Origin: Methanomassiliicoccaceae archaeon DOK
GTDB taxonomy: Archaea; Thermoplasmatota; Thermoplasmata; Methanomassiliicoccales; Methanomethylophilaceae
Reading direction: 5' to 3'
Length of the DNA stretch: 64,000 nt
Assembly: GCA_009911715.1 (NCBI GenBank)
Contig: CP047880.1
Span: 558,001 to 622,000 of the forward strand
Part shown: positions 1 through 64,000 of the stretch, in pieces
Layout: each line of letters opens with the position of its first letter
How positions within the stretch are numbered: position 1 is the stretch's first letter
Notes under the pieces: model-generated
What the model was told of the DNA's origin: nothing
Seen by the model: the letters and a program-made list of their open reading frames with translations, nothing else
Database searches by the model: none
Position numbers and translations under genes: made by a program

Positions 1-1
1 C

Positions 2-502
2 AAGGACTATGTAGACACTGTGTTCGAGGGCAGGGAATGGCGGGACGAGGAGGAGATGTTCAACGCGTACCTCCTGGTCCCGTGGTCCGATGAGTACCGC
101 CTCCGCATGATGGATACCATAGACGAACGGTTCGCCCAGCTCATGGAGTCTTTCCAGGATTCCCCGTGGCTCGTCGAGGACGACGGCTTCCCGGATCCAG
201 ACGGGTGGGGCGGCGCCAGGGACTGTGCCGTCAGCGAGAGGATCATCTCCGGGGAGCCGATAGGATACTGCCTGCGCCGCAGACCGGAAAGGGAGGACGA
301 GGGCTGGGAGTCTGGATGGTGCTTCTTCGCAGATGACGATGATGACAGCCGGGAGCGCATGGTGTTCCGCAGCCTGGGATACATCTGCGACCTGTCACCG
401 GACATCAGGAGGATACTTGACCTGCCGTACGGGACGGCGTTCATGCGCGAAGAAGACGGCATGCTCCATCCATATGAGGGGAATGACGAAGAGGATAGAT
501 AA
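2..502 (+). CDS. DUF2185 (Imm33-like) domain protein, 5' end cut by window edge
   Basis: The reading frame is open from base 2, so the start lies outside the window or at a non-ATG codon; the first Met-like codon is GTG at 20. The second half matches the DUF2185/Imm33 pattern: 'CAVSERIISGEPIGYC', then 'GWCFFADDDDD', then 'LPYGTAFMRE'. Proteins of this family occur among immunity proteins of polymorphic toxin systems and as stand-alone genes; their biochemical role is not established. The protein is very acidic. It ends in TAA at 500-502, and a DUF4241 gene follows 52 bases later on the same strand, so the two may be co-transcribed. No toxin gene is visible within the window, so an immunity role is only inference. 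Confidence 0.7.
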   Translation, partial: KDYVDTVFEGREWRDEEEMFNAYLLVPWSDEYRLRMMDTIDERFAQLMESFQDSPWLVEDDGFPDPDGWGGARDCAVSERIISGEPIGYCLRRRPEREDEGWESGWCFFADDDDDSRERMVFRSLGYICDLSPDIRRILDLPYGTAFMREEDGMLHPYEGNDEEDR

Positions 503-554
503 GAACTGCCGATACAAAGTTAGAGATGAATCAACACAGACAGGAGTGGGAGTT

Positions 555-1280
555 ATGCAGACGGAAGAGTGGAAGAGGCAATACGAGAAGTACAGGGATA
601 AGCTAACATGCTGGACTGACCTGGAGGCATACTTTACAAACGAAGAGGTGGGAAACACAGCCGTGGACACCATGGACATCGGTACAGTCAATTTCCCCAC
701 AGGGCAGATACTGGCATGTGACCCGCTGATAGAACTGGAGGACAGGCTGCCATACATCCAGACAGTGCCTCCTGGGACCTATCCGGTGACGATCTGCGTG
801 GTGCCCAGCGAGGAGTACGGCGACCGTTACGCCTGTGTGAAGGTGACGGTTTCGGATTCCAGACCGGTGCGCTACGAACTGGCCATGATCGGCGACGAGA
901 ATCTGGACGAGGAGCTCGAAGACGGAGACTACTTCGGATTCATCGTCGACGCCGGCATGGGGTGCATCATTGATGTCGAGTCCCAGAACGCGTTCAAGAA
1001 GTATTGGGCGGAGCGTCTGGAAGAGGACGAGGACATAGATCCGTACAACGACCTTTTCTGCGACCTTCTCGAAGAGAGCTACAACGAGAACCCACGCTAC
1101 CAGAGGGATGGAGGGGACTGGGTGAACTGGACCGTTCCCGGAACCGGTCTTAACATCCCGATATTCGCATCGGGATGGGGCGACGGCGTCTATCCCTGCT
1201 ACTTCGGTTATGATTCCAACGGGGATGTCTGCGGAGTGTACATCCTGTTCATCGACTTGGAAAATAGATCAGAGGATTGA
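555..1280 (+). CDS. DUF4241 domain protein
   Basis: A 241-residue acidic protein. The block 'GQILACDPLIELEDRLPYI' followed by 'TVPPGTYPV' is the recognisable DUF4241 signature, and the C-terminal 'FASGWGDGVYPCYFGYD' also fits. I chose ATG 555 because a GGAG ribosome site sits at 543-546 and the frame upstream (to 333) overlaps the DUF2185 gene without family similarity. DUF4241 has no assigned activity; it often occurs near SMI1/KNR4-type and other immunity-like genes. Its position right behind a DUF2185 gene suggests a pair of accessory, possibly immunity-related proteins; this is inference from context only. Confidence 0.75.
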   Translation: MQTEEWKRQYEKYRDKLTCWTDLEAYFTNEEVGNTAVDTMDIGTVNFPTGQILACDPLIELEDRLPYIQTVPPGTYPVTICVVPSEEYGDRYACVKVTVSDSRPVRYELAMIGDENLDEELEDGDYFGFIVDAGMGCIIDVESQNAFKKYWAERLEEDEDIDPYNDLFCDLLEESYNENPRYQRDGGDWVNWTVPGTGLNIPIFASGWGDGVYPCYFGYDSNGDVCGVYILFIDLENRSED

Positions 1281-1770
1281 TTCAGAACCCAACAGACGAT
1301 GTAGTGGAAAAGGACAAGGATTCAAAACAACCAGATTATGCGAGAGTCTGATCCGAAGATGCTCGCCCTACCCACCACAGAGGTCCTGCGGTGCGGAAAG
1401 GATGTGCTCCTGTATCTGGAAGTCAATGCTGAAAGCAAGTCATCCTGACTAGGCAGGCGTCAGTCCCCCAGTATGACGCGGAGCTACCACGATCCGGCAG
1501 TCTTTGGTTCGTTTGAGATCGAATATCGGGATGTCACCTCGGAACCCACCTTCCCCAGACGGGTTCGGTACTGAACCAATGCCAGGAAAACAGGGCCTCC
1601 GTTCCTTCGAAGGAGGTCCTGCTGGCCAGGGTCATAGTGAAGTCAGGCGGGCCCACTCATCGCTTCAGCCAGCTTGTTCTTCTGAGTCCCTTGTTCAGCG
1701 TTCGTTCGAGTCATGATTTCCGTCGGACCCACCCGGATTGGTTCCGTTCTCCGACGGAATTGCCATTCTG

Positions 1771-1890
1771 TCACACACTCGTACCAATCTTCGGGTCATC
1801 TCTCATCTGGAAGAACCTGTCCAGGATGTTTCTGTCCCGATAGTCCGTGTAGAACCTTTGGGCGGTCTCTCGCCCGCGGGAGATGTCATA
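1771..1890 (-). pseudogene. Fragment of an unidentified protein
   Basis: About 38 codons on the minus strand containing 'YTDYRDRNILDRFFQMRDD', ending at TGA (1773-1771). There is no start codon and an upstream stop closes the frame. The pattern YRDRN-hydrophobic-x-x-FF is vaguely like the end of some transposases, but I cannot assign it. It is probably a remnant, and the downstream sequence shows no continuation in other frames that I can recognise. Confidence 0.25.
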
Positions 1891-1967
1891 TCATCACCTT
1901 TTGCCACGATCAACAGAGATAATGGTCTGAAGGGGAAAACTGAATCCCGGAAAGGAAAGAGGTTGAT

Positions 1968-1988
1968 GGGAGGGGCGGAGCCCCTCCC
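1968..1988 (-). terminator. Terminator hairpin after acnA
   Basis: An 8-bp perfect stem, GGGAGGGG pairing with CCCCTCCC, with a 5-base loop, lies 9 bases past the acnA stop codon on the minus strand. It is followed by pyrimidine-rich sequence. Similar G/C stems follow many genes in this window. Confidence 0.6.
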
Positions 1989-1996
1989 GGAAGCGT

Positions 1997-4633
1997 TCAC
2001 TGGGCCATCCTGCGCAGGACGTACTGCAGGATCCCGCCGTTGGCGATGTAGTCGACCTCGGCCGGCACGTCGACCCTGCAGAGGGTGTCGAACTCCAGCT
2101 TCTGGCCGTCCCTGTAGGCGGTCACCCTGACGGTGCACTTGGGCTCCAGGTCCTCGAGGTCGATGTCGAAGGTCTCGGTGCCGTTCAGCCCGAGGGTCTC
2201 TGCGGTCTGCCCGGGCAGGAACTGCAGCGGGACGATGCCCATGCCCACGAGGTTGGACCTGTGGATCCTCTCGAAGGACTCGGCGATGACCGCCTTCACC
2301 CCGAGGAGGAGCGGGCCCTTGGCGGCCCAGTCCCTGCTGGACCCTGTTCCATACTCCTTGCCGGCGAGGACGATCAGGGGGGTCATATCCTCCTCGTACC
2401 TCCTGGAGGTCTCGAAGATGGTGTCGACGGTGCCGTCCGGGTGGTAGATGGAGCAGCTGCCCTCGCTGCCGGGGACCAGGAGGTTCCTGAGCCTGACGTT
2501 GGCGAACGTCCCCCTGACCATGACCTCGTGGTTGGCCCTGCGGGACCCGTAGGAGTTGAAGTCCTTCGGCTCCACGCCCTTGGACATCAGGTACCTGCCG
2601 GCGTCGGTGTCCTTGGAGAACGCCCCGGCGGGGGAGATGTGGTCGGTGGTGATGGAGTCGCCCAGCTTGGCGAGGCACCTGGCGCGGTTGATGCTCCTGA
2701 TCTCGGGCTCCTCGAAGATGTCGTCGAAGAACGGCGGGTTGCGGATGTAGGTGGAGTCCTCGTCCCAGGCGAACAGCGGGGAGTCCTCGCAGGGGACGGC
2801 GTCCCACCTGGCGGATCCCTTGAAGATGTCCCTGTACTTGGACTGGAAGGTGGCGCGGGTGACGTACTCGTCGACGAGCTTGGAGACCTCGGCGTCGGAG
2901 GGCCAGATGTCCCTCAGGAACACCTCCCTCCCGTCCTCGGTGACCGCCAGCGGCTCCCTGTCCAGGTCGATGTCCACGCGCCCGGCGATTGCGTACGCGA
3001 CGACCAGGGGCGGGGAGGCCAGGTAGTTGGCCTTGACGAGCGGGTGGATCCTGCCCTCGAAGTTCCTGTTGGAGGAAGCGATGGCGGCGACCACCAGGTC
3101 GTTGGACTTTATGGAGTTGGAGACCTCGTCGGACAGGGGTCCGGAGTTCCCGATGCATGTCATGCAGCCGTATCCGCAGACCTGGAACCCGAGCTTCTCC
3201 AGGTACACGAGGAGGCCGGAGTTCTGCAAGTACTGGGTGACGACCCTGGACCCGGGGGCCAGGGAGGTCTTGACGTAGTCCTTCGGCCTCAGGCCGAGGT
3301 CGGCGGCCTTCTTGGCAACCAGGCCGGCGGCGATCATGACCGAGGGGTTGGCGGTGTTGGTGCACGAGGTGATGGACGCGATGACCAGGGAGCCGTCCCC
3401 GAGCTGCCCGGCGACGGCGGGCCTCTGCTCCTCCACGCCAAGGGCCTTCAGGGTGTCCGCGAAGGACTCCTTCATGGAGGTCATGGGGATGAGGTCCTGC
3501 GGCCTCTTGTGCCCGGCGAGGCAGGGGACCACGGTGGACAGGTCGAGCTCCAGGGTGTCGGTGTACTCCGGGTCCTCGGTGTACCAGAGGCCCTGCTCCT
3601 TGCAGTACTTCTCCACGGTGTCGATGTGCTCCTCGGACCTGCCGGTCAGGCGGAGGTACTCGATCGTCTTCCCGTCCACGGGGCAGAACCCGGTGGTGGC
3701 GCCGTACTCGGGGCCCATGTTGGCCAGCGTGGCGCGGTCGGCCAGGTCCAGGTTCCTGTACCCCTCGCCGTAGTACTCCACGAACTTGCCGACGACGCCC
3801 TTCTTCCTGAGCATGTTGACCACGGTCAGCACGAGGTCGGTGGCGTTTACGCCCTCCCTGAGCTTCCCGGTCAGCTTGAACCCGACGACGTCGGGCAGCT
3901 TCATGTAGCTGGGCTGGCCGACCATGGCGGCCTCGGCCTCGATACCTCCGACGCCCCATCCGAGGACGCCGAGTCCGTCGATCTGGGTGGTGTGGGAGTC
4001 CGTTCCGAAGCAGGAGTCCGGATATGCGATCTTAACGCCGTCCACATCCTTGACGTGCACGAGGGGGGACAGGTACTCCAGGTTGACCTGGTGGCAGATC
4101 CCGTTGCCCGGGGGCACGGCGCGGAAGTTCTTCAGGCTCTTCTGGGCCCACTTGAACAGGGCGTAGCGCTCCTTGTTCCTCTGGAAGTCCAGCTCCTCGT
4201 TGAGCTCCTGGGCGTCGTCCCTTCCGGCGTAGTCCGTGTTGACGGAGTGGTCGATGACGAGGTCCACGGGCATCAGGGGGTTGATGAGCTCGGGGTCCTT
4301 GCCCATGGCGGCCACGGCGGCCCTCATGCTGGCCAGGTCCGTGATGACGGCTCCGCCGGTCAGGTCCTGCAGAAGGACCCTGGCGGGGATCCACGGGATG
4401 TCCTGGTCCGTGTTCTCGACGGGGTTCCAGGATGCGGCGGTGACGACGTCGTCGTCGGTGATGGTGGCTCCGTCGCGCTGCCTGAGCATGCCCTCGATGA
4501 GGATCTTGACGGAGTAGGGGATCTTGGAGAGGTCCTTGATGATTCCTTTCGCCTCCAGCTCGCGGAGGCTGTATATCGTGATGTCGCCCTCTGCGGTGGA
4601 GAGGGTCTTCGTGCACGGTCCGACTTCTGTCAT
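1997..4633 (-). CDS. acnA: Aconitate hydratase (AcnA/IRP type)
   Basis: An 878-residue aconitase interconverting citrate and isocitrate through cis-aconitate, cytoplasmic, with a [4Fe-4S] cluster. The three cluster cysteines are Cys424 in 'SITSCTNTANPS' and Cys490/Cys493 in 'GCMTCIGNSGPL'. The length and the C-terminal swivel domain with 'GSSRDWAAKGPLLLG' match the AcnA family, not LeuC/LeuD. The start is ATG 4633: a TATA box (TTATAAC, about 4666-4676) lies ~35 bases upstream and a GGAGAA ribosome site sits in the short leader. The gene stands alone, followed by a terminator hairpin. It probably supplies 2-oxoglutarate or glutamate precursors; no citrate synthase or isocitrate dehydrogenase lies nearby to test this. 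Confidence 0.95.
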   Translation of the reverse strand: MTEVGPCTKTLSTAEGDITIYSLRELEAKGIIKDLSKIPYSVKILIEGMLRQRDGATITDDDVVTAASWNPVENTDQDIPWIPARVLLQDLTGGAVITDLASMRAAVAAMGKDPELINPLMPVDLVIDHSVNTDYAGRDDAQELNEELDFQRNKERYALFKWAQKSLKNFRAVPPGNGICHQVNLEYLSPLVHVKDVDGVKIAYPDSCFGTDSHTTQIDGLGVLGWGVGGIEAEAAMVGQPSYMKLPDVVGFKLTGKLREGVNATDLVLTVVNMLRKKGVVGKFVEYYGEGYRNLDLADRATLANMGPEYGATTGFCPVDGKTIEYLRLTGRSEEHIDTVEKYCKEQGLWYTEDPEYTDTLELDLSTVVPCLAGHKRPQDLIPMTSMKESFADTLKALGVEEQRPAVAGQLGDGSLVIASITSCTNTANPSVMIAAGLVAKKAADLGLRPKDYVKTSLAPGSRVVTQYLQNSGLLVYLEKLGFQVCGYGCMTCIGNSGPLSDEVSNSIKSNDLVVAAIASSNRNFEGRIHPLVKANYLASPPLVVAYAIAGRVDIDLDREPLAVTEDGREVFLRDIWPSDAEVSKLVDEYVTRATFQSKYRDIFKGSARWDAVPCEDSPLFAWDEDSTYIRNPPFFDDIFEEPEIRSINRARCLAKLGDSITTDHISPAGAFSKDTDAGRYLMSKGVEPKDFNSYGSRRANHEVMVRGTFANVRLRNLLVPGSEGSCSIYHPDGTVDTIFETSRRYEEDMTPLIVLAGKEYGTGSSRDWAAKGPLLLGVKAVIAESFERIHRSNLVGMGIVPLQFLPGQTAETLGLNGTETFDIDLEDLEPKCTVRVTAYRDGQKLEFDTLCRVDVPAEVDYIANGGILQYVLRRMAQ

Positions 4634-4669
4634 GAGCGTGTTCTCCTGTCCCCTGGTTAGACGCGCATG

Positions 4670-4891
4670 TTATAAGAAGTGCGCGCGCGGGACGGTCCCG
4701 CAGTCGGATGACGGTACCGACACACATTCCGCGGACGAGGCGTCCCGTCGGGACTGAGGATTCGGGTCACTGGCGGGGTTGATGATGATCGGATAACGGT
4801 CGGCTATCCTCGGGTTCTCGATGATCGTCGATTTTCCTGATCCATTGGGTCCGACAATGACACAGAAATCAGGCTTCTTTTGCCCTTTCAC
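4670..4891 (-). pseudogene. Zeta-type toxin, N-terminal fragment (P-loop), truncated
   Basis: The frame begins (GTG 4891) with 'DFCVIVGPNGSGKSTIIE', a Walker A motif typical of zeta toxins and related small kinases that phosphorylate UDP-N-acetylglucosamine or other substrates. After 'RYPIIINP' (about residue 40) the family sequence is lost and the frame runs through unrelated residues to a TAA that overlaps the acnA TATA box. A normal zeta toxin needs about 200 residues with a catalytic Asp and a C-terminal half, so this copy is dead. It overlaps the small upstream gene by 23 bases, the layout of an antitoxin-toxin pair. A separate C-terminal zeta-like fragment lies at 6274-6555. Confidence 0.6.
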
Positions 4892-5051
4892 CCTGCCATT
4901 CTCCCCTGTCCCTTCTGCAGAGTGCTCTGTATTCCTCCTCCGTCAGAGGATCGAGTCTCGATCTGTACCAGAATTTCGAATCAGGGCTGATCTTCTTCAA
5001 GCTCTCCCTGAACTCTTCGCTTTGAAGGAATGAATCAGTCACATCGAACAC
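4869..5051 (-). CDS. Small protein upstream of zeta-like toxin remnant, candidate antitoxin
   Basis: A 60-residue charged protein ('LDPLTEEEYRALCRRDRGEW') that ends inside the start of the truncated zeta-type toxin. Size, order and 23-base overlap are as expected for an antitoxin translated just ahead of its toxin. I do not recognise a named antitoxin family in the sequence. With the toxin truncated, this gene would be an orphan; whether it is still expressed cannot be told from sequence. Confidence 0.45.
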   Translation of the reverse strand: MFDVTDSFLQSEEFRESLKKISPDSKFWYRSRLDPLTEEEYRALCRRDRGEWQGERAKEA

Positions 5052-5695
5052 CCCACGTCTATCATTGCATTGTTCCGATATATCATGATTGTGAGGTGCA
5101 GTTATGTTATGGATAATGTACTCGTCTGCATCTGGTTTCTAACATTCTTCCAAGTCATGCTTGAGCGTAATCCTCATAATCCCGTGTAGGAGAAGTCGTC
5201 AAACTCCGCTCTTGGGCCATTCCGGAGTTGGCGGGTTGTCTGTACAGGTTTCACAGGCCATCTGTGGGCGTGTCATTCCAATTCGATTGTTATTTATATA
5301 ATCGAAGCTGTATACGCAATAGAATCTGTCTGGCTTTCGAGGAGGTCCGAGGGTTTGTTCGTCATCTGCTGTCGCAGGTGACGGCTCAGTGTCTCGACGA
5401 ACAGTCGAACAATACCTGGGGCCAGGGCGATGGTTGTAACTTAGGCACCCTGATCCCTCTTCTCATCAGGCATTTTTCACCTCCGAGATGTGATTCAGGT
5501 TCCTGGTCCAGCACATCAGGGAAGCCCTGCATGTGCTGGACTTCCTGCCTTGGTTGTCAATATACCAATATTTCTCGAGAGTTCGATACGATCGGATCTG
5601 TTAGATCGAATCAGTGGATAAGCTGTCTATGCGGTCGGGAACATCGGATACCGACGATGGCCTGACGGTGATGCGGAGCTGTTCGGTCCGGCGGT
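5052..5695. other. Gene-free stretch of mixed composition
   Basis: About 640 bases, visibly less GC-rich than the flanking genes. A 145-codon plus-strand frame (5228-5665) exists but is Cys/Ser/Arg-rich, has no family pattern, no ribosome site and no TATA box at a suitable distance, so I do not call it a gene. I see no tRNA-like fold or repeat. It probably is decayed sequence between the toxin remnants. Confidence 0.4.
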
Positions 5696-6235
5696 TCAGG
5701 GCTGCATGCACTCGCCCCTGTCCACGAACTCGCACTGCTCCCTGACGAAGGCGACGGCCCATTCCGCCGTCTCACCGCATCTGCGGAGGGCGTCCTGCGG
5801 GTCGGTGAAGCGCATGCACGCAGCGGCTGTCCCGACGTTGATGTGGTTCCCGATCCCGGCGACGGCCTCCGTCTCCCTTCCCGGGCCGAAGGACTGGAAG
5901 TAGCCGTCGACGAGGCTCTCGAGGTAGTCCTGGGCCTGCATCAGCAGGTGGATCCTCACATCGCTGTCCGTCTGCATGGCGGACGCGTCGTCGGATGCAG
6001 GAGAATCGCCCCATCCGGACCTCGTGGGGCCGTAGTGTCTGACGATGAGCCCGACGCGCTCCAGGTTCTCGGAGACCACGGTCTCGGGGTCCTCCGTCTT
6101 CAGGGCGTAGAACGCGAGGGCCATGGCGGAGATGTTGGCCCAGTTGCCGGGGCCGACCCTCCTGCCCATCTCCATGGCCTCCTGGTCGGCCATGCGGAGG
6201 CGTTCGATGATCTCTGCGTCTGTTGGGGCTTCCAT
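5696..6235 (-). CDS. Hypothetical protein, 179 residues
   Basis: I do not recognise the family. The protein is soluble, acidic and mostly helical in appearance ('DAEIIERLRMADQEAMEMGR', then 'DYLESLVDGYFQSFGPGRET'), with no signal peptide or membrane segment. I chose ATG 6235 over ATG 6247 because a TATA-like GGTTAAAAAC centred near 6262 lies 27 bases upstream of 6235, the spacing seen for leaderless genes in this window. It sits between two zeta-toxin fragments, next to the distal end of the CRISPR array. Codon use looks like the GC-rich host background, so it is probably an expressed chromosomal gene. Confidence 0.6.
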   Translation of the reverse strand: MEAPTDAEIIERLRMADQEAMEMGRRVGPGNWANISAMALAFYALKTEDPETVVSENLERVGLIVRHYGPTRSGWGDSPASDDASAMQTDSDVRIHLLMQAQDYLESLVDGYFQSFGPGRETEAVAGIGNHINVGTAAACMRFTDPQDALRRCGETAEWAVAFVREQCEFVDRGECMQP

Positions 6236-6273
6236 GGGAGACGTCAACGCATCGGCGTTTTTAACCGAGAGGG

Positions 6274-6555
6274 TCAGACAAGGTCGAGAGTCTGCGCCAT
6301 GGGGATCAGCCAGTCTGGCGTCTCCGCCGAAAGTTCGAGGACGCCGTCCCTTTTGCTCAGCACCAGGCGCGGTCTGTCGCTGTTGTCGAAGACCGCAGCA
6401 TCGTCGGCCAATCTGATGTATTCCGGAAGCAGGGCGAGGACGCGCTCGTGTCTGGAGCGTACCTTGTCCTCAGGCACATCGTGCCCTTCGTTCCGAACCC
6501 TGTCTTCGATGCCCTCGATGCATGTCTCAGGATTTCCGGCACAGACGAACAATAG
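6274..6555 (-). pseudogene. Zeta-type toxin, C-terminal fragment abutting the CRISPR array
   Basis: The frame reads 'LLFVCAGNPETCIEGIEDRV', then 'GHDVPEDKVRSRHERVLALL', then 'DDAAVFDNSDRPRLVL', the typical C-terminal half of zeta-like kinases (hydrophobic strand, G-x-x-S/N-P-E, GHDVPE, YDNS). The frame simply runs into the last CRISPR repeat at 6556, so the N-terminal half with the P-loop is missing. The other half-gene (4670-4891) lies downstream on the same strand. The two pieces are in the wrong order to be one gene split by a single insertion, so they are two remnants or the product of a rearrangement. Confidence 0.6.
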
Positions 6556-9500
6556 GATTGAGAACTCTCGTATCTGACAACACTCTCAAACAGCTCCTCA
6601 GAAGACGCGGATACCGGATGTAATCGAGAACTCTCGTATTTGACAACACTCTCAAACTTTCGGCAAATTATTCCCGAAAATGCACAAGATCGAGAACTCT
6701 CGTATTTGACAACACTCTCAAACCATCCCATCTCTTGATCGCCTCTTCGCGTGGATCGAGAACTCTCGTATTTGACAACACTCTCAAACGGACTGATGGC
6801 TGACGGGCCCGAGGACCTCGATCGAGAACTCTCGTATTTGACAACACTCTCAAACTACCCCATGCGGTTTTACCCGCATTTCCCAGATCGAGAACTCTCG
6901 TATTTACAACACTCTCAAACTCGTGCCGGTGTAGGATTTCTCGATAGTGAGATCGAGAACTCTCGTATTTGACAACACTCTCAAACATGACGACATAGCC
7001 AAGCCTCTCCAGTCCAGATCGAGAACTCTCGTATTTGACAACACTCTCAAACCACCACGATGAGCAGCGGGATGATGTTGATGATCGAGAACTCTCGTAT
7101 TTGACAACACTCTCAAACACGCCGAGTAGTCGTTGATCCTGATCGCGTGATCGAGAACTCTCGTATTTGACAACACTCTCAAACAAGGTTCAGTGTGCAT
7201 GGTGGTTCGACTATGATCGAGAACTCTCGTATTTGACAACACTCTCAAACGCATTAGATTCCAGTGGATTGGGATGTCATGATCGAGAACTCTCGTATTT
7301 GACAACACTCTCAAACCTCACCGTTCCACGTAACGCCCTTGTAGGAGATCGAGAACTCTCGTATTTGACAACACTCTCAAACCCGTTCGCCACCGCTGTC
7401 TGACAGTCTCCAGATCGAGAACTCTCGTATTTGACAACACTCTCAAACAAATGACGGGCATGTATGAGAGCCTGAATGGATCGAGAACTCTCGTATTTGA
7501 CAACACTCTCAAACGCGTTCGTCTGGAACCTGAAGCTGAATGAAGATCGAGAACTCTCGTATTTGACAACACTCTCAAACGATGTCCTGCACGTTCCCCC
7601 AGTCCTGCGACGATCGAGAACTCTCGTATTTGACAACACTCTCAAACACGATCTCGGCGATCAGTTCGGCGTCACTCGATCGAGAACTCTCGTATTTGAC
7701 AACACTCTCAAACCGAACCTCTGCCGGTTGTTCTGATCTCCATAGATCGAGAACTCTCGTATTTGACAACACTCTCAAACCTGATGCACACCCCTAACAT
7801 GCCGTTCTCGGATCGAGAACTCTCGTATTTGACAACACTCTCAAACGGATGATCAATGGGAAGGAGTCCTTTCCCTGATCGAGAACTCTCGTATTTGACA
7901 ACACTCTCAAACAAGACATGATGGTGAAAGGATGCGTTTCGAGATCGAGAACTCTCGTATTTGACAACACTCTCAAACAAAGAAGCAGAACAAAGACGGC
8001 AATCGCCGGATCGAGAACTCTCGTATTTGACAACACTCTCAAACATCATTCTCCGACTCGGACCATCCCAGAAAGATCGAGAACTCTCGTATTTGACAAC
8101 ACTCTCAAACACATACATCTACTTCCACGAGATAAAGAAGGATCGAGAACTCTCGTATTTGACAACACTCTCAAACAAACCAAAGAGGGGATGTTCGTGG
8201 CTTCATGATCGAGAACTCTCGTATTTGACAACACTCTCAAACTGAAGACAGCCTTCGACCTGAACGACGGTAGATCGAGAACTCTCGTATTTGACAACAC
8301 TCTCAAACCAAGCTTGTTCTGCTCTGTGGTCAAGTCATGATCGAGAACTCTCGTATTTGACAACACTCTCAAACGTGACAGGAAGGCATCGGAGTTCATC
8401 ATCCGATCGAGAACTCTCGTATTTGACAACACTCTCAAACATAGAGAGGGAGATGATTTCACACATCCCCGATCGAGAACTCTCGTATTTGACAACACTC
8501 TCAAACCGGCCACCGGTCCTCACGGCCGTCTTCGAAGATCGAGAACTCTCGTATTTGACAACACTCTCAAACCGAAGGCGTTCGGTTTCGTAGAACCTGA
8601 TCGATCGAGAACTCTCGTATTTGACAACACTCTCAAACCGCGCGCACGCGATTAAAACCAGTTATCGTGATCGAGAACTCTCGTATTTGACAACACTCTC
8701 AAACAAAATGGTCGTTTTGAAGCAATGATACAGGGATCGAGAACTCTCGTATTTGACAACACTCTCAAACGTGACCATCTTAACGGCGGTTCCTTCGATG
8801 GATCGAGAACTCTCGTATTTGACAACACTCTCAAACAGGTTATCGTAAGGATGCTCTCGAGATCGTGATCGAGAACTCTCGTATTTGACAACACTCTCAA
8901 ACCCACTTCCAATCTTCACACCACCAAGCGTAGATCGAGAACTCTCGTATTTGACAACACTCTCAAACCAGGCCGTTTTGGATAATCCGGATTTTCTCGA
9001 TCGAGAACTCTCGTATTTGACAACACTCTCAAACATGGTTCGATGTTTACCACGGTCTACAATGGATCGAGAACTCTCGTATTTGACAACACTCTCAAAC
9101 GGTCCGGCGTGTACGTCCCCGTCCCCTCTCGATCGAGAACTCTCGTATTTGACAACACTCTCAAACAGGCCGAGAGGCATCGGATCATCTTCACCGGATC
9201 GAGAACTCTCGTATTTGACAACACTCTCAAACTCGGAATCGACAGCCAGGACGCATTCCAGAGATCGAGAACTCTCGTATTTGACAACACTCTCAAACAG
9301 AACACAAACTGGACAAGATCTAACCGCCGATCGAGAACTCTCGTATTTGACAACACTCTCAAACCTTATGAACGGCTTTTTGGATAACAACCGCGATCGA
9401 GAACTCTCGTATTTGACAACACTCTCAAACGCATGTCATCGTATGCCATCTTACCTCATCGATCGAGAACTCTCGTATTTGACAACACTCTCAAACCATG

Positions 9501-9826
9501 CGCCACGTCTCCCAGATCCGTGGGCAGATCGAGAACTCTCGTATTTGACAACACTCTCAAACAACCTACCTAACCTTGTTCCGATGAAGATTGATCGAGA
9601 ACTCTCGTATTTGACAACACTCTCAAACCACTATCTCGTCGCCCTCTTCATCCCTCTTGATCGAGAACTCTCGTATTTGACAACACTCTCAAACGGAATT
9701 CCTCGGTATCATCAGTCATAAGGAGATCGAGAACTCTCGTATTTGACAACACTCTCAAACACATCTCAGAACCTCCCGACCTTGACGGTCGATCGAGAAC
9801 TCTCGTATTTGACAACACTCTCAAAC
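6556..9826 (-). CRISPR. Type II-A CRISPR array, 50 repeats and 49 spacers
   Basis: Fifty 36-base repeats, mostly at a 66-base period, give 49 spacers: 47 of 30 bases and two of 31 (7581-7611 and 7714-7744). Read on the minus strand the repeat starts GTTTGAGAGTGTTGTC and ends with the palindrome CGAGAGTTCTCG followed by ATC. From about 6951 to 9826 all repeats appear identical. The low-coordinate end is degenerate: the repeat at 6556 has two substitutions, that at 6622 differs at its outer base, and that at 6886 lacks one G. Degeneracy marks the old, leader-distal end, so new spacers enter at 9826 beside csn2. No AT-rich leader separates csn2 from the array. I saw no spacer clearly matching elsewhere in the window, but did not search exhaustively. 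Confidence 0.98.
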
Positions 9827-10510
9827 CTCAAATATGTTGTCACGTGGAAAAAGCACTATCTCGCATTGATCTGAGTCGATTATTACTGCTGGATGAGTGT
9901 GGTCAGTGAATCTGCTGTTCACCATTAATACGGGAGTTTGAAGGTATATGATGTTTCTCAAGAGTTCTCTGTATCTTTCTTCGGACATGTATTCTGAGAT
10001 ATTGACCATTACCACCAGCCTGTATTTTGTGTATTTCCCAACCAAACGTATGAAATCGTAGACCCTTTCATCGAGGTTGTGACTCTCTGAGAACCTGAAC
10101 TGCAAGGCCTTGACTATCTCGGATGCGGTGGGCTCTGTCAATTCGAATTCCGTTTCAATCTCTGCAGCAATATTGCACATGTGGCTTCTCAGGTCGCCCA
10201 GAAGCTCTGAGGTGCGAACATAATAGTTTTCTGAAAGTGCATTGGTAGTCAGTGTCTGTGTGAATCCACTCAGTATCTCCTTTCTATTTGGGTTTGCATC
10301 GAAGGGCCCCATGGAAAGCAATACTGATTTGTGAAACTCATGGATCACTCCGTTGGATGACAGTACAAACCGTCCATCGAATCCCCGAATTTGATCAATC
10401 ATTTCTGACATTAATTTTCCTAGGAAATCAGGGTTTTCGACAATCAGTTGCCAAACAGGCGAGATGTCAAAATCCATGCATTCAGATAGCAAATAATGGC
10501 TAAGTTTCAA
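9821..10510 (-). CDS. csn2: Csn2, type II-A spacer-acquisition protein
   Basis: A 229-residue protein in the canonical fourth position of a type II-A operon. The N-terminus 'MKLSHYLLSECMDFDI' and the segment 'LMSEMIDQIRGFDGRFVLSS' fit the Csn2 family; Csn2 forms a tetrameric ring that binds DNA ends during spacer acquisition. Length fits (about 220 residues in streptococci). The start is TTG 10510, overlapping the cas2 stop as TTGA. The gene end is unusual: the last codons read ATA TTT GAG GTT TGA, and the stop plus the codon before it lie within the first CRISPR repeat (9821-9826). The gene is AT-richer than the host background. Confidence 0.85.
   Translation of the reverse strand: MKLSHYLLSECMDFDISPVWQLIVENPDFLGKLMSEMIDQIRGFDGRFVLSSNGVIHEFHKSVLLSMGPFDANPNRKEILSGFTQTLTTNALSENYYVRTSELLGDLRSHMCNIAAEIETEFELTEPTASEIVKALQFRFSESHNLDERVYDFIRLVGKYTKYRLVVMVNISEYMSEERYRELLRNIIYLQTPVLMVNSRFTDHTHPAVIIDSDQCEIVLFPRDNIFEV
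9827..9833 (-). promoter_or_regulatory. Leader-anchoring motif ATTTGAG inside csn2
   Basis: On the minus strand the seven bases directly before the first repeat are ATTTGAG. The same motif at the leader-repeat junction directs polarised spacer integration in one group of streptococcal type II-A systems (established knowledge). Here it overlaps the codons for the last Ile-Phe-Glu of Csn2, so the leader function appears embedded in coding sequence. I see no promoter that must lie here. Confidence 0.6.
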
Positions 10511-10827
10511 AGTACCACGAACCGGTCTAAGGTATCTAAGATCTCTTTTTGGGATTCGCCGACCAGGAACTCCATTTCCTGGTATTGTCTTTCAGAAACG
10601 GAAAGCAGAATCACGTTGCCTGTTTTCGGACGGTTGTTACGGAGATTCTTCCTGACGGTCTCGGCAGCAGTCGCATTTATGGCTATTTTAGAATACACAG
10701 ATTCCTGAATCATGATGAATCCCTGCATCTGCAGGTATTTCCGGAAACGTGTATACTGACGTCTGTCTTCAGCTGTTTTCACAGGGAGATCGAAGTACAC
10801 TATCAATCTCATCGCTCTTACTCTCAT
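10507..10827 (-). CDS. cas2: Cas2, type II-A
   Basis: A 106-residue Cas2 with the N-terminal 'MRLIVYFDLPVKTAEDRRQY' strand and the type II 'FRKYLQMQGFIMIQESVYSK' segment. Cas2 is the structural dimer that bridges two Cas1 dimers in the spacer integrase. I chose ATG 10827 by alignment with streptococcal Cas2, whose start also precedes the MR-hydrophobic strand by a few residues; ATG 10812 is possible. It overlaps the 3' end of cas1 by 59 bases and its TGA overlaps the TTG start of csn2, so the operon is tightly coupled. Confidence 0.92.
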   Translation of the reverse strand: MRVRAMRLIVYFDLPVKTAEDRRQYTRFRKYLQMQGFIMIQESVYSKIAINATAAETVRKNLRNNRPKTGNVILLSVSERQYQEMEFLVGESQKEILDTLDRFVVL

Positions 10828-11689
10828 AGTGGCAGAACCTAAGCCCGAAAACATCTCTAGAATCCAGGGAATCAACAACACTTTTCACATAAATGCGCAA
10901 GGCGTTTCCGAGATACTGCGTTTTTCCATTCATTTCCACGGTGCGATTCAGGATGGATGCGAGCATCCGTTTTGATTCTGGAGACAATCCCTTATCAGAC
11001 ATGTCTAGTACCATTCTGTCCACAAGTGGGCGAAGGGGCTCCATTAAATCACTCCCCAGATTGTAGTGGTTGGAGGCGTTGTCATGGAACACCCCCAACT
11101 CTGTTGAATATCCTAGAGACACGATTTCACGGTTGACTGCAGACAGTAGGATTGCATATCCGTAGTTCAGCAGGGAGTTAATCTCGCAACTGTTCCTTCT
11201 GGAGAAATCATCACCGAACAACGTGTTGAAATACACCTTGGCTGCATGACCTTCGCGGTTCGTACAATCATTGAACTCCACCGATTCTGCGTATCTGCGA
11301 AGAAGTTCAGCCCTGTCATAATCAAATCTCTCCAGAAGGTCGGCCTGGCAGTTGATTTTCTCCGATACAATCTGTGACCAGATTCTTCCCTTGGTTTCAT
11401 CGTCCCACTAGATCTGTGCTCTCAGTTTCCCCGGAGAGTCATGGCAGCCGTACAACGGCGTCATTTCTGACATGGGATTATGCATCTCATCGCAGAAGAT
11501 CACCTTGATATTTCTTCTGCACAGTTCACACAGCAACATCGACGTGAGGGAGACTGCAGTGCTTTCGATCATGAGCACCGATATCTCGGACAGATGTATC
11601 TTCCGGACATCGGTGCCCCTGATGACCAGATATCCAAGTTTCAGGTCGAGCTTGGAATTACTGGATATGACCACGGTTCTCCAGGTCAT
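10769..11689 (-). CDS. cas1: Cas1 integrase with one in-frame amber codon (candidate pyrrolysine protein)
   Basis: One frame from ATG 11689 to the stop at 10769 encodes a full-length type II-A Cas1 of 306 residues if the TAG at 11410-11408 (codon 94) is read through. Before it stand 'TWRTVVISSNSKLDL' and 'MTPLYGCHDSPGKLRAQI'; after it the same frame continues 'WDDETKGRIWSQIV' and 'NREGHAAKVYFNTLFGDDF'. The join matches streptococcal Cas1, where a Ser precedes the Trp. The presumed active-site residues (Glu in NREGHAA, His in GVFHDN, Glu in DLMEPLRP) all lie after the amber codon, so the 93-residue product would be inactive. In Methanomassiliicoccales TAG encodes pyrrolysine; a real nonsense mutation is the alternative. 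The start is one base after the cas9 stop. Confidence 0.9.
11408..11410 (-). other. In-frame TAG in cas1
   Basis: The codon between Ile93 and Trp95 of Cas1 is TAG on the minus strand. Both sides are in the same frame with no indel, and conserved Cas1 sequence continues without a gap. No other in-frame stop interrupts the 306-codon frame. Confidence 0.9.
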
Positions 11690-11690
11690 G

Positions 11691-14600
11691 TCAGTTTATT
11701 CTCACTTTATTCTCCCAAAGGCCGGAAGGCGACTGGTTGATGATGAACACTTCTGCAGATTTCCTGTCGGGAAGTTTCTTGTTTACCTGAATCCTTCCCG
11801 CGACCGTAGATCCTTTGATTGCTTTGAGATTGGCGTTTGAGTTGTTGCAGTGGAAGGCAAGGAGTATCGAGTTCAACAAAGATGCCTGCTCCAAGCAATC
11901 GAGCTCTTCGAATTCGATCCTACCAGAATGGAGGTTCTCACAGAATGCGGTCATGAACTGCTCATATGGTTTTGAACTGGCCCTCTGCGCCAGATAATCA
12001 TAGAGATCCATGTTCATGTCCTGGGTTATTCCGTAGTATTCTGCTGGTCTGATAACCCTGTCCTTACGATCCGAATCGAATTTGAAGAGGATTTTACAAT
12101 ACTTCATTCTTGTATCATCCATCAGGAGGTTGACGGCGTTGTAGAACAGGATGCTGTCGCCAGTTCTTCCACCTATATGCATCCTGAATCCGTTCCATTC
12201 GAAGAGGGTGTTTAACCTGATTACGGGAATGATTACTTCTACGTCCTTTCCCATTGTCTCGCTGTGATATCTGCGTATGGAATCCGGTTTGTCGATTGCA
12301 CCCAGCATGTAAACCGGCACGACTTCTAAGGACCGGATGGTTCTTTTCTTGTCTTTGTATTCCACAAGGGAATAGCAGGCTCCCGTTGGTTTATTGTACC
12401 CACCATACTTTTCGGTATCCATCCCTCTCTTCCTTTCGATGGCGTTTCCTTTAGCTCTCACAAGGTTGTCATCGAAAAATGCGCCCTTCTTTACAAACGG
12501 TTGTTTGGTGAACAGTATGTTGTTGCGTCTCATATTCTTTAGAACAATCCTCATGCTTCCATTTTCCCCGGGTATCCATGCGGTGTTTCCGCTCCTGGAG
12601 ACTTCGCTATCGTACATCTTGGAAAGATTGTAATGTTCGCCAGAGTCGATAAAATTCCGATAGTCCTTGGTGAATTTGGTGTCATACACGTTACCAACAA
12701 CAATATTCAAGTATGCGTCCTTAGCGTGATGATAGTCGTTTATGGATCTGCATTTGATCATGACGTCCGATCCGCTGTTTTGGCGGAATTCTGACACGAG
12801 ACCTGCTTTGACATACACAATCTCTGTGTCTCCTCCGAAGAGCCTTCCAAGAATCTCTACGGCCCCTTTGACAGATTGGCTAGTCTCCACCAGCTGACGG
12901 CTGATGAATCTGCTGAGTTCGTCCTGGCTGAAATCATCTTTTCTGACTAGGCGTGAATATTTCTCCGAAGTGATGTACTTCTTATCACGCAGGATATCCC
13001 ACATGGGCTTCATGCTCATCTGTACTTCGGGAGCTATGGGGAATCTGTTGCTCTTCTCTGAGTTGCATTTCTTGCATGAAAGGACCAGATTGTTGTGGAT
13101 GCTGTCATCCTTGATTAGTGACTGAGGGTAGATGTGGTCTCTGTCAACGGAGTCTGTGTTTCCAAGTTCCTCTATGTCGATTTTGCGACCACAATACATG
13201 CATCTGCCCAGCTGAGTGTAGTAGAGATACATATTGCGACTTTTGAGGTCTGCATCACTTCTGCTTTCCAGATCTGTTAACCATTGGGAATCCTCCCGAC
13301 AGGCCTTGTACAACTGGATCAACGTGTTTCTCCTGGATTCGGTGCGTTTCTTCTTGGAAGGGTCTATGTTCTGACGTGTCGTCTCCACGAAAACCTTCTT
13401 CGGAGGATGTCCGATGAATTTCATGACATCCTTTGCCACACATACGGTTCTCCATATGCCACGTTTAACAGCAGGAGAGACATACAACCTGTCCACAGAT
13501 CCGTAATCGATGTCTGCATCTGTCGTCATCTCCTGATTAATTTTCTCAATCTGTTTCTCGAATCCATATCTGGATAGTACTTCCATCAGGTTGTACTGGG
13601 TGTTCTCCATGATGTCCAGGATACAGGCATCTCTGCCGAGTTCAGGACTGAATTCATGGAGTCCTGTCAGGAACCTTTTGGACAGCCTCCCCCAGCCTTC
13701 GAATCCGAGTTTGGCAAGCCTTCCTATCTCTTCGTCGGTTAGACGATCGCCGAAATCCGTCTTCAGTTTCCTTCTGATATCTTGGGCTTCTTCGAAAACC
13801 GTTACGATGCGGATAATCTCCTCGCAAAAGTCTCTATCATTTGCCTTCTGTCCGATTATTTCTTTCATAATCGTCAAAGGTCTGAGGGATGTTTTGATGT
13901 CATTATCCATTCCTGTGATCTCTGCATCCTCTCTGCCGTCCAATACTCCGATACTAACAAGATATTTTGATACGGCGTTCTTGGTCACGCGACCTTTTCT
14001 ATCGGGATTTTCGAACAGGTCAGAGACCATGCGTTTTTTGATGTCGACAGGTACACGGTCACCATTGACACGTATGTTGTTCAGTTCATTGTATAATGTG
14101 AAGTACGAATACACGATGGAATTTTTGGGAAGGACCTTCTCTCCAATCATGTATGTGCACATGCTTGTGAGATTCTCCATGAACGCTTCTGCACTTGCTT
14201 CTCTGTCTACCACGTCATCGAAGTTCCAGGGTCTCACCGGGGTGTTGGATTTGCGGACAGCCCATGATCTGTTTACAGCACCCATGGGTGCTGATGTATT
14301 CAGAGGCCCTACATAATATGGAATTCTGAAGCCCTGAATCATGATTACCTTGTCAGCCGTTGTCAGCCCATCCTCGTTCACAGTTTTTAGGAATGGGTAG
14401 AAGCGGGATGCGTTTTCAAGGATCTTGATCATCTCATCTTTATGGATTGTGTACGGGAACACACTGTTAGTCTTTGAGGTCTGTTTAGGCATGAACGTCC
14501 CGTCGGAGAGGCGCGTCATCATATCGTTGTATTCTGGATCGTTTTTGGCTTCGGTTTTTGATAAGACGGACAGGCAGAATTTACAGAATTCCTCCTGATT

Positions 14601-15701
14601 GCAGCTTTTCTCGGGTTTGATCTTTCCACATTTGCCAGAGTAACTGCAGTAGTTACCCATGATAGTGCCACTTTTGAAGACATCCTTGTACATGTCGCTG
14701 GCATACTTACGAACCGCCTTTTTCAGCAGAGCCAGATCCGAGCGGTGCTGCTCATACGATGCAATTTTTGCATACGATATGGAGCGATGTCCTTTCAGAA
14801 GAGATGATAGTACTGACCAGTTGTACACCTGCTTGACGATTCTCAGAGTGTTCCACTGGTCTTCGTCTAAGATGTCTTCGAGTTCTGCCATCTTGTCTTC
14901 GATGGAATTATCGGAGAATGATATGCCGTCAGATTCTATGGAATCGTCCTCAAAGATGTCTGAAGGTTTTACCTTGGCTCCTGCCAGAAGCTCTCCGAGT
15001 TTGCTCTCTGGTTTAGTGGAACAGCCAAGAGCCTCCTTCACGAGTCTTTTGCGGTCTGTCACACGTATGTTGCGATCAGTGAGGATTCCATTCAGAATCT
15101 CATAATCGGAGACATTCAGATCCATGCCGTACTTCATCACATCCTGAATCAGTAAGTCGATGATTTCCTTGAAGTCAGGAATGCCGTCTGAACTGATGCT
15201 ACTGAAGATGAAATGGCCCCTGAATTTGATGATGTGATGTAGAGCAAGGTAAACAAGCCTGATGTCTGGCTTCTCATCTGTTTCCATCAGGAATTTGCGA
15301 AGATGATAGACGGTTGGGAATTTCGAGTGGAATTCTTTGTCTGTGAAGTTCTTGTCGTTAAACAAGCTGTTGCTTTGTTTGATAGTTTTATCTTCAACAT
15401 GCAGTCCGCTCTCGTCCAGTCTCTGGAAGAAAGAGGGGTCTATCTTGCAGACCTCTTCATCAAACAGTTCGCGAAGGAGTGCCACTCTTTGTTTGCGACG
15501 TTCTAGTCTGCGTCTTGCACATCTGTGCATTCTTCTTTCGGCGGCTGTTTTCCCTTCTTCGAAGAGATGTACACCCCACATCGCTTTTCCTCCGCATTCG
15601 AGAATGTTGTACTCCGGGTCTGTGGCTGCCCAACCCAGGGAGCTCGTTCCGATGTCGAGTCCGAGATAGTACTCGTAATCCGCGATATTTAGTCTATTCA
15701 T
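11691..15701 (-). CDS. cas9: Cas9 RNA-guided endonuclease, type II-A
   Basis: A 1336-residue Cas9, close in length to the S. pyogenes enzyme. All nuclease motifs are present: RuvC-I 'YYLGLDIGTSSLGWA' (Asp16), the arginine-rich bridge helix 'RRMHRCARRRLERRKQR', RuvC-II 'KKVFVETTRQN' (Glu773), HNH 'DRDHIYPQS' (His856) with Asn880, and RuvC-III 'NDYHHAKDAYLN' (His992, Asp995). It should cleave both strands of target DNA guided by crRNA and tracrRNA. The HNH region has two CxxC pairs (Cys834/837 and Cys876/879), a probable zinc site absent from SpCas9. The start ATG 15701 has a TATA box ~25 bases upstream, implying a leaderless mRNA. AT-richer than flanking genes, consistent with transfer from Firmicutes-like bacteria (inference). 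Confidence 0.98.
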   Translation of the reverse strand: MNRLNIADYEYYLGLDIGTSSLGWAATDPEYNILECGGKAMWGVHLFEEGKTAAERRMHRCARRRLERRKQRVALLRELFDEEVCKIDPSFFQRLDESGLHVEDKTIKQSNSLFNDKNFTDKEFHSKFPTVYHLRKFLMETDEKPDIRLVYLALHHIIKFRGHFIFSSISSDGIPDFKEIIDLLIQDVMKYGMDLNVSDYEILNGILTDRNIRVTDRKRLVKEALGCSTKPESKLGELLAGAKVKPSDIFEDDSIESDGISFSDNSIEDKMAELEDILDEDQWNTLRIVKQVYNWSVLSSLLKGHRSISYAKIASYEQHRSDLALLKKAVRKYASDMYKDVFKSGTIMGNYCSYSGKCGKIKPEKSCNQEEFCKFCLSVLSKTEAKNDPEYNDMMTRLSDGTFMPKQTSKTNSVFPYTIHKDEMIKILENASRFYPFLKTVNEDGLTTADKVIMIQGFRIPYYVGPLNTSAPMGAVNRSWAVRKSNTPVRPWNFDDVVDREASAEAFMENLTSMCTYMIGEKVLPKNSIVYSYFTLYNELNNIRVNGDRVPVDIKKRMVSDLFENPDRKGRVTKNAVSKYLVSIGVLDGREDAEITGMDNDIKTSLRPLTIMKEIIGQKANDRDFCEEIIRIVTVFEEAQDIRRKLKTDFGDRLTDEEIGRLAKLGFEGWGRLSKRFLTGLHEFSPELGRDACILDIMENTQYNLMEVLSRYGFEKQIEKINQEMTTDADIDYGSVDRLYVSPAVKRGIWRTVCVAKDVMKFIGHPPKKVFVETTRQNIDPSKKKRTESRRNTLIQLYKACREDSQWLTDLESRSDADLKSRNMYLYYTQLGRCMYCGRKIDIEELGNTDSVDRDHIYPQSLIKDDSIHNNLVLSCKKCNSEKSNRFPIAPEVQMSMKPMWDILRDKKYITSEKYSRLVRKDDFSQDELSRFISRQLVETSQSVKGAVEILGRLFGGDTEIVYVKAGLVSEFRQNSGSDVMIKCRSINDYHHAKDAYLNIVVGNVYDTKFTKDYRNFIDSGEHYNLSKMYDSEVSRSGNTAWIPGENGSMRIVLKNMRRNNILFTKQPFVKKGAFFDDNLVRAKGNAIERKRGMDTEKYGGYNKPTGACYSLVEYKDKKRTIRSLEVVPVYMLGAIDKPDSIRRYHSETMGKDVEVIIPVIRLNTLFEWNGFRMHIGGRTGDSILFYNAVNLLMDDTRMKYCKILFKFDSDRKDRVIRPAEYYGITQDMNMDLYDYLAQRASSKPYEQFMTAFCENLHSGRIEFEELDCLEQASLLNSILLAFHCNNSNANLKAIKGSTVAGRIQVNKKLPDRKSAEVFIINQSPSGLWENKVRIN

Positions 15702-15720
15702 AATAGAGTAATTTGCTGAC

Positions 15721-15732
15721 TTATTTATATAG
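15721..15732 (-). promoter_or_regulatory. TATA box for the cas9 operon
   Basis: On the minus strand CTATATAAATAA is centred about 26 bases upstream of the cas9 ATG, the normal archaeal TATA-to-start distance, so transcription should begin at or next to the start codon. It would drive cas9-cas1-cas2-csn2 and perhaps the array. Confidence 0.7.
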
Positions 15733-15737
15733 TGAAG

Positions 15738-15747
15738 TTATAAATAA
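15738..15747 (+). promoter_or_regulatory. TATA box for tracrRNA
   Basis: TTATAAATAA on the plus strand predicts transcription from about 15765, some 45 bases before the anti-repeat. It lies back-to-back with the cas9 TATA box, so the two divergent promoters nearly touch and could be co-regulated. A second AT-rich stretch (15770-15785) might give a shorter transcript. Confidence 0.5.
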
Positions 15748-15794
15748 TTAGAATCAAGGACCTAAGTACAAATAATTAATTTTATCTATTATTG

Positions 15795-15895
15795 CATACA
15801 ATACAAGTTCGACAACACGAGTTCAAATAAGGCATAACCGGAATCACCCGAAAGGGTCCCGCAATTGGCGGGGATCTCGTTTGTCAATATTTTTT
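15795..15895 (+). ncRNA. tracrRNA of the type II-A system
   Basis: The anti-repeat is GACAACAC (15811-15818), GAGT (15819-15822), TCAAAT (15823-15828). Against the repeat start this gives an 8-bp upper stem (GUGUUGUC:GACAACAC), a bulge of GA opposite GAGU, and a 6-bp lower stem (GUUUGA:UCAAAU, one G-U pair). This equals the S. pyogenes layout (6-bp lower stem, 2/4-nt bulge). Next comes AAGGCATAACCG (15829-15840), nexus-like, then hairpin ACCC-GAAA-GGGT (15846-15857), hairpin CCCGC-AATTG-GCGGG (15858-15872) and a six-T run at 15890-15895 as terminator. The 5' end is approximate. It lies between cas9 and the nuclease-helicase gene and is transcribed away from cas9. Confidence 0.88.
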
Positions 15896-15975
15896 AATTT
15901 GAAGCTATTAACATCATAATAGTCGGTATTCCATAATAGGAAATTGTTTGCATTTGAAACACATCCACACTCACA

Positions 15976-17871
15976 ATGATCATCTACAGCGACACCAAAT
16001 CAGGTTTTATCGATGACATAGTCAACGGAGTCCTGGACGAGAAGCTGGAGTCGCTGATGACGGAGCGTTTCGGCAAGGGCACCTCGGATGGCGAGCTCCG
16101 CGCCTGGCGCAATTCCCTGACGTACATGGGCAACATAATCGGGGCCTCATCGATTCCCGCGGATTCGGGCATCGCCATCGAATACGGCATCCCGTACACA
16201 TCGAAGCGCGTCGACCTCATCGTCACAGGGCTGAACGAGTCGGGAGGGAACTCCGCCGTCATCGTGGAGCTGAAGCAGTGGGCCTCTGCGGAGGCGGTTC
16301 CGGGCAAGGACGGGGTGGTCCGCACACTCGTCGGAGGCGGCATCCACGAGGTCGCGCATCCGTCGTACCAGGCATGGTCGTACGCGGAGGCGATCGAGGA
16401 CTTCAACGCCGATGTCCGCGACAGGGGCGTTGTGCTCGCCCCCTGCGCGTGTCTCCACAACTACAATCCGCCCACGCCCGACCCGCTGGCATCAGACGCA
16501 TACGCGGAGTACACGTCGAGAGCTCCGATGTTCACAAAGCACCAGGGGTCCGACCTGAAGGGCTTTCTCGAGAGGTTCATCAGGAAGGGGGACGGTGGCG
16601 AGACGATATTCATATTGGACCGGGGGAGGCTCAAGCCTTCCAAGTCCCTACAGGATGTTCTCTCATCCATGATGCGCGGCAACAGGGAGTTCACGCTCCT
16701 GGACACGCAGAAGGTGGTCTACGAGGAGGTCCTCCACCAGGTCAGGGCTATCGCCCGCGGAGGAGGGAAGAGGACGATCGTCATCCGCGGCGGCCCAGGG
16801 ACGGGGAAGACCGTTCTCGCCGTCAACCTACTGTCCGACATAACCTCGCTCGGGATGTCCTCCCTGTACGTGTCCAAGAACGCCGCGCCCAGGAACGTCT
16901 ACAGCGTGCGGCTCAAGGGACAGAAGAGGGGACGCAGCCGTGTCGACAAGCTGTTCGTTGGTTCCGGGAGCTTCGTCAACGCGGAGGCGGATGTGTTCGA
17001 CGTTCTCCTGGCGGACGAGGCCCACAGGCTCAACGAGAGGAGCGGTCTCTACCAGAACCTCGGTGAGAACCAGGTGATGGAGATCATCCGGGCGTCGAAG
17101 CTGTCCGTCTTCTTCATCGACGAGGACCAGAGGGTGACCCTCAGGGACATCGGAACGGTGGACGAGATCAGGAGGTACGCGAGGCTGCTCGGTTCCACGG
17201 TGACGGAGATGGAGCTCGACTCCCAGTTCAGATGCTCGGGATCGGACGGATACCTCTCATGGCTCGACAGCGTTCTGCAGATCCGCGAGACCGCCAACCT
17301 GGATCTCGAGGATCCCGGGTTCGCGTACGACTTCAGGGTCTACGACGATCCGAACGAGATGAGGGCCGACATAGAGGAGAGGAACGCCGCGAACAACAGG
17401 TCCAGGCTGGTCGCCGGATACTGCTGGAACTGGATCTCCAAGGGGAAGGACGATTCGGATGTGCACGACGTGACCATCCCGGAGCACGGGTTTGGCATGA
17501 GCTGGAACCTCGGAAGCACCGAGACCTGGGCCATAGACGAGGGGTCGATCAACGAGATCGGCTGCATACATACCTGCCAGGGGCTGGAGTTCGATTATGT
17601 CGGGGTGATAATCGGCGACGACCTGAGATACGAGGACGGGAAGGTGGTCACGGACGCATCCAGGAGGGCGAAGACCGACCAGTCGCTGAAGGGCCTGAGG
17701 AAGCGGTACCCCGACGAGGACGAGGCTGGCAGGGTGGCGGACAGGATCATCAAGAACACGTACAAGGTGCTGATGTCCAGGGGGATGAAGGGCTGCTACG
17801 TCTACTGCACCGATCCCGGCATGAGGGAGCACCTGAGGAAGAGGTCGATGACCGATCGGAACCTGTTTTGA
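15976..17871 (+). CDS. PD-(D/E)XK nuclease-DUF2075 helicase fusion
   Basis: A 631-residue protein. The N-terminal ~170 residues hold a nuclease-like pattern, Asp in 'KRVDLIVTG' and Glu/Lys in 'AVIVELKQW'. The C-terminal part is a superfamily-1-like helicase of the DUF2075 (Schlafen-type AAA) class: Walker A 'IRGGPGTGKTVLAVNLL', Walker B 'LLADEAHRL', 'LDSQFRCSGSDGYLSWLDSV' and the late motif 'IHTCQGLEFDYVGVI'. DUF2075 proteins recur in defence islands, but this exact combination has no function I can name. It lies next to the tracrRNA and, unlike the cas genes, is GC-rich like the host. A role in degrading foreign DNA or RNA is inference. The start ATG 15976 gives the full N-terminal domain. 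Confidence 0.75.
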   Translation: MIIYSDTKSGFIDDIVNGVLDEKLESLMTERFGKGTSDGELRAWRNSLTYMGNIIGASSIPADSGIAIEYGIPYTSKRVDLIVTGLNESGGNSAVIVELKQWASAEAVPGKDGVVRTLVGGGIHEVAHPSYQAWSYAEAIEDFNADVRDRGVVLAPCACLHNYNPPTPDPLASDAYAEYTSRAPMFTKHQGSDLKGFLERFIRKGDGGETIFILDRGRLKPSKSLQDVLSSMMRGNREFTLLDTQKVVYEEVLHQVRAIARGGGKRTIVIRGGPGTGKTVLAVNLLSDITSLGMSSLYVSKNAAPRNVYSVRLKGQKRGRSRVDKLFVGSGSFVNAEADVFDVLLADEAHRLNERSGLYQNLGENQVMEIIRASKLSVFFIDEDQRVTLRDIGTVDEIRRYARLLGSTVTEMELDSQFRCSGSDGYLSWLDSVLQIRETANLDLEDPGFAYDFRVYDDPNEMRADIEERNAANNRSRLVAGYCWNWISKGKDDSDVHDVTIPEHGFGMSWNLGSTETWAIDEGSINEIGCIHTCQGLEFDYVGVIIGDDLRYEDGKVVTDASRRAKTDQSLKGLRKRYPDEDEAGRVADRIIKNTYKVLMSRGMKGCYVYCTDPGMREHLRKRSMTDRNLF

Positions 17872-18054
17872 AGGAACCCCACATCCGATGCCTGCCGATT
17901 CCATGACGGTGACAGAATCCATTCGGATGCCATGTAGCAGTTGACGTCCGGACTGTGATCGAAGTTTGTCGTGAAGTGAAACACAACGTCTGATCCGGAA
18001 CCACTGCCCTGTCGCTTGCTCACAATGACCATCCTGAGACGGGTTCTCCGGGAT

Positions 18055-18186
18055 TCAGGCGAGTCCTTCCTTCCTGAGATAGCGGTCGAAGTCCTCGCTC
18101 TCCCCAATTTGTCCTATGAACAGCTTGTCGGAACGGTTGATTCTGAACTCCCAGCCTGACCAGTAAAAGTAAATCAGGTCGGGAGT
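18055..18186 (-). pseudogene. C-terminal remnant of an unidentified protein
   Basis: Forty-three codons on the minus strand read 'DLIYFYWSGWEFRINRSDKL' and 'GESEDFDRYLRKEGLA' before TGA. The sequence looks like a genuine protein end (aromatic strand, charged helix) but the frame is closed upstream and lacks a start. I do not recognise the family. The hairpin at 18142-18191 covers its first third. Confidence 0.3.
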
Positions 18187-18191
18187 TCAGA
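18142..18191. repeat. Long imperfect inverted repeat
   Basis: TCTGAACTCCC (18142-18152) pairs perfectly with GGGAGTTCAGA (18181-18191), and after one mismatch and a G-T pair the stem continues with CCTGA (18155-18159) and TCAGG (18174-18178). The result is a stem of about 18 bp with a ~14-base loop. There is no T-run, so it is not an obvious terminator; a small mobile-element end or structured RNA is possible. Confidence 0.55.
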
Positions 18192-18271
18192 GTGATATGT
18201 TAGTGTCTGTGTTCCGATTGTTGTTTCCAAGGGCACTATCGGTTTCAACCGATAAACTCGGTCTTTAAGAT

Positions 18272-19066
18272 TTAACACAGTTTCATGTCCACTGTGATTG
18301 CAGCGTGGTCGCTCCCGGCCTTCACAGCCCCATCATAGTCGTATCTGCAGCTGTAGTCTATGAACCTGGATCCGTTCAGGTAGACGAAGTCGTACCTTAC
18401 CTTGTCTTTGCTGCTCCGGATTACATGAGAGCAAGTGATGCATCTGCCCTCGATGGGTCTGCTGGTGTCCACATTTCTTATGAGCGAGTCCCTGAGTCCG
18501 CATTCCTCCATCGTTCTGAAGAACGTGGGAGCGCCGTTGTCTCTACTTCTCTGCTTGAAGAATGTCATCTCCTCTGCGGAGTAGCCATCGACTTTGGGCT
18601 CGTTCGCATCGATACCTACGATGTCCGGCCTCATTTCATCCACCGCTTCGGCATAAGACAGGAACTGGTAGCTCTTGGCCATCACATGGTCGCAACCCGT
18701 GATGGAGTGAAGACCGAACACGCGCATGTCCTGCCCCTCCACATGTAGATCTGCCCAAAGGGTCCTGTCCGGCATCAGGGATCTGGGAAGCACACCTGAT
18801 CCTCTGACCTCTATGTCATCGCTTGCGATTATGGCCACACCAAGCTCGCGGGCCCCACTGTCGTACTTCCCCGGGGGGCGGAAATCCAGAGAATACAGGA
18901 ATATTCCTTGTCCGCCGAACTCGTCCCGGAGGAGGGATGCCAGTGTCGGCTTCACCTCCTGCAGGATGGCTATGAAGCTCCCCTCGTCGAGGTTCCCCTT
19001 CAGGTAGTCTATCTTGTTTTCCGCTCCATTCATGGAGCACACGTTCCAATCCAATATCCTGACCAT
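18272..19066 (-). CDS. Endonuclease/exonuclease/phosphatase-fold protein
   Basis: A 264-residue single-domain protein of the EEP superfamily (DNase I/exonuclease III fold), metal-dependent phosphoesterases. Motifs in order: 'RILDWNVCSMNG' (metal/Asn), 'AILQEVKPT' (catalytic Glu), 'VFGLHSITG', 'DIVGIDANEPK' (Asp/Asn) and the C-terminal 'AGSDHAAITVDM' (catalytic His after Asp). No membrane or secretion signal. The substrate cannot be told; a DNA repair or defence nuclease is plausible given the neighbours, but the family also includes sugar and lipid phosphatases. The ATG 19066 follows a purine-rich site. A palindrome past the stop (18238-18253) may be its terminator. Confidence 0.8.
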   Translation of the reverse strand: MVRILDWNVCSMNGAENKIDYLKGNLDEGSFIAILQEVKPTLASLLRDEFGGQGIFLYSLDFRPPGKYDSGARELGVAIIASDDIEVRGSGVLPRSLMPDRTLWADLHVEGQDMRVFGLHSITGCDHVMAKSYQFLSYAEAVDEMRPDIVGIDANEPKVDGYSAEEMTFFKQRSRDNGAPTFFRTMEECGLRDSLIRNVDTSRPIEGRCITCSHVIRSSKDKVRYDFVYLNGSRFIDYSCRYDYDGAVKAGSDHAAITVDMKLC

Positions 19067-19116
19067 TTCATCATTTCCTTTTTTAGGGCCATCAGTTTTT
19101 CCTGTTGGAAACGCGC

Positions 19117-19182
19117 TCCCATCGCCACATGATGGGAGAACAGACAGACATTACAGGCTGTGTATAATTACTTCTGTCTGTT
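19117..19182. repeat. Two adjacent inverted repeats
   Basis: TCCCATC (19117-19123) pairs with GATGGGA (19131-19137) around a 7-base loop. Immediately after, AACAGACAG (19139-19147) pairs perfectly with CTGTCTGTT (19174-19182), with a TATA-like TGTATAATTA in the 26-base loop. The pair could be an operator, a structured RNA or ends of a tiny mobile element; no further copies were noticed. Confidence 0.5.
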
Positions 19183-19236
19183 ATGTTTGTAATCCTCTGA
19201 TGTTGTCAGCGGTTCTCATGATATCTGTAATCCGCA

Positions 19237-19344
19237 TCACCATTCGGTGAGGAATCTCCAGGCCGGGGATGTGCCCGGATCGGTGAGGTCCATCTCCAGG
19301 TCCCTGAACACGCGGAAGTTCCTGAGACGGACGGTCTTGAACAT
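19237..19344 (-). pseudogene. N-terminal remnant of a RecF/AAA-type ATPase
   Basis: The ATG at 19344 opens 'MFKTVRLRNFRVFRDLEMDL', the standard start of SMC/RecF-like or AAA_21 ATPases (basic strand, NF-x-x-F), but the frame ends after about 35 codons at 'RFLTEW' where the P-loop would be expected. The rest of the gene is absent. A TATA-like TTTAAATATAAT lies upstream near 19405-19420, so the remnant kept its promoter. Confidence 0.45.
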
Positions 19345-19645
19345 GATGCTGTGATGGGCCTGGATGTTAAAATTATCTTTTGGATTGATACAAAATTCAT
19401 CATAATTTGATATTATATTTAAACGGATAATCCTGTTTTCCGTTTCTAGGTCGAAATTGACGGTTCTTCTGCGAAGCCCATGGTGTCCTCCATGACGGCC
19501 TCTCATGTGCAGGTATACGAAGGGGGATGCGTGCACGCACACGACGGCGTCGTCGAAGCGGATGAGCCATGATTTCTGAGATAATGCACAACCCCCGAAC
19601 ATCCCTCCGCTCATGTTATAACCGACATGCCCTCTGGGCCCCCTC

Positions 19646-20188
19646 ATGTGGGAGCTCTCGGTCCTGGAGTGGTTCGATTCCCTCCACGGGTCCGTCCTGG
19701 ACCCCGTCATGGTGGGCATCAGCTACAGCGCCACGTCCGGTCTGATATGGTTCGTTCTGGGCTTCCTCATGACATGCTCCCGCAGGTGGCGCAGGTGCGG
19801 GGTGTCGGTCATCGTTGCGGTGGCCCTGGCGTACGTCGTGGTGGACGTGATCCTGAAGCCCCTGGTCTGCAGGGACAGGCCGTTCGACGCGGCGGACTTC
19901 GACCTTCTCATAGCCGCACCGGACACATGGTCGTTCCCGTCCGGGCACACGGCGTCCGCCTTCGCTGGTGCCGCGGCCGTCCTCATACACAGCAGGAGGT
20001 GGGGCGCGTTGGCGATGATCTATGCCGCCCTCGTGGGGGTCTCCCGCATGTACCTGTGCGTCCACTGGCCCACGGACGTCATCGCCGGCGCCCTGGTCGG
20101 GACCGCGCTCGCGTTCCTGGCTGTGTGGTTCATGTCCCGCTGGATACCGTACTTCAGGGACCTGGATCGGGACGGCGCCCTGGTCTGA
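19646..20188 (+). CDS. PAP2-family membrane phosphatase
   Basis: A 180-residue integral membrane protein with several hydrophobic helices. The three-part PAP2 signature is complete: 'KPLVCRDRP' , 'PSGHTASAF' and 'SRMYLCVHWPTDV' with catalytic His residues. These enzymes dephosphorylate lipid phosphates such as polyprenyl diphosphate or phosphatidate, acting at the outer membrane face. A TATA box (TGTTATAACC, centred near 19618) sits 28 bases before ATG 19646, indicating a leaderless mRNA. A likely role is recycling polyprenyl diphosphate carriers, but the substrate is not shown by the sequence. Confidence 0.9.
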   Translation: MWELSVLEWFDSLHGSVLDPVMVGISYSATSGLIWFVLGFLMTCSRRWRRCGVSVIVAVALAYVVVDVILKPLVCRDRPFDAADFDLLIAAPDTWSFPSGHTASAFAGAAAVLIHSRRWGALAMIYAALVGVSRMYLCVHWPTDVIAGALVGTALAFLAVWFMSRWIPYFRDLDRDGALV

Positions 20189-20199
20189 TCGGTGACGTG

Positions 20200-21498
20200 T
20201 CAGTTCCTCAGACAGGACAGGGGGATTACGTGGATCCCGTCCTCCCTGGTGTACGCCGCCCCGTCGGCTGTGACCACGGCCATGAACGCCGGTTCGCCCA
20301 CCTCGTCGGAATCGACCTTGTCCCTGAGCTTCAGCAGGTTCCTCGCACCTTCGTCCGCCCACTTGTCGCTGAGCTTCACCTCCACAGCACCCCATCTTCC
20401 CCGGGGCAGATGGACGATGGCGTCCACCTCCAGTCCGTTCTTGTCGCGGTAGTGGCACACGTGTCCGTCCATCGTCTGCGCGTACACCCTGAGGTCCCTC
20501 ACGACCATGGATTCGAACAGGAGCCCGAAGGTCTCCGGGTCGTGGACGAGGTCTTCCGGCCCCGCATCGAGGAAGTATGCGGCTATCGCTGGATCCGTGA
20601 TGTGGCGGGTGTCGGACGTGCGTATGGCGGTCTTGGAGCGCAGTCTGGGGGTCCATGCCGGGAGGTCGTCGGTGAGGCAGATGTTATGGAGCAGCCTGAG
20701 ATATTTGTGGACCGTGTTCGTGCTGACCTCCATGTTCCCTCCCTTTGCCATGTCCTCGCGGATGCTGTCCGCGGACATAGACGATGCAGATCCCCTCGAC
20801 AGGGATCTGAGAAGCGTATGGAGGGTCTTACCGCTGCGATCCCTCCTGGCTGTCGATTCCTTCTCGGAGTCGCTGTCAAAGTCATAGTCTTTGATTGCCG
20901 TGCAGTAGCCTTCGACTTTCTTGTAGCAATCCGCGTCGTTCAGACCGACGGTGTCCGGCCATCCGCCGCGTACGAGCCTTCTTGCCATCCCATAGTAGTC
21001 GTACTCGGGAAGGCTGCAAATCGAATCCTGTCCGTCAAACAGATCTCTCAGACTGACCTCTCCTGTGGATTCTCCCGATTCCCACAGGCTCATGGTGCGC
21101 ATCTTGAGCCTTTTTATGCGGCCTGCCCCAGAATGTTCCAATTCAGATTCCACGATTATCTTCGATCCAGTGAATATGAACTGTCCCTTCGCCTTGCGTT
21201 TGTCGATCTGATATCTGGCAGCTCCCCAGAGCTCTGGAATCTTCTGCCATTCGTCTATCAGAACAGGGGTGTTTCCCTCCAAGACCCTCGATGGGTCCAG
21301 CATGGCTATCTTGCTGAACCTGTCAAATTGGACCTTGTCTTGCAGATACACCTTGGTTTCAGCGATTTGCTCTGCAGTCGTGGTTTTTCCACACCATTTC
21401 GGGCCGGTAATGACCACTCCGCCGAACAGGCGCATATCGTCTTTGATGACATCATCAATCAGGCGCGGCAGATACTCCGAATCCGGGGGTTGGTCCAT
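20200..21498 (-). CDS. AAA ATPase with DUF4143-like nuclease-fold C-terminus (paralogue A)
   Basis: A 432-residue protein of the AAA_14/DUF4143 type. Walker A is 'ITGPKWCGKTTT' (Lys38) and Walker B 'PVLIDEWQKIPELW'. The middle has a winged-helix-like segment ('MEVSTNTVHKYLRLLHNICL') and the C-terminus a D...ExK pattern, 'EVDAIVHLPRGRWGAVEVKL', as in PD-(D/E)XK folds. Function of this family is unknown; toxin-antitoxin-like or defence ATPase roles have been suggested for relatives. It is clearly paralogous to the gene at 49967 ('GPKWCGKT', 'LIDEWQ'). A TATA-like CATAAATAC centred ~25 bases upstream of ATG 21498 implies leaderless transcription. Four 24-bp-spaced direct repeats lie just upstream (21550-21632). 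Confidence 0.8.
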   Translation of the reverse strand: MDQPPDSEYLPRLIDDVIKDDMRLFGGVVITGPKWCGKTTTAEQIAETKVYLQDKVQFDRFSKIAMLDPSRVLEGNTPVLIDEWQKIPELWGAARYQIDKRKAKGQFIFTGSKIIVESELEHSGAGRIKRLKMRTMSLWESGESTGEVSLRDLFDGQDSICSLPEYDYYGMARRLVRGGWPDTVGLNDADCYKKVEGYCTAIKDYDFDSDSEKESTARRDRSGKTLHTLLRSLSRGSASSMSADSIREDMAKGGNMEVSTNTVHKYLRLLHNICLTDDLPAWTPRLRSKTAIRTSDTRHITDPAIAAYFLDAGPEDLVHDPETFGLLFESMVVRDLRVYAQTMDGHVCHYRDKNGLEVDAIVHLPRGRWGAVEVKLSDKWADEGARNLLKLRDKVDSDEVGEPAFMAVVTADGAAYTREDGIHVIPLSCLRN

Positions 21499-21549
21499 GC
21501 GTTATGAGATGGTGTAGCTTGTATTTATGACTGGCTATTTTGTAATGGT

Positions 21550-21632
21550 TAGATTTGGCTGAGAATTTGCTTGTAGATTTGGCTATGAAAAATGTTGTAG
21601 ATTTGGCTGAGAATTTGCTTGTAGATTTGGCT
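21550..21632. repeat. Four direct repeats, 24-bp period, upstream of ATPase A
   Basis: The core TAGATTTGGCT starts at 21550, 21574, 21598 and 21622. Units 1 and 3 are identical over 24 bases; unit 2 differs in its second half; unit 4 is partial. The set lies 50-130 bases before the start codon of the minus-strand ATPase and upstream of its TATA box. The 24-bp period would place copies at slightly more than two helix turns, as in arrays bound cooperatively by one protein. Confidence 0.85.
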
Positions 21633-21724
21633 ACAAGTCAACAGCGAGAACCGGTGGTTGCTGTCCGCATCCGAACGTCTGGCACATTTGTGGCTACACT
21701 GTTGCCACAATTTCACAGAAGGTG

Positions 21725-21744
21725 CAGGGGGTACTCGCCCCCTG
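21725..21744 (-). terminator. Terminator hairpin after dapB
   Basis: CAGGGGG and CCCCCTG form a 7-bp stem with a 6-base loop, 16 bases past the dapB stop on the minus strand. Confidence 0.55.
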
Positions 21745-21760
21745 AAATGATTTGCGGTGC

Positions 21761-22579
21761 TCACTCCATGACGTCGGCCATGGAGTAGACCTTGCCCTTG
21801 GCCTGCTTCACGACCCAGCCGGCCGCCATGACGGCGCCGCCGACGAAGATCTCCCTGGAATGGGCCTGGTGGCGGATCTCGATCCTCTCGGAGTTCCCGA
21901 TGAACATGACGGTGTGGTCGCCGACGATGTCCCCTCCCCTGATGGCGTGGATGCCGATCTCCTTGCCGCGGGGGCAGACGCCCTGCCTCCCGTAGACGAA
22001 GTCCTTGCCGCCCATGGCCTCGCTGATAATCTCGGCGGCGGTCATGGCGGTCCCGCTGGGGGCGTCCTGCTTCTGGTTGTGGTGGGCCTCGACGATCTCC
22101 ACGTCGTAGTCGTTCCCGAGGAGGAGCGCGGCCTGCCTGATCAGCTTGTTGAACACCGCGACCCCGATGGAGTAGTTGGTGGAGATCACTGCCGCCACGT
22201 TGTTCCTGACGACGGCGTCGGTGATGCTCTGCTTGACCTCGTCGCTGAGGCCGGTGGTGCCGATGATGAGGTTGACCCCCGCCTCGGCGGCGATGGGGGC
22301 GTTGACCGCGGTGGCCTTGGCGATGGTGAAGTCCAGGAGCACGTCGGTCCTGGAGTCCTTCAGGACCTGTGCCAGGTCCTTGGAGTCGGACACGGGGACG
22401 CCGAGGGCGCCGGCGCCGACGACCTCTCCGATGTCCCTGCCGATGTTCACGAGGTCGAAGGCCGCGGACACGGTCATACCCTCGGTGGCGAGGATGCGCT
22501 TGACGAGCATCTGCCCCATCCTTCCGCAGGCCCCGACGAGGCCCACCCTGACGGGCTCTGAGCTGCATTCGCTGTTCAT
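21761..22579 (-). CDS. dapB: 4-hydroxy-tetrahydrodipicolinate reductase
   Basis: A 272-residue DapB that reduces the dihydrodipicolinate precursor with NAD(P)H in lysine synthesis. N-terminal nucleotide site 'RVGLVGACGRMGQMLV'; signature 'EAHHNQKQDAPSGTA' with the catalytic His-His and Lys; C-terminal 'GDHTVMFIGNSERIEI'. I chose ATG 22579 because a TATA box (CTTTATATG, centred near 22612) is ~33 bases upstream; the longer frame from 22609 would start inside that box. No other lysine genes are adjacent, so it is a single-gene unit with its own terminator. Confidence 0.95.
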   Translation of the reverse strand: MNSECSSEPVRVGLVGACGRMGQMLVKRILATEGMTVSAAFDLVNIGRDIGEVVGAGALGVPVSDSKDLAQVLKDSRTDVLLDFTIAKATAVNAPIAAEAGVNLIIGTTGLSDEVKQSITDAVVRNNVAAVISTNYSIGVAVFNKLIRQAALLLGNDYDVEIVEAHHNQKQDAPSGTAMTAAEIISEAMGGKDFVYGRQGVCPRGKEIGIHAIRGGDIVGDHTVMFIGNSERIEIRHQAHSREIFVGGAVMAAGWVVKQAKGKVYSMADVME

Positions 22580-22642
22580 GGTTATCGTCAAGGCCAACGA
22601 CGCGGCCATATAAAGGATGTGTGAGAAGGGTGAAAGGTTTGG

Positions 22643-22660
22643 GCGGGGCCTCGGCCCCGC
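22643..22660 (-). terminator. Terminator hairpin after uspA-family gene
   Basis: GCGGGGCC and GGCCCCGC form an 8-bp stem with a 2-base loop immediately past the stop codon of the minus-strand universal stress gene. Confidence 0.5.
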
Positions 22661-22666
22661 GGGTGC

Positions 22667-23092
22667 TCACTGGGCCCTGATGGTCAGGACCTTGCACTCG
22701 GCCATCCTGATGACCTTCTCGGCCACGCTGCCGATGAGGTACTTCTTCACGCCGGTCTTCCCCAGCGTGGACATCACGATGAGGTCGTAGTCCTTGGACA
22801 TCTCCACGATGGTGTCGGCGGGGCGCCCTCCGACGACCATGGTCTCGCACGGGATCCCCGCGGCATCGCACTGGGCCTTCACCGCGGCGACTGCCTCACG
22901 TCCCTCCTCGTTCAGTATCTCGGTCACGGACTCGAACATGTCCCCCCTGGCGGTGGACATGGACGTCGCATCCACCACGTACACCGCGGTGACGCTCGCG
23001 CCCGTGAGCTTCGAGACCTCGATCGCGGATTCGACCGCGTTCTTGGTGAACGTGCTTCCGTCTGTGGGGACCAGGATCTTCTTCACTGTCAT
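22667..23092 (-). CDS. Universal stress protein, UspA family
   Basis: A 141-residue single-domain UspA protein. The N-terminal strand 'KKILVPTDGSTF' and the C-terminal ATP-binding pattern G-x2-G-x9-G-S in 'STLGKTGVKKYLIGSVAEKV' predict ATP or AMP binding. Such proteins bind nucleotides as dimers and help stress survival; no specific partner can be named. I prefer ATG 23092, 11 bases after AAGGAGAG, over the GTG three codons upstream. A divergent promoter region with a central palindrome (23234-23254) separates it from ATPase B. Confidence 0.9.
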   Translation of the reverse strand: MTVKKILVPTDGSTFTKNAVESAIEVSKLTGASVTAVYVVDATSMSTARGDMFESVTEILNEEGREAVAAVKAQCDAAGIPCETMVVGGRPADTIVEMSKDYDLIVMSTLGKTGVKKYLIGSVAEKVIRMAECKVLTIRAQ

Positions 23093-23219
23093 CTGCTTCA
23101 CTCTCCTTTGTTTCCTCCCTTCCCCTAAGAGTCGGAGGCTCGGACCATGTCGCGGTGGGTTCTGCCGGGGTCCGGCCGCCCCTCCGTTCCATCAGTCATT
23201 TGTTGGATGCTTCTGTAGC

Positions 23220-23270
23220 ATATATTTAAATTGGGTTGGACAGTCCATCCAACCGTGTTTAAATACTGGG
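23220..23270. promoter_or_regulatory. Divergent promoter with central palindrome
   Basis: GGTTGGA-CAGTCCA-TCCAACC (7-bp arms) lies at about 23234-23254, flanked by AATTTAAATATA facing the UspA gene and GTTTAAATACT facing ATPase B. Two TATA boxes flanking one palindrome suggest an operator that could control both directions. Confidence 0.55.
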
Positions 23271-23290
23271 CCGTTCAGTTAAAATCTTCC

Positions 23291-23405
23291 GACAAAAATT
23301 CACGATTCGGAAATTTGTGAAACAAAATTTACGATTGCGAAAATTATGAAATGAAATTCACGATTAAGAAAATTGAAATATGAAATTCACGGTTAAGAAA
23401 AATCA
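23291..23405. repeat. Four direct repeats, 29-bp period, upstream of ATPase B
   Basis: The core ACGATT (last copy ACGGTT) starts at 23302, 23331, 23360 and 23389, exactly 29 bases apart, each preceded by AAATT(C/T). The last unit ends at the start codon. Unit sequence is unrelated to the repeats upstream of ATPases A and D. Confidence 0.85.
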
Positions 23406-24809
23406 ATGGTCAGACTCATCGGCAGAGACAGGGAGGTCCAGGAGCTAGAGGCGTTCGTCTCGGATCCCACCGTGCGCGGATGTGCCGTGTATGGCGTGCG
23501 CCAGGTCGGCAAGACGACCCTCCTCCGTCACGTCGCATCGGGACACCGGTCCGTCTACATACAGGCCGTCAAGGGATCGGAGGAGACGATAGTCGAGCGC
23601 GCCATGTCGTATGTGCGCGAGTCCTTCACGGTCCAGGACGGTCCGAAGACGCTGTCCGGACTCCTGGACACGATAGGAGTGATATGCTCGGAGGCCCCCA
23701 CCCTGGTCATCATAGACGAGTATCCCTACATGTCCAAGTCGCTGAAGCATGCCGACAGCATGCTGCAGGGGTTCATAGACGGTCCCCTGGCGGAGACAGG
23801 ATCGAAGATAATCCTGTGCGGATCCCAGATGTCGTCCATGCTGGACATCGTGAAGGACGACGCCAATCCCCTCTACAACAGGCTCAGATGGAGCATGGAG
23901 GTGAGGGAGATGTCTTTCGTCGACACGTGTCTGTTCCATCCGGAGATGGACGATCTGGACCAGATGAGGATGTACATGGTCTTCGGAGGGATGCCCCTCA
24001 ACCACATCGATTTCTCCGGTCCGTCCTTCAGGGAGGTCATACAGAGGAGGTTCCTCTCGCCAGGTCTGCCTCTGAGCAACATCGCCCGCGCTCGCATCGG
24101 GTCGGAGCTCGCGGACGTGGACGCATGCGAATCCATAATCCGTGCCATCGCAGCGGGCCGCACCAGTCTGAAGGAGATAACGCAGCACACCGGAATCAAC
24201 ACCAGCACATGTTCGAAGCACATCGCGAGGATGGAGGGTGTAGGCATAATCGGAAGGTACCATCCGATGGCGGGAGCCCCCGAGAGGCCGAGGTACAGGA
24301 TAGAGGACGGTCTGGTGGGGCTGTGGTACACGGTGTTCGACGATCTGGACGAGTTCTCGATGCCCGTGGACGTCGGGAAGAGGTACGAACTGGTGGAGAG
24401 CGGGATCAACACGTACCTCGGACATCTGTTCGAAAAGTTCTGCGCGGGGTACATGACCCGCCACTACGCCTGCGATGAGATGGGGTCGTGGTGGGGGGTC
24501 GAGGTGGACGAGGACGGTGACAGGGTCGGGGTCGACATAGACATCGTCGCGAAGGTCAGGGAGTCGGGCAGGAGGTTGAGCGTGTATGCGGAATGCAGGT
24601 TCCGCAACAGGATGATGAAGAAAACCGACCTCGACAGGCTCGAGCGCCGCGCCACAGCGCTGGACGACAGGGCGAACCTGGTCCTGTTCTCCTCGGGCGG
24701 TTTCGAGAGGCAGCTCCTGGCCGTGGCCCCGGCGAGGGGCGTCGTGCTGATAGGCGTCGACGAGCTGATGGAAAGGGTCCCCGCCCCCCGCCTGCTGGGC
24801 GGGGGCTAG
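23406..24809 (+). CDS. Archaeal-type AAA ATPase with DUF234-like C-terminus (paralogue B)
   Basis: A 467-residue protein of the archaeal ATPase family. Walker A 'YGVRQVGKTTLLRH', Walker B 'TLVIIDEYPYM', arginine-containing 'LRWSMEVREMSF', then a winged-helix segment ('TSLKEITQHTGINTSTCSKH') and a C-terminal D...ExR/K nuclease-like pattern ('VGVDIDIVAKV' and 'VYAECRFRN'). Role unknown. Relatives are multicopy in many archaea. Related to the gene at 31290. The start ATG 23406 directly follows the last of four 29-bp repeats. The stop is TAG, the only terminal TAG I found in the window, with TGA two codons further on. The last codons are encoded by a GC hairpin. Confidence 0.8.
   Translation: MVRLIGRDREVQELEAFVSDPTVRGCAVYGVRQVGKTTLLRHVASGHRSVYIQAVKGSEETIVERAMSYVRESFTVQDGPKTLSGLLDTIGVICSEAPTLVIIDEYPYMSKSLKHADSMLQGFIDGPLAETGSKIILCGSQMSSMLDIVKDDANPLYNRLRWSMEVREMSFVDTCLFHPEMDDLDQMRMYMVFGGMPLNHIDFSGPSFREVIQRRFLSPGLPLSNIARARIGSELADVDACESIIRAIAAGRTSLKEITQHTGINTSTCSKHIARMEGVGIIGRYHPMAGAPERPRYRIEDGLVGLWYTVFDDLDEFSMPVDVGKRYELVESGINTYLGHLFEKFCAGYMTRHYACDEMGSWWGVEVDEDGDRVGVDIDIVAKVRESGRRLSVYAECRFRNRMMKKTDLDRLERRATALDDRANLVLFSSGGFERQLLAVAPARGVVLIGVDELMERVPAPRLLGGG
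24785..24805. terminator. Bidirectional terminator between ATPase B and the AhpD-like gene
   Basis: CCCCCGCC and GGCGGGGG form an 8-bp stem with a 5-base loop at the junction of two convergent genes. It overlaps the last codons of ATPase B and lies 17 bases past the end of the minus-strand gene. Confidence 0.5.
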
Positions 24810-24821
24810 GGGCCGTGAGGC

Positions 24822-25202
24822 TCACTCGTCCCACTCGGCGAACAGCTTCGTGATGCCCCTCTTGGCGACGGACCAGCAGGGGACGCCGCCGATGAGCACC
24901 GCGACCTTGATGGCCTCGAGGATCTCCTCCTTGGTGGCGCCGTAGTTCTTGGCCACCCTGGCCTGGGCGTAGACGCAGTCCTCGCACATCCTGACCGCGA
25001 CGCAGGACAGCGCCATGAGCCTCTTGGTCTTCCTGTCGAGGGCGCCGTCCTCGACCATCACCCTGTCCATCGTGTGGAGGGTGTCGATGAACGAGGGGTC
25101 GAGCTCGTTGATCGCCTTCAGCGTGTCGGGGGCGTAGCCGCCCATTCCCGAGCACATTTGTCCGAACTTGTTGTTACCGCAAGAGGGTCTTTCCTGAGAC
25201 AT
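24822..25202 (-). CDS. Carboxymuconolactone decarboxylase/AhpD-family protein
   Basis: A 126-residue CMD-family protein with the redox motif 'MCEDCVYAQARVA' (CxxC with a following His-like position replaced) typical of AhpD-like proteins. It may act as a thiol-dependent reductase in oxidative-stress defence or have a related unknown role. Start: ATG 25202 is preferred over ATG 25229 since a TATA-like CGGTTATG lies ~28 bases upstream of 25202. The gene is convergent with ATPase B. Confidence 0.85.
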   Translation of the reverse strand: MSQERPSCGNNKFGQMCSGMGGYAPDTLKAINELDPSFIDTLHTMDRVMVEDGALDRKTKRLMALSCVAVRMCEDCVYAQARVAKNYGATKEEILEAIKVAVLIGGVPCWSVAKRGITKLFAEWDE

Positions 25203-25323
25203 GGATGGTGTATCGCGGAGGTCGGACATAACCGATTCCCCCGGACCTGCCGGATTTCAGTGCCGTGAACCAGCTACGGATTCGTTCGCGGTCGATTACG
25301 AACGAAAACGAACGAAAAGACGC

Positions 25324-26127
25324 TCACGTCTCCGAGCCCGATCGGTACGGTGTCCTTCCGCCGAACACGTCCGAGACCACGTCCAGCAGCTCGTCCAGGT
25401 TCCCCTGCGAGTTGGCCGCCAGAACCGGGGACGGACGGTCGAACCACACGTCGTCCTCTATGCCGTGGAAGACCCCGCCGGCCGCCTTCACGCAGGTGAG
25501 CGCGGCCGCATGGTCCCACGGGGACAGCCTGATCTCGAAGTACATGTCCACCGCGCCCTCGGCGAGCATGGACAGCTCCACCGCCGCCGTGCCGATCCTC
25601 CTCAGGTCGTTGATCCTGGGGTACAGCCTCTCCGTGGCCTCGAAGACCCTCGGCGCCAGCTCCTTGCGGTAGCAGCACCAGGCGGTGCTGAGGATGCAGT
25701 CCTCCAGCGGCCTGTCGGAAACGTGCACGGGCACGCCGTCCCTCCATGTGCCCCTGCCGATCTCGGAGGTCCACATCCTGCCGCTGAACGGGTTGCAGAC
25801 CACCCCTATGTGGGGCGAGCCGTCCTTGAACAGGGCGACGGACACCCCGACCTCGGGGATGCCCCTGGAGAAGTTCATGGTCCCGTCGATGGGGTCAACG
25901 ATCCAGGTGTAGCCCTCCTCCAGTATCGGGGCCTCGTCCCCCTCCTCGCCGACGAACGACGAACCGGGGATCAGCCCGGTGAGCCTCGACTTGAGGAATC
26001 TCTCGTTCTCCAGGTCGGCCGACGTGACGATGTTCTCCCTGCCGCCCTTGTCCTCCACGGAGAACCCGTGGGCGGCGGCCACCCTCCTGCCGGATTCCGC
26101 GACTATGTCTGCTATCTTCCCGAGCAC
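25324..26127 (-). CDS. Inositol monophosphatase-family phosphatase
   Basis: A 267-residue Mg-dependent phosphatase of the IMPase/archaeal FBPase family. Motifs: 'FVGEEGDE' (metal Glu), 'WIVDPIDGTMNFSRG' (DPIDGT) and 'SPWDHAAALTCVKAAGG' (WDxAA). Archaeal members hydrolyse inositol-1-phosphate and/or fructose-1,6-bisphosphate, so the substrate is open. The frame extends far upstream without family similarity, overlapping the PPK2 gene; I place the start at GTG 26127, giving the usual length. It diverges from the PPK2 gene, with only about 50 bases between starts. Confidence 0.85.
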   Translation of the reverse strand: MLGKIADIVAESGRRVAAAHGFSVEDKGGRENIVTSADLENERFLKSRLTGLIPGSSFVGEEGDEAPILEEGYTWIVDPIDGTMNFSRGIPEVGVSVALFKDGSPHIGVVCNPFSGRMWTSEIGRGTWRDGVPVHVSDRPLEDCILSTAWCCYRKELAPRVFEATERLYPRINDLRRIGTAAVELSMLAEGAVDMYFEIRLSPWDHAAALTCVKAAGGVFHGIEDDVWFDRPSPVLAANSQGNLDELLDVVSDVFGGRTPYRSGSET

Positions 26128-26179
26128 GCCTCTGCCAGCGGACGATATTGATTTTACCTTTGCGGTGGTTGCGTATGGC

Positions 26180-27571
26180 ATGGCAGCCACGATTTCAGAC
26201 GACCTCGCCGCGGAGCTCACCGTCCTCCAGCGGCGCATCGTCAACGAGAACCAGCAGGTGCTCGTGATCTTCGAGGGACGCAGCGGGAGGGTCATGGGCC
26301 GTGTGATCAACGAGTTCATGAACCTGCTGGAGCCGCGCGGGATCACATACACCCACTTCGTACCCGAGGAGATGTCGTCCCCCAGGGACATGCTCAGGTA
26401 CATTACCAGGGAGCCGGCGAAGGGGAAGATTTCCATCTACGACCGTTCATGGTACTCCCGCATCGTCGCCGAGGTCAACGAGGGCAGGGACGCGGACGAG
26501 TTGCAGAACCTGGCCATGTCCCTGGAGCGCTACTTCTCCAACAACGGGGTCATCATCGTCAAGATCTTCCTCAACATCTCCGACGAGACCATGGACGAGG
26601 TCGCCCAGAGGCTCGGGAAGAAGAGGCTAAAGAGCAGCTCGTTCCTGACCGACGACCACATCGACCCGAAGAAGTGGAGGGACAAGATCGTGATGCCCAT
26701 GATCGCCTCCACCAACACGCCGTTCGCCCCGTGGGACATCGTCGACGTGCAGGACCTGGACATGTGCATGGCCATGGTGGTCCACACCTTCATGGAGAGG
26801 GTCGTCCACCGTCTGGAGCACGAGGTCCATCTCCCGCCGAAGACGGTGGAGTCCAGGTACCCCAACCCCAGGAAGGAGGCCGACCTGACGAAGACGGCCA
26901 AGAGCTACAAGTCCGAGCTGGAGGAGCTGTCCGCCGACATCGCCAGGCTCCAGCTCAAGCTGGCGGAGTCGGGCAGGTCCATGGTCCTGGTGTTCGAGGG
27001 CTGGGACGCCGCCGGCAAGGGAGGGAGCATCAAGCGCCTGGTCAGGTCTCTGAACCCGAGGGGGTACTACGTGGTGCCCGTCGCGGCGCCGGTGGGTGAC
27101 GAGAAGGTACACACGTACCTCTGGAGGTTCGCGATCAACATGCCGAAGGCCGGGCACATCACCATCTTCGACCGTTCCTGGTACGGCAGGATGATGGTGG
27201 AGCCCATCGAGGGCTTCTGCAACGAGGACGAGTACGGACGCTCGGCCAGCCAGATCCGCGGGTTCGAGAAGATGATCTCGGAGCTCGGCGGGATCATCAT
27301 CAAGTTCTGGATGGAGATCAGCCCGGAGGAGCAGCTGGCCAGGTTCGAGGCCAGGAGGGCCAACCCCGTGAAGTCCTGGAAGATCACCGACGAGGACTGG
27401 CGCAACCGCGAGAAGTGGCCGGTGTACGAGGAGTACGTGGACAGGATGATAGAGTCCACCAACACGTCGTTCGCGCCGTGGGTCGTCGTGGAGTCGGAGG
27501 ACAAGAAGTACGGCAGGCTCAAGGTGCTCAGGACTGTCAGGGACGCCATGAAGGAGGCCCTGGACGATTGA
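26180..27571 (+). CDS. ppk2: Two-domain polyphosphate kinase 2
   Basis: A 463-residue PPK2 with two tandem kinase-like domains, as in class II enzymes that phosphorylate AMP to ADP with polyphosphate. The C-terminal domain is complete: Walker A 'VFEGWDAAGKGGSIKRL' (about residue 270), 'FDRSWYGRMMVEP' lid. The N-terminal domain keeps 'YDRSWYSRIV' but its P-loop reads 'VIFEGRSGRVMGR', lacking the lysine, so it is probably structural. ATG 26180 is in frame and gives the conserved start of the domain; the upstream frame is not family-like. A GC hairpin follows the stop. Confidence 0.9.
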   Translation: MAATISDDLAAELTVLQRRIVNENQQVLVIFEGRSGRVMGRVINEFMNLLEPRGITYTHFVPEEMSSPRDMLRYITREPAKGKISIYDRSWYSRIVAEVNEGRDADELQNLAMSLERYFSNNGVIIVKIFLNISDETMDEVAQRLGKKRLKSSSFLTDDHIDPKKWRDKIVMPMIASTNTPFAPWDIVDVQDLDMCMAMVVHTFMERVVHRLEHEVHLPPKTVESRYPNPRKEADLTKTAKSYKSELEELSADIARLQLKLAESGRSMVLVFEGWDAAGKGGSIKRLVRSLNPRGYYVVPVAAPVGDEKVHTYLWRFAINMPKAGHITIFDRSWYGRMMVEPIEGFCNEDEYGRSASQIRGFEKMISELGGIIIKFWMEISPEEQLARFEARRANPVKSWKITDEDWRNREKWPVYEEYVDRMIESTNTSFAPWVVVESEDKKYGRLKVLRTVRDAMKEALDD

Positions 27572-27574
27572 GAC

Positions 27575-27593
27575 GCGGGGGTCGCTCCCCCGC
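27575..27593 (+). terminator. Terminator hairpin after ppk2
   Basis: GCGGGGG and CCCCCGC form a 7-bp stem around a 5-base loop, starting 4 bases past the ppk2 stop codon. Confidence 0.55.
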
Positions 27594-27660
27594 ACATTCC
27601 GTCGATTGTCGGTATGGGCATTCGACACTCTTATATAGCCCGGGCAGGTTGTCCCGACCA

Positions 27661-28353
27661 ATGGTTGACGAGTTCAAGCAGAAGATCGCAGGGGAGATCA
27701 CCATCTCCCCGGATCCCGGCAAGACCATCAGGAAATGGAGGGAGGAGTTCGGGCTCTCCCAGCACCAGCTGGCCGACGCCATGGGCGTCTCCCACTCCGT
27801 CGTGAGCGACTACGAGTCCGGCAGGCGCAAGTCGCCCGGGGTCAACGTCATCAAGAAGATGGTCGACGCCTTCATAGAGCTCGACATGCAGAACGGCTCG
27901 CCCGTGATATCCAGGTACAATCCTAACTACAAGCTGGATTGCATCATATCAATGGACGAGTTCCCCGGAGGGGTGGACGTCGGTGCCTTCATCAACGCCA
28001 TCTCCGGGAAGAACCTGAACCCGGACAGGGTGCTCTCCAAGTCCATATTCGGATACACGATCGTGGACTCCCTGAAGGCCATCCTCTCCCTGGGTTCGGA
28101 CGATTATCTCAAGATCTACGGGTGGAACACCGAGAGGGCGCTCATCTTCACGAACGTCCACTACGGGCGCTCCCCCATGGTAGCCGTCCGCGCGCACCCG
28201 CTCACGCCCGGGATGGTGGTGTACGTACAGCCGGAGAAGACCGACCCGCTGGCAGTCAAGCTGGCGAGGCTGGAGGGGATCCCGCTGGTCACCACCGACC
28301 TGGACGTGGAGGGCGTCGTCGCAAGGATGCAGACCCTCAAGGAGGGGATTTGA
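27661..28353 (+). CDS. XRE-type HTH regulator heading the mevalonate gene cluster
   Basis: A 230-residue protein with an N-terminal helix-turn-helix of the Cro/XRE type ('[20 protein letters not shown]', then '[15 protein letters not shown]', residues ~25-65) and a C-terminal ~150-residue sensor-like domain of unknown ligand. It probably binds DNA as a dimer. A TATA box (TCTTATATAG, centred near 27634) lies 27 bases before ATG 27661. Its stop overlaps the HMG-CoA synthase start (TGATG at 28351-28355), so regulator and mevalonate genes are co-transcribed; control of isoprenoid synthesis is a reasonable inference. Confidence 0.85.
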
Positions 28354-29404
28354 TGGATGTAGGAATCGTAAGTTACGGAGGATATGTCCCCAGGTACAGG
28401 ATCAAACCCGAGGAGATCGGGAGGATCTGGGGAGTGGATGGGAAATCTATGGGCAAGGGGCTGATGATCTATCAGAAGTCCGTGCCCTCACCGGACGAGG
28501 ACGTCGTCACCATCGCCACTGAGGCGGCGAGGTACATGATGGACAGGGTCCCCGAGGTGGACCCCAAGGACATCGGCGCCATCTACGTCGGATCCGAGTC
28601 CCATCCCTACGCAGTCAAACCGACCGCGACCATCGTCGCGGAGGCCATCGAGGCCACCCCGCCATGACCGCGGCCGACATGGAGTTCGCGTGCAAGGCGG
28701 GAACCGCCGGCATCCAGGCCTGCATGGGTCTGGTCGGCGCGGGCATGGTGAAGTACGGCGTCGCGATCGGCGCCGACACATCCCAGGGAGCCCCCGGGGA
28801 CGCCCTGGAGTACTCCGCCTCCGCCGGAGGCGCGGCCTACCTGATCGGAAGCGAGAAGGTCATCGCCAGGATCAACAAGACGCTCAGCTTCACCACCGAC
28901 ACCCCCGACTTCTGGAGGAGGGAGGGCCAGCCCTACCCCAAGCACGGAGGAAGGTTCACAGGCGAGCCCGCCTACTTCAGGCACATCACGTCCGCGGCCA
29001 AGATGATGCTCGAGGCCATGGGCACCACCCCCGAGGACTACAAGTACGCGGTGTTCCACCAGCCCAACGGCAAGTTCCCCACCAGGGTCGCCAAGCAGCT
29101 CGGGTTCACCGACGAGCAGATCCAGTACGGCCTGCTCACGCCCAACATCGGCAACACGTACAGCGGCGCCGTGCCGCTGGGACTGGCCAACATCCTGGAC
29201 CACGCCGAGCCCGGCGACAGGATCTTCGTCACGTCCTACGGGTCGGGGGCCGGAAGCGACGCCTTCGACATCACCGTCACGGACGAGATGGCCAACTACA
29301 AGAGGGACAACGCACCGACGCTGGAGAAGGTCATGGCCGACCCGATCTACGTCGACTACGGGATCTATGCCAAGTTCAAGGGCAAGATCGTCATGCCGGA
29401 GTGA
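28353..29404 (+). CDS. hmgS: Hydroxymethylglutaryl-CoA synthase, frame interrupted by one missing base
   Basis: Archaeal HMG-CoA synthase condenses acetyl-CoA with acetoacetyl-CoA in the mevalonate route to membrane lipids. The first frame (28353-28667) covers '[17 protein letters not shown]' to 'AEAIEATPP' then stops; the second (from 28664) begins '[16 protein letters not shown]' with catalytic Cys and continues to '[19 protein letters not shown]' and the end. Family alignment expects E-A-T-P-A-M-T-A-A-D across the join, so exactly one base is missing after the run of four C (28657-28660). HMG-CoA synthase is essential for archaeal lipids, so an assembly error is the simplest explanation; frameshift decoding is the exotic one. 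The gene lies in the order regulator-hmgS-thiolase-DUF35. Confidence 0.9.
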
Positions 29405-29408
29405 TAAC

Positions 29409-30578
29409 ATGAGGGACGTAGCAATCATAGGGGCCGGAGTCACCAAGTTCGGCGAGCTCTGGAACAAATCGTTCAGGGCGATCGGCATCGAGGCCGGCGT
29501 CAAGGCCATGGGCGACGCCAACCTCTCGGGAAGCGAGATCGACGGCGTGTTCATCGGGAACATGTCCGCAGGGCAGTTCATCAAGCAGAAGCACATCGAC
29601 GCGCTCATCGCGGACTACTCCGGGATGGCGACCAACCACATCCCCGCAACCAGGGTCGAGGCCGGAGGGGCCTCCGGAGGCGTCGCGTTCAGGCAGGCCG
29701 TCATGGCCGTCGCGTCCGGGATGCACGACGTGGTCCTGGTCGGAGGGGCCGAGAAGATGACCGACATGGACGACGTGTCCATCAACAGCGTCCTCGACGC
29801 CACGGCAGACGCCGAGTGGGAGGCCGGCATGGGAGTGACCTTCGCGGGTCTCCACGCCATGATCGCCAACCGCATGATCCACGACGGCATCGCCACCAGG
29901 GAGGAGATCGCATCCTTCTCCGTCAACAGCCACTTCCACGGCGCGCTGAACCCCAACGCCCAGTTCAGGAAGGCCATCACCCTCGACACCGTCCTGAGGT
30001 CCGGGCCGGTCGCATCGCCCCTCGGCATGTTCGACTGCGCGCCCATCTCCGACGGAGCCGCCAGCCTGGTGCTGTGCCCCCTGGAGGACGCCAAGAAGTA
30101 CACCGACTCCTACGTGAAGGTCTCCGCCGTCACGCAGGCGAGCGACACCCTGGCACTGTTCCAGAGGCCCGACATCACCACCTATCAGGCCACCGTCGAG
30201 GCGGCCAAGAGGGCGTACGAGCAGGCCCACATCACCGCCCAGGACATCAGCGTCGCGGAGGTGCACGACACCTACACCGTCACAGGCATCATGGCCCTGC
30301 AGGACCTCGGCTTCTACAAGAGGGGCGAGGCGGGCAAGGCCGTCCTCAACGAGGAGTGCCACTTCGACTCCGGCAAGGTCGCGATCAACACCTCCGGAGG
30401 ACTCAAGGCCCGCGGACACCCGATCGGAGCCACCGGCGTGGCGCAGATCGTGGAGCTCGTGGAGCAGCTCAGGGGATCCGCCGACAAGAGGCAGGTCGAG
30501 AACGCCAAGTACGGACTGGCCCAGAACACCGGAGGAACCGGTTCCGCGGTCACCGTCAGCATCCTGGAGGCGATGTGA
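29409..30578 (+). CDS. Archaeal acetoacetyl-CoA thiolase-family protein
   Basis: A 389-residue thiolase of the type that forms a channelling complex with HMG-CoA synthase and a DUF35 protein. It starts 'MRDVAIIGAGVTKFGELW' (ATG 29409, 4 bases after the upstream stop). The catalytic His motif is present in 'SGGLKARGHPIGATG', and 'EVHDTYTVTGI' is also conserved. Where thiolases carry the nucleophilic Cys (usually E-x-x-C-A-S-G-G) this protein reads 'VEAGGASGGVAF', Gly at residue 87. Either the lineage uses another residue or the activity is altered. The stop overlaps the next start (TGATG). Confidence 0.85.
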   Translation: MRDVAIIGAGVTKFGELWNKSFRAIGIEAGVKAMGDANLSGSEIDGVFIGNMSAGQFIKQKHIDALIADYSGMATNHIPATRVEAGGASGGVAFRQAVMAVASGMHDVVLVGGAEKMTDMDDVSINSVLDATADAEWEAGMGVTFAGLHAMIANRMIHDGIATREEIASFSVNSHFHGALNPNAQFRKAITLDTVLRSGPVASPLGMFDCAPISDGAASLVLCPLEDAKKYTDSYVKVSAVTQASDTLALFQRPDITTYQATVEAAKRAYEQAHITAQDISVAEVHDTYTVTGIMALQDLGFYKRGEAGKAVLNEECHFDSGKVAINTSGGLKARGHPIGATGVAQIVELVEQLRGSADKRQVENAKYGLAQNTGGTGSAVTVSILEAM

Positions 30579-30982
30579 TGTCATCTGTTGCAAGGGAGTG
30601 GAGGGAGGTCCCCGGAAGGTACAACCTGAAGGGAACCAAGTGCGCCAACTGCGGGACGATCTACTTCCCCAGGCGCGACTTCTGCCCGAAGTGCCGCCGC
30701 GCGGGGATCGGGAAGATCGAGGACTACGACATCAGCAGGACCGGGGAGGTCTACTCCTTCTCCATCGTCTACGACGCGCCTGCTATGTGCGACATGATCA
30801 AGCCCTACGCGGTCGTCATGGTGAAGACCGACGACGGCGTCATGATCACCGGCCAGCTGGTCGACGTCGACCTGGAGAAGGTCGCCATCGGCATGAGGGT
30901 CAGGGCCGTCATGCGCAAGCTGTCCACCGACGGCGACGCGGGCGTCATCCGCTACGGGTTCAAGTTCGTCCCCGCGGAGTGA
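30578..30982 (+). CDS. DUF35 OB-fold zinc-ribbon protein of the thiolase/HMG-CoA synthase complex
   Basis: A 134-residue protein with an N-terminal rubredoxin-like zinc ribbon (Cys pairs in 'KCANCGTIYFPRRDFCPKC') followed by an OB fold ('GEVYSFSIVYDAP', 'VVMVKTDDGVMITGQLV'). In methanogens DUF35 proteins bridge thiolase and HMG-CoA synthase and bind the pantetheine arm of CoA. The gene order here is the same as in those complexes. ATG 30578 overlaps the thiolase stop. A strong GC hairpin follows. Confidence 0.92.
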   Translation: MSSVAREWREVPGRYNLKGTKCANCGTIYFPRRDFCPKCRRAGIGKIEDYDISRTGEVYSFSIVYDAPAMCDMIKPYAVVMVKTDDGVMITGQLVDVDLEKVAIGMRVRAVMRKLSTDGDAGVIRYGFKFVPAE

Positions 30983-30994
30983 TCAAACTCAACA

Positions 30995-31014
30995 CCCGGG
31001 GGCCGTCCCCCGGG
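30995..31014 (+). terminator. Terminator hairpin after the mevalonate operon
   Basis: CCCGGGGG and CCCCCGGG form an 8-bp stem with a 4-base loop 13 bases past the DUF35 stop, followed by a T-rich stretch ending TTTTCTTCTT. Confidence 0.65.
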
Positions 31015-31289
31015 AAACCAATTTCTGTTTTCTTCTTCGGATGTGCCGTGGCGTCGTCGAGCGGATCAAAACGTTGCCGGTGTCCATTTATCTTAGTTCC
31101 GCGGATTGAGGGCCAGGTTCCCTCCCGCCACGACATCTGGCATGTATGGTATCCAGATATTTGTTTCAAAAAAATCTAAAAAATAAATTTTTGGAAAATT
31201 TTGACAAAAATAAATTTTATTTATGAAAACACAAAATTTAATACAATCAATTGTCATACAGTAATATGAACGGCGGCAGATACGCAGCC
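31015..31289. other. Intergenic region with AT-rich imperfect repeats before ATPase C
   Basis: The last ~110 bases before ATPase C are extremely AT-rich. The element ATAAATTTT recurs at about 31183 and 31210 (27 bases apart) and a related AAAATTTA at 31233; spacing is less regular than upstream of the other ATPase genes. No gene is visible in the preceding 120 bases. Confidence 0.45.
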
Positions 31290-32684
31290 ATGGAACGTTT
31301 CAGAGGTCGGAGTGATGAGCTCGGACTTCTGCAAAGGATTTACGACTCGGAGGGCATGAGAACCTGTGCGGTCCTCGGTCGTCGCAGGATAGGCAAGTCA
31401 TTCATCCTTGAGAAGTTCTGCTCGCAGAGAAGAAGCGTCTATGTGGAGTTCGTGGACAGTTCCGAATCGACGAACGTCGAGCTCCTCGATGCCGCCATGG
31501 CTCCGTTGACCGGCGGCATGTCAGGCGTGAGGAGTTTCAAAGAGGCCCTCAACGTGCTTAGGGACATATGTTTCGCCGAGAAGACCGTGGTGGTGTTCGA
31601 CGAGTTCCCCTACCTGACCCAGAACTGCAAGTCGGCCTCCTCCCTTCTGCAGAACTTCATCGATACCTGCATCGTCCAAAGCAAATCGATGTTCGTGATA
31701 TGCGGATCGTCGATAACCGTGATGAGAGACGAGACGTCGAAGAGCACCCGTCCGCTTTACGGCAGGTTCCCGTCCCGTCTCGAGGTTAAGGAGATGTCGT
31801 TTGACGAATGCAGGGACTTCAACCCCGGTCTTGCCGATGAAGACGCATTGATGCTCTACATGACCCTGGGCGGAATCCCGATGTATCATGAGATGGCGAC
31901 CGGTAGCGACTATCCCGAATGCATAAAGTCGCTGTTCTTCGGCCCCCACCCGCTGATCCAGGACGAGGCCTCGGCGATCATAGGCCGTGAGCTGAACCCG
32001 GCTGCGAGGTACAATGCGGTCATGGACGCCATCGGAGGAGGAGCGACGATACTGACGGACATAGCCAACAGGTCCGACATCGACCCCTCCTCGTGCCTGA
32101 AATGTCTCAGGAAACTGATGGCGATAGGCGTCGTGGGAAAGGTCCATCCGATGCTGGATGCCCCTAAAGGACCGACATACGAGATAACGGACAACATGAT
32201 TGCGTTCGAGTTCGAGGTCCTCAGGAAGTACGGTACGAGCATCAGAATGGCGGATCCGGACATGGTCTACGAGGAGCTCAGCGACGTCATCAGGTCGTTC
32301 TTGGGGAAAAGGTTCGAGGGGATCTGTGCGGATTTCATGCGCAGCCATTATGTCTGCAAGGAGATTGGTAGATGGTGGGGCAAGGCCGGTGTCGGGACTG
32401 GTACGGACATAGATTTGGTCGCGGTGGTGAGGTCCAGGAAGATGACCGTCACTGTTCTGGGCGAGTGCAAGTTCAGGGGCGACGCATCCGGTTTCGAGGT
32501 CTACAACTCATTAAAATTGAAGGCCGATGCTCTTTCCAGAGACCGTACCGTGCGTCTGATGCTGTTCTCAGCCAGTGGATTCAAGGACAACCTGGTTCTG
32601 TTCGCTGAGGAGAACGGTATCATACTCGTCGACTTGGACACACTCATCAGCAGGAAACCCGCTCCGGAGATACTTCCGACATGA
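31290..32684 (+). CDS. Archaeal-type AAA ATPase with DUF234-like C-terminus (paralogue C)
   Basis: A 464-residue paralogue of the gene at 23406. Walker A 'VLGRRRIGKSFILEKF', Walker B 'TVVVFDEFPYLTQN', winged-helix-like 'TILTDIANRSDIDPSSCLKC' and a C-terminal D...ExK pattern ('GTDIDLVAVV', 'VLGECKFRG'). Function unknown. I prefer ATG 31290, which aligns with the start of paralogue B; ATG 31266 would add eight residues. AT-rich imperfect repeats sit directly upstream. The gene is GC-rich like the host and monocistronic. Confidence 0.8.
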   Translation: MERFRGRSDELGLLQRIYDSEGMRTCAVLGRRRIGKSFILEKFCSQRRSVYVEFVDSSESTNVELLDAAMAPLTGGMSGVRSFKEALNVLRDICFAEKTVVVFDEFPYLTQNCKSASSLLQNFIDTCIVQSKSMFVICGSSITVMRDETSKSTRPLYGRFPSRLEVKEMSFDECRDFNPGLADEDALMLYMTLGGIPMYHEMATGSDYPECIKSLFFGPHPLIQDEASAIIGRELNPAARYNAVMDAIGGGATILTDIANRSDIDPSSCLKCLRKLMAIGVVGKVHPMLDAPKGPTYEITDNMIAFEFEVLRKYGTSIRMADPDMVYEELSDVIRSFLGKRFEGICADFMRSHYVCKEIGRWWGKAGVGTGTDIDLVAVVRSRKMTVTVLGECKFRGDASGFEVYNSLKLKADALSRDRTVRLMLFSASGFKDNLVLFAEENGIILVDLDTLISRKPAPEILPT

Positions 32685-32765
32685 GGGGGACAAAAGGTTT
32701 CCGACCGTCTGCGCCCCTTCCAGTGTTAGAGACGGGGGCGCGGACGGCCATTTCAAATCGGATAA

Positions 32766-35700
32766 TCAGTCCACCGAGGCCTCAACCCTGCTCCCGCCCT
32801 TCTCGCGGGTCACGGTGATCCTCCTGTCGATCCTCTCCCTGAGGAGGTCCACGTGGGATATCACGCCGACCATCACGTCTCCCGCCGTCAGGCTGTCCAG
32901 GACGTCCAGCGCCTGCTCCAGCGAGTCCGAGTCCAGGGATCCGAACCCCTCGTCGATGAACAGGGCGTCGACCCTGCTTCCGCCGGCCATCATCTGTATG
33001 GAGTCGGACAGTCCCAGGGCCAGGGACAGCGCGGCCTTGAATGACTCCCCGCCCGACAGGGACTTGACCGACCTCACCTTGCCGGTGAAGTTGTCCAGCA
33101 CGTCGATGTCCAGCGCGGTCTGGGACCTGTTGTTGTCGTCCTCGGCCCTCCTGCGGAGCTCGAACCTGCCTCCAGACATGTCCGAGAGCCTGCGGTTGGC
33201 GCACTGGAGCACCCTGTCGAAGTAGACGGCCTGGATGTACTGCTCGAACTGCACCTTCCTGGCGCCGGTGAGTCTCCCGTTGGCGACGTCGGACATGCGC
33301 TGGAGGGCGTCCAGCTCCCTGCCCTTGGCGTCGATCTCGTCCCATCTGGTCCTGAGGAACGCCCATGCGTCGGAGTTGCCCTTCAGCACCTCCATCGCAT
33401 GTGCCAGCTCCTCGGCGACGGCCTCCTTGGCCTCCGTGGCCTCAGCGACGGCGGCCTCCACCGCGCCCATGTCGGGACGCTCCAGCCCCTCCAGCTCTGC
33501 GGTCAGCTCCGCGGACCTGCTGCGGCAGTAGGACTCCTCGCTCTCGAACGCGGATATCGATGCGTTGAGCTCGTCGAGGTCCGTGGACATCAGATCGTGG
33601 AACCCGTCCAGGTCCATGCCCATGGCGTCCAGCAGCGCAGACAGTCTGGCCCCGGCCTCGTCGACCTTCGGGACGAGTCCCCTGACCTCCTCCTCGGACT
33701 TCCTCAGACGGTCGTTCTGAACGGCGAACTGCCCTTCTGACTGCGCCTTGCGGTTCGCGACGATGTTGGAGAGCGCCTCAGCAGACTGGATGTCCACCCT
33801 GTTCCTGTGCAGGGTCTCCCTGGCCTCCTCCTCGGAGGAGAGCTCCAGTCCGGCGGCGACCTCCGCCAGCTGGGCCTCGGTCGCGGCGCGGGACCTCTCC
33901 AGGGCGCCCCTCCTGGACTCCATCTCGGCCAGCCCCGCCTCGCCGTCCGCGAGGGACTTCTCCAGCATCTCCCTCCTGGACTCCATCTCGGCCATGCTCC
34001 TGAGGAGGATCTCCATCTCGTTCAGCCTCCTGCGGCTCTCTGCCAGCCTCGACTCGGAGTCGGATATCATGGCGTCGAGGGCGTCCATGGCCTCCGCCGC
34101 GGTCCCGGAGGTGCCGGAGGCCTCCCTGAGCCTCTCCAGCGACGTCTCATACTCGGTGCGGCGCTGGGCCAGGTCGGCGACGACCTTCTCCCTGGCGGAG
34201 TACTCCCTGTCCCTCTTCCTCCTGAGCTTCGTGAGCTCCTCCTCGGTCGGCACTCCCTCAGGGACCGTTGCTGGGGAGGGGTGGTGGACGGAGCCGCACA
34301 CCGGGCACGGCTGCCCTTCGGCCAGAGAGGATGCCAGCATCCCCGCCTGCGACCTGAAGAACAGCGACTCGGCCAGCGACACCTGGTCGGCCGCTGCCTT
34401 CGCCTGGTTGTCGTGGACGGTGAACGAGCTCTCGAGGGTCCTGACGGAGTTCTCCGCGTCGATGCAGGCGACGCCGGCGCTCCTGGCGGCCTTCGACCTG
34501 TCCAGCGCCTCCGCCAGCCTCTCACTCTCCATCCTCGCGACGGATATCCCCGATCTCGCCTCGGCGGCGCCTGCCAGCCTGTCCGAGATATCCTGCAGCT
34601 CGGCCCTGATCCCGTCGGTCTCCACCCTGGATCTGGCTTCTGCCGAGGACACGGTCTCGAGCTCCGCATTCATCTTGGACAATGCTTCCGTCAGCTCCCT
34701 GGCCCTGGCGTACCTCGGCAGGGACTCCTCGATGCGGGCGTTCGCCGCCGACAGCAGCGAGGCCCTCGCGGTCATCTCGGCAGCCCTCTCGGTGTCCTTC
34801 ATGATGTTCTCCCTGACCTTCTCAAGCCTCTCGAGCTCCTTCGAGGCCGCCTCGCCCTCGTCCTCCGCCTTCCTCAGGGCGCTCCTGGCGGCCTTGAGGT
34901 CCGCCTCCGCCTCCACGACGGGCTGCGAGCGTCCGATCATGTCCCTTCTGATCCTGAGCGCGGATATCTCGCCCTCGCGCTGCCTGAGGGACACCTTCCT
35001 GGCGTTCACCGTGTCCAGTTCGTCGAACTTCGACTTGATCCCGGCGGCCTCGGCCCTGCGCTCCACGGCCGTCCTGTAGCGTCCCTCCGCCTCCTCGCTC
35101 CTGGACCTGACGGCGTCGACGGCCGCCCTGTCCGCGGATATGGTGGCCTCGATGACCTTCTCCTGCTCCCCCCTCGGGAGGGATGTCAGGTCGTCGACCA
35201 GGTCCGTCACTATCTGGGACAGCCTCTCGTCGGCTTCGGCCTTGCGGTGCCTGTAGGTGTCACCCTTCTCGGAGCACATCCTCGCCAGCGTCTCCTGGAG
35301 CCTCCTGAAGTGGTCGGTCCCGAACAGGTTCCTCAGGATCTCCGTCCTGTTCTTGCTGTCCGTGTCCAGCAGCTTCATGAACTCGCCCTGGGCCAGCATG
35401 ACGATCTGGTTCCACTGCTCGGCGTCCATGCCTAGGATGTCCCCGATCCTGGAGTCGACCTCCCTGACGGATGTGCTGACCATCTTGCCGTCCACGATCA
35501 GCTCGGCAGTGGGGGAGACCTTCGTGCGGTTGCCGGTGCGTGTCTCCCTCCAGTAAGGCGGCTCCCTCCTCACGGTGTATCTGGTCCCGAGGTGGTCGAA
35601 CGTCAGCCTGACCCACGGCTTCGCATCGGTCAGGTCGCTGCGGAGGCTGTCCGGCAGCCTCCTGGAACCGCTGGTCTTTCCGAACAGGGCGTATGTCATG

Positions 35701-35837
35701 GCGTCGAAGATCATCGTCTTCCCGGACCCGGTGTTCCCGGTGATCAGGAACAGTCCGGAGCCCATCCTCTCGAAGTCGACGGTCGTCGGCTGGGAGTACG
35801 GCCCGAAGGCCTCCATCTCGAGAAGGACCGGCCTCAT
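32766..35837 (-). CDS. sbcC: SbcC/Rad50-type ATPase of the SbcCD nuclease
   Basis: A 1023-residue SMC-like ATPase. N-terminal 'ITGNTGSGKTMIFDAM' (Walker A), long coiled coils broken at the centre by the zinc hook 'EGQPCPVCGSVHHPSP' (Cys511, Cys514), and a C-terminal ABC signature 'VKSLSGGESFKAALSLALGL' with Walker B 'ALFIDEGFGSLDSDSLEQAL'. With SbcD it processes DNA ends and hairpins. The architecture is the bacterial SbcC form. The gene overlaps sbcD by four bases (ATGA). No terminator is obvious downstream. Confidence 0.95.
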   Translation of the reverse strand: MRPVLLEMEAFGPYSQPTTVDFERMGSGLFLITGNTGSGKTMIFDAMTYALFGKTSGSRRLPDSLRSDLTDAKPWVRLTFDHLGTRYTVRREPPYWRETRTGNRTKVSPTAELIVDGKMVSTSVREVDSRIGDILGMDAEQWNQIVMLAQGEFMKLLDTDSKNRTEILRNLFGTDHFRRLQETLARMCSEKGDTYRHRKAEADERLSQIVTDLVDDLTSLPRGEQEKVIEATISADRAAVDAVRSRSEEAEGRYRTAVERRAEAAGIKSKFDELDTVNARKVSLRQREGEISALRIRRDMIGRSQPVVEAEADLKAARSALRKAEDEGEAASKELERLEKVRENIMKDTERAAEMTARASLLSAANARIEESLPRYARARELTEALSKMNAELETVSSAEARSRVETDGIRAELQDISDRLAGAAEARSGISVARMESERLAEALDRSKAARSAGVACIDAENSVRTLESSFTVHDNQAKAAADQVSLAESLFFRSQAGMLASSLAEGQPCPVCGSVHHPSPATVPEGVPTEEELTKLRRKRDREYSAREKVVADLAQRRTEYETSLERLREASGTSGTAAEAMDALDAMISDSESRLAESRRRLNEMEILLRSMAEMESRREMLEKSLADGEAGLAEMESRRGALERSRAATEAQLAEVAAGLELSSEEEARETLHRNRVDIQSAEALSNIVANRKAQSEGQFAVQNDRLRKSEEEVRGLVPKVDEAGARLSALLDAMGMDLDGFHDLMSTDLDELNASISAFESEESYCRSRSAELTAELEGLERPDMGAVEAAVAEATEAKEAVAEELAHAMEVLKGNSDAWAFLRTRWDEIDAKGRELDALQRMSDVANGRLTGARKVQFEQYIQAVYFDRVLQCANRRLSDMSGGRFELRRRAEDDNNRSQTALDIDVLDNFTGKVRSVKSLSGGESFKAALSLALGLSDSIQMMAGGSRVDALFIDEGFGSLDSDSLEQALDVLDSLTAGDVMVGVISHVDLLRERIDRRITVTREKGGSRVEASVD

Positions 35838-36988
35838 TCCTCGCCACCTCCCACGTAGATGCAGTCCTTGAGTATCTCGCGCTGGTAGTCGTTGAGCTCC
35901 TCGCCTGTCATGTCCCTGTAGAACTCCGCGAACAGATCCGCGGGGTGGACGGTGACCGCCCTGTCCATCTCAACGGCCCCGGGGGTCCCCGAGGGGCGAT
36001 CCCTGGATGCCACAGTCACGTTCATGGTGTGCGGATAGACCTTGTAGAGCTCGGAGACCCCCTGTCCAGGGGCCTCGTTGAGCTCGGCTATGATGTAGTC
36101 GTCGCGTCCTGTGACCTCGTCGAGGCCGGCATGGACGATGTCGTTGAGGCTGCCCCTGAGCACCCTGAGGTCCCTCAGCGGGACGAGCGGGACTAGCTCC
36201 ACCGACACGTCTCCCTTGTCGCGGATGTCTGCCAGGACCACGCTCTTCGGGGTCAGCGCCTCGGACCCGGAGTACTTCAGCGGGGATCCGGAGTACCTGA
36301 CCGTGTCCCTGCCCACGCGCTGGGGGATGTGGAGGTGGCCCAGCGCCACGTAGTCGAACGCGGCGAGGCTGTCGACGGGGATGCATTCGATGCCCCCGAC
36401 CTCCGGCCTCTGCTCCTCGGACTCCGACGTCTGCGGGAGTCCGGATCCTGCGAAGAACTGGTGGGCCACTAGGATGTTCCTCCCCGCCGGGTCCACGCCG
36501 GACTCCCTCATCACCAGGTCCATGGCCCCGCCGTACCCCTGGACGTCGGCGTCCATCAGCGTGCGGACCTCCGAGACCTTGAAGTAGGGCAGCATGTAGA
36601 TCGACAGCTTCCCGTACTCGTCCTCGGTGTCGATCCTCTCGGCCCTCCCGGAGAACTCGCCGGCGATGTGCACGCCGCTCCTGCCGAGGATGGGTCCGCA
36701 GAACTCCAGCCTGGCGCCGGAGTCGTGGTTTCCGGAGATCACGTAGACCTCGCAGCCCTCGGCGGTGACCTTCTCCAGGAAGTCGCCGAACATCCTCACT
36801 GCCTCCTCTGTCGGTACGGCCCTGTCGTAGACGTCTCCTGCTATGAGCATGGCGTCCGGCTTCCTCTCGCGGACGATTCCGACGATGCCGTCGAGGATGT
36901 GTCTCTGGTCCTCCGTCATGGAATAGCCATGGACGCGCTTACCAAGGTGCAAATCCGAAGTATGTAAGACCTTCAATCTAATCACCAT
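35834..36988 (-). CDS. sbcD: SbcD/Mre11-type nuclease
   Basis: A 384-residue Mn-dependent nuclease. Phosphoesterase motifs: 'VLHTSDLHLGKRVHG', 'LIAGDVYDRAVP', 'YVISGNHDSGARL' and 'VALGHLHIPQRVG'. It works with SbcC as an exo/endonuclease in break repair. I chose ATG 36988 (MVIRLKVLHTSD); the frame extends six codons further upstream. A TATA box (GATATAAATA) near 37046 on the minus strand gives a short leader. The stop overlaps the sbcC start. Confidence 0.95.
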   Translation of the reverse strand: MVIRLKVLHTSDLHLGKRVHGYSMTEDQRHILDGIVGIVRERKPDAMLIAGDVYDRAVPTEEAVRMFGDFLEKVTAEGCEVYVISGNHDSGARLEFCGPILGRSGVHIAGEFSGRAERIDTEDEYGKLSIYMLPYFKVSEVRTLMDADVQGYGGAMDLVMRESGVDPAGRNILVAHQFFAGSGLPQTSESEEQRPEVGGIECIPVDSLAAFDYVALGHLHIPQRVGRDTVRYSGSPLKYSGSEALTPKSVVLADIRDKGDVSVELVPLVPLRDLRVLRGSLNDIVHAGLDEVTGRDDYIIAELNEAPGQGVSELYKVYPHTMNVTVASRDRPSGTPGAVEMDRAVTVHPADLFAEFYRDMTGEELNDYQREILKDCIYVGGGEE

Positions 36989-37057
36989 TTCATTTTTATA
37001 GACCATCGTTCGGTCTCTCTGACGACTGATATGAGGCCTGACGTATTTATATCTTTA

Positions 37058-37095
37058 CAAAAAGTGTAAACAAAACAGATTGTGTAAACCTATTT
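37058..37095. promoter_or_regulatory. Direct repeat GTGTAAAC between divergent sbcD and HTH gene
   Basis: GTGTAAAC occurs at about 37063 and 37082, in direct orientation with starts 19 bases apart, just upstream of a TATA-like CTATTTATC of the HTH gene and downstream of the sbcD TATA box. It could be an operator for autoregulation or for both genes. Confidence 0.45.
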
Positions 37096-37120
37096 ATCAG
37101 GCGAAAGGTATCGGCAGAGT

Positions 37121-37738
37121 ATGGATAACCCCGGGAGGACGTCCATACAGGCCACCGTCAAGTCGGTGTGCTCCATTTCCTACGTTTCGGAGAAGCTCCA
37201 GGTGTCCCGCCCGACACTTTACAAGTACATGGACCTCTACGACTCCGGGGGAAGGGACAGGGTCCCGACGAAGGTCCTTCGCTTCTTCGACTACCTGACA
37301 TCCGCCAGGAGGTCCGAGGACGACGCGATACTCTATTTCATAAGGGAGTCTGGCAGGGAGGAGGGGCCCGAGCCTTCCCAGCGCGAGGATCCGGTCCCCG
37401 TCACATGCAGGATCGGCGGCGACAGGGCGATGGTGCTCTTCCCGGATGTGGAGGACCCCTCGGACGTCGAGGTGGACGTCTCCATGGAGATCGACGGGAT
37501 GATGACTGTCATCGGACGCTACCGTCCGCAGCCCGGGAGGAGCTTCGTGACCATCGACGACCTGATCCCGGAGAACACATTCTATTACACAGTGAGGACG
37601 GCCTCCGACGGGAGGGTCCTGGCCGGGCCGACGGCGTTCTCCGTCGGCGGCGACAGGGACGGGGTCAGACCTTCTGGAGCTCGACCATCGCGACGTTCTC
37701 GACGGCCTGGTCCTCTGGGGACAGGAAGCAGCTCCTGA
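37121..37738 (+). CDS. HTH-domain protein of unknown function
   Basis: A 205-residue protein. Residues ~12-42 form a probable helix-turn-helix ('VKSVCSISYVSEKLQVSRPT', then 'LYKYMDLYDSG'). The rest resembles a small beta-rich domain and is not recognised. ATG 37121 lies ~27 bases after the TATA-like CTATTTATC, hence leaderless. The last 25 codons overlap the convergent cgi121 gene by 74 bases and are Arg/Pro/Ser-rich, so the true end may be shorter if a base is missing. Position next to a GTGTAAAC direct repeat suggests a regulator; target unknown. Confidence 0.6.
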   Translation: MDNPGRTSIQATVKSVCSISYVSEKLQVSRPTLYKYMDLYDSGGRDRVPTKVLRFFDYLTSARRSEDDAILYFIRESGREEGPEPSQREDPVPVTCRIGGDRAMVLFPDVEDPSDVEVDVSMEIDGMMTVIGRYRPQPGRSFVTIDDLIPENTFYYTVRTASDGRVLAGPTAFSVGGDRDGVRPSGARPSRRSRRPGPLGTGSSS

Positions 37739-38123
37739 GTCCCAGCTTCTCCGCCTTCCACGGCGTCGCGTCGACGAGGGAATCGTCCCTGACCATGCCG
37801 ATGTCCCCGAGGCGGGGGTCGTCCACGTCCATCAGGATCGCCACGTACTCGTCCCTGCCCTCCTTGGGCTTCATCTTCGCCATGGCCTTGCCGATCTGCC
37901 TCTCCCAGGCGCAGTATAGGATGATCTCTGTGGGCAGCGTCTTGGACCTGTTCGTCCCCTCGGCGAACGCCCTCTCGGCGTGGTTGGCGGCGGCGAGCGC
38001 GTGGGACCTCCCCGCGATCATGTCGGGGTCGAGGAGGACGACGTCCCCTCCGAGCGATGTGAAGTGTGACACGATTGTCTCGAATGTGGCGGGGCCCCTG
38101 ATCCCGATGACGTCGAAGCGCAT
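37665..38123 (-). CDS. cgi121: KEOPS complex subunit Cgi121
   Basis: A 152-residue protein matching Cgi121, a KEOPS subunit for threonylcarbamoyl-adenosine tRNA modification. The segment 'TEIILYCAWERQIGKAMAKM' is the family core, preceded by 'VVLLDPDMIAGRSHALAAAN'. I chose ATG 38123: a TATA-like TTGTTATAC is centred ~26 bases upstream and the length matches. The longer frame from 38180 would add 19 residues. It diverges from thrB. Another likely KEOPS gene (Pcc1) begins at the end of the window. Confidence 0.8.
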   Translation of the reverse strand: MRFDVIGIRGPATFETIVSHFTSLGGDVVLLDPDMIAGRSHALAAANHAERAFAEGTNRSKTLPTEIILYCAWERQIGKAMAKMKPKEGRDEYVAILMDVDDPRLGDIGMVRDDSLVDATPWKAEKLGLRSCFLSPEDQAVENVAMVELQKV

Positions 38124-38241
38124 GCCCATGTCACGGACGGCGCCGTATAACAACCTTCTCACATCCTTAACGTCCGTCATCAACACCACTAATAATAAAT
38201 CGACAGTAGGGGTTCCGCCCTGCAAGGAACTAGTGACCACC

Positions 38242-39174
38242 ATGGCCGACGAATGGATTAGGATAGCTGCGCCCGCGACCACATCCAACATCGGCGCCGG
38301 ATTCGACGTGTTCGGACTGGCGCTTAAGGAGCCCTACGACATCATCGAGGGAAGGAAGATCGAATCCGGGATCGTGATCTCGGAGGTCTCCGGACCCGGG
38401 TCCGAGGGGATCCCCACAGACCCCGACCAGAACTCCGTCAGTATCGCCGCGAAGGAGGTCCTCAGGAGATGCGAGGCCGAATTCGGAATCGAGATCAGGA
38501 TCAAGAAGGGCATCCGTCCGTGCAGCGGCATCGGGTCCTCCGGGGCGTCCGCCGCCGGAGGCGCATTCCTCGCCCACATCCTGTGCGGAGAGAAGCTGAG
38601 CCTCACCGAGGTCGTGCTCTGCGCCGCCCACGCCGAGGACGTCACGTCCGGAGGGTTCCACGCGGACAACGTCGCCCCGTGCGTGCTCGGAGGCTTCACC
38701 GTCATCCGCTCCTACGAGCCCTTCGAGGTCGTCTCCATCCAGCCACCCGAGGACCTCGGCATCGTCGTGGCAATGCCCGACGTCATGGTCCCCACCAGGG
38801 AGTCCAGGATGGTCCTGCCCCACGAGGTCGCCGTCAAGGACATGGTGTTCCACCTCGGAAACGCCGCATGCATGGTGTACGGCATGCAGACCGGGGACCT
38901 GGGACTCATCGGCAGGTCCGTCCAGGACGCTGTGTTCGAGCCCGCCAGGACATCGCTGGTGCCCTACCTGAAGAAGGCCGAGTCAGTGGCCAAGTCCCAC
39001 GGCGCCATCGCGTCCTTCCTGGGCGGTTCCGGCCCCTGCATCATCTCGTTCTACGACAAGAGCTCCCATCAGGGGGAGGCCATAGCCGAGAGCATCAGGG
39101 CGCTTTACGCTGAAAACGATATGAAATGCGACACCTGGATCACGGAGCCCGGCTCCGGTTGCAGGAGGATTTGA
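38242..39174 (+). CDS. thrB: Homoserine kinase
   Basis: A 310-residue GHMP-family kinase that phosphorylates homoserine in threonine synthesis. N-terminal 'IRIAAPATTSNIGAGFDVFG', ATP loop 'IRPCSGIGSSGASAAGGAFL' and C-terminal 'ASFLGGSGPCIISFYD' identify it. ATG 38242 follows a TATA box (AATAATAAATC, 38191-38202) with a ~20-base leader. The thrC start comes one base after its stop, so the two enzymes for the last two threonine steps are co-transcribed. Confidence 0.95.
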   Translation: MADEWIRIAAPATTSNIGAGFDVFGLALKEPYDIIEGRKIESGIVISEVSGPGSEGIPTDPDQNSVSIAAKEVLRRCEAEFGIEIRIKKGIRPCSGIGSSGASAAGGAFLAHILCGEKLSLTEVVLCAAHAEDVTSGGFHADNVAPCVLGGFTVIRSYEPFEVVSIQPPEDLGIVVAMPDVMVPTRESRMVLPHEVAVKDMVFHLGNAACMVYGMQTGDLGLIGRSVQDAVFEPARTSLVPYLKKAESVAKSHGAIASFLGGSGPCIISFYDKSSHQGEAIAESIRALYAENDMKCDTWITEPGSGCRRI

Positions 39175-39175
39175 A

Positions 39176-40393
39176 ATGGCAGCACACAAGGTTGTTTGCT
39201 GGGACTGCGGAGCGGAGGTCGACGACCCGTTCGTGAACACATGCCCCAGATGCGGCGGTCTCCTGACCGTCAAGATGGATCTGGAACAGGTCAAGGAGAT
39301 GAAGCCCGAGGACCTCCACAAGGAGCCCATCGGGGTCTGGAGGTACGCGCCCTTCATGCCCGTGGACCCCGCCCACAAGGTCTCCATCCAGGAGGGAGGC
39401 ACCCCCCTGTACCCCACGAGGGCGCTGGGAGCCGAGATCGGCGTCGAGAACACATTCGTCAAGTTCGAGGGTCTGAACCCCACCGGGTCCTTCAAGGACA
39501 GGGGGATGACCATCGGCGTCTCCCACGCCAAGGAGCTCGGCGCCAAGGTGGTCGGATGCGCGTCCACCGGCAACACGTCCGCCGCCCTCGCCGCCTACGC
39601 GGCCAAGGCCGGCATGAAGTGCGCCGTGTTCCTGCCCTCCGGCAAGGTCGCCATGGGCAAGCTCGCGCAGGCGCTGTTCTTCGGTGCCAAGGTCCTGTCC
39701 ATCGACGGGAACTTCGACGACGCCCTCGCGCTCGCCAGGAAGATGGCTGACGAGAGGAAGCTGTACCTCCTGAACTCCATCAACCCCTACAGACCCGAGG
39801 GTCAGAAGTCCGTCCTGTTCGAGATCATGGACCAGCTCAGGTACAACGTTCCCGACAGGATCATCCTGCCCGTCGGAAACGCCGCCAACATCTGGGCCGT
39901 GTACAAGGCGGTCACCGAGCTCCAGGAGGTCGGATGGATCGACAAGGTCCCCATGCTCACCGGAATCCAGGCCGAGGGCGCCTCGCCCGTCGCCCGCGCG
40001 TTCAGGCAGCACTCCGACGACTTCATCCCCGAGGAGAACCCCGAGACCGTGGCCACAGCCATCAGGATCGGGAACCCCGTCAGCGGCAGGAAGGCCCTGA
40101 AGGCCATCTACTCCACCGGAGGATTCTCCACCACCGTCACCGACGAGGAGATCATCAGCGCGCAGCAGCTCCTCGGAAGGAGGGAGGGTGTCTGCGTGGA
40201 GCCCGCCTCCGCGGCATCCGTCGCCGGACTCAGGAAGCTCCGCCAGGAGGGCATCGTCGACAGGGACGAGAGGGTCGTGTGCATCTGCACCGGAAACGGC
40301 CTGAAGGACCCCGACACCATCATCAACAACTGCGCTCCCCCGATAAAGTGCGGGAACTCGGTCGAGGATGTGGAGAGGATCCTCTCCGAGTGA
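39176..40393 (+). CDS. thrC: Threonine synthase
   Basis: A 405-residue PLP enzyme converting O-phosphohomoserine to threonine. An N-terminal zinc-ribbon extension (Cys8, Cys11, Cys23, Cys26) precedes the fold; the PLP lysine is Lys107 in 'PTGSFKDRGM', and 'ASTGNTSAALAAYAAK' binds the cofactor phosphate region. The zinc ribbon is common in archaeal ThrC. ATG 39176 is directly after the thrB stop. Confidence 0.95.
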   Translation: MAAHKVVCWDCGAEVDDPFVNTCPRCGGLLTVKMDLEQVKEMKPEDLHKEPIGVWRYAPFMPVDPAHKVSIQEGGTPLYPTRALGAEIGVENTFVKFEGLNPTGSFKDRGMTIGVSHAKELGAKVVGCASTGNTSAALAAYAAKAGMKCAVFLPSGKVAMGKLAQALFFGAKVLSIDGNFDDALALARKMADERKLYLLNSINPYRPEGQKSVLFEIMDQLRYNVPDRIILPVGNAANIWAVYKAVTELQEVGWIDKVPMLTGIQAEGASPVARAFRQHSDDFIPEENPETVATAIRIGNPVSGRKALKAIYSTGGFSTTVTDEEIISAQQLLGRREGVCVEPASAASVAGLRKLRQEGIVDRDERVVCICTGNGLKDPDTIINNCAPPIKCGNSVEDVERILSE

Positions 40394-40403
40394 TCGACGA
40401 AAC

Positions 40404-42728
40404 TCAGAAATCGAAGAGGCTGGCCTGACGAGGGCCGGTCTCCTCCTTCTTATCGGACCGCCTGCGGGGTTTCGGCTCCGCGGGTTCGGTCCCATCATCC
40501 TTCTGTTCTGCAGGACCGTTGTCCGGCACGTACCCGTAGGCCGCGGCCATCTCGTCCATCATCGCGTCCTCCTCCTCGGAGGGCGACATGCCGTACGCGG
40601 AGTCGTCCACAGTTGCCGTGGACCCGACCTGGTCCTTCATGCTGCTGGCGAGGGCCGGTCCGATCTTGGGCATCGCGGCGAGCACCGACTCGTCGGTCGC
40701 GGCGATGGAGTCCTTCGAGGTGTAGCCCGCGTTGAACAGGACCCTTGCCCTGCTCCTTCCGACGCCCCTCAGGGACACGAGCTCCGACAGCTCCTCCTTC
40801 ACGCCGTACCTTATCCTGGTGGCCAGCGGTCTGATCTTCCTGATGGCGTCCGGGTTGAATATGTAGGCGATCTCGCCCATGGCGTAGATGATCCAGTCCA
40901 TCCTGTCGACCTTGGCGCGGATGTCGCCGGGCCCGATGCCCATGCGGTCCGTCATCGCCTCCTCCGGCACCTCGTCCATCCAGTCCGAGATCAGGACGGC
41001 GGTCTTCAGGTCGCTCCTGAAGTACTCGTAGTCGTAGTCCTCTATGTCGTCCGGGTCCACGAGGAGCTTGTCCTCCCACATCTCCGCCTCAGCGTCGAGG
41101 CGCTGCTCGTCGCACTTCTTCGGATACATCCCGACGACGTCGGGAGTCATGGCCGCGGCGATGAGGATGGGCATCGTCTCGGTGGAGTCGTCTATCTTCA
41201 GGACGGCGTCCCTCAGTATCGACGCCGTGACTGGGTCTATGTAGAGGTCGGAGACCCTCTTGCCGAACGGGAGGATTACGACCGAGTCCCCCTGCCTGCG
41301 GACCATCTTCTCGCCCGCCAGGAAGTCCACGACGTCGCCGACGATGCTCTCGATGCCGAACAGGCTGGAGGTGGCGCCGAAGAACGTGTCCTTCATGAAG
41401 TCGACGATCTCCTCGTCGGACTCGGCGTCACCGGTGGCGATTATCCCCAGGATGTGGCTCCTCAGGACCTTCTCCTGGAACAGCTTCGATGTGAGGCGCT
41501 CCGTGTCGTGGTCGACGTAGTCGGTCATGAGGTGCTCGAAGTCGCGGTCGTTCTTCGCCACGAGGACCGCCTCCCCGTAGGGGTCGTACCCGGGCCTGCC
41601 TGCGCGGCCGCACATCTGCTTCACCTCCATGACGGAGATGGGCACGTTCGCGCCGTTCTCGTAGCGGTATGTGTCCCTGACGACCACCCTCCTGGCGGGC
41701 AGGTTGATCCCGGCGGCCAGCGTGGGCGTCGCCACTATGCACTTGATCGTCCCGGCCCTGAACGAGTCCTCGACGTACTTCCTCTGCCTGTATGTCAGTC
41801 CGGCGTTGTGGAACGCGGTGCCGGACCTGACGCAGGATGCGAGCTTGCGGCCCGTGGCCGTGGACTCCGAGTCTCCCTCCAGGAGGGCCTCCTCGGACCT
41901 CGGCAGATCCCTGCCGACCTTGGGTCCCAGATGCCCGGCGAGCCTGACCGCCTCGGCCTCCGTGGACCTCCTCGAGTTGACGAACACGAGGCACTGGCCG
42001 CCCTCCTCTATCGCCTGGAGGACCAGGGAGGACACGGCGTCCTCCCTCGGGGGGACGGCCTTCTCGGTGCGGTCCCCGAAGACTATCCTGCCGGGCAGGT
42101 AGGCGCCCTCCATCAGCGGCACGGGCCTCCAGTCGCTCCTGACCAGGGAGGCGTGGAGCCAGTCCGCCAGGTCGTCCGCGTTCGATATCGTGGCGGACAG
42201 GGCGATGACCTGAAGGTCGCTCCTGCGGCGCATCATCTTCGTCAGCGCCACCTCGAGCGTGGGTCCCCTGCCGGGGTCGTGTATCATGTGGATTTCGTCC
42301 GCTATGACGAGTTTGACCTCGTCCATCCATCTGCTCCCGTGGCGGATCATGGAGTCCGCCTTCTCGGAGGTGGCGATGATGATGTCTGCCTTGTCGATGC
42401 CCCTGTCCTCGGAGTCCAGGTCGCCGGTGCTCATGTGGACGTTGATGCCGAGGTCTGCGAACTGCAGGAAGTCGTCCCTCTTCTCCGAGGCGAGGGCCTT
42501 CAGCGGAACGATGTAGAGGACGTGGCCCTGGTGCTCGACGAGCGTCTTCAGGGCGGCGACGTACCCTATCAGGGACTTGCCGCTTGCTGTCGGGATGGCC
42601 GCCACGAGGTTCCTCCCCTCGAGCGTTATGGGTATCGCCTCCGCCTGTGGCGGATGGAGCTCCCTGAAGCCTGCCCTCTGGAGGGCGTCCGCGACCCTGT
42701 CGGGGACGTCCAGCTCGTCGATCCTCAT
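40404..42728 (-). CDS. hel308: Hel308-type Ski2 helicase with C-terminal PCNA-binding motif
   Basis: A 774-residue superfamily-2 helicase. Walker A 'AAIPTASGKSLIGYV', DExH 'VIADEIHMIH', 'IALSATISNADDLADWL' and motif VI 'QMCGRAGRPGYDPYGEA', followed by ratchet and helix-hairpin-helix regions ('LRGVGRSRARVLFNAGY'). Hel308 unwinds lagging strands at stalled forks. The extreme C-terminus 'QASLFDF' fits the archaeal PIP box (QxxLxxF), indicating PCNA binding. ATG 42728 is supported by a TATA-like GTTTATCA centred 27 bases upstream; the frame continues upstream without similarity. Confidence 0.92.
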   Translation of the reverse strand: MRIDELDVPDRVADALQRAGFRELHPPQAEAIPITLEGRNLVAAIPTASGKSLIGYVAALKTLVEHQGHVLYIVPLKALASEKRDDFLQFADLGINVHMSTGDLDSEDRGIDKADIIIATSEKADSMIRHGSRWMDEVKLVIADEIHMIHDPGRGPTLEVALTKMMRRRSDLQVIALSATISNADDLADWLHASLVRSDWRPVPLMEGAYLPGRIVFGDRTEKAVPPREDAVSSLVLQAIEEGGQCLVFVNSRRSTEAEAVRLAGHLGPKVGRDLPRSEEALLEGDSESTATGRKLASCVRSGTAFHNAGLTYRQRKYVEDSFRAGTIKCIVATPTLAAGINLPARRVVVRDTYRYENGANVPISVMEVKQMCGRAGRPGYDPYGEAVLVAKNDRDFEHLMTDYVDHDTERLTSKLFQEKVLRSHILGIIATGDAESDEEIVDFMKDTFFGATSSLFGIESIVGDVVDFLAGEKMVRRQGDSVVILPFGKRVSDLYIDPVTASILRDAVLKIDDSTETMPILIAAAMTPDVVGMYPKKCDEQRLDAEAEMWEDKLLVDPDDIEDYDYEYFRSDLKTAVLISDWMDEVPEEAMTDRMGIGPGDIRAKVDRMDWIIYAMGEIAYIFNPDAIRKIRPLATRIRYGVKEELSELVSLRGVGRSRARVLFNAGYTSKDSIAATDESVLAAMPKIGPALASSMKDQVGSTATVDDSAYGMSPSEEEDAMMDEMAAAYGYVPDNGPAEQKDDGTEPAEPKPRRRSDKKEETGPRQASLFDF

Positions 42729-42849
42729 GAACCACGCCAACAGTGCCAGTGTTGATAAACTGCGTGGTCCCCGGATGACCCTCAGGCATACGCGGTCTTC
42801 GTACAATATAGAGTTATCTTTAAAAGAGAGGGCGTGTAATGCCGAACGG

Positions 42850-43989
42850 ATGAACACCAAGCTAGTCGCGGCGTTGGCCGTATTCTGTTTCATTGCCATC
42901 ATGGTCGTCCCGACCGTCCAGACGGACGCCGTCACGGACACTGGCTACCAGTCCCAGCTGGATGCCAACGGGCAGAAGGTGTACCAGGACGTCAGCGACA
43001 GGTTCGACTCGGAGCTCAACGGCACGGCGCCTCAGAACACCCTGCAGATCGCAGTGTCTCTGACGGACCCCGAGCTCTTCTCCACCGAGGAGGAGGCGAC
43101 GGCGTACGCGACGGACATCGTGAACTCCGCGCTCGCCGCCCTGTACTACACCAAGGCCGAGTCGGTATGGCTCTGGAACCTTCCCATAACCGCCGTCGAT
43201 GTGACGGTCACATGCAACAGCGTGGAGATGTCCACACCCAACAACGAGTCGGGCTCCTACTTCATGCCCGTCTCCGTGATGTTCTCCCTCTCCGTCCCCG
43301 ACGACATGGCCGACGACCCCAGCACGGTCGACGCGAACGAGCTCTACAACCGCATCACGGAGCTCAGGGAGGCCAGGATCGAGGTCACGGGCAGCGTCAG
43401 CGAGAAGGTGAAGGCCATCGCGGACAGGCTGCACTCCGTGAGCATCGTGGACAACCCCGTCGCCGAGGACGCTCCCGAGGGGGAGGAGCCCGCGGTCACC
43501 GATGTCGGCAACGCGTACGACGCCCTCGTGACCGGAAGCTCATCCACAGAGGGTCTCGCCGCCGCGTTCACGTACCTCTGTCAGTACAACGGGGTGGAGG
43601 CCTACACCGTGAGGGGCACGATAGTCACCTCCGACAACCCGGAGGACAACTCGACCGAATGCTGGAACGTCGTGAGGAACGACGACGAGGCGGGCACATG
43701 GTACGCCGTCGACGTCTCGATGTACGACGGGGACGACAGGTCGCCCCTCATGGCAGGTGCGTCCACCGCGGTGAACCTGTCGGGAAGAGGTTTCTCGGCA
43801 ATCCACGTCGTCGACCTGGATCTCGTCTCGGAGAACTCCCTGAGCCCGATCCAGATCTCCGCCACCGGCTTCGACTGGCCTGACGACAGGACCTTCATGG
43901 AGAAGTACGGAACGCAGGTCTTCGCAGTCATCCTGATCGCGATCATAGTGGCGGTGCTGGTATACGCTCTCAGGACCGGAAATGTGTGA
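42850..43989 (+). CDS. Membrane-anchored transglutaminase-like protein, catalytic residues lost
   Basis: A 379-residue protein with an N-terminal signal segment ('LVAALAVFCFIAIMVV'), a long extracytoplasmic part and a C-terminal membrane helix ('VFAVILIAIIVAVLVYAL') plus a short basic tail, so it should be anchored facing outward. Residues ~225-310 resemble the transglutaminase core, but the Cys position reads 'SSTEGLAAAFTYL' and the usual His-Ala-Trp-Asn reads 'ECWNVV'; only the Asp in 'YAVDVSMYD' remains. It is probably a binding or structural relative without peptidase activity. TATA-like TTTAAAAG is ~28 bases before ATG 42850. Confidence 0.65.
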   Translation: MNTKLVAALAVFCFIAIMVVPTVQTDAVTDTGYQSQLDANGQKVYQDVSDRFDSELNGTAPQNTLQIAVSLTDPELFSTEEEATAYATDIVNSALAALYYTKAESVWLWNLPITAVDVTVTCNSVEMSTPNNESGSYFMPVSVMFSLSVPDDMADDPSTVDANELYNRITELREARIEVTGSVSEKVKAIADRLHSVSIVDNPVAEDAPEGEEPAVTDVGNAYDALVTGSSSTEGLAAAFTYLCQYNGVEAYTVRGTIVTSDNPEDNSTECWNVVRNDDEAGTWYAVDVSMYDGDDRSPLMAGASTAVNLSGRGFSAIHVVDLDLVSENSLSPIQISATGFDWPDDRTFMEKYGTQVFAVILIAIIVAVLVYALRTGNV

Positions 43990-44061
43990 GTACAATCCAC
44001 GAATCAAAACAATGAACTGTTATATACAAGCACAAACTAGGAATTTCAATCAGGGGGAACA

Positions 44062-46159
44062 ATGACAAAAAGAGCTGATGTGAAGAGATGCGACCTCTCC
44101 GTGGAGGAGTGGGCCGACAAGCAGACCTTCACCTCGACGGAGCAGATCCACATTCCGGACCTGATGGCCGACAGGGTCATCGGGCAGGAGGATGCGGTCG
44201 AGGTCATGCGCAAGGCCGCCTCACAGAAGAGGCACGTTATGCTCATCGGTGAGCCCGGAACGGGAAAGTCCATGCTCGCCAACTCGATGGTGGAGTACCT
44301 TCCCAAGGAGGACCTGCAGGACATCGTCGCCTACCACAACCCGGAGGACTTCAACGAGCCCAGGGTGAGGGTCTTCCCCGCGGGCAAAGGGAAGGCGGTG
44401 GTCGCCGAGCAGAAGGCGGTCGCGGCTCAGCAGAAGAACCAGAAGAACACGATGTACATCTACGCCATCATGGCGATCATCGTCATCGGCCTTCTCGCCG
44501 CCATCATGCTGAACAACTTCACCATCATCTGGATCGCGCTTCTCGGCGCACTGATCATCTTGATGTTCTTCAGGATGCCTAGTCAGCAGAGGACCGAGAC
44601 GGCCATAGTGCCAAAGGTCCTGGTGGGCCATGATCCCGGGGACATGCCGCCCTTCGTCGACGCAACAGGAACCCACGCCGGAGCGCTGCTCGGGGACGTC
44701 AGGCACGACCCGTTCCAGTCCGGAGGACTCGAGACCCCGTCCCACGACAGGCTCGAGGCCGGGGACATCCACAAGGCCAACAAGGGTGTCCTGTACATCG
44801 ACGAGATCAACATGCTGAAGATGGAGTCCCAGCAGGCCCTGCTCACCGCGATGCAGGAGAAGAAGAGTGTCCATCACCGGCCAGTCCGAGCGCTCCTCCG
44901 GAGCCCTCGTCAAGTCCGAGCCGGTCCCGTGCGACTTCATCCTCGTCTGCGCCGGTAACATGGACGCCATCCAGGGGATGCACCCCGCCCTCAGGTCCAG
45001 GATCAGGGGATACGGATACGAGGTGTACATGCGCAGCTCCATGCCCGACACCGAGGAGAACCGCGACAACATCACCAGGTTCGTGGCCCAGGAGGTCAGG
45101 AAGGACGGCAAGATCCCCCACTTCGACAAGTACGCCGTCGCCGAGATCCTGCGCGAGGCACAGCGCCGTTCTGGAAGGAAGGGCGAGCTCACCCTCAGGA
45201 TGAGGGAGCTCGGAGGACTCGTCAGGGTCGCAGGCGACATGGCCGTCCAGAGGGGCGCCAAGCTCGTCACCGCGGACGACGTGTCCATGGCAAGGGGCAC
45301 CGCGAAGAGCCTGGAGCAGCAGGTCGCCGACAGGTACATCGAGGCCAACGAGGCCTACAAGATGTTCAGGACCTCCGGGGAGGCCGTCGGAATGGTCAAC
45401 GGACTCGCCGCCCTCAACGCCAGCTCCAACATGGCCGAGTACTCTGGAATCGTGCTCCCGATCGTCGCCGAGGTGTCCCCGTCCCAGGTCAAGAGGGCAG
45501 GGCACATCGTCGCCACAGGACAGCTGGGGACCATCGCCAAGGAGGCGGTCGAGAACATCTCCGCCGTCATCAAGAAGTACACGATGACCAACCTGTCCGA
45601 CAGCGACATCCACCTGCAGTACATCGGCACCTACGACGGTGTGGAGGGAGACTCCGCGTCCATCACCATGGCCACGGTCATCATCTCCGCGCTGGAGAAC
45701 ATCCCGATCCGCCAGGACCTGGCTATGACTGGTTCCCTGAGCGTCAGGGGAAAGGTCCTGCCCGTCGGCGGTGTCACCGCCAAGCTGGAGGCCGCCGCCG
45801 CGTCCGGCATAAAGATGGCCCTCATCCCGGCTGACAACGCCAAGGACGTCATGATCGAGAACAGGTACTACAAGACCATGGAGATCTACACCGTGGAGAC
45901 GCTCCGCGACGTGTTCGAGTACGCCTTCGTGGACTGCCCGATGAAGCAGCAGTACCTGGACAAGCTCCTGCCCCTCAACAAGGACGGCGTGTCCTCCGCG
46001 AAGAGGCTGGAGCCCCCGAAGGAGTACCACTACCACATCCAGGAGCAGCCTCCGGAGATGCCCCCGCAGCCCCCTGTCGAGGAGCCCGTCCCCGAGGTAA
46101 CCGCGGTGGTGGAGCCGGAGCACGTCGAGAACCCCTCGGCGGTTCCCGCGCCTCAGTAA
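44062..46159 (+). CDS. lonB: Archaeal membrane-bound Lon protease (LonB), frame interrupted by one extra base
   Basis: ATP-dependent protease for damaged membrane and soluble proteins. The first frame has the AAA Walker A 'LIGEPGTGKSMLANSM', a two-helix membrane insertion ('YIYAIMAIIVIGLLAAIML'; 'IIWIALLGALIILMFF') and Walker B 'VLYIDEINMLK'. The second frame (from 44867) holds sensor regions and the protease domain with Ser in 'MTGSLSVRGKVLPVGG' and Lys in 'VTAKLEAAAASG'. The frames join at 'MQEKK' plus 'VSITGQSERSSGA', exactly the LonB consensus if the A at 44866 is removed. So the gene is complete apart from a one-base insertion, probably an assembly artefact. TATA (TTATATAC near 44023) and a GGGGGA site precede ATG 44062. 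Confidence 0.92.
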
Positions 46160-46168
46160 ACCTCTCAA

Positions 46169-46196
46169 GACGGGGCCATCCCCGTCTCTCTTTTTT
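46169..46196 (+). terminator. Terminator after lonB
   Basis: GACGGGG and CCCCGTC form a 7-bp stem with a 4-base loop, followed by CTCTC and six T. It is the most canonical terminator in the window, starting 9 bases past the lonB stop. Confidence 0.75.
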
Positions 46197-46315
46197 CATT
46201 CCTCTTGATCGTCATTCATTTCCGGGACTGGATCTTGCATCCATGGACTACATCTGCCAGATGTGGCCGCCGGTTATCCCCGTTTATATACTTGGTAAAT
46301 CATCGGTTCAGACAT

Positions 46316-46858
46316 ATGACCCGGAACGACTACTCCGGATACTCCCTCGTCATCGGGAGGTTCCAGCCCCTGCACAACGGACACATGGAGGTCCTCCGTA
46401 AATGCGCGGAAGAGTCGGAGCATCTCATCGTGGGCATCGGAAGCGCCCAGAGCTCCCATGATCCGGAGAACCCGTTCACCGCCGGGGAGCGCTACATGAT
46501 GATCTCGGAGTCGCTGAAGGCTGAGGGCATCACCGAGTTCAGCATCGTTCCTGTGGAGGACCTCAACAGGTACTCCGTGTGGGTCGCCCACGTCGTCTCC
46601 ATGGTGCCCCCCTTCAAGAGGGTGTACACCAACAACCCCATGACCCGCCGCCTCTTCGAGGAGGCCGGATACGAGGTGAGGAGGTCGCCGATGTACAACA
46701 GGGCCGTCTACTCCGGTACGGAGGTCCGCAGGAGGATCGCCGCCGGCGAGGAGTGGAGGCCGCTGGTCCCGGAGGCGGTGGCGGACGTCATAGACGCCAT
46801 CGACGGTGTAGGGAGGATCAAGGACATCACGGGGGTGTCTGTCGGTGCACCCCTATGA
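46316..46858 (+). CDS. nadM: Nicotinamide-nucleotide adenylyltransferase, archaeal type
   Basis: A 180-residue nucleotidyltransferase forming NAD from NMN and ATP. Signature 'IGRFQPLHNGHMEVL' (HxGH type) and C-terminal 'YSGTEVRRRIAAGE' (ISxTxxR type) match archaeal NadM. A TATA box (GTTTATATAC, centred near 46287) lies ~28 bases before ATG 46316. The pncC start (GTG 46845) lies inside its 3' end, and both enzymes deal with nicotinamide nucleotide, so this is a small NAD-salvage operon. Confidence 0.93.
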   Translation: MTRNDYSGYSLVIGRFQPLHNGHMEVLRKCAEESEHLIVGIGSAQSSHDPENPFTAGERYMMISESLKAEGITEFSIVPVEDLNRYSVWVAHVVSMVPPFKRVYTNNPMTRRLFEEAGYEVRRSPMYNRAVYSGTEVRRRIAAGEEWRPLVPEAVADVIDAIDGVGRIKDITGVSVGAPL

Positions 46859-47327
46859 CGCTGAGCTGCTGGCCTTCGAGCTCGGTCTGAGGCACAAGAC
46901 CATGTGCTGCGCCGAGTCCTGCACCGGAGGCCTCATCGGTGCCGCGATGACCGACATGGCAGGCTCCTCGGAGTACTTCCTGGGGAGCGCGGTGACCTAC
47001 AGCAACGAGGCCAAGATGAAGCTCCTCGGTGTGAGGGAGCAGACGCTCGCAGACCACGGGGCCGTGAGCGAGGAGACCGCGAGTGAGATGGCCCTGGGCG
47101 CCGCCGCGCTGTTCGGCGCGGACTACTCCGTCGCCGTCACGGGCATCGCCGGGCCCGGGGGAGAGACCCCCACGAAGCCAGTCGGCCTTGTGTACATCGC
47201 CGTGTCGGACGGCTCCCGCGTGGTCGTGACCAAGAACAACTTCGAGGGCGGTCGCCAGCAGGTGCGCGACAGCACGGTCATGGAGGCCTGCGGCCTTCTG
47301 AAGGATTTCATCGAGGGGATACTCTGA
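46845..47327 (+). CDS. pncC: Nicotinamide-nucleotide amidohydrolase (CinA C-terminal family)
   Basis: A 160-residue stand-alone CinA C-terminal domain. Motifs 'CCAESCTGGLIGAAMTD' and 'VTGIAGPGGETPTKPVG' identify it; relatives deamidate NMN to nicotinate mononucleotide. The start is GTG 46845, overlapping nadM by 14 bases; the first Met-free residues (HPYDAELLAFELG) are conserved-looking. Functional coupling with nadM is supported by the overlap. Confidence 0.88.
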   Translation: MHPYDAELLAFELGLRHKTMCCAESCTGGLIGAAMTDMAGSSEYFLGSAVTYSNEAKMKLLGVREQTLADHGAVSEETASEMALGAAALFGADYSVAVTGIAGPGGETPTKPVGLVYIAVSDGSRVVVTKNNFEGGRQQVRDSTVMEACGLLKDFIEGIL

Positions 47328-48013
47328 GCAGGTTCGAGAGGCAGATCCCGATATTCGGGGAGGAGGGACAGCAGAGGATAATGGAGGCCAAGGTCGGCAT
47401 CGCCGGGTGCGGGGGTCTGGGCGTGAACGTCATCACGGCGCTGGCCGAGGCCGGCGTCTGCAGGTACATCCTCTGCGACCACGACACCCCCGACGTCACC
47501 AACCTCAACCGCCAGTTCATCTACACTGCGGGAGACCCCCGTCCGAAATCGGTGATCTCCGCCGAGTGGATCCTCGCACTGAACCCCGCCGCCGACGTGG
47601 AGGCGGTCAGCGAGCCCGTGACTCTGGAGAACGGGGACATGTTCGCCGGATGCGACGTCATAGTGGACTGCCTGGACTCGTTCGAGGCCAGGATGGCTCT
47701 GGACGACCACTCGCAGAGGATGGGGATCCCCCTCGTCCACGCGGGTGTGTCCGGTCTCCACGGTCAGCTGTACGTCTCTGTGCCGGGGAGGACCCCCGGA
47801 CTGAGGGACGTCCTCGGAACCGCTAGGGACCCGGAGGGCCCGGTCCCCTCCGTGGGTGCCGCCGTCATGACCGTGGCGGGCATGGAGGCCCTGGAGGCGA
47901 TCAGGCTCATCTCCGGACAGGCGTCCCCCTGCGAAGGGGTCCTGACGACAATAGATCTGGAGTCCATGCGCATCGACAGGCAGAGGATCTCATCCGAATC
48001 CGGCGACATGTGA
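47324..48013 (+). CDS. ThiF/MoeB/HesA-family adenylating enzyme
   Basis: A 229-residue E1-like enzyme that adenylates the C-terminus of a ubiquitin-like sulfur carrier such as ThiS or MoaD. Nucleotide site 'VGIAGCGGLGVNVITALAEA', 'DHDTPDVTNLNRQFIY' and 'VIVDCLDSFEARMAL' are typical. The usual zinc Cys pairs of MoeB are not visible. The family N-terminus 'RFERQIPIFGEEGQQRI' is encoded upstream of the first ATG (47381) with no ATG/GTG/TTG before it; the likely start is CTG 47324, overlapping the pncC TGA as CTGA, six bases after GAGGGG. This non-canonical start is inference; ATG 47381 is the conservative choice. Confidence 0.8.
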   Translation: MSRFERQIPIFGEEGQQRIMEAKVGIAGCGGLGVNVITALAEAGVCRYILCDHDTPDVTNLNRQFIYTAGDPRPKSVISAEWILALNPAADVEAVSEPVTLENGDMFAGCDVIVDCLDSFEARMALDDHSQRMGIPLVHAGVSGLHGQLYVSVPGRTPGLRDVLGTARDPEGPVPSVGAAVMTVAGMEALEAIRLISGQASPCEGVLTTIDLESMRIDRQRISSESGDM

Positions 48014-48099
48014 GACGATTCCGAGGATGAGGTCTGGGTATCATCCCATCCCCGGTGCCAGGGAGAACAGTATATATCCATCAGCGATAACGGTCTGTC

Positions 48100-49002
48100 A
48101 TGAAGCACCTGATGACCGGGAAGGTCAAAGAGGTATACGAGGTGGACGACGACACCCTCGAGTTCGCGTACACCGACAACATCTCAGTTTTCGACAAGAT
48201 CATACCCTCCAAGATCCCCCACAAGGGGGAGACCCTGTGCAGGACGGCCAAGTACTGGTTCGGAAAGCTCAACGAGGCAGGAATCAACAACCACTACATC
48301 AGCGAGCCCTCCAAGGACAGGATGAGGGTCAAGAGGGTGCAGGTCATCCGCGACTACAGCAAGATCGACGGCACCACCACCAACTACCTGATCCCCCTGG
48401 AGGTCATCTGCAGGTACTACGCCGCCGGATCCCTGCTGGACAGGCTCAAGTCCGGCAAGGTGAAGCCCGAGGACCTGGGATTCCCCGCGGGACACGAGGT
48501 CAAGAGAGGGGAGAAGCTCCCCAGACCCTTCGTCGAGTGCACCACCAAGCTGGAGGAGCACGACGAGAACCTGACCGAGGCCGAGGCCAAGGAGATGGCC
48601 GGGCTCTCCGACGCCGAGTACCAGGAGATCGTGGACACTGTTCTCAGGATCGACCAGATCATCGCGGAGGAGGCCGGCAAGCGCGGGCTCATCCACTGCG
48701 ACGGAAAGAAGGAGTTCGGATACGACAAGGAGAGGAAGCTCATGGTCGTCGACACCTTCGGAACTCTGGACGAGGACCGCTGGTGGGACGCCGAGGAGTA
48801 CGCCAAGGGCAACATCGTCGAGCTCTCCAAGGAGTTCGTCCGCCAGTACTACCGCGAGACCGGATACCACGACGAGCTCTACGCCGCCAGGGACGCCGGC
48901 AAGCCCGAGCCCGACATACCCGCTCTCCCCCAGGACATCATCGACCGCGTGAGCAAGCTCTACGTAGACATGTACGAGCGCATCACCGGCGAGAAGTTCT
49001 GA
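48100..49002 (+). CDS. purC: SAICAR synthetase
   Basis: A 300-residue phosphoribosylaminoimidazole-succinocarboxamide synthase, which joins aspartate to CAIR in purine synthesis. 'MTGKVKEVYEVDDDTLEFAY', 'DNISVFDKIIPSKIPHKGE' and 'IDGTTTNYLIPLEVICRYYAAGS' and 'LMVVDTFGTLDEDRWW' are family blocks. A TATA box (GTATATAT near 48072) lies 28 bases before ATG 48100, giving a leaderless mRNA. A GC hairpin follows. Confidence 0.95.
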   Translation: MKHLMTGKVKEVYEVDDDTLEFAYTDNISVFDKIIPSKIPHKGETLCRTAKYWFGKLNEAGINNHYISEPSKDRMRVKRVQVIRDYSKIDGTTTNYLIPLEVICRYYAAGSLLDRLKSGKVKPEDLGFPAGHEVKRGEKLPRPFVECTTKLEEHDENLTEAEAKEMAGLSDAEYQEIVDTVLRIDQIIAEEAGKRGLIHCDGKKEFGYDKERKLMVVDTFGTLDEDRWWDAEEYAKGNIVELSKEFVRQYYRETGYHDELYAARDAGKPEPDIPALPQDIIDRVSKLYVDMYERITGEKF

Positions 49003-49013
49003 TCAAACTCCAC

Positions 49014-49045
49014 GGGAGGGGCCTTCCGCCCCTCCCTCCCTTTTC
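49014..49045 (+). terminator. Terminator after purC
   Basis: GGGAGGGG and CCCCTCCC form an 8-bp stem with a 7-base loop, followed by TCCCTTTTC, 12 bases past the purC stop. Confidence 0.6.
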
Positions 49046-49186
49046 AGTCCATCACCCTTATGTTCTGTGGTGATGGCGTGTGGATTCGGCATCTTCGGCC
49101 GGGTGCTGGCTGTCGATGTCCTTTGCTCTCCTGTAAATAGATGAATATCGATATCGGGGTCCGGTATAACCCAGGAGATGTACGAA

Positions 49187-49747
49187 ATGAAGGATCTCGG
49201 AGTCAAACCGTGCATGTTCCCGATGCCCGTCGGGATGATTGCGACCTACAACGACGACGGAACCGTCGATGTCATGAACATGGCTTGGGGCGGCGTCTGC
49301 GGGGACAACCTCGTAGCCCTCAACCTGGACGAGGGGCACAGGACCTCGGACAACATCAAGAAGCGCATGGCGTTCACGCTCGCCATACCGGACGTGAAGC
49401 ACGTCAAGGAGGCCGACTACTTCGGCATAGTCTCCGGAAACGACGTCAAGGACAAGTTCGAGCGCACGGGGCTCACCGCCGTGAAGAGCGGGAGGGTCGA
49501 TGCGCCCATCGTGAAGGAGTTCCCGGTGACCCTGGAGTGCAAGGTCGCAGAGATCCAGCACGGGATCGAAGGGTTCCGTGTGGTAGGGGAGATAGTCAAC
49601 GTGGTCGCTGACGAAGGCGTCCTGGACGCTGACGGGGAGGTCGACCCTGTGAAGGTCGATCCGATAATGTACGACCCGTTCCAGAGGGGGTACTACGCCC
49701 TCGGCAGGAAGGTCGGACAGGCCTGGGACTCGGGCAACGACCTCTGA
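49187..49747 (+). CDS. Flavin reductase-family (flavoredoxin-like) protein
   Basis: A 186-residue FMN-binding split-barrel protein. 'FPMPVGMIATYNDDGTVDVM' and 'NMAWGGVCGDNLVALNL' with 'SDNIKKRMAFTLAIP' are the usual FMN-contacting blocks. Such proteins transfer electrons between flavin and partner proteins; the partner is unknown. I prefer ATG 49187, ~23 bases after a TATA-like GGTATAACC and 11 bases after GGAG; ATG 49178 is possible. A short terminator-like hairpin follows (49760-49777). Confidence 0.85.
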   Translation: MKDLGVKPCMFPMPVGMIATYNDDGTVDVMNMAWGGVCGDNLVALNLDEGHRTSDNIKKRMAFTLAIPDVKHVKEADYFGIVSGNDVKDKFERTGLTAVKSGRVDAPIVKEFPVTLECKVAEIQHGIEGFRVVGEIVNVVADEGVLDADGEVDPVKVDPIMYDPFQRGYYALGRKVGQAWDSGNDL

Positions 49748-49759
49748 GCCGTAAACCGC

Positions 49760-49777
49760 CAGGGCCACCCGGCCCTG
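49760..49777 (+). terminator. Terminator-like hairpin after flavin reductase
   Basis: CAGGGCC and GGCCCTG form a 7-bp stem with a 4-base loop, followed by a short AT-rich stretch. Confidence 0.5.
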
Positions 49778-49870
49778 CATTATATCCAGAAACCATCTTT
49801 ATCTGGACTTCGGCACGCCTCGGCATGGATTTCCTGTCTTTCGATGGTTTTATTTAAATTATGTTTGTGC

Positions 49871-49938
49871 AACTGGAAAGAATTCTTTCCAGTATGTGGA
49901 AAGAATTTCCTCCAGTAAGTGGAAAGAATAGTTTCCAT
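49871..49938. repeat. Three direct repeats, 23-bp period, upstream of ATPase D
   Basis: GGAAAGAAT starts at 49875, 49898 and 49921, exactly 23 bases apart, each followed by TTTCC so that every unit is itself a short inverted repeat (GGAAA...TTTCC). A TATA-like TTTATTTAAATTATG lies just upstream (around 49853). The third copy is 30-50 bases before the preferred start codon. Confidence 0.85.
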
Positions 49939-49966
49939 TAAGTACAGTCCGATGTATTCACATGTC

Positions 49967-51241
49967 ATGCCACTCACCCCCGATGGTTACAGACCCAGGA
50001 TTGTCGACGATATGCTGGTGCGGAAGCTTCGCGTGTTCGGAGCCGTGAGCGTGGAGGGTCCGAAGTGGTGCGGGAAGACATGGACCGCGGAGAACCATGC
50101 GGAGAGTGAGATCAAAATCGCGGAAAACAGAGGTCCGTTGACGAACCGCGACTATGTGCTCGCGGATGTCCGCAGGGCTCTGACCGGGGATCCTCCTCAT
50201 CTGATAGATGAGTGGCAGGTAGTCCCACAAATATGGGACTCCGTCCGTTCCAATCTGGATAGTCATCCCGGTCATGGTAGATACATTCTGACGGGTTCGT
50301 CAGTTCCTAAGCGTGAGACATACATTCACAGCGGCACTGGGCGCATCGCTAGGCTCAAGATGCGTACCATGACGCTGTTCGAGACCGGCGATTCGGACGG
50401 CAGTGTGTCGCTGCGTGAACTCATGCAGGGGAATCTCGTTACGTCCGAGAAGAGGGATGTCGAACTGGAGCAACTGGTGGACCTTGTCGTCCGCGGAGGA
50501 TGGCCGACTACGTTGACGGTGGATCCCGAGGACTACGGACTCGTTCCGAAAGAGTACATAGAGTCCGCGATCGAGGATGCCTGCAGGCTCGATGGGAGAC
50601 AGAGGGACAGGGAGAAGATGAGGATGCTGCTCAGATCCCTGTCCAGAAACGAAAGCACTGTCGTCAGCAATGAAACTGTGAAGGACGATATGAAGTCCTA
50701 TGACGACGAGAAGATCTCCAACGACACATTCTACGATTACTCGGATTGCCTGGACCGCATCCATCTCCTGGAGGACACGCCGAGTTTCAAACCGAACTTC
50801 AGGTCAAGCGTTCGTGTAGGCAAGAAGCCCAAGAGGCATCTGACCGATGTGTCTCTCGCCGTTGCCGCACTCGGTCTGAACCGTGAGAAGCTGATGGGGG
50901 ACCTGAACACGTTCGGATTCATGTTCGAGGCCCTCTGCGAACATGATCTGCAGATATACGCCGAATCCGCAGGCGGGACGCTGTACCACTATCGCGATGA
51001 CTCGGGAAGAGAGGTCGACGCCGTCGTGGAGGCCGAGGACGGGAGCTGGGGCGCGTTCGAGATTAAGCTCGGCGCGGGTCAGATAGACGGCGCCGCCGAG
51101 CATCTCCTGAAGATGAGGGACGTGTTCAAGTCCAGGGGCGGCTCCCCATGCGTGCTATGCGTCATAAGCGGGCTGTCGAACTGGGCGTACCAGCGTCCCG
51201 ACGGGGTCTTCGTGGTCCCGATAACCTCATTGGGTCCGTGA
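49967..51241 (+). CDS. AAA ATPase with DUF4143-like nuclease-fold C-terminus (paralogue D)
   Basis: A 424-residue paralogue of the gene at 20200. 'GPKWCGKTWTAENHA' is Walker A, 'HLIDEWQVVPQIWDSVRSNL' Walker B, 'RIARLKMRTMTLFETGDSDG' is nearly identical to paralogue A, and the C-terminus has 'EVDAVVEAEDGSWGAFEIKL' (D...ExK). Function unknown. Start ATG 49967 (MPLTPDGYRPRIVDDML) aligns with paralogue A; earlier in-frame codons at 49919 and 49952 fall in or near the repeats. It ends one base before the stop of the convergent UPF0179 gene. Confidence 0.8.
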   Translation: MPLTPDGYRPRIVDDMLVRKLRVFGAVSVEGPKWCGKTWTAENHAESEIKIAENRGPLTNRDYVLADVRRALTGDPPHLIDEWQVVPQIWDSVRSNLDSHPGHGRYILTGSSVPKRETYIHSGTGRIARLKMRTMTLFETGDSDGSVSLRELMQGNLVTSEKRDVELEQLVDLVVRGGWPTTLTVDPEDYGLVPKEYIESAIEDACRLDGRQRDREKMRMLLRSLSRNESTVVSNETVKDDMKSYDDEKISNDTFYDYSDCLDRIHLLEDTPSFKPNFRSSVRVGKKPKRHLTDVSLAVAALGLNREKLMGDLNTFGFMFEALCEHDLQIYAESAGGTLYHYRDDSGREVDAVVEAEDGSWGAFEIKLGAGQIDGAAEHLLKMRDVFKSRGGSPCVLCVISGLSNWAYQRPDGVFVVPITSLGP

Positions 51242-51667
51242 TCAGAGAAGGTCCGCCGCCACCAGCTTCTCTCCGATCGGGCAGTCCAGGTCCTTGCCGA
51301 GGCTTGTGACGGTGTACTTCTGCCCCTCCCTCTTGCCGACCGCATGGCATCTGAAGTAGTTGGGACAGGAGACCTCCTGGCACTTGGGCTCGGAGTACGT
51401 TATGGTGACACCCTCCATGGCGCCCTTCTTGGGCACGGCCCCGGGCGTGGAGACCTTCTCCACCTCGACGGCGACGACCTCCCCCTCGCACTCCTCGCAG
51501 GCATGCCTCTGGTTCCTGACCTCGACGACCCTGTACCTCGCACCGGGCTCGAGGTTGAAGCAAACGCCCTTGAGCCTGCAGTCCTTGCAGTCGGTGAGCG
51601 GTCCCATGAAGTAGAATTCGCCGCCGACCTTGGCCTGCGGCTCGCTGAGCAGAGTGATCAATGCCAT
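51242..51667 (-). CDS. UPF0179 family protein
   Basis: A 141-residue archaeal protein of UPF0179, rich in paired cysteines ('DCKDCRLKGVC', 'ACEECEGEVV', 'CQEVSCPNYFRC', 'DCPIG'), which likely bind zinc or an iron-sulfur cluster. No function is established. It lies 21 bases downstream of egsA on the same strand and is probably co-transcribed with it. It abuts the convergent ATPase D gene with no spacer. Confidence 0.88.
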   Translation of the reverse strand: MALITLLSEPQAKVGGEFYFMGPLTDCKDCRLKGVCFNLEPGARYRVVEVRNQRHACEECEGEVVAVEVEKVSTPGAVPKKGAMEGVTITYSEPKCQEVSCPNYFRCHAVGKREGQKYTVTSLGKDLDCPIGEKLVAADLL

Positions 51668-51688
51668 TCCATCACCTCTAATATGAAC

Positions 51689-52744
51689 TCAAATCACGCC
51701 CGTGGCGCGTGCGACCGTCTCGGCGACCTCCTCGCTGATCCCCTTGTCCCCCAGGATCGTGAACCTGTCCGACCTGATCTCGTGGGCGTGGGACATGGCG
51801 TGGATGACGTCCTCGGGGCTGATCCCGAGGTCCTTGGCGGTGGTCGGTGCGCCGATGCTCTTCAGCGCGTCCCTGATGCCCTCCCAGTCCCCGCCGTGCA
51901 GATACATGGTCATGATGGATCCGACCCCGCACTGCTCCCCATGGAGCGCCTTGCCGGGGCATGTCAGGTCCAGCATGTGGGAGAACATGTGCTCCGCGCC
52001 GCTGGTGGGCCTGGAGCTTCCCGCTATGCACATCGAGACCCCGGACATGATGATGGGCTTGATGGCGATCCAGACGCTGTCCTCCAGGTCGGGTCTGATG
52101 AGACCGCAGTTGTCGATTATGGACTCCGCCGCGTACCTGGATATCGTGTAGGCGGTCCTGCTGAAGTCCACGTTCTTGAGCCTCCTGGCGAAGTCCCAGT
52201 CCTCGAGGGCCGTCAGGTTGGAGATGACGTCTGCGCATCCGGACGCAAGCAGGCGGTAGGGTGCCTTGGCTATGATTCCGGTGTCCGCGATGACCCCGAT
52301 GGGGGACGCGGAGCCGATGGAGCGGGATCCGGTGGATGACTTGAGGGACGCCCTGTTGGAGGCGATCCCGTCGTGCGCCGCCGACGTGGGTATGCTGATG
52401 AACGGGATGTTGAGCTCGTTGGAGGCGATCTTGGCCAGGTCTATCTTGCTCCCGCCGCCCACGGCGAGGATGAATCCCGAGCCGAACTCCCTGATGCGAT
52501 CTTCGGCGATGCGTGCGTTCTCGATGCTGGCCTCCCCGACCTGGACGACGTCTATGTCGTATCCGTCCATGTAGCTCAGGACGTCCCTGGCTGCGGCGTC
52601 CATCGTCTTGGTGCCGGTGATAATCGTGCCGGTCTTGCCGAAGTGGACGTTCTCGCACATCTCCCTGATGCTGCCGAGGGCGTCGTGCCCGGCGACAATG
52701 TTCCTGGGCACCTCGATCAGCTTGACCTTCGTGAAGTCCTCCAT
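51689..52744 (-). CDS. egsA: sn-Glycerol-1-phosphate dehydrogenase
   Basis: A 351-residue NAD(P)- and zinc-dependent enzyme making sn-glycerol-1-phosphate, the backbone of archaeal ether lipids; a marker of archaea. 'ILAVGGGSKIDLAKIASNEL' and 'SIPTSAAHDGIASNRAS' are diagnostic, with zinc ligands expected in 'TSGAEHMFSHMLDL' and 'ALHGEQCGVG'. A TATA box (CATTTATAATG near 52785) precedes ATG 52744. UPF0179 follows in the same unit. Confidence 0.96.
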   Translation of the reverse strand: MEDFTKVKLIEVPRNIVAGHDALGSIREMCENVHFGKTGTIITGTKTMDAAARDVLSYMDGYDIDVVQVGEASIENARIAEDRIREFGSGFILAVGGGSKIDLAKIASNELNIPFISIPTSAAHDGIASNRASLKSSTGSRSIGSASPIGVIADTGIIAKAPYRLLASGCADVISNLTALEDWDFARRLKNVDFSRTAYTISRYAAESIIDNCGLIRPDLEDSVWIAIKPIIMSGVSMCIAGSSRPTSGAEHMFSHMLDLTCPGKALHGEQCGVGSIMTMYLHGGDWEGIRDALKSIGAPTTAKDLGISPEDVIHAMSHAHEIRSDRFTILGDKGISEEVAETVARATGVI

Positions 52745-53475
52745 CTCCCGTTCTCCTTTCGGACGCTATTGTCGGAGGACATTATAAATGGTGGCGCGAT
52801 TCTTACTTTGTTTCATAACAATTGACGTCAGTTTTAACAAGTTGGCGCTGTATACCCCATTCTTCTGAGTTCTTCCGAACGTGCTCGCATGCAGCAGGGG
52901 ACTATTCAGGAAGGTTCATTAAGATAATGGAAGGAAGTCGATGTCTGGTAGCGGTATGCGTCTTTTCCGTGGAAGGAATCCGACCGAATCGGAGATCTCA
53001 TCGAGGGAGTGGATGGGAAGGACAACTATGGAATCATCAGAAAGCGTGTCAGGGAAAGCTGAATGCTGCGACGTGCCCCGTGACATTTATTCGTTCGTTT
53101 CCAAGCGGCCGTCTCTACTTCCCGGAACCGGTACTGAGGCAGCTCCCGCGGTTCGCTTCGCAGCACTTCACCATTGATGCTGATTGTTTAAATAACTATG
53201 TCAAAACAGTCTAGTTTCAATTCTCCGATATATGCCTCCATCACTGGATTGACAACGAAATGGCGCCTTAATCGAGTTTTTACATGTGGAGAGATCATCA
53301 TTTCGGACCGTTATGACTTGACTCCGGTCTCACTGTCTATTCAGTTTGGACGACAAGGATCGGAAAGAGTTACAGAATATCGGAATCCTCGGTAACAGAA
53401 ATGTTGAATAGGGCAGATCTGGGCTGGTTCACAGCCAGGAGTTAATTATTCAACAGAGTACACGATTCCAGAGCC
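52745..53475. other. Gene-free stretch with decayed coding fragments
   Basis: About 700 bases without an intact gene. One frame at about 52952-53059 reads 'SDRIGDLIEGVDGKDNYGII' before TGA; another at about 53340-53410 reads 'LDDKDRKELQNIGILGNRN' before TAG. Both look like protein remnants with no start. The final 35 bases hold TTAATTATTC, the probable TATA box of the next gene. Confidence 0.35.
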
Positions 53476-54063
53476 ATGAACAGGGTCCTCATAATCTGCG
53501 GTAGCGCCGGTCGCGGCGGGGTAACCGAGACCATGTGTCAGGCGGCCGCCGAGGTCTTCAGGGCCAACAACTGCGACGTGTATGTGGCGTACCCGTCGGA
53601 CATGGACATCCACCACTGCACAGGATGCGACGCGTGCGCTGAGGGCAGGTGCTCGATAGACGACGACATGGGCATCCTCTACAGGCTCTTCGGGGAGTCC
53701 GACCTCGTTGTCCTCGCGACACCGCTGCACTTCAGCGGCCCTTCTTCCCTGCTCAAGACGGTCCTCGACCGCTTCCAGGCCTACTGGCATGACAAGGTCC
53801 TGCCGCATCCCCTGGCATGCTGTGCGATGCTCTGCGCGGGCAGCCCGGAGCCCAACTTCGCGCCCACGGTGTCGATACTGAGGGCCTTCTCCATAACTAC
53901 CAAGATGAAGTGGATGGGCCACATGGAGTTCCCGGATACCGATGCGAGGGGTGACGAGGGCGCCGCCGATGCCGTGAGGGGCTTCATCGAGGGGATCTTG
54001 GCGTCCAGAGACAGCCTATCCGCGGCCCAGCTATGGCCTCCGTGCTCTCAGGGGAGCGAGTGA
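53476..54063 (+). CDS. Flavodoxin-like NAD(P)H/FMN reductase
   Basis: A 195-residue flavodoxin-fold protein. 'VLIICGSAGRGGVTETMCQA' is the FMN phosphate loop, 'CTGCDACAEGRC' a cysteine cluster like that of iron-sulfur flavoproteins, and 'LVVLATPLHFSGPSSLLKTV' the flavin ring-binding loop. It may transfer electrons in anaerobic redox or oxidative-stress reactions. A TATA-like TTAATTATTC is centred ~29 bases before ATG 53476. Its last 80 bases overlap the convergent gene at 53984. Confidence 0.8.
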   Translation: MNRVLIICGSAGRGGVTETMCQAAAEVFRANNCDVYVAYPSDMDIHHCTGCDACAEGRCSIDDDMGILYRLFGESDLVVLATPLHFSGPSSLLKTVLDRFQAYWHDKVLPHPLACCAMLCAGSPEPNFAPTVSILRAFSITTKMKWMGHMEFPDTDARGDEGAADAVRGFIEGILASRDSLSAAQLWPPCSQGSE

Positions 54064-54625
54064 ACGGGATCGCCGAGGGGAAGTCGTCCCTGAGCGTCTC
54101 CCAGGAGCCATTCAGAGAGTCGTCCGTGTCTACGACGCAGGTGCGGTAGAACCCGAGGTCCGCGAGGCGGGACAGGGCACCCGGCACCGAGTCACGTTCC
54201 GCCCTTCTCAACACGGCCCTCCCACCCGCGACGAAAACCGCGGGTACGAAGCTGTCCGAGACGGACAGGATGTCCGAGAGGTCCTCGTCAGACCCGGTGG
54301 CGTGGTACGGTCCCAGGACAATGTCCGCGTTCGTGTTGAAGGCGTCGAAGAGGTCGTCCGCGTCCTCGATCCAGGTCATCAGCCAGATGTCGCAGCCGCG
54401 CACCTTCATCCTCTTGACGACGCCCTCCGTGAACCTGCGGGCCGAGAGGCTGTCCGAGTCCACCACGACCACGGGCGTCCTGTCGTCGTACCTGGGAACC
54501 TCGGAGGCCGCCTCATCGAACGGGGCGGTCCTGCCGCAGACGACGGGACGGACGCCGCGGAACCACGATTCGGACGCGGTCATCCCCTGTCCGGGGCAGG
54601 AGGCGAAGATTGCGGGTATCTCCAT
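53984..54625 (-). CDS. Hypothetical protein, 213 residues
   Basis: I do not recognise the family with confidence. Alternating strand/helix pattern ('RTPVVVVDSDSLSARRF', 'DIWLMTWIEDADDLFDAF', 'NADIVLGPYHATGSDED', 'VPAVFVAGGRAVLRRAE') suggests an alpha/beta barrel, faintly like HisA-related proteins, but the active-site motifs are not visible. ATG 54625 is chosen since a TATA box (CATTATATACG, near 54650) is 25 bases upstream. The gene overlaps the convergent flavodoxin-like gene by 80 bases. Confidence 0.6.
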   Translation of the reverse strand: MEIPAIFASCPGQGMTASESWFRGVRPVVCGRTAPFDEAASEVPRYDDRTPVVVVDSDSLSARRFTEGVVKRMKVRGCDIWLMTWIEDADDLFDAFNTNADIVLGPYHATGSDEDLSDILSVSDSFVPAVFVAGGRAVLRRAERDSVPGALSRLADLGFYRTCVVDTDDSLNGSWETLRDDFPSAIPFTRSPESTEAIAGPRIGCLWTPRSPR

Positions 54626-54753
54626 GAATCTGGGATGGGGGAACGTATATAATGCGTTCTCTGGGAAACCTTCGTTAGAGGCACTTAATTTGTAAACGCC
54701 GTTAAGAAAATTATTTATGCTGTCAAGACCCAACCCTGCTCAGAGGTTTACTC

Positions 54754-55128
54754 ATGTCACAGAAATACGTCTGCGCCAAATGCGGAACCGCCGTCGAGCT
54801 GCTCTACAAGGGAGGATGCATCCCCTCCTGCTGCGGAGAGCCCATGCAGCTGATGGAGGCCAAGACCGAGGACTTCGTGAAGGAGAAGCACGTCCCCTAC
54901 ATCGAGAAGCAGGACGGAGGCTTCCTCGTGAAGGTCGGCAAGGAGACCGCCCACCCCATGGCCGACGACCACTACATCGTGTACATCGAGATCTGCGCCG
55001 ACGGCGTCCAGATGAGGAAGTACCTCAAGCCCGGAGACGCCCCCGAGGCGTTCTTCAAGACCGACGCCGCTGAGGTCCAGGCCTGGGAGTACTGCAACAA
55101 GCACGGACTCTGGAAGTCCAACCAGTGA
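54754..55128 (+). CDS. Desulfoferrodoxin (superoxide reductase)
   Basis: A 124-residue superoxide reductase. An N-terminal desulforedoxin-type iron site ('YVCAKCGTAVELLYKGG' plus 'IPSCCGEPM', four Cys) precedes the catalytic iron domain with the His ligands ('KHVPYIEK', 'ETAHPMADDHYIVYIEI') and the C-terminal 'YCNKHGLWK' Cys/His. It reduces superoxide to peroxide in the cytoplasm of this anaerobe. A TATA (AAATTATTTATG, near 54714) and a GAGG site precede ATG 54754. Confidence 0.95.
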   Translation: MSQKYVCAKCGTAVELLYKGGCIPSCCGEPMQLMEAKTEDFVKEKHVPYIEKQDGGFLVKVGKETAHPMADDHYIVYIEICADGVQMRKYLKPGDAPEAFFKTDAAEVQAWEYCNKHGLWKSNQ

Positions 55129-55237
55129 GGCATCCGCCCACCCCAAACCCCTTAACATCAAACCGTTTCACCGAGCAGTCCCGTCCACAGTATTTATGAT
55201 AGGAAGGGATAACGACCGTCATTCAGAGGTTCACACC

Positions 55238-55774
55238 ATGGCCAAGATCGTAGAGTCAACTGGCGATGATGCCAAAGCCAAGGCGAGGCACGCCAAGATC
55301 GCGAACGAGAAGAAGGAGGCCGAGGAGAGGGCTAGGGCCAAGATCTCCGACGACAAGTGGAAGGCCAGACGCGCGGAGGAGAGGCGCAAGGAGGAGATCA
55401 AGAAGCTCCCCCGCGAGGAGCGTTCCGCCGCCAGGAAGGAGCTCAGGGAGCAGATCAGGCACCGCAAGGACGTCGAGAAGGAGCAGAAGAGGCAGCTCAA
55501 GGAGGCCGACAGGGCGAAGAAGGAGGCCGCCAGGAAGGAGGCCGAGGCCAAGGCCGCCGGTGCCGTCGCCCATGAGAAGCAGGAGGTCGAGGAGGCCATC
55601 CAGCAGTCCGAGAGGTCCGTGACCGCCGAGGCCGTGAGGACAGAAGAGATCGCCGAGCAGGTCCAGGAGACGGTGGCGCCCACGGAGCACGAGGAGGGCG
55701 TCCCAGGAGAGATCCCGGCGGAGAATGTCGAGTCCCCCGAGGAGCCCGAGAAGGCACCCGAGAAGAAGGATTGA
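55238..55774 (+). CDS. Highly charged coiled-coil protein
   Basis: A 178-residue protein made almost entirely of Lys, Arg, Glu and Ala, with long heptad-like helices ('RARAKISDDKWKARRAEERR', 'KEQKRQLKEADRAKKEAARK') and an acidic, Pro-rich C-terminal tail. No enzyme motif. It could be a nucleic-acid or membrane-associated scaffold; function unknown. ATG 55238 follows a TATA-like CAGTATTTATG (near 55193) with a ~19-base leader. A strong terminator follows before mgtA. Confidence 0.6.
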   Translation: MAKIVESTGDDAKAKARHAKIANEKKEAEERARAKISDDKWKARRAEERRKEEIKKLPREERSAARKELREQIRHRKDVEKEQKRQLKEADRAKKEAARKEAEAKAAGAVAHEKQEVEEAIQQSERSVTAEAVRTEEIAEQVQETVAPTEHEEGVPGEIPAENVESPEEPEKAPEKKD

Positions 55775-55822
55775 AGACCTTAGGGCGCTAGAGGCGCCGG
55801 AAACGGCTTCCCCCAAACTCCT

Positions 55823-55850
55823 GCCCCCCAGCCAGCATGGGGGGCTTTTT
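55823..55850 (+). terminator. Terminator overlapping the mgtA TATA box
   Basis: GCCCCCC and GGGGGGC form a 7-bp stem with a 9-base loop, followed by five T. The T-run merges into TTTTTAAATACC, the probable TATA box of the next gene, so one element ends the upstream transcript and starts the next. Confidence 0.65.
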
Positions 55851-55876
55851 AAATACCAAAAGTCCGTCCACTCACT

Positions 55877-58633
55877 GTGGTAAATGGTTCGACGACACCG
55901 GAAGAAAGAATGCGTTATGCGGCGTCCTCGGATGTCGATAGCGTCATCAAAGAGTTTAACAGCAGGACTGAGGGACACTACAACGAGGAGGTGACCACGT
56001 CCCGTATCCAGTACGGGAAGAACGAGGTCACCAACCACAACAAGTACGTGGTACTCAAGAGGCTCGCAAGGGCATTCGGAAACATATTCATCATAACGCT
56101 CGCGATCATCGACATCCTGTGGATGGTCCTCGAGCCGGACATAATCTACTTCGTGATTCTTACGACGCTGATCCTCGTCAGCGGTATCGTCACCTTCATC
56201 CAGGAGACCCGCAGCTCGAAAGCTGCTGCGCAATTGGTCAGTATGGTGACGACCATCATCACCGTCCGCCGCGAGGGGGTCGAGATCGAGATCGACTCCA
56301 AGGAGCTCGTGGTGGGTGACATCATCATCCTCGACACCGGCGACATGGTCCCGGCTGACGTGAGGATAATCAAGTCCAACCATCTCAAGGTCGACCAGTC
56401 CGCCCTGACCGGTGAGTCGGGCGGGGTCACCAAATACGCCGATCCGGTGCACGGCACCGAGATCCTGGGCTGCAACAACATGGCCTTCATGGGAACCAAC
56501 GTGGTCGGCGGTTCCGCCGAGGCGATCGTTGTCGCCGTCGGCGACGACACGATCTTCGGCTCCATGGCCGAGAAGCTCACCCGCAAGAAGCCCTCCACCA
56601 CATACGACAAGGGCACCAAGTCCATCGTCAACGTCCTCTTGAGGATCATGTACTGCATGGTCCCGCCAGTGTTCCTGATCATGCTGATCAAGGACTACAT
56701 GTCCTACGGTGAGTTCACCGTCGACGGTGTTCTCAGCGCGGTCGTCTTCGCACTGACCCTGGCCATCGGCCTGATGCCGGAGATGCTTGCCACCATCGTC
56801 TCCGCAAACCTCGCCAAGGGATCCATCGACATGTCGAAGAAGAAGGTCATCGTCAAGGACGTGACCGCCATCCAGAACTTCGGCGCCATGGACGTCCTGT
56901 GCTCCGATAAGACCGGGACGCTCACACAGAACCGCATCTCCGTGGAGTCGTGCAACGACATCTACGGGAACCCGAGCCACTCCGTGGAGCTCCTGTCGTG
57001 CCTCAACGCCCACAACCTGAAATCCGCCACGAACCAGATCGACTGGGCCCTCGACGAGTACGCCGAGGAGGACGGGCTGCTGGACGAGGTGGAGCAGTAC
57101 GAGTACGTCGGGGACGTGCCGTTCGACTTCGTCAGGAGGAGGGCCACTGTCGTCGTCAAGCAGGACGAGGACGTCAACATCATGATCTCCAAGGGTGCCA
57201 TGCCCGAGATCCTCTCCATCTCCACCGGATACCTCGATCAGGACAGGAACATCCAGCCCCTCGACTCGAAGACGGTCAACGACATGATGGGACTCGTCGA
57301 GTGGTACAGCACCAAGGGCATGCGCGTCCTGGGAATCACCCACAAGTACCTCCCCTCGGGCAAGACCGAGTTCACCGAGGCGGACGAGTGCGACCTGATC
57401 ATCGCCGGATTCCTGGTGTTCACGGATCCCGTGAAGCCCACGGCAAAGAAGGCCATCGAGGACATGAGAGAGTACGGCATCACCGTCAAGGTCCTCACCG
57501 GGGACAACGAGTACGTGTCCAGGCATGTGTGCGACCAGATCGGGATCCCCACCGAGAACATCCTGGTGGGGCCGCAGATCGACGGCATGTCCGACGACGA
57601 GCTCAAGGAGGTCGTCGAGAACACCAGCATATTCGCCCGCCTGAGTCCAGACAACAAGTCCAGGGTCGCACTGGCCCTGAAGGCCAACGGCCATACCGTC
57701 GGAGTCATGGGAGACGGAATAAACGACGTCGTCGCCATGAAGAACGCCGATGTGAGCATCTCGGTCGACACCGGAACCGACATCGCCAAGGAGACCGCCA
57801 GCATGATCCTCCTGGAGAAGGACCTGGGGGTCCTCAAGACAGGAGCCATCGAGGGGAGGAAGGTCTACGTCAACTCCATCAAGTACGTGAAGATGATCGG
57901 GTCGATCAACTTCGGATACATGTTCTCGCTGATCCTCGGATCCCTGTTCTTCAACTTCGAGCCGATGGGCGGAATCATGATCCTGATCTTCAACCTGATC
58001 AACGACTTCGCCTGCATCTTCATCATCTGGGACAAGGTCGACGACGAGTTCGTCAAGGAACCACGGAAATGGGACGCCAAGAACCTCACCACCGTCATGT
58101 ACCGGTACGGACCTATGTGTGTGGTCACTGATCTGATGTCATGGGCGTTCTTCATATTCGCAGTGCTCCCCACGGTCGCCGTCACGGTGTCTCCCGATGT
58201 GCTCGCGGAGATGTCCGGTCTCGGATACGACCTGTCCGGCGTCACCAACGCGTCTCAGCTGGTCCTCAGCGGAGCGCCCATCGGAGACTTCGAGGAGCTC
58301 CTGCCCTACGTGGTGCTGTTCCAGTCCCTGTGGGTCATCGAGCAGTACTGGATGCAGGTCTGGGCGATACACATCGTCAGGACCAACAAGCTGCCGTTCT
58401 TCCAGGCCTGGTCCGCCAAGCCCCTGGTCATCACCACCATCGTGGCGCTGTGCGTCGGAACCCTGCTTCCGTTCAGCGGCCCCCTGTGGGAGGCCATCTC
58501 CGGCTGCACGGACCTCATCGGCGTGCCCCTGTGGGCCCTGCTGTGGATGCCGTTCATCGCGTGCGTCTACTTCTTCGGAGCCCACGCCATCAAGAGGCAC
58601 GTGCTGAAGAAGTACGGGTTCTTCGCCTGTTGA
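55877..58633 (+). CDS. mgtA: Mg2+-importing P-type ATPase (MgtA family)
   Basis: A 918-residue P-type ATPase. 'LCSDKTGTLTQNRISVE' carries the phosphorylated Asp344; 'TGESGGVTK' is the actuator loop; 'ALTLAIGLMPEMLATIVSAN' is the M4 signature of MgtA/MgtB magnesium importers; 'VMGDGINDVVAMKNADVSIS' is the hinge. About ten membrane helices are visible. Start GTG 55877 lies ~25 bases after the TATA-like TTTTTAAATA; ATG 55910 is an alternative. No regulatory MgtL-like leader is evident since transcription seems leaderless. Confidence 0.92.
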   Translation: MVNGSTTPEERMRYAASSDVDSVIKEFNSRTEGHYNEEVTTSRIQYGKNEVTNHNKYVVLKRLARAFGNIFIITLAIIDILWMVLEPDIIYFVILTTLILVSGIVTFIQETRSSKAAAQLVSMVTTIITVRREGVEIEIDSKELVVGDIIILDTGDMVPADVRIIKSNHLKVDQSALTGESGGVTKYADPVHGTEILGCNNMAFMGTNVVGGSAEAIVVAVGDDTIFGSMAEKLTRKKPSTTYDKGTKSIVNVLLRIMYCMVPPVFLIMLIKDYMSYGEFTVDGVLSAVVFALTLAIGLMPEMLATIVSANLAKGSIDMSKKKVIVKDVTAIQNFGAMDVLCSDKTGTLTQNRISVESCNDIYGNPSHSVELLSCLNAHNLKSATNQIDWALDEYAEEDGLLDEVEQYEYVGDVPFDFVRRRATVVVKQDEDVNIMISKGAMPEILSISTGYLDQDRNIQPLDSKTVNDMMGLVEWYSTKGMRVLGITHKYLPSGKTEFTEADECDLIIAGFLVFTDPVKPTAKKAIEDMREYGITVKVLTGDNEYVSRHVCDQIGIPTENILVGPQIDGMSDDELKEVVENTSIFARLSPDNKSRVALALKANGHTVGVMGDGINDVVAMKNADVSISVDTGTDIAKETASMILLEKDLGVLKTGAIEGRKVYVNSIKYVKMIGSINFGYMFSLILGSLFFNFEPMGGIMILIFNLINDFACIFIIWDKVDDEFVKEPRKWDAKNLTTVMYRYGPMCVVTDLMSWAFFIFAVLPTVAVTVSPDVLAEMSGLGYDLSGVTNASQLVLSGAPIGDFEELLPYVVLFQSLWVIEQYWMQVWAIHIVRTNKLPFFQAWSAKPLVITTIVALCVGTLLPFSGPLWEAISGCTDLIGVPLWALLWMPFIACVYFFGAHAIKRHVLKKYGFFAC

Positions 58634-58642
58634 AAATCACTT

Positions 58643-58660
58643 ACCCGGGGGAGACCCCGG
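58643..58660 (+). terminator. Terminator hairpin after mgtA
   Basis: CCCGGGG and CCCCGGG form a 7-bp stem with a 4-base loop 10 bases past the mgtA stop. Confidence 0.55.
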
Positions 58661-58739
58661 GACAAACCATTATCGTCTCTTCTGGAAGAGGGCAATCGAC
58701 ATCAGACGTCTGTCCGTCAACCGTCGACAGATAAATGCT

Positions 58740-58772
58740 GCCGGAGGCCGCCGTCGCGACGGCGCCTCCGGA
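58740..58772 (-). terminator. Long hairpin after the zinc-ribbon gene
   Basis: CCGGAGGC and GCCTCCGG enclose a further GCCGTC/GACGGC stem, giving a long GC hairpin 6 bases past the stop of the minus-strand gene. Confidence 0.55.
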
Positions 58773-58777
58773 GCGGT

Positions 58778-59272
58778 TCAGAACTTGAGTTTGGCGTTGC
58801 AGTTGACGCAGTGCTTGGTCTTCCTGTTGATGTAGCCGCATGTGGGGCAGTGGGGCATGCCGTCGACCTTCACGAGGCCGGTGCCGTCGGCCCAGCCCTC
58901 CCTGGCGATGGTGCCGTCGATCTTCGCGGCGTCGGTGGGGACCTCCCCGTTGTTGTCCTCTATCATGTTCCTGTTGAAGTGCAGGATGGCCTGGTCCCTC
59001 TCCTCCTCGATCGCCTCCCTGTTCCCGGACAGGGACTCCAGCTTGGCGACCTTCCTCTCGCTCTTGGCCCTGACCATCTCGACGGGCTGAGTCTTGAGCG
59101 TCCTGTTGACCTCTCTGATCTTCCTCTCGATGGCCTCCTGGATCTGCTCGTCCGTGTAGTCCGCGAAGGGACTCATGCGGATCATCCAGAAGAGGTTGTA
59201 CTGCCTCTCGGACTGCTCGGGCATCTTGTTCTCCACGGGCTTCTCCTCTTTCTTACCAAAGAACCATGCCAT
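58778..59272 (-). CDS. Zinc-ribbon protein of unknown function
   Basis: A 164-residue protein with a central charged helical region and a C-terminal zinc ribbon ('CPTCGYINRKTKHCVNCNAK', four Cys). The N-terminus 'MAWFFGKKEEKPVENKM' is basic and could touch membrane or nucleic acid. I do not recognise a named family. A TATA-like stretch (TTAATAATATC) lies ~23 bases upstream of ATG 59272. Confidence 0.7.
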   Translation of the reverse strand: MAWFFGKKEEKPVENKMPEQSERQYNLFWMIRMSPFADYTDEQIQEAIERKIREVNRTLKTQPVEMVRAKSERKVAKLESLSGNREAIEEERDQAILHFNRNMIEDNNGEVPTDAAKIDGTIAREGWADGTGLVKVDGMPHCPTCGYINRKTKHCVNCNAKLKF

Positions 59273-59353
59273 GGGGCTGTAATCGGCTTGATATTATTAA
59301 CAGATGTCCGATGTTCAGACGGTTTTCCGACCGTTTTCACGTTTTTCGATAGG

Positions 59354-59365
59354 ATTTTTATACAA
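59354..59365 (+). promoter_or_regulatory. TATA box of the leu operon
   Basis: TTTTTATACAAT centred near 59360 predicts a transcript starting near 59387. Unlike most genes here, leuA then has a leader RNA of about 95 bases, which contains the leucine-rich small ORF. Confidence 0.65.
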
Positions 59366-59402
59366 TCAGCGAATTAAGAGCATCACCGTCAGAGGTCATG
59401 AA

Positions 59403-59447
59403 ATGATCTGCAACGCTTTCATCGGACTACTCCTTCTTCTTGAGTAA
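59403..59447 (+). CDS. leuL: Candidate leucine leader peptide (14 residues)
   Basis: ATG ATC TGC AAC GCT TTC ATC GGA then CTA CTC CTT CTT CTT GAG TAA encodes MICNAFIGLLLLLE. Five consecutive Leu codons, four of them types this GC-rich genome seldom uses (CTA, CTT), lie 36 bases before leuA. AGAGGT at 59391-59396 is a well-spaced ribosome site. Downstream, TACTC and GAGTA can form a hairpin across the Leu codons, and ACCGTC (about 59385-59390) can pair with GACGGT (59464-59469) next to the leuA ribosome site. The arrangement resembles enterobacterial leuL. It is not yet shown to be translated. Symbol given by analogy. Confidence 0.6.
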   Translation: MICNAFIGLLLLLE

Positions 59448-59482
59448 ATCCAGTGAGAGCTAGGACGGTTTGAGGTGTTTAT

Positions 59483-61069
59483 ATGGAAGCTACCCAAACC
59501 AGTGAGAACGCTAGGCTGAGAGATATGTTGGCAGTGAGCCCCTACAACCAGCTTGCGCTCCAGCCCCTACCCCACAAGGACAGGATCCAGATCTTTGACA
59601 CCACGCTAAGGGACGGGGAGCAGGCCCCTGGCATCGCCCTGAGCTCTGACGACAAGGTCCGCATCGCGATGGCTCTGGACGACCTCGGGGTGGACATCAT
59701 GGAGGCGGGATTCGCCGTATCCTCCGAGACCGAGAGGGAGACCCTGAAGAAGATCGTGGACGCCGGCACGAGATGCACGGTGTGCAGCCTCTCCAGGTCC
59801 GTCAAGGGCGATGTGGACGCTGTGTTGGAGACTGGTGTCGACTACATCCACACCTTCATCGCGACGAGCGACCTCCACATGAAGTACAAGCTCAAGATGA
59901 CTCCGGACCAGGTGGTCGAGAAGGCCGTGTCCACCATCGAGTACGCCAGGGACCACGGCCTGAGGGTGATGTTCTCCTGCGAGGACGCCACGAGGACCGA
60001 CCTGGACTTCATGAAGAGGATATGCGTCGCCGTCCAGGACGCCGGCGCGGAGGCGATCAACCTGCCCGACACCGTCGGGGTCATAATCCCTCAGGGCATG
60101 GCGCACATCGTCTCGGAGATGCACAAGGTGCTGAAGGTGCCCATCTCCATGCACTGCCACAACGACATGGGACTGGCCGTGGCCAACACCCTGGCGGGCG
60201 TGGAGGCCGGCGCGGAGATATGCCAGGTCACCGTCAACGGCATCGGGGAGAGGACCGGCAACGCCGCGCTCGAGGAGGTGGCGGTCAACCTGTTCGCCAA
60301 CTACGGAGCGGAGACCGTGGACCTCACCAAGCTCGGGCCCACGTCCAAGATGGTCGAGAGGATCACCGGCTTCCCGATCGCCTACAACAAGGCGGTCGTG
60401 GGGAGGAACGCCTTCGCCCACGAGTCCGGCATCCACGTCCACGGGGTCATGGCCAACAGCCTCACCTACGAGCCCTTCAAGCCGGAGATGGTCGGCGTGG
60501 AGAGGCACATCGTCATCGGCAAGCACTCCGGCGAGCACTCCGTCCGCGGAAGGCTGGAGGCGCTCAACGTCAGGTTCCCCGAGGAGCACATGCCCGAGCT
60601 GATGGCCGCGATCAAGGAGATCGCCGTCGGCGGCAAGGAGATAGACGACGCCGAGCTGGTCGCCATAGCGGACAACGTGCTGTGGAAGAAGGAGACCAAG
60701 ATCCAGACCGCGGTCCTCGAGGGAATCGCGGTCATCACAGGAAAGAGCGTGACCTCCACAGCCACCGTGACCATACTCATCAACGGGGACAAGAGGGTCA
60801 AGTCCGAGATCGGTGTGGGTCCCGTCGACGCCGCGCTCAACGCGATCCGTGAGGCGGTCAACGACAACATCACGCTGGAGGAGTACAAGCTGGCGGCGGT
60901 CACCGGCGGCAGCGACTCCATCTGCGAGGCCACGGTGATGGTCAAGAACGTTCAGGACGACGGCAACCTGTCCGTCGGCAAGGCAGTGGGTCTGGATGTC
61001 GTGCAGACGTCCGTGGACGCCATGATGGCAGCCATAAACAGGGATTTCGCTAGACAGAGGAGAGAGTGA
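59483..61069 (+). CDS. leuA: 2-Isopropylmalate synthase
   Basis: A 528-residue enzyme condensing acetyl-CoA with 2-oxoisovalerate, first step of leucine synthesis. '[20 protein letters not shown]' is the DRE-TIM signature, '[17 protein letters not shown]' and '[17 protein letters not shown]' complete the barrel, '[14 protein letters not shown]' binds metal, and the C-terminal ~120 residues form the LeuA allosteric domain. Homocitrate or citramalate synthase are close relatives, but the leucine-rich leader ORF and the leuCDB neighbours favour LeuA. ATG 59483 follows a GAGGTG site by 5-6 bases. leuC starts one base after the stop. Confidence 0.9.
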
Positions 61070-61070
61070 A

Positions 61071-62327
61071 ATGGGCAAAACGATAGCAGAGAAGATCCTC
61101 TCGGAGAAGTCCGGGACCGACGCCCGCGCCGGGCAGATCGTCATGGCCAACGTAGACTACGTCATGGTCAACGACGTCACTGGACCCATCGCCTTCAGGG
61201 AGTACGACAAGCTCGGGACCGACAGGATGTACAAGGACCGCATGGTCCTGATCCCGGACCACTACGTCCCGGCCAAGGACGTGGCCTCGGCCGAGCAGGC
61301 GAAGGAGATGAGGGAGTTCGCCCAGAAGCACGAGCTGCCCAACTACTTCGAAATCGGGAAGAGCGGGGTCTGCCACCAGCTGATGGTGGAGGAGGGATTC
61401 GCGGCGCCCGGGAGGCTCATCGTCGGAGCCGACTCCCACACGTGCACCTACGGCGGCATCAACGCCTTCTCCACGGGCATCGGGTCGACAGAGGCCGCCG
61501 CGGCGTTCGCCACCGGCAAGCTGTGGTTCAAGGTGCCCGAGACGATCAAGGTCGTCGTCAGGGGAAAGTTCAGGAAGTACGTCGGCGGGAAGGACCTGAT
61601 CCTCAGGATCATCACCGACATCGGCGTCGACGGGGCCAACTACAAGGCCTTCGAGTTCCACGGCGACGTCCAGAACATCCCCGTCGCCGACAGGCTCGCC
61701 GTCTCCAACATGGCCATCGAGGCCGGCGGCAAGGCGGGGATCTTCCCGTGCGACGACCTCACCCGCGAGTACATCAAGGACACCGTCCGCGGGGAGTACA
61801 CCCCCGTGGAGGCCGACCCGGACGCGGAGTACTGCCGTGTCCTGGAGTACGACCTGGACGAGCTGGAGCCCTTCGTCTCCTATCCCCATCTCCCCAGCAA
61901 CGGCCGCCCGGTCAGGGAGGCCGACGTCAGGATCGACCAGGCGTACCTTGGCAGCTGCACGAACGGCAGGATAGAGGACATGAGGATTGGCGCCGAGATA
62001 GTCAAGGGAAGGAAGGTCGCACCGGGAGTCAGGTTCCTGGTGGTCCCGGCATCCCAGAAGGTCTACAGGCAGATGGTCGAGGAGGGCCTGATGCAGATAT
62101 TCCTCGACGCAGGCGCCTTCATCTCCGGACCCACTTGCGGGGCTTGCCTCGGGGGGTACATGGGGATCCTCGCCGCAGGGGAGAGGGCCGTGTCATCCAC
62201 TAACAGGAACTTCATAGGCAGGATGGGCGACAAGGCCTCGGAGGTCTACCTCGCCGGGCCCGCCGTGGTGGCCGCATCGGCCATCGCGGGCAGGATCGTC
62301 ACACCCGACCAGCTGGAGGGGAACTGA
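61071..62327 (+). CDS. leuC: 3-Isopropylmalate dehydratase large subunit
   Basis: A 418-residue aconitase-superfamily subunit with [4Fe-4S] cluster. 'VGADSHTCTYGGINAFSTG' and 'LGSCTNGRIEDMR' and 'GPTCGACLGGYMGILA' give the cluster cysteines. With LeuD it isomerises 2- to 3-isopropylmalate; archaeal HACN-type relatives can also work on other acids. The start overlaps no gene, one base after leuA; the leuD start follows directly. Confidence 0.93.
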   Translation: MGKTIAEKILSEKSGTDARAGQIVMANVDYVMVNDVTGPIAFREYDKLGTDRMYKDRMVLIPDHYVPAKDVASAEQAKEMREFAQKHELPNYFEIGKSGVCHQLMVEEGFAAPGRLIVGADSHTCTYGGINAFSTGIGSTEAAAAFATGKLWFKVPETIKVVVRGKFRKYVGGKDLILRIITDIGVDGANYKAFEFHGDVQNIPVADRLAVSNMAIEAGGKAGIFPCDDLTREYIKDTVRGEYTPVEADPDAEYCRVLEYDLDELEPFVSYPHLPSNGRPVREADVRIDQAYLGSCTNGRIEDMRIGAEIVKGRKVAPGVRFLVVPASQKVYRQMVEEGLMQIFLDAGAFISGPTCGACLGGYMGILAAGERAVSSTNRNFIGRMGDKASEVYLAGPAVVAASAIAGRIVTPDQLEGN

Positions 62328-62807
62328 ATGGACAAGTTCAAGGGAAAGGTTTGGGTGTTCGGCGACAACGTCGACACCGACCAGATAATACCGGCGGAGA
62401 GGCTGGTGGCAGCCAACCTCGACCACCTCAACGACTACATATTCGAGAAGGTCAGGCCCGGGTTCGCGCAGCAGGTCCAGAAGGGGGACATCCTGGTGGC
62501 AGGGAGGAACTTCGGCTGCGGGTCGTCCAGGGAGCACGCGCCCCTGTCCCTGATAGAGGCCGGGTTCTCGTGCATCATCGCGGAGTCGTTCGCACGCATC
62601 TTCTACAGGAACTCCATGAACATCGGCCTCCTCCTGGTGGAGTGCAAGGTCGATGCCAGGGAGGGGGAGACCATCGAGGTCGACCCCGACAACGGCAAGG
62701 TCATCGCCGAGGGCAAGGAGTACTCCTTCCCGGAGTATCCGCCGTTCATCTCCGAGCTGGTCAAGGCTGGCGGTCTGATGAACCTCATCAGGGAGGGCAG
62801 GTTCTGA
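62328..62807 (+). CDS. leuD: 3-Isopropylmalate dehydratase small subunit
   Basis: A 159-residue swivel-domain subunit. 'KVWVFGDNVDTDQIIPAERL' at the N-terminus and 'GRNFGCGSSREHAPLSLIEA' are family blocks; the short form is typical for archaea. It starts directly after the leuC stop and its TGA overlaps the leuB ATG. Confidence 0.93.
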   Translation: MDKFKGKVWVFGDNVDTDQIIPAERLVAANLDHLNDYIFEKVRPGFAQQVQKGDILVAGRNFGCGSSREHAPLSLIEAGFSCIIAESFARIFYRNSMNIGLLLVECKVDAREGETIEVDPDNGKVIAEGKEYSFPEYPPFISELVKAGGLMNLIREGRF

Positions 62808-63931
62808 TGAAGCACCTCGCCATAATCCCCGGTGACGGCATCGGCAAGGAGGTCATCGCTGCAGGGATGGAGGTCCTGGACGCGGTGTCCGAGATCTCGT
62901 CGTTCCAGTACGACCCGGAGTTCTTCGACATCGGGTCGGACAGGTATCTTGCAACAGGTGAGCTGCTCACAGACGAGGACGTGGCCGCCCTGAAGCGCAA
63001 GGACGCCATCTACTTCGGCGCCATCGGCGACCCGAGGGTCAAGCCCGGCGTGCTGGAGCAGGGGATCCTGCTGAAGATGAGGGCGGTTTTCGACCAGTAC
63101 ATCAACCTCCGTCCGGTCACCTCGTGGTTCCCGCTGGTCCCGCTGAAGAGGGAGGTCCCCTTCGACATCCATTTCCTGAGGGAGAACACCGAGGACTTCT
63201 ACATGGGGGCCAACGGGTTCTTCGGACCCAGCAGCGGCGGCTCCAGCGCCCACGTGCACGTGGACAGGGAACTCTACAGCCTGGACATAGACCTTGATGC
63301 GAGATCCACCAACAACGACGACTTCGCCTTCGAGATCGGACTCCTGTCCAGGACGGCGGTCACGAGGTTCGCGGACTACTGCTGCAGGTACGCCCTCAAG
63401 AGGGGCGACTCCAAGGTGACCCTCGTCGACAAGGCGAACGTCATCACCAAGAACTACGGCATGCAGAGGCAGATCTTCGAGCAGAAGACGGAGGAGTACG
63501 GCCTCGACCTCGATTTCATGTTCGTCGATGCCATGGCCATGGCCATGATCGTCAGGCCGGAGACCTTCGGCACCGTCGCCGTACCGAACCTGTTCGGAGA
63601 CATCCTGACCGACCTCGGCGCACAGCTCCAGGGCGGTCTGGGGATGGGCGGCAGCGGAAACATCAACCCCGAGGGCGTCAGCATGTTCGAGCCCATCCAC
63701 GGGTCCGCGCCCGACATCGCCGGGAGGGGGATCGCCAACCCCATCGCCGCGGTCCTCGCCGCCCAGATGCTCCTGGAGGAGCAGGGATTCCCAGATGAGG
63801 GCAGGATGATCCACGACGCCGTCAGGACGTGCCTGGACACGGGCGCCACTACGCCCGACCTGGGAGGTAAGATGTCCACGTCCGAGGCGGGCAGGCACAT
63901 CGCCGACCTGATCAGGAACGGGAGGCGCTGA
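62807..63931 (+). CDS. leuB: 3-Isopropylmalate dehydrogenase
   Basis: A 374-residue beta-decarboxylating dehydrogenase. 'LAIIPGDGIGKEVIAAGMEV' start, 'FLRENTEDFYMGANGFFG' substrate loop, 'LVDKANVITKNYGMQRQIF' catalytic Lys and 'PNLFGDILTDLGAQLQGGLG' metal Asp identify it. Substrate could in principle be isohomocitrate, but operon context favours leucine synthesis. ATG 62807 overlaps the leuD stop (TGATG). Confidence 0.92.
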   Translation: MKHLAIIPGDGIGKEVIAAGMEVLDAVSEISSFQYDPEFFDIGSDRYLATGELLTDEDVAALKRKDAIYFGAIGDPRVKPGVLEQGILLKMRAVFDQYINLRPVTSWFPLVPLKREVPFDIHFLRENTEDFYMGANGFFGPSSGGSSAHVHVDRELYSLDIDLDARSTNNDDFAFEIGLLSRTAVTRFADYCCRYALKRGDSKVTLVDKANVITKNYGMQRQIFEQKTEEYGLDLDFMFVDAMAMAMIVRPETFGTVAVPNLFGDILTDLGAQLQGGLGMGGSGNINPEGVSMFEPIHGSAPDIAGRGIANPIAAVLAAQMLLEEQGFPDEGRMIHDAVRTCLDTGATTPDLGGKMSTSEAGRHIADLIRNGRR

Positions 63932-63934
63932 GCC

Positions 63935-64000
63935 ATGATGTCCCTCGAGCTCGAGGTCACCTATCCGGACGCGGCGTCGGCGCGCGCCGTCATGGACGCG
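63935..64000 (+). CDS. pcc1: Probable KEOPS subunit Pcc1, cut by window edge
   Basis: The first 22 codons read 'MMSLELEVTYPDAASARAVM', matching the start of Pcc1, the small dimerisation subunit of KEOPS. ATG 63935 or 63938 is possible, 3-6 bases after the leuB stop. The rest lies outside the window, so the assignment rests on a short segment. Confidence 0.5.
   Translation, partial: MMSLELEVTYPDAASARAVMDA

Follow-up and report, generated by a model that had tools for sequence, protein, structure and literature searches.

The type II-A locus

The window is a stretch of 64,000 nucleotides from the genome of Methanomassiliicoccaceae archaeon DOK, a pyrrolysine-decoding gut methanogen of the Methanomethylophilaceae (Methanomassiliicoccales). 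It contains a CRISPR-Cas island in which cas9, cas1, cas2, csn2 and the repeat array all lie on the minus strand, with a tracrRNA on the plus strand. The cas9 gene (11691..15701, minus strand) encodes a protein of 1336 amino acids that matches TIGR01865 with 902 bits (5e-271; cut-off 100) and the Pfam models Cas9_REC/PI/HNH, and that has the RuvC and HNH nuclease domains of a type II effector. The nuclease residues had been described as intact in the initial annotation, which is borne out by a comparison of six archaeal Cas9s, where the five catalytic positions of the two domains (D16, E773, H856, H992 and D995) are invariant. A TATA-like sequence, CACTATATAAATAAG, lies upstream of the cas9 ATG without a Shine-Dalgarno site; TATA-box scores of the region 5' of cas9 were no different for archaeal and bacterial loci (p=0.63).

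The cas1 gene (10769..11689, minus strand) is discussed in the next section. Its end is overlapped by cas2 (10507..10812, minus strand; 101 amino acids), which matches TIGR01573 and Cas2_II (8e-38). The csn2 gene (9821..10510, minus strand; 229 amino acids) matches TIGR01866 with 101 bits (6e-29; cut-off 35) and the padloc Csn2 model (1e-44), and its reading frame enters the array, with the final codon and the stop inside repeat 1.

The array (6556..9826, minus strand) consists of exactly 50 repeats, the number claimed from the first reading, and 49 spacers. The repeats are of 36 nt, GTTTGAGAGTGTTGTCAAATACGAGAGTTCTCGATC; 47 of them match the consensus exactly, the one at the distal end is degenerate, and those near the leader are uniform and free of decay. 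The spacers are all distinct, 47 being 30 nt and two 31 nt long. The motif ATTTGAG (9827..9833, minus strand), located within the csn2 frame, stands immediately 5' of repeat 1, which begins with GTTT; this is the leader end described for type II-A systems (PMC5382924). No spacer target was found in IMG/VR using eight exact pattern scans with 20-22-mers, nor in a phage set for 25 spacers, and the collected loci gave nothing beyond short chance-level matches. For this reason, we only infer that the system is active.

The tracrRNA (~15804..15895, plus strand) comprises an anti-repeat, a nexus, two hairpins and a U-tract. It was located via its motif and covariation in place of an energy scan for repeat duplexes, as the latter was swamped by GC-rich DNA. 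This RNA is conserved throughout the eight archaeal loci inspected, and its anti-repeat matches the repeat, as in other type II tracrRNAs. Pairing is maintained at all 32 pairs compared in hairpin 1, compensatory changes included (shuffled mean 24.4, fraction 0.0002), and the cognate duplexes of repeat and anti-repeat rank 5 of 720. The tracrRNA and the repeat co-vary across the archaeal loci.

Its gene content makes the locus a true CRISPR-Cas9 system of type II-A, and RNA-guided cleavage of DNA would be its expected activity. The csn2 gene follows cas9-cas1-cas2 in the operon, and the leader end is that of II-A, while the Cas9d model NF049971 gives only 76 bits versus a cut-off of 375, which argues against subtype II-D. 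The claim that an archaeon has a complete, csn2-containing II-A system is thus upheld by the profile matches of Cas9, a type II Cas1, Cas2 and Csn2 together with the array and the tracrRNA. Since csn2 and Cas9 carry the assignment, it is unaffected by the amber codon in cas1.

The right edge of the island is marked by a gene for an SLFN-g3 DNA/RNA helicase protein (15976..17871, plus strand). The same gene adjoins a type I-E system in the congener G097, where type I-E occupies the site of the II-A island, and the helicase and the genes downstream of it are colinear in a congener. A 92-aa ORF (6274..6552, minus strand) at the distal end of the array matches part of a 223-aa frame in another genome (G087) and was probably cut down by the insertion of the island.

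An amber codon in cas1

Under the standard code, cas1 is not open. It is interrupted by a single in-frame TAG (11408..11410, minus strand), which was missed in the initial annotation. An uninterrupted cas1 is obtained only if this TAG, codon 94, is translated as pyrrolysine, which weakens the case for a functional adaptation module. The read-through translation has 306 amino acids and matches the type II Cas1 model TIGR03639 with 301 bits over residues 3-272, and PDB 5xvn with E=4e-68. The match to TIGR03639 is in one piece, and the alignment likewise shows that homology is unbroken across the TAG. An AlphaFold model of Cas1 built from six sequences was too poor for use (pLDDT 42).

The host has a pyl operon in the order pylT-pylS-pylB-pylC-pylD. 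While pylS is recognized by its family model (270 bits), pylT and pylBCD were assigned from sequence and from their position beside pylS. Directly upstream of pylS lies a tRNA-like gene with a CUA anticodon, which was read from the sequence, as neither ARAGORN nor Rfam called a tRNA-Pyl; downstream lie pylB-, pylC- and pylD-like frames. Two mtmB genes and one mtbB gene of the host have one internal TAG each. The use of TAG as a stop was counted in 522 kb (28% of the genome), sampled as stretches, after a first gene caller that produced many spurious TAG-ended shadow frames had been replaced. There, of the 356 genes called, about 6 truly end in TAG, whereas TAA accounts for about 9%. Pfam domains span an internal TAG in an ABC transporter and in a CO dehydrogenase/prismane protein, and a nucleoside phosphorylase-type protein has its expected C-terminal domain after one. 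Frames downstream of TGA or TAA resemble separate genes, whereas those downstream of TAG do not.

The alternative is that cas1 is a recent nonsense mutant, so that interference is kept and spacer acquisition is lost. The codon is private to the DOK genome and not conserved in relatives: no TAG was found in the cas1 of the five other archaeal II-A loci, nor in four type V-A Cas1s examined. Moreover, about one in three stops that arise by chance would be TAG. Several points speak against a nonsense mutant: the host decodes TAG, which it also tolerates within further conserved genes, the invariant residues of Cas1 are all present on both sides of the codon, there is no second lesion, and the repeats at the leader end show no decay. 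The site itself is variable: archaeal relatives have Q, R, C, S or K there, and the two solved Firmicutes Cas1 structures that match best have A. A pseudogene is therefore improbable. Because the host has pyl genes, seldom stops at TAG and reads through it in other conserved genes, Cas1 is most likely made in full, residue 94 being a pyrrolysine; this exchange is probably neutral and tolerated. The amber codon would be harmless only because the host decodes it.

Distribution and origin

The system is not unique to DOK among archaea. In the order, eight of 147 genomes carry it: six complete II-A loci in the family (DOK and five more), one fragment at a contig edge and one relic. A search of related genomes and a Cas9 tree had both been proposed as checks, and both support an archaeal residence. 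At least one of the related systems (L039) lies between clearly archaeal genes, and the archaeal Cas9s, including one from a termite-gut 'Methanimicrococcus' bin, form a single clade (SH-aLRT 100, branch 0.24), free of bacterial members, among Bacillota sequences. The Cas1 tree agrees, with an archaeal clade supported at 97/90. The archaeal loci also differ from bacterial ones in their signals: TAG stops end none of 25 archaeal cas genes versus 46 of 221 bacterial ones (p=0.006), and Shine-Dalgarno sites are found in 2 of 8 versus 65 of 71 (p=8e-5), relatedness being ignored in both comparisons.

Independent transfers from bacteria to several archaea would fit the patchy distribution, the swapping of CRISPR modules indicated by the I-E system of G097, and the low identity of the archaeal Cas9s to that of DOK (about 42-58%). 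Such repeated import is nevertheless unlikely in the face of a single, well-supported Cas9 clade without bacterial members and a concordant Cas1 tree. These trees suggest that II-A entered the archaeal lineage in one of its ancestors, most simply once, from Firmicutes-like bacteria; transfer from archaea to archaea is compatible with this single acquisition. Because the deep branches among bacterial groups are weak, the donor is given only as Firmicutes-like.

The cas genes have a GC content of 45.8% versus 61.1% in the flanks. The initial annotation had taken this AT-richness to support a transfer from a Firmicutes-like donor. Both the AT-richness and an ultimate Firmicutes-like origin stand; a recent transfer does not, because the cas module is AT-richer than its own flanks by about 9-18 points in all six archaeal hosts, so that low GC is no sign of recency. 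A recent import is not supported, and the host family appears to have acquired the system some time ago.

A chimeric contig, with bacterial DNA joined to archaeal DNA by assembly or binning, is strongly disfavoured and can be virtually dismissed: although GC falls sharply at both edges and the island genes are of bacterial type, the locus lies inside a genome that is one single 1.889-Mb contig (completeness 99.8%), the helicase region is colinear in a congener, and separate archaeal relatives carry the same system with exclusively archaeal Cas9 and Cas1 clades, genes that never stop at TAG and only a few Shine-Dalgarno sites.

Proposed mechanism

Archaea as a domain are said to lack RNase III. 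The DOK genome encodes an RNase III-domain protein (C1:205365-205862; PF14622, 91 bits) in which the catalytic signature ERLEFLGD is followed by a D-x2-E motif further downstream. Its score against the bacterial family TIGR02191 is 101 bits, below the cut-off of 166, and no dsRNA-binding domain was matched in it. Of the order's 147 genomes, 78 encode such a protein; none was detected in the II-A carrier G039, whose genome is 86% complete. It may offer a route to crRNA maturation.

We consider it likely that DOK has a type II-A system which its archaeal lineage acquired from Firmicutes-like bacteria, which later diversified, and whose Cas1 is completed via pyrrolysine. After acquisition, the system would have diversified among these archaea and lost its bacterial expression signals. 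Cas9, Cas1, Cas2 and Csn2 would capture spacers at the ATTTGAG/GTTTGAG junction; the crRNA would pair with the tracrRNA through the co-evolving anti-repeat, the RNase III-domain protein encoded by the host would cut the duplex, and Cas9 would cleave DNA that matches the crRNA. A complete Cas1, and hence spacer capture, would need pyrrolysine to be inserted at amber codon 94 by pylT, pylS and pylBCD. A more speculative idea, which we think improbable, is that spacer acquisition is controlled by how much pyrrolysine is available, which depends on methylamine use, with Cas1 complete and the array growing only when pyl is on. If this were true, genetic code expansion would be a switch on CRISPR adaptation, and the pyrrolysine Cas1 predicted in an unrelated type V-A system (see below) would reflect convergence rather than chance.

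Comparison with known systems

To our knowledge, type II is widely regarded as bacterial, with archaeal cases confined to the small II-D Cas9s of nanoarchaea. A full-size II-A family in gut methanogens indicates that archaea can become a lasting home for the classic Cas9 pathway, and the RNase III-domain protein of the host lineage makes archaeal tracrRNA:crRNA processing testable. Cas9s native to methanogens would also be useful for methanogen genetics.

The DOK locus shares with the type II-A systems of Bacillota (S. pyogenes, E. faecalis, Lachnospiraceae) the cas9-cas1-cas2-csn2 order, a 36-nt repeat of the GTTTGAGAG type, 30-nt spacers, the ATTTGAG leader end and a tracrRNA with a nexus and two hairpins; the identity of its Cas9 to the closest bacterial ones is about 42%. 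Unlike them, it has an archaeal host, belongs to an archaeal-only clade that lacks TAG stops and mostly lacks Shine-Dalgarno sites, carries an amber codon in cas1 and has its leader motif inside csn2. The type II-D systems of DPANN archaea likewise combine Cas9 with a tracrRNA; however, Cas9d is small and deep-branching, and its nanoarchaeal hosts are said to lack RNase III (PMC12669027, PMC9755519), whereas the DOK Cas9 scores far below the Cas9d cut-off.

The amber codon in cas1 ties genetic code expansion to immunity. The Cas1 of the type V-A (PreFran) system of 'Ca. Methanomethylophilus alvus' was also predicted to contain pyrrolysine (Borrel 2014, PMC4153887). Both are Cas1s of class 2 systems in the same archaeal family, but of different types, V-A in M. 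alvus and II-A in DOK. Neutral pyrrolysine substitutions occur in archaeal enzymes, such as Thg1 of Methanosarcina. There, as probably in DOK, the amber codon is at a tolerant position of an enzyme other than a methyltransferase; in DOK, however, it sits in the CRISPR integrase of a horizontally acquired system.

Gene Content, Array and tracrRNA

The island is a complete, archaeal-adapted type II-A Cas9 system whose Cas1 most likely contains pyrrolysine. Its components are transcribed on the minus strand in the order cas9 (11691-15701; 1336 aa; TIGR01865, 902 bits), cas1 (10769-11689; TIGR03639), cas2 (10507-10812; TIGR01573), csn2 (9821-10510; TIGR01866, 101 bits against a cut-off of 35) and a CRISPR array (6556-9826) of 50 repeats of GTTTGAGAGTGTTGTCAAATACGAGAGTTCTCGATC and 49 spacers, all distinct. 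The initial annotation had proposed this locus and suggested protein searches with Cas9 and Csn2; the strong family matches of all four Cas proteins show that it is real. Its count of 50 mostly identical repeats was reproduced, with 47 identical copies and a degenerate leader-distal one. The nuclease residues it had called intact, D16, E773, H856, H992 and D995 (equated by motif with D10, E762, H840, H983 and D986 of SpCas9), are invariant in an alignment of six archaeal Cas9s. The gene set is present as described, but an in-frame TAG in cas1 had been overlooked. No spacer target was found in eight exact 20-22-mer scans of IMG/VR, in a comparison of 25 spacers with a phage set or, apart from short chance-level matches, in the other CRISPR loci compared.

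The tracrRNA, also noted initially, lies on the plus strand upstream of cas9. In each of the eight archaeal loci examined, it consists of an anti-repeat, a nexus and two hairpins, in that order. With the arms aligned by hand, every one of 32 cells is paired in hairpin 1, with compensatory changes (mean of 24.4 after shuffling; 32 reached in a fraction of 0.0002), and all 32 are also paired in hairpin 2 (0.017). Repeats match anti-repeats best when both come from one genome (rank 5 of 720 permutations), and the tracrRNA appears to be under selection. In a related genome, G086, two degenerate copies of the repeat, separated by 65 bp (L037, 8202-8292), lie past the tracrRNA on the side of cas9 away from the main array; this pair is probably a remnant mini-array.

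The csn2 stop codon falls within the first repeat of the array (...ACATATTTGAG|GTTTGAGAG...), which places the leader end ATTTGAG within the csn2 reading frame; this motif has been reported to be required for adaptation in S. thermophilus CRISPR1 and to be conserved in II-A (PMC5382924). The arrangement is the same in G117. In the remaining archaeal loci, csn2 is followed by a short leader that carries this motif or a near-identical one. At 9821-9833, csn2 stop and ATTTGAG overlap the leader-repeat junction, so that the stop would be regenerated by each spacer insertion.

The Amber Codon in cas1

The single in-frame TAG of cas1 (11410-11408) is found at residue 94 (...LRAQI*WDDETK...), and homology runs across it, TIGR03639 matching residues 3-272 in one stretch (301 bits). 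In the five other archaeal II-A Cas1s this column, which lies between a Q and a W that never vary, holds Q, R, C, S and K, and it is A in the two solved Cas1 structures that match best. The TAG occurs in this genome alone; the nearest relative has CAA there. On these alignments, residue 94 is a tolerant site. Full-length Cas1 is expected by read-through, because TAG is decoded as pyrrolysine in this host.

The host pylS (270 bits, cut-off 178) has no N-terminal domain, a short form already described for Methanomassiliicoccales (PMC3941956). Directly upstream lies a tRNA-like sequence with a CUA anticodon, and pylB-, pylC- and pylD-like frames follow downstream. Two mtmB genes and one mtbB gene carry one internal TAG each, while TAG ends about 6 of the 356 genes called in 522 kb of sampled genome. 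As a control, the stretch from stop to next start was scored: it is positive after TAG where long enough for scoring, and zero or below after TGA or TAA, the downstream frames resembling separate genes. Candidate pyrrolysine proteins besides the methyltransferases are an ABC transporter (L019:17386-19176) and a CO dehydrogenase/prismane protein (L028:11879-13459), in both of which a Pfam domain spans the TAG, and a nucleoside phosphorylase-type protein (L012:8639-10165), whose C-terminal domain comes after it.

crRNA Processing

Archaea have been said to lack RNase III (Makarova et al. 2025, PMC12669027). The host encodes an RNase III-domain protein of about 160 aa (G000:C1:205365-205862; PF14622, 91 bits) with the signature ERLEFLGD and ...ADSFEAL; a search for a dsRBD in it gave no match. 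This protein may process the crRNA. Of 147 genomes in the order, 78 encode a homologue, some of them carrying Cas9 and others lacking it, and the gene is therefore resident in the lineage, which it could have made receptive to Cas9. Among carriers of a Cas9 locus, G086, G112, G117, G124 and G048 have a homologue; the search found none in G039 (86% complete) or G031.

Distribution and Origin

The initial annotation had also suggested looking for the island in relatives. A Cas9 match was found in 8 of the 147 genomes, all in Methanomethylophilaceae, and six (the window's own genome, G086, G117, G112, G039 and G124) have complete cas9-cas1-cas2-csn2 and an array. In G048 the locus is cut by the contig edge. 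G031 encodes a solo Cas9-like protein of 938 aa (L043, G031:C1, 7586-10399, plus strand) that keeps REC and HNH, lacks RuvC-I and ends before RuvC-III. Its surroundings contain no cas1, array or tracrRNA; it is either a relic or an HNH-only Cas9 put to another use.

In a scan of 84,980 named genomes, the closest bacterial Cas9s, about 42% identical, came from Clostridia and related groups. The bacterial set was collected with patterns drawn from archaeal Cas9s and therefore represents the nearest bacterial sequences sharing those motifs. The Firmicutes-like affinity proposed initially is supported in this sense. The archaeal Cas9s form a single clade of their own (SH-aLRT 100, quick method; archaeal Cas1 clade, 97/90) among Bacillota sequences, the deep branches between bacterial groups being weak. 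The scan yielded one further archaeal-labelled Cas9, from a termite-gut 'Methanimicrococcus' bin (L079, WRDC01000056.1; Methanosarcinales label). It is II-A and groups with those of Methanomethylophilaceae, which points either to a transfer from one archaeal order to another or to mis-binning.

The AT-richness of the island had been read as a sign of transfer. The cas module is indeed lower in GC (37.9-49.1%) than its flanks (49.4-65.0%), but this is true in every host, so low GC cannot date the transfer. The archaeal loci, judged by their sequences, have adapted to archaeal hosts: TAG ends 0 of 25 archaeal versus 46 of 221 bacterial cas genes (p=0.006; 30 of 56 bacterial cas1 genes end in it), and a Shine-Dalgarno-like site precedes cas9 in 2 of 8 archaeal versus 65 of 71 bacterial loci (p=8e-5), both tests ignoring relatedness. 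Recent import was rejected on this adaptation, the II-A loci in relatives and the single archaeal clade. A chimeric contig was rejected on the same clade, the other complete loci and the assembly itself, in which the window is bases 558001-622000 of one 1,889,135-bp contig of a 99.8% complete genome.

The Genomic Site

The right edge of the island is marked by an SLFN-g3 helicase (15976-17871, plus strand). G097, a congener without Cas9, shares this helicase (84% identity) and the genes downstream of it, and carries a type I-E module (Cas7e, Cas5e, Cas6e, Cas1e and an array; L179, G097:C41, 1058-6915) where the window has its II-A island. The site is one at which CRISPR modules are exchanged. 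On the opposite side of the island, a 92-aa ORF that starts 4 bp past the array corresponds to a segment of a longer frame in G087 and looks truncated.

Comparison with Known Systems

A search of open-access journal papers found no description of II-A in Methanomassiliicoccales. For archaea, these papers (including PMC12669027) report II-D in DPANN, a few scattered class 2 systems and rare cases of type II. In 'Ca. Methanomethylophilus alvus', 1.6% of stops are TAG, and pyrrolysine was predicted in the Cas1 of its type V-A system (Borrel et al., PMC4153887).

Follow-up and report, generated by a model that had tools for sequence, protein, structure and literature searches.

The window, i.e. 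the whole 64,000-nt stretch of DNA analysed, belongs to the complete, single-contig genome (1.889 Mb) of a Methanomethylophilaceae archaeon and contains a complete type II-A CRISPR-Cas locus on its minus strand, hereafter G000. The cas9, cas1, cas2 and csn2 genes are held in one operon whose neighbouring elements overlap or almost touch each other, and all four score above the curated cut-offs, cas1 with its in-frame TAG read through (Table 1).

Table 1. Features of the type II-A locus, in window coordinates
Feature	Position	Strand	Remarks
CRISPR array	6556..9826	-	50 repeats (GTTTGAGAGTGTTGTCAAATACGAGAGTTCTCGATC), spacers of 30-31 nt
GTTTGA	9821..9826	-	Opening 6 nt of repeat 1; supplies the last Val codon and the stop of csn2
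csn2	9821..10510	-	229 aa; TIGR01866 E=6e-29, PF09711 E=9e-14
ATTTGAG	9827..9833	-	Leader-anchoring motif; leader end of type II-A Group 1
Leader-like DNA coding for part of Csn2 (...PRDNIFE)	9827..9850	-	Homologous DNA is a non-coding leader in a relative (G019)
csn2 start		-	TTG, shared with the cas2 stop as TTGA
cas2	10507..10830	-	TIGR01573 E=3e-21
cas1 (type II)	10769..11689	-	In-frame TAG; TIGR03639 E=7e-90, 301 bits with TAG read through
cas9	11691..15701	-	1336 aa; TIGR01865 E=5e-271
TATA box TATATAAA/TTTATATA	15724..15731	Usable in both directions	Between cas9 and the tracrRNA candidate
tracrRNA candidate	15781..15895	+	RF02348 match, plus an anti-repeat-like stretch TTCGACAACACGAGTTCAAAT recognized by eye

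The array, which is the only one with its repeat in the whole genome, is made of 49 repeats of 36 nt, one of 35 nt and 49 spacers. The 36-bp repeat begins with GTTT and ends with C, as in type II-A systems. Substituted repeats are found solely at the end far from csn2, with two changes at 6591-6556 and one at 6657-6622, the rest being perfect save the 35-nt copy. This confinement of the substitutions to the 6556 end indicates that the young, leader end of the array is the one next to csn2, and the earlier note had indeed placed the leader end there. The shorter repeat (6886-6920, minus strand) has lost one base (GTTTGAGAGTGTTG-TAAATACG) and lies near the old end of the array. Searches with the three newest spacers gave no protospacer match in viral contigs.

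On the minus strand, the junction between gene and array reads CCA CGT GAC AAC ATA TTT GAG / GTT TGA GAGTGTTG, the slash marking the start of repeat 1 (9826-9791). The Val codon GTT (9826-9824) and the stop codon TGA of csn2 (9823-9821, nt 4-6 of repeat 1) both fall within the repeat, and the position that the earlier note had given for them is exact to the base. ATTTGAG (9833-9827) stands immediately before the repeat and lies within the csn2 codons ATA TTT GAG, so that the last Csn2 codons do coincide with the proposed integration-anchor motif. ATTTGAG directly followed by GTTT is the leader end described for Group 1 among the type II-A systems (PMC5382924; Van Orden 2017), a group of 87 out of 167 loci in 42 genera (PMC5382924). 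In Streptococcus thermophilus, the 10 bp of leader nearest the repeat, plus no more than 5 bp of the repeat itself, direct integration (PMC6895254). The integration signal is thus already known, and what is new is that it is coding.

The CRISPR1 locus of S. thermophilus, also of Group 1, resembles that of the window in its cas9-cas1-cas2-csn2 order (PMC5382924, PMC6895254), in its 36-bp repeat starting with GTTT, in the ATTTGAG ahead of repeat 1 and in having its oldest repeats at the far end. In contrast, the host is here an archaeon, the leader lies within the csn2 coding sequence, the csn2 stop lies in repeat 1, and Csn2 is short with a leader-encoded tail. This tail is predicted to be disordered and outside the fold: the AlphaFold2 model of the window Csn2 has high confidence as far as residue 220 or so, the pLDDT being below 50 for residues 225-229, and the Csn2 profile match stops near residue 218.

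Leader ends in the archaeal family

Cas9 was found in 8 of the 102 genomes of the family, and the csn2-array junction was obtained from six. ATTTGAG precedes repeat 1 in all six loci, and both G000 and G034, the latter from another genus of the family, code through it. The csn2 products of these two end alike (...GNLFEV and stop in G034), their overall identity being 33%. In the four others (G019, G114, G073 and G125) the leader is non-coding DNA between csn2 and the array, which is the usual arrangement, although no stated requirement of Group 1. The G019 csn2 stops after CELNF, and the next 24 nt, ending with GGAAACCTATTTGAG, are non-coding; the G034 counterpart of GGAAACCTATTTGAG is the coding GGCAACCTATTTGAG. 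The csn2 genes of G114, G073 and G125 terminate where that of G019 does with respect to the fold, and are followed by leaders measuring 42, 33 and 72 nt, each ending with ATTTGAG. The comparison of these four loci with G000 and G034 shows that the leader end is conserved as DNA, coding or not. The view of the earlier note that there is no leader does not survive this comparison of junctions, as normal leaders of 24-72 nt with the same end are present in the relatives, the very observation that the note had named as refuting it. Nor is the csn2 end conserved for its own sake, since the G019 gene stops ahead of the leader and ATTTGAG is kept there as non-coding DNA. A premature G019 stop, reflecting decay, was considered and rejected, because its position is the end of the Csn2 core in G114, G073 and G125.

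In the Cas1 tree, the archaea form one group (support 96/87) in which G000 and G019 come together (99/92), with G034 outside; this tree is midpoint-rooted and its taxa are the closest matches only. Because G000 joins G019, the archaeal overlap implies either two losses of the stop or a stop regained in G019. Three of the four non-overlapped archaeal leaders (G019, G114 and G073; loci L013, L015 and L016) are in the csn2 frame and contain no stop ahead of the one in the repeat, a hint that the overlap is possibly more ancient than it seems. The csn2 frames of L015 and L016 look broken or shifted at their N-terminal side, that of L016 having only 164 codons. A further genome, G065, carries a Cas9-like gene (C1:723618-726356, L019) whose match to the window Cas9, at 35%, is confined to residues 23-941; no CRISPR array was detected in the 14-kb stretch around it.

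Junctions in Clostridia

A scan with the archaeal Cas1 alignment returned 80 loci, namely G019 and bacteria, nearly all of them Clostridia and mostly Lachnospiraceae; a scan of viral contigs found no Cas1 relative. The main survey comprises 73 measurable junctions, archaea included, and a second sample of 397 genomes provided 14 further distinct junctions with one more overlap (L130). Among the resulting 87 distinct junctions (6 archaeal, 81 bacterial), csn2 runs into the repeat in four: G000, G034, L032 and L130. The distance from the csn2 stop to the repeat has a median of 65 nt in the 73 loci and ranges from 24 to 241 nt besides three 6-nt overlaps. The last seven bases of the leader are ATTTGAG in 55 of these 73 loci and GTTTGAG or TTTTGAG in another 15. 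Such recurrence of ATTTGAG before repeat 1 in related loci, together with its identity to the published Group 1 leader end, places the window junction beyond chance.

The Lachnospiraceae and other clostridial loci (L026-L135) have a Cas1 49-56% identical to the archaeal query, repeats resembling the archaeal ones (GTTTGAGAGYNNTGT) and the same leader end. They differ in that the csn2 stop usually lies 33-241 nt before the repeat, the overlap being seen only in L032 and L130. These two clostridial loci are clearly related, with a near-identical repeat, and the Cas1 tree places L032 well away from the archaea. In the sister row of L032 in this tree (L054, support 99/86), csn2 ends with CIIDI-TAG and is followed by the non-coding stretch AACTTACAGCATTTACCA ... 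GTTCGGCGATAACC ... GAATTTGAG. A sense codon replaces this stop in L032 and L130, and the homologous DNA is coding, with the products ending in ...NLQHLPDVKFGENPDEFEV and ...NLRHLPDVKFGENPNGFEV, respectively. Leader capture can thus be directly seen here, since L054 stops at the old position and the same leader DNA is non-coding.

In the four overlapping loci, csn2 has no stop of its own and reads through the leader to the TGA in the repeat. The sequence ATTTGAG/GTTTGA can be read as FEV-stop or, in a different frame, as ATT-TGA, so that for two of the three frames the junction brings a csn2 gene that has lost its stop to an end. Five non-overlapping loci (G019/L025, L029, L092, G114 and G073) have a leader that is already in frame and free of stops ahead of that in the repeat, i.e. 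they are one mutation away from the overlap.

In L029, L034, L039, L042 and L053, the leader ends with ATTTGAGGTTTGAG/GTTTGAG, where leader end and repeat start form a tandem of 7 bp; slippage or mis-registered integration may have produced it.

Origin of the coding leader

We consider it highly probable that an ordinary, very short type II-A leader has been taken into the csn2 reading frame. The csn2 gene would have lost the stop that relatives have immediately downstream of the final strand of the Csn2 fold, and translation would run on through about 8-10 leader codons, ATTTGAG anchor included, to the TGA of GTTTGA. In the established two-step reaction, insertion of a spacer on the leader side of repeat 1 causes this repeat to be duplicated. 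By analogy with the published requirement for about 10 bp of leader, the overlapped sequence should suffice for integration at 9826, and each insertion at the leader end would, from published type II-A work, copy the repeat and leave the Val-stop of csn2 intact. The proposal of the earlier note that each insertion regenerates the csn2 stop holds as a matter of logic, all repeats starting with GTTTGA. Its further claim, that integration maintains the gene end, does not follow, as stop regeneration is a by-product and no demonstrated maintenance device.

The latter claim could nevertheless be developed into a distinct explanation, in which the system is leaderless and the coupling of gene end and integration site has been selected so that integration maintains the csn2 stop. 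The regeneration of the Val-stop from GTTTGA-starting repeats, the occurrence of the overlap in two lineages and the open in-frame leaders of three out of four non-overlapped archaeal loci would all suit such a coupling. We find it unlikely, as the leaders of relatives end in the same DNA without coding, and as G019 lacks the overlap yet groups with the window locus. Besides, the tail, which is predicted to be disordered, gives no sign of selection as a protein: of its codons that differ between L032 and L130, 5 are changed nonsynonymously and 1 synonymously, the core having 63 and 58 such codons. These changes suggest that the tail is not under selection as a protein, although the numbers are small and the contrast between codon positions is not significant (p=0.10); protein selection on the tail was not retained. 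A quite different explanation, to which only a very small probability can be given, is that of an annotation artefact, csn2 truly ending upstream and the frame being open into the repeat by chance. The end of the Csn2 profile near residue 218 would fit, and a single stop like that of G019 would end csn2 at this point. However, G000, G034, L032 and L130 all lack a stop codon from the end of the Csn2 core up to the repeat, and standard decoding must therefore reach GTTTGA. An upstream end would require recoding or a sequence error, and G000 comes from a complete single contig.

It might also be argued that the adaptation module is degenerate or inactive, the csn2 stop having been lost as adaptation became unimportant. 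The in-frame TAG in cas1 (11408-11410, minus strand) points in this direction and, if undecoded, would inactivate adaptation. Likewise, the leader end of L130 is altered to ATTTGAA, which is synonymous for the Csn2 Glu and breaks the integration motif, so that the overlap might accompany adaptation decay in some loci. Yet the genome encodes PylS, at 270 bits for a curated cut-off of 178, and UAG can thus be decoded as pyrrolysine; the TAG lies at a position occupied by Arg or Lys in relatives, and Cas1 reaches its 301 bits when it is read through. Judging from these sequence features, the codon is probably decoded as pyrrolysine, and the locus may therefore encode a pyrrolysine-containing Cas1 integrase. 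The 50 nearly identical repeats, with substitutions at the far end, also point to recent acquisition at the csn2 end. Degeneration of the module appears improbable for the window locus.

The capture of an ordinary leader by csn2 therefore remains the preferred explanation, and the locus represents a recurrent, apparently undescribed variant of a well-known system rather than a leaderless one. No description of a cas gene overlapping the first repeat was found in the literature searched, most subscription papers being outside its scope. In natural genomes, a type II-A leader can thus be very small and lie wholly inside a protein-coding gene, as the 10-bp requirement predicts. The arrangement is rare and has arisen in at least two lineages, the archaeal family and a separate lineage of gut bacteria. 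Annotation pipelines seeking an intergenic leader, or requiring a leader of at least 30 nt, would lose such loci.

Transcription of the array

Such a compact junction raises the question of how the array is transcribed with no room for a leader promoter, and of the consequences of translation into a CRISPR repeat. The 3' end of csn2 was searched for a TATA box that could serve the array, and this possibility was rejected, the best matches carrying two mismatches. With neither an intergenic gap nor a clear TATA box in this region, we infer that the array most likely shares a transcript with the cas9-cas1-cas2-csn2 operon. In type II-A systems, a leader-repeat hairpin has been reported to suppress extraneous crRNA (Liao et al. 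2022, as cited in PMC12080349 and PMC13187072). The csn2 3' end of the window can similarly form 9 bp with repeat 1 (TGACAACAT/GTGTTGTCA), with the difference that the leader RNA would be translated here. A csn2-encoded hairpin is not claimed, since shuffled leaders often equal this 9-bp helix (p 0.2-0.3). Over the 73 loci, matched leader-repeat pairs do pair better than mismatched ones (p=0.0002, uncorrected for relatedness).

It is conceivable, if very doubtful, that translation of csn2 into repeat 1 acts in crRNA biogenesis. Transcription of the array would then occur solely as the 3' extension of the cas operon, and terminating ribosomes would exclude the tracrRNA from repeat 1, thereby suppressing the useless, extraneous crRNA that is otherwise suppressed by the hairpin. 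The tracrRNA candidate itself comes from an RF02348 match at 15781-15879 (plus strand) of 22.7 bits, under the gathering score of 70. An exact, near-palindromic TATA box is present in the intergenic region between cas9 and this candidate, and is common to cas9 on the minus strand and the candidate on the plus strand.

Follow-up and report, generated by a model that had tools for sequence, protein, structure and literature searches.

The locus described here raises the question of what becomes of a cas1 gene whose reading frame contains a TAG: does translation end at that codon, or is the codon read as pyrrolysine (Pyl)? The gene lies in a 64,000-nucleotide window (G000:C1:558001-622000) of an archaeal genome that consists of a single contig of 1.89 Mb with 99.8% completeness. 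Two features define the problem:

10769..11689, minus strand: cas1, type II, 306 codons with the TAG read through (TIGR03639, 301 bits; Cas1_II, 363 bits)
11408..11410, minus strand: the single in-frame TAG, cas1 codon 94, flanked by Ile93 and Trp95

The first-pass annotation of this DNA described one TAG at codon 94 with a conserved Cas1 frame on both sides, and this description was borne out: both Cas1 models match across the TAG, TIGR03639 at residues 3-272 and the PADLOC model Cas1_II at residues 1-285. The same annotation held that Cas1 would lose its catalytic residues without read-through. Indeed, E146, H202 and E217, which align with the Cas1 catalytic residues and are invariant in 80 Cas1 homologues, are all encoded downstream of the TAG. 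A split gene with a translational restart was considered and rejected, as the earliest restart codon possible after the TAG is GTG 137, and a restart there would drop residues 95-136.

For pyrrolysine to be inserted the genome should encode the Pyl machinery, and the first-pass annotation proposed a search for pylT, pylS and pylBCD, whose absence would speak against its reading. All five genes are present. pylS (270 bits) and pylB, pylC and pylD each scored above the NCBIfam cut-off, and the four genes stand in one cluster. Just before pylS is a pylT gene (L002 1262-1329), found by eye, ARAGORN and Rfam both being silent; it folds into a cloverleaf in which the CUA anticodon lies in the loop CUCUAAA, and the anticodon stem is imperfect. 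The pyl cluster adjoins mttB, mtbB and two mtmB-like genes, all of which contain a single in-frame TAG, and the MTTB and Dimeth_Pyl models cross the in-frame TAG in methylamine methyltransferase genes. Judged by gene content, the cells can probably read TAG as Pyl. Within the family, pylS was found in 75 of 102 genomes. Because the genome encodes the pyl genes and the cas1 frame is conserved before as well as after the TAG, a pyrrolysine-containing Cas1 is the best reading of the gene.

The setting of cas1 is as follows:

11691..15701, minus strand: cas9, 1336 aa (TIGR01865, 902 bits over the whole length)
10507..10827, minus strand: cas2 (TIGR01573; the open frame reaches 10881, and the start at ATG 10827 is placed from relatives)
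9821..10510, minus strand: csn2, the type II-A signature gene (TIGR01866, 101 bits)
9827..9833, minus strand: ATTTGAG, the leader-end motif, abutting the first repeat and lying within the csn2 3' end
6556..9826, minus strand: CRISPR array, 50 repeats of 36 nt (GTTTGAGAGTGTTGTCAAATACGAGAGTTCTCGATC) with spacers of ~30 nt
15800..15895, plus strand: tracrRNA candidate, read from the sequence, with anti-repeat, hairpins and T run, divergent from cas9

The genes cas9, cas1, cas2 and csn2 stand in one operon-like run, and window positions 6556-15895, as read from sequence, are a complete type II-A system in an archaeon, with the tracrRNA as a candidate only. The interior repeats of the array are identical, altered repeats being found only towards the far end, and the leader-repeat junction is ATTTGAG/GTTT; the ATTTGAG leader-end motif has been described previously (PMC5382924). 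The csn2 coding end (window 9821-9833) contains this spacer-insertion motif, and the csn2 stop codon is inside the first repeat. Six of the 102 family genomes have csn2, and all six have a leader junction of the same type. In one of the six, G016, which has pylS, csn2 (L157 7759-8436) carries an in-frame TAG at codon 61 (L153 1678-1680), where relatives encode K, N or S. Outside the archaea, the most closely related Cas1 proteins come from Lachnospiraceae and other Clostridia, so the locus was likely gained from bacteria, probably Clostridia. Archaeal Cas9 proteins have been placed in II-C2/II-D (PMC9755519, PMC12669027), and a literature search, carried out mostly without subscription papers, found no description of an archaeal II-A system.

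A functional system is not the only outcome that an in-frame TAG might have. The codon could mark a recent loss of function, with Cas1 ending at 93 residues or read-through being too weak, so that the array would gain no new spacers although interference by Cas9 continued. In favor of such a loss, none of the other Cas1 sequences found shares the TAG. The first-pass annotation had suggested looking for TAG in related cas1 genes, and that comparison gave no second case: TAG is found neither in the matched Cas1 stretches of the other 26 family genomes with Cas1 nor in any of the 80 homologues compared at site 94. The sequence after the TAG was examined for decay at the 60 positions where conservation among bacterial homologues is 95% or more. 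Cas1 keeps 57 of the 60, TAG-free archaeal relatives keep 54-58, and the downstream/upstream identity ratio falls inside the range of TAG-free pairs. Neither measure gave any sign of decay, although a change of recent date would not yet show, and the nearest relative, the Cas1 of G063, is only 66% identical. No breakage was found in the other cas genes of the locus. As a test for recent acquisition, four leader-end spacers were compared with viral contigs, and no exact match was obtained. Since the remainder of cas1 is intact, as is the rest of the adaptation module, and since the same genome combines all five pyl genes with in-frame TAG in further conserved genes, we consider loss of function unlikely.

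The position of the TAG within the protein is informative about the pyrrolysine reading. Site 94 is variable and mostly polar in the 80 homologues (Q, E, A, K, R, S, D or G, mainly the first five), and in archaeal relatives it is Q, R, K, C or S; the neighbors Q92 and W95 show little or no variation. In a structure model of Cas1 (mean pLDDT 82, pTM 0.79), residue 94 falls in the turn that joins helix 85-93 to helix 97-121. Such a site could well accommodate a bulky lysine derivative, which would fit near-neutral capture of the codon. Given the variability of site 94, no special role of Pyl in Cas1 is indicated.

How TAG is used elsewhere in the genome was assessed in 464 kb, on which the genome-wide statistics rest. 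TAG terminates ~1-3% of gene calls there, and the earlier observation that it is nearly unused as a stop in the window holds, with one clear case, the gene at 23406-24809. Low use of TAG stops is nevertheless weak evidence for Pyl decoding, because a pyl-lacking relative is also low, at ~6%. A coding-score scan of internal TAG, TGA and TAA codons proved too noisy, owing to tandem genes and shadow frames, and a domain test was used instead. Within this genome cas1 is not special, as other conserved genes carry in-frame TAG too. The gene for AMP phosphorylase (TIGR03327, 648 bits; L055 8638-10164) has a private in-frame TAG at codon 413, which is CAG, GAG or AAG in most relatives, and the protein is 95% identical to that of its nearest relative on either side of the TAG. 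Standard gene callers would cut this enzyme short. An ABC transporter gene (L061 7385-9175) has TAG at codon 461, within the ATPase domain. Read-through-like TAG codons numbered 0 in 108 gene calls of the pyl-lacking relative G094 and 1 in 141 gene calls of the pyl-bearing G101. In the domain test, which served as a TGA control, ten strong frames reading through TGA proved to be neighboring genes or lacked any domain spanning the TGA. These results bear on the suggestion that the cas1 TAG is a sequencing or assembly error. Only a single base is involved, as such an error would have it, but in-frame TAG recurs in conserved genes where relatives have codons one step away, none of the ten TGA frames was a broken gene, and the genome is a nearly complete single contig. 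We regard an error as very improbable.

The first-pass annotation also suggested that spacer acquisition may depend on the pyrrolysine system and, through its charging, on methylamine-type metabolism. If read-through were regulated in this way, the level of charged tRNA-Pyl would set the amount of full-length Cas1. With the catalytic residues all past the TAG, full-length Cas1 would depend wholly on tRNA-Pyl, as the proposal supposes. However, site 94 is tolerant, the cas1 TAG is not shared by relatives, TAG is also found in metabolic genes unrelated to methylamines, and no RNA structure that might serve as a Pyl signal was found downstream of the cas1 TAG (z +1.09). Further, the synthesis of Pyl from lysine, the rarity of TAG stops and the TAG codons in methylamine-unrelated genes together point to constitutive decoding, an argument also put forward for 'Ca. 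Methanomethylophilus alvus' (PMC4153887). Gating of acquisition by methylamine supply is a guess for which we found no support, and we judge regulated read-through extremely unlikely. A broader form of translational gating, in which imported CRISPR adaptation genes repeatedly gain TAG and new immunity arises only when tRNA-Pyl is charged, also seems very doubtful. Adaptation genes with TAG are cas1 here, csn2 in G016 and, by report, cas1 of 'Ca. Methanomethylophilus alvus'; over six loci TAG occurs in 2 of 24 cas genes, too few to claim enrichment in adaptation genes. In sum, the pyrrolysine Cas1 of the first-pass interpretation is supported by the pyl set and the conserved frame, and its metabolic tuning is not supported.

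We therefore return to pyrrolysine Cas1, which we think likely: UAG at codon 94 would be read as Pyl to give a full-length, active enzyme, the codon having been captured near-neutrally at a tolerant site. From the observed TAG, pyl genes, conserved frame and tolerant site we infer Pyl insertion itself, Cas1 activity and the near-neutral origin. In this scheme, tRNA-Pyl would decode UAG in the cas1 mRNA, and full-length type II-A Cas1 would act together with Cas2, Csn2 and Cas9 in inserting spacers at the leader end marked by ATTTGAG. The TAG would have arisen by mutation of a sense codon, with CAG, AAG and GAG, all a single step from TAG, as the likely sources, and the change would have struck a variable polar site in an inter-helix turn when the genome was already reading TAG as Pyl. 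If so, a CRISPR integrase requires the 22nd amino acid for its synthesis, and an immune system of bacterial origin has become tied to an archaeal code change. An intact cas1 would be hidden from standard gene callers, the gene would fail in hosts without pyl genes, and passive dependence on an expanded code could be studied cleanly with it.

Near-neutral capture has a parallel in tRNA-His guanylyltransferase, in which pyrrolysine reportedly arose by neutral evolution, a case said to have been studied by experiment (Heinemann 2009, cited in PMC8211752). There too, Pyl reportedly sits in an ordinary enzyme at a site that is not essential, in another gene and in another order of methanogens. The locus itself resembles the bacterial type II-A systems of Lachnospiraceae and other Clostridia in its cas9-cas1-cas2-csn2 order and ATTTGAG leader end, with Cas1 proteins up to 56% identical to the one here, and differs from them in its archaeal host and in the TAG in cas1. 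The nearest precedent is 'Ca. Methanomethylophilus alvus', for which a pyrrolysine Cas1 was predicted in 2014 (AGI85630.1; PMC4153887), as one of 16 non-methyltransferase Pyl cases in a genome with 1.6% TAG stops, and for which constitutive pyl expression was argued (PMC4153887). Both are Pyl-decoding Methanomassiliicoccales genomes with very few TAG stops and an in-frame TAG in cas1. The M. alvus protein belongs to a PreFran system, a kind now classed as type V-A, whereas the Cas1 described here is type II-A. The principle of a pyrrolysine Cas1 is therefore not new, and the present case would be a second such Cas1, from another CRISPR type.

Follow-up and report, generated by a model that had tools for sequence, protein, structure and literature searches.

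Introduction

In Streptococcus pyogenes the third hairpin of the tracrRNA is a terminator, and in the form named tracr-L a portion of the RNA pairs with its own anti-repeat. In the type II-C systems of Neisseria meningitidis the crRNAs reportedly undergo a processing-independent maturation, with promoters located within the repeats. It has been documented for S. pyogenes that the coprocessing of tracrRNA and pre-crRNA requires both the double-stranded RNA-binding domain (dsRBD) and the catalytic aspartate of RNase III (PMC3936727), and that tracr-L is a natural single guide (PMC11417352). As for Archaea, a 2025 classification assigned their Cas9 to type II-D, in DPANN, and stated that archaea lack RNase III (PMC12669027).

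Here we analysed a window of 64,000 nt from Methanomassiliicoccaceae archaeon DOK (CP047880.1, positions 558,001 to 622,000), a gut methanogen of the family Methanomethylophilaceae (order Methanomassiliicoccales), in which a tracrRNA with S. pyogenes-like pairing, divergent from cas9, had been predicted from the letters alone. Among open-licence papers on Cas9 or RNase III in archaea and on Cas9 in Methanomethylophilus, none was found that reports this system.

The cas locus and its relatives

The window lies on a single contig of 1,889,135 bases (99.79% complete). On its minus strand, cas9 (11691–15701) encodes a II-A-type protein of 1336 aa (TIGR01865, E = 5.4e-271; Cas9_REC, HNH_4, Cas9_PI) and is preceded by a TATA-like element, CTATATAAATAAG (15721–15733, minus strand), which, being about 20–30 bases before the ATG, may belong to a leaderless promoter. 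On the same strand follow a type II cas1 with an in-frame TAG at codon 94 (10768–11689; TIGR03639, E = 6.9e-90 with the TAG read through), cas2 (10507–10881; TIGR01573, E = 5.1e-21), an open frame whose true start is probably further in, and, in operon after cas1-cas2, a type II-A csn2 (9821–10510; TIGR01866, E = 6.2e-29). The CRISPR array (6556–9826, minus strand) is read from its high-coordinate end and comprises about 50 repeats, each 36 nt long, separated by spacers of 30 nt. Its first repeat is abutted by ATTTGAG (9827–9833, minus strand), which we take to be the leader-anchoring sequence found at the leader end in type II-A and which occurred in all six archaeal arrays examined.

The RuvC, HNH, REC and PI domains are all present in this Cas9, as in type II-A, and among proteins of solved structure its best matches are large II-A-type Cas9s, including SpCas9. 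D16, E773, H992, D995, D855, H856 and N880, by motif presumably the RuvC/HNH residues expected from SpCas9, are present and invariant in six archaeal Cas9s. The csn2 gene, the type II Cas1, a tracrRNA near cas9 and complementary to the repeat, the repeat and spacer lengths and ATTTGAG likewise agree with type II-A; type II-D does not fit the 1336 aa of the protein or its NF049971 score, 76.5 bits against a cut-off of 375. Judged by its genes, the locus is a complete type II-A system (cas9-cas1-cas2-csn2) with a variant tracrRNA.

Among the 147 genomes of the order Methanomassiliicoccales, 8 proved to carry such a Cas9, and a further one was found in L039, a MAG labelled Methanimicrococcus, whose termite-gut origin is taken from the isolate name and for which mis-binning is possible. 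In a quick tree, the nine archaeal Cas9s formed one clade (SH-aLRT 100) beside two Bacillota Cas9s, L041 and L048, with a support of 83 for this sister relation. One locus of the nine, G031 (L009 / L036), carries a degenerate, 938-aa Cas9 that lacks the GLDIGT motif and the RuvC-III part, and neither an array nor a tracrRNA was found near it. Probes with the three newest spacers of the window returned no targets, and when viral sequences were scanned with the Cas9 alignment, two weak matches in the HNH region were all that appeared; the contigs concerned (L117 and L118) resemble the HNH part of Cas9 only and probably encode unrelated HNH nucleases. Between genes, at 21550–21633 and 23296–23401, we also noticed short tandem repeats built of 24-nt and 29-nt units.

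The TAG in cas1 (11408–11410, minus strand) stands where G086, a genome of the host's genus, has Gln; as the genome encodes PylS, it probably encodes pyrrolysine in this type II-A Cas1. In Ca. M. alvus, a Cas1 containing pyrrolysine had already been predicted at the type V-A (PreFran) locus (PMC4153887). It might be argued, from this TAG and from the degenerate Cas9 of G031, that the locus is dead, either as a recent import from bacteria or because the TAG breaks cas1. We regard this as very improbable, since the organism encodes PylS, all the catalytic residues of cas9 are in place and invariant, and the roughly 50 repeats are uniform; moreover, the archaeal Cas9s are only 43–58% identical to that of the window and yet form one clade, so that any import is not recent.

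The tracrRNA and its pairing geometry

The tracrRNA, from its predicted start to the T-run, covers 15811–15895 on the plus strand, as read in the sequence and as matched by a covariance model (E = 1.9e-18, with the host's own genome included in the model). Its anti-repeat, GACAACACGAGTTCAAAT (15811–15828), is complementary to the repeat, GTTTGAGAGTGTTGTCAAATACGAGAGTTCTCGATC, on the minus strand: the upper stem, GACAACAC (15811–15818), pairs with GUGUUGUC over 8 bp with zero mismatches, a GA/GAGU bulge follows (GAGU at 15819–15822), and the lower stem, UCAAAU (15823–15828), pairs with GUUUGA over 6 bp including one G-U. Downstream come the nexus, AAGGCATAACCG (15829–15840), whose AAGGC is kept in the 8 aligned archaeal copies and reads AACGG in the later-found G075, then hairpin 1 (15846–15857) and hairpin 2 (15858–15872), both recognised by fold and covariation, a 3′ tail, and six T (15890–15895), presumably the archaeal terminator. 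The S. pyogenes-like pairing of the original prediction, with its upper stem, bulge, lower stem and nexus, was thus confirmed in the sequence. Of the extent that it had proposed, the T6 end stands, but the 5′ end is likely at about 15811 and not at 15795; the two hairpins were also correct, but the 17 nt between hairpin 2 and the T-run had been overlooked, and these make up a tail pairing with the anti-repeat.

The bulged pattern GACAACACNNNTTCAAAT has one mismatch-free match in the 1.889-Mb genome, and the sole other match has 2 mismatches; no better anti-repeat of this form therefore exists in the genome, as the original prediction needed. The exact pattern was used instead of duplex energy alone, by which GC-rich stretches outscore the true site, and a plain alignment scan overlooked the window's own anti-repeat. 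An Rfam scan of 9500–18500 matched no family. A tracrRNA was found at 8 of the 9 archaeal Cas9 loci, and the covariance model detected two more, in G051 and G075, genomes without a detected Cas9, which brings the related tracrRNAs to ten archaeal genomes (n = 10, several of them mutually related). Chance is excluded by its presence, in equivalent positions, in nine further archaeal genomes, and on these comparisons 15811–15895 is a genuine tracrRNA of an archaeal Cas9 with II-A pairing geometry. Its divergence from cas9, as predicted, was seen too; however, since the bacterial relatives also have both the II-A bulge geometry and this orientation, these two features alone are ordinary for type II-A in this Cas9 clade. 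Directly downstream of the tracrRNA, on the same strand, lies a gene (15976–17871) whose product has a Schlafen group 3 helicase domain, possibly another defence gene.

A shortened anti-repeat and a fixed TATA-like position

The repeat:anti-repeat core measures 14–18 bp in archaea, where two values of 22 and 25 stem from separate distal pairs, against 23–28 bp in nearly all of the 41 bacterial relatives, the exceptions being L042, L043 and L044 with 18–19 bp. In L033 and L031 the pairing of the anti-repeat with the repeat can extend slightly further.

A TATA-like box, TTTATCTA (15781–15788, plus strand), lies 30–23 bases before the predicted start of the tracrRNA and at the same place in 10 genomes. 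When these were aligned on TTCAA, the seven columns from −40 to −34 formed an A/T block (68 of 70 cells) that none of 20000 rotations reached, and a peak of the TATA score at −41 was matched in 96 of 20000 rotations. The boxes of G051 and G075 are independent evidence, as these two genomes were found by a model without the promoter region. A calibration of TATA positions on the genes of the window gave no sharp peak. The usual distance from TATA box to start in Archaea is about 26 bases; applied as a generic value to the observed box, it sets the predicted start at −11, where the upper stem begins (15811 in the window). Thus, an archaeal promoter seems to start the tracrRNA at its working end.

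The 3′ tail and the closing stem

Of the 59 bacterial copies, 50 had a terminator hairpin followed by a U-run; of 8 archaeal ones, 2 did, and both hairpins were weak. In the window, the 3′ tail CTCGTTTGTC (15876–15885, plus strand) pairs instead with 15811–15821 of the same RNA in a closing stem. By folding, the tail pairs 8–12 nt of the anti-repeat in 7 of 8 archaeal copies, against a median of 2.7 in the 59 bacterial ones, and the consensus fold of the archaeal tracrRNAs contains a closing stem of 10 bp, which is weak in L034 and G075. Within this stem 83.8% of the cells are paired, with a covariation score of 0.329; when the partners were slid, these values did not exceed 44% and 0.150. When tails were swapped among genomes, 40 of 40320 permutations (8 genomes) and 190 of 200000 (10 genomes) were equally good; since the closing stem was part of the model by which G051 and G075 were detected, the tails of these two genomes are only partly independent evidence. 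Scoring the tail with a truncated anti-repeat against shuffles gave no signal for the window, because its pairing takes in the bulge bases CGAG, and was replaced by whole-RNA folding and the swap test.

The tail could be a fossil, namely a degenerate inverted repeat left by an ancestral array and complementary by descent only. Indeed, it resembles repeat positions 9–17, as it must by construction, and a single inherited change may be counted many times in the covariation. We consider this explanation rather improbable, as the likeness to the repeat ends where the complementarity to the anti-repeat ends, the nearest bacterial relatives have no tail pairing, and the pairing tracks the altered anti-repeat of each lineage.

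A somewhat better candidate, although still an unlikely one, is that the closing stem serves chiefly in termination or 3′-end formation, in replacement of the terminator hairpin, and hides the anti-repeat as a side effect. The loss of terminator hairpins in the archaeal copies would fit, as would the position of the stem just upstream of T-rich DNA in the window (W), L031 and G075; on the other hand, in several copies (L034, L035) the tail is not followed by a strong T-run, and archaeal termination needs T-runs and not hairpins.

In the predicted fold of 15811–15895 the molecule is closed, with anti-repeat bases 1–11 almost fully paired except for a bulged C (base 6); folded without the tail, the same bases are mostly open. 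The fold energy was −28.1 kcal/mol for the RNA alone and −41.4 kcal/mol with the repeat added, which restored the 8+6 bp duplex, so in this model the repeat can still outcompete the tail for the anti-repeat.

RNase III in the host and in the order

The original prediction had supposed that archaea usually lack RNase III and had proposed a search for its gene. One was found in the host genome (G000:C1:205452-205826, E = 1e-25), and the RNase III-like family was matched in 93 of the 147 genomes of the order, host included. The host protein carries the ERLEFLGD and ADxFEA motifs, and its catalytic motif is intact; for the proteins of the host, G086, G112 and G124 no dsRBD model matched at E 0.01, and the catalytic domain alone was matched. 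The supposed absence thus needs revising: the enzyme domain is encoded, but in the host family it comes without a dsRBD. In some RNase III proteins of another family in the order a dsRBD-like tail seems to be present on inspection by eye. Cas9 carriers are not clearly enriched in RNase III, and in G039, which has a tracrRNA, no RNase III was matched in a genome 86% complete. The E. coli enzyme without its dsRBD reportedly retains some activity.

These data bear on a rival explanation, that of an ordinary II-A tracrRNA whose duplex, like that of Streptococcus, is cut by the host RNase III-domain protein, and in which neither the tail nor the short anti-repeat has a special role. The gene with its two motifs, its spread in the order and the identity of geometry with SpCas9 are what one would expect in this case. 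However, the dsRBD required in S. pyogenes is missing, the tracrRNA of G039 stands beside no RNase III match in that incomplete genome, the duplex is only 14–18 bp, and the fixed TATA position and the tail covariation would be left unexplained. We therefore hold this explanation to be unlikely.

Discussion

It had been suggested that the bacterial design could work unchanged in this archaeon. This is not supported: the archaeal copies agree among themselves, but set against their closest relatives in bacteria they have another anti-repeat length, another promoter position, another nexus composition and another 3′ end. At the level of sequence, a tracrRNA, its shortened anti-repeat, a fixed TATA-like position and a covarying tail are established. 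That the tracrRNA is independent of RNase III is suggested because its start seems to fall at the working end and its tail can fold onto the anti-repeat.

Our preferred explanation, which we think probable, is a type II-A tracrRNA adapted to archaeal expression, with a near-mature 5′ end and a self-closing tail that would make its trimming by RNase III unnecessary. The archaeal TATA box would make transcription begin with base 1 of the upper stem, and the RNA, near-mature at its 5′ end at birth, would need no RNase III cut there. Transcription would stop at the T-run, and the closing stem, in place of the bacterial terminator hairpin, would shield both ends and hide the anti-repeat. The pre-crRNA repeat would then displace the tail and add the lower stem, the duplex would load Cas9, and either trimming or the RNase III without dsRBD would define the ends of the crRNA. 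Closure might protect the ends, keep free tracrRNA inactive or aid 3′-end formation. Against this proposal, the RNase III-domain protein of the host, with its intact motif, could act on a short helix. Further points against it are the small set of ten sequences, several of them related, the weak closing stem of L034 and G075, the slightly longer pairing possible in L033 and L031, the generic TATA-to-start distance, and the three spacer probes without a target. More broadly, we see about even chances that this is a distinct archaeal class of tracrRNA, whose promoter-defined 5′ end and self-sealing tail freed type II-A from tracrRNA processing by RNase III and explain the crossing of Cas9 into methanogens.

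Full II-A systems with csn2 occur here in animal-gut methanogens, in an order mostly bearing RNase III domains and with a tracrRNA layout absent from the bacterial relatives. Dual-RNA maturation in archaea becomes directly testable, and a compact self-closing tracrRNA design is on offer, as are native Cas9 tools for methanogens, which are relevant to methane emission.

Compared with known systems, the Bacillota II-A loci with GTTTGAGAG repeats (L041, L048 and relatives) are alike in Cas9 family, divergent tracrRNA, GA/[AG]AGU bulge, 6-bp lower stem and hairpins 1 and 2; they differ by an anti-repeat duplex of 23–28 bp, an A/U-rich nexus, a terminator hairpin with U-run and the lack of a consistent tail pairing. 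The tracrRNA of SpCas9 has the same bulge size, lower stem and AAGGC nexus start as that of the window. N. meningitidis II-C places promoters in the repeats, whereas here the promoter of the tracrRNA would be placed so as to pre-trim its 5′ end. In tracr-L, where a portion of the RNA likewise pairs with its own anti-repeat, a 5′ extension supplies a guide, whereas the archaeal tracrRNA pairs through its 3′ portion and provides no guide. Unlike what we propose here, the S. pyogenes tracrRNA is matured by RNase III (PMC3936727). The type II-D systems of DPANN are similar in that Cas9 occurs in archaea and maturation is thought to proceed without RNase III (PMC12669027), but they combine a small Cas9d with a cas4 adaptation module, whereas the window has a large II-A Cas9 with csn2.
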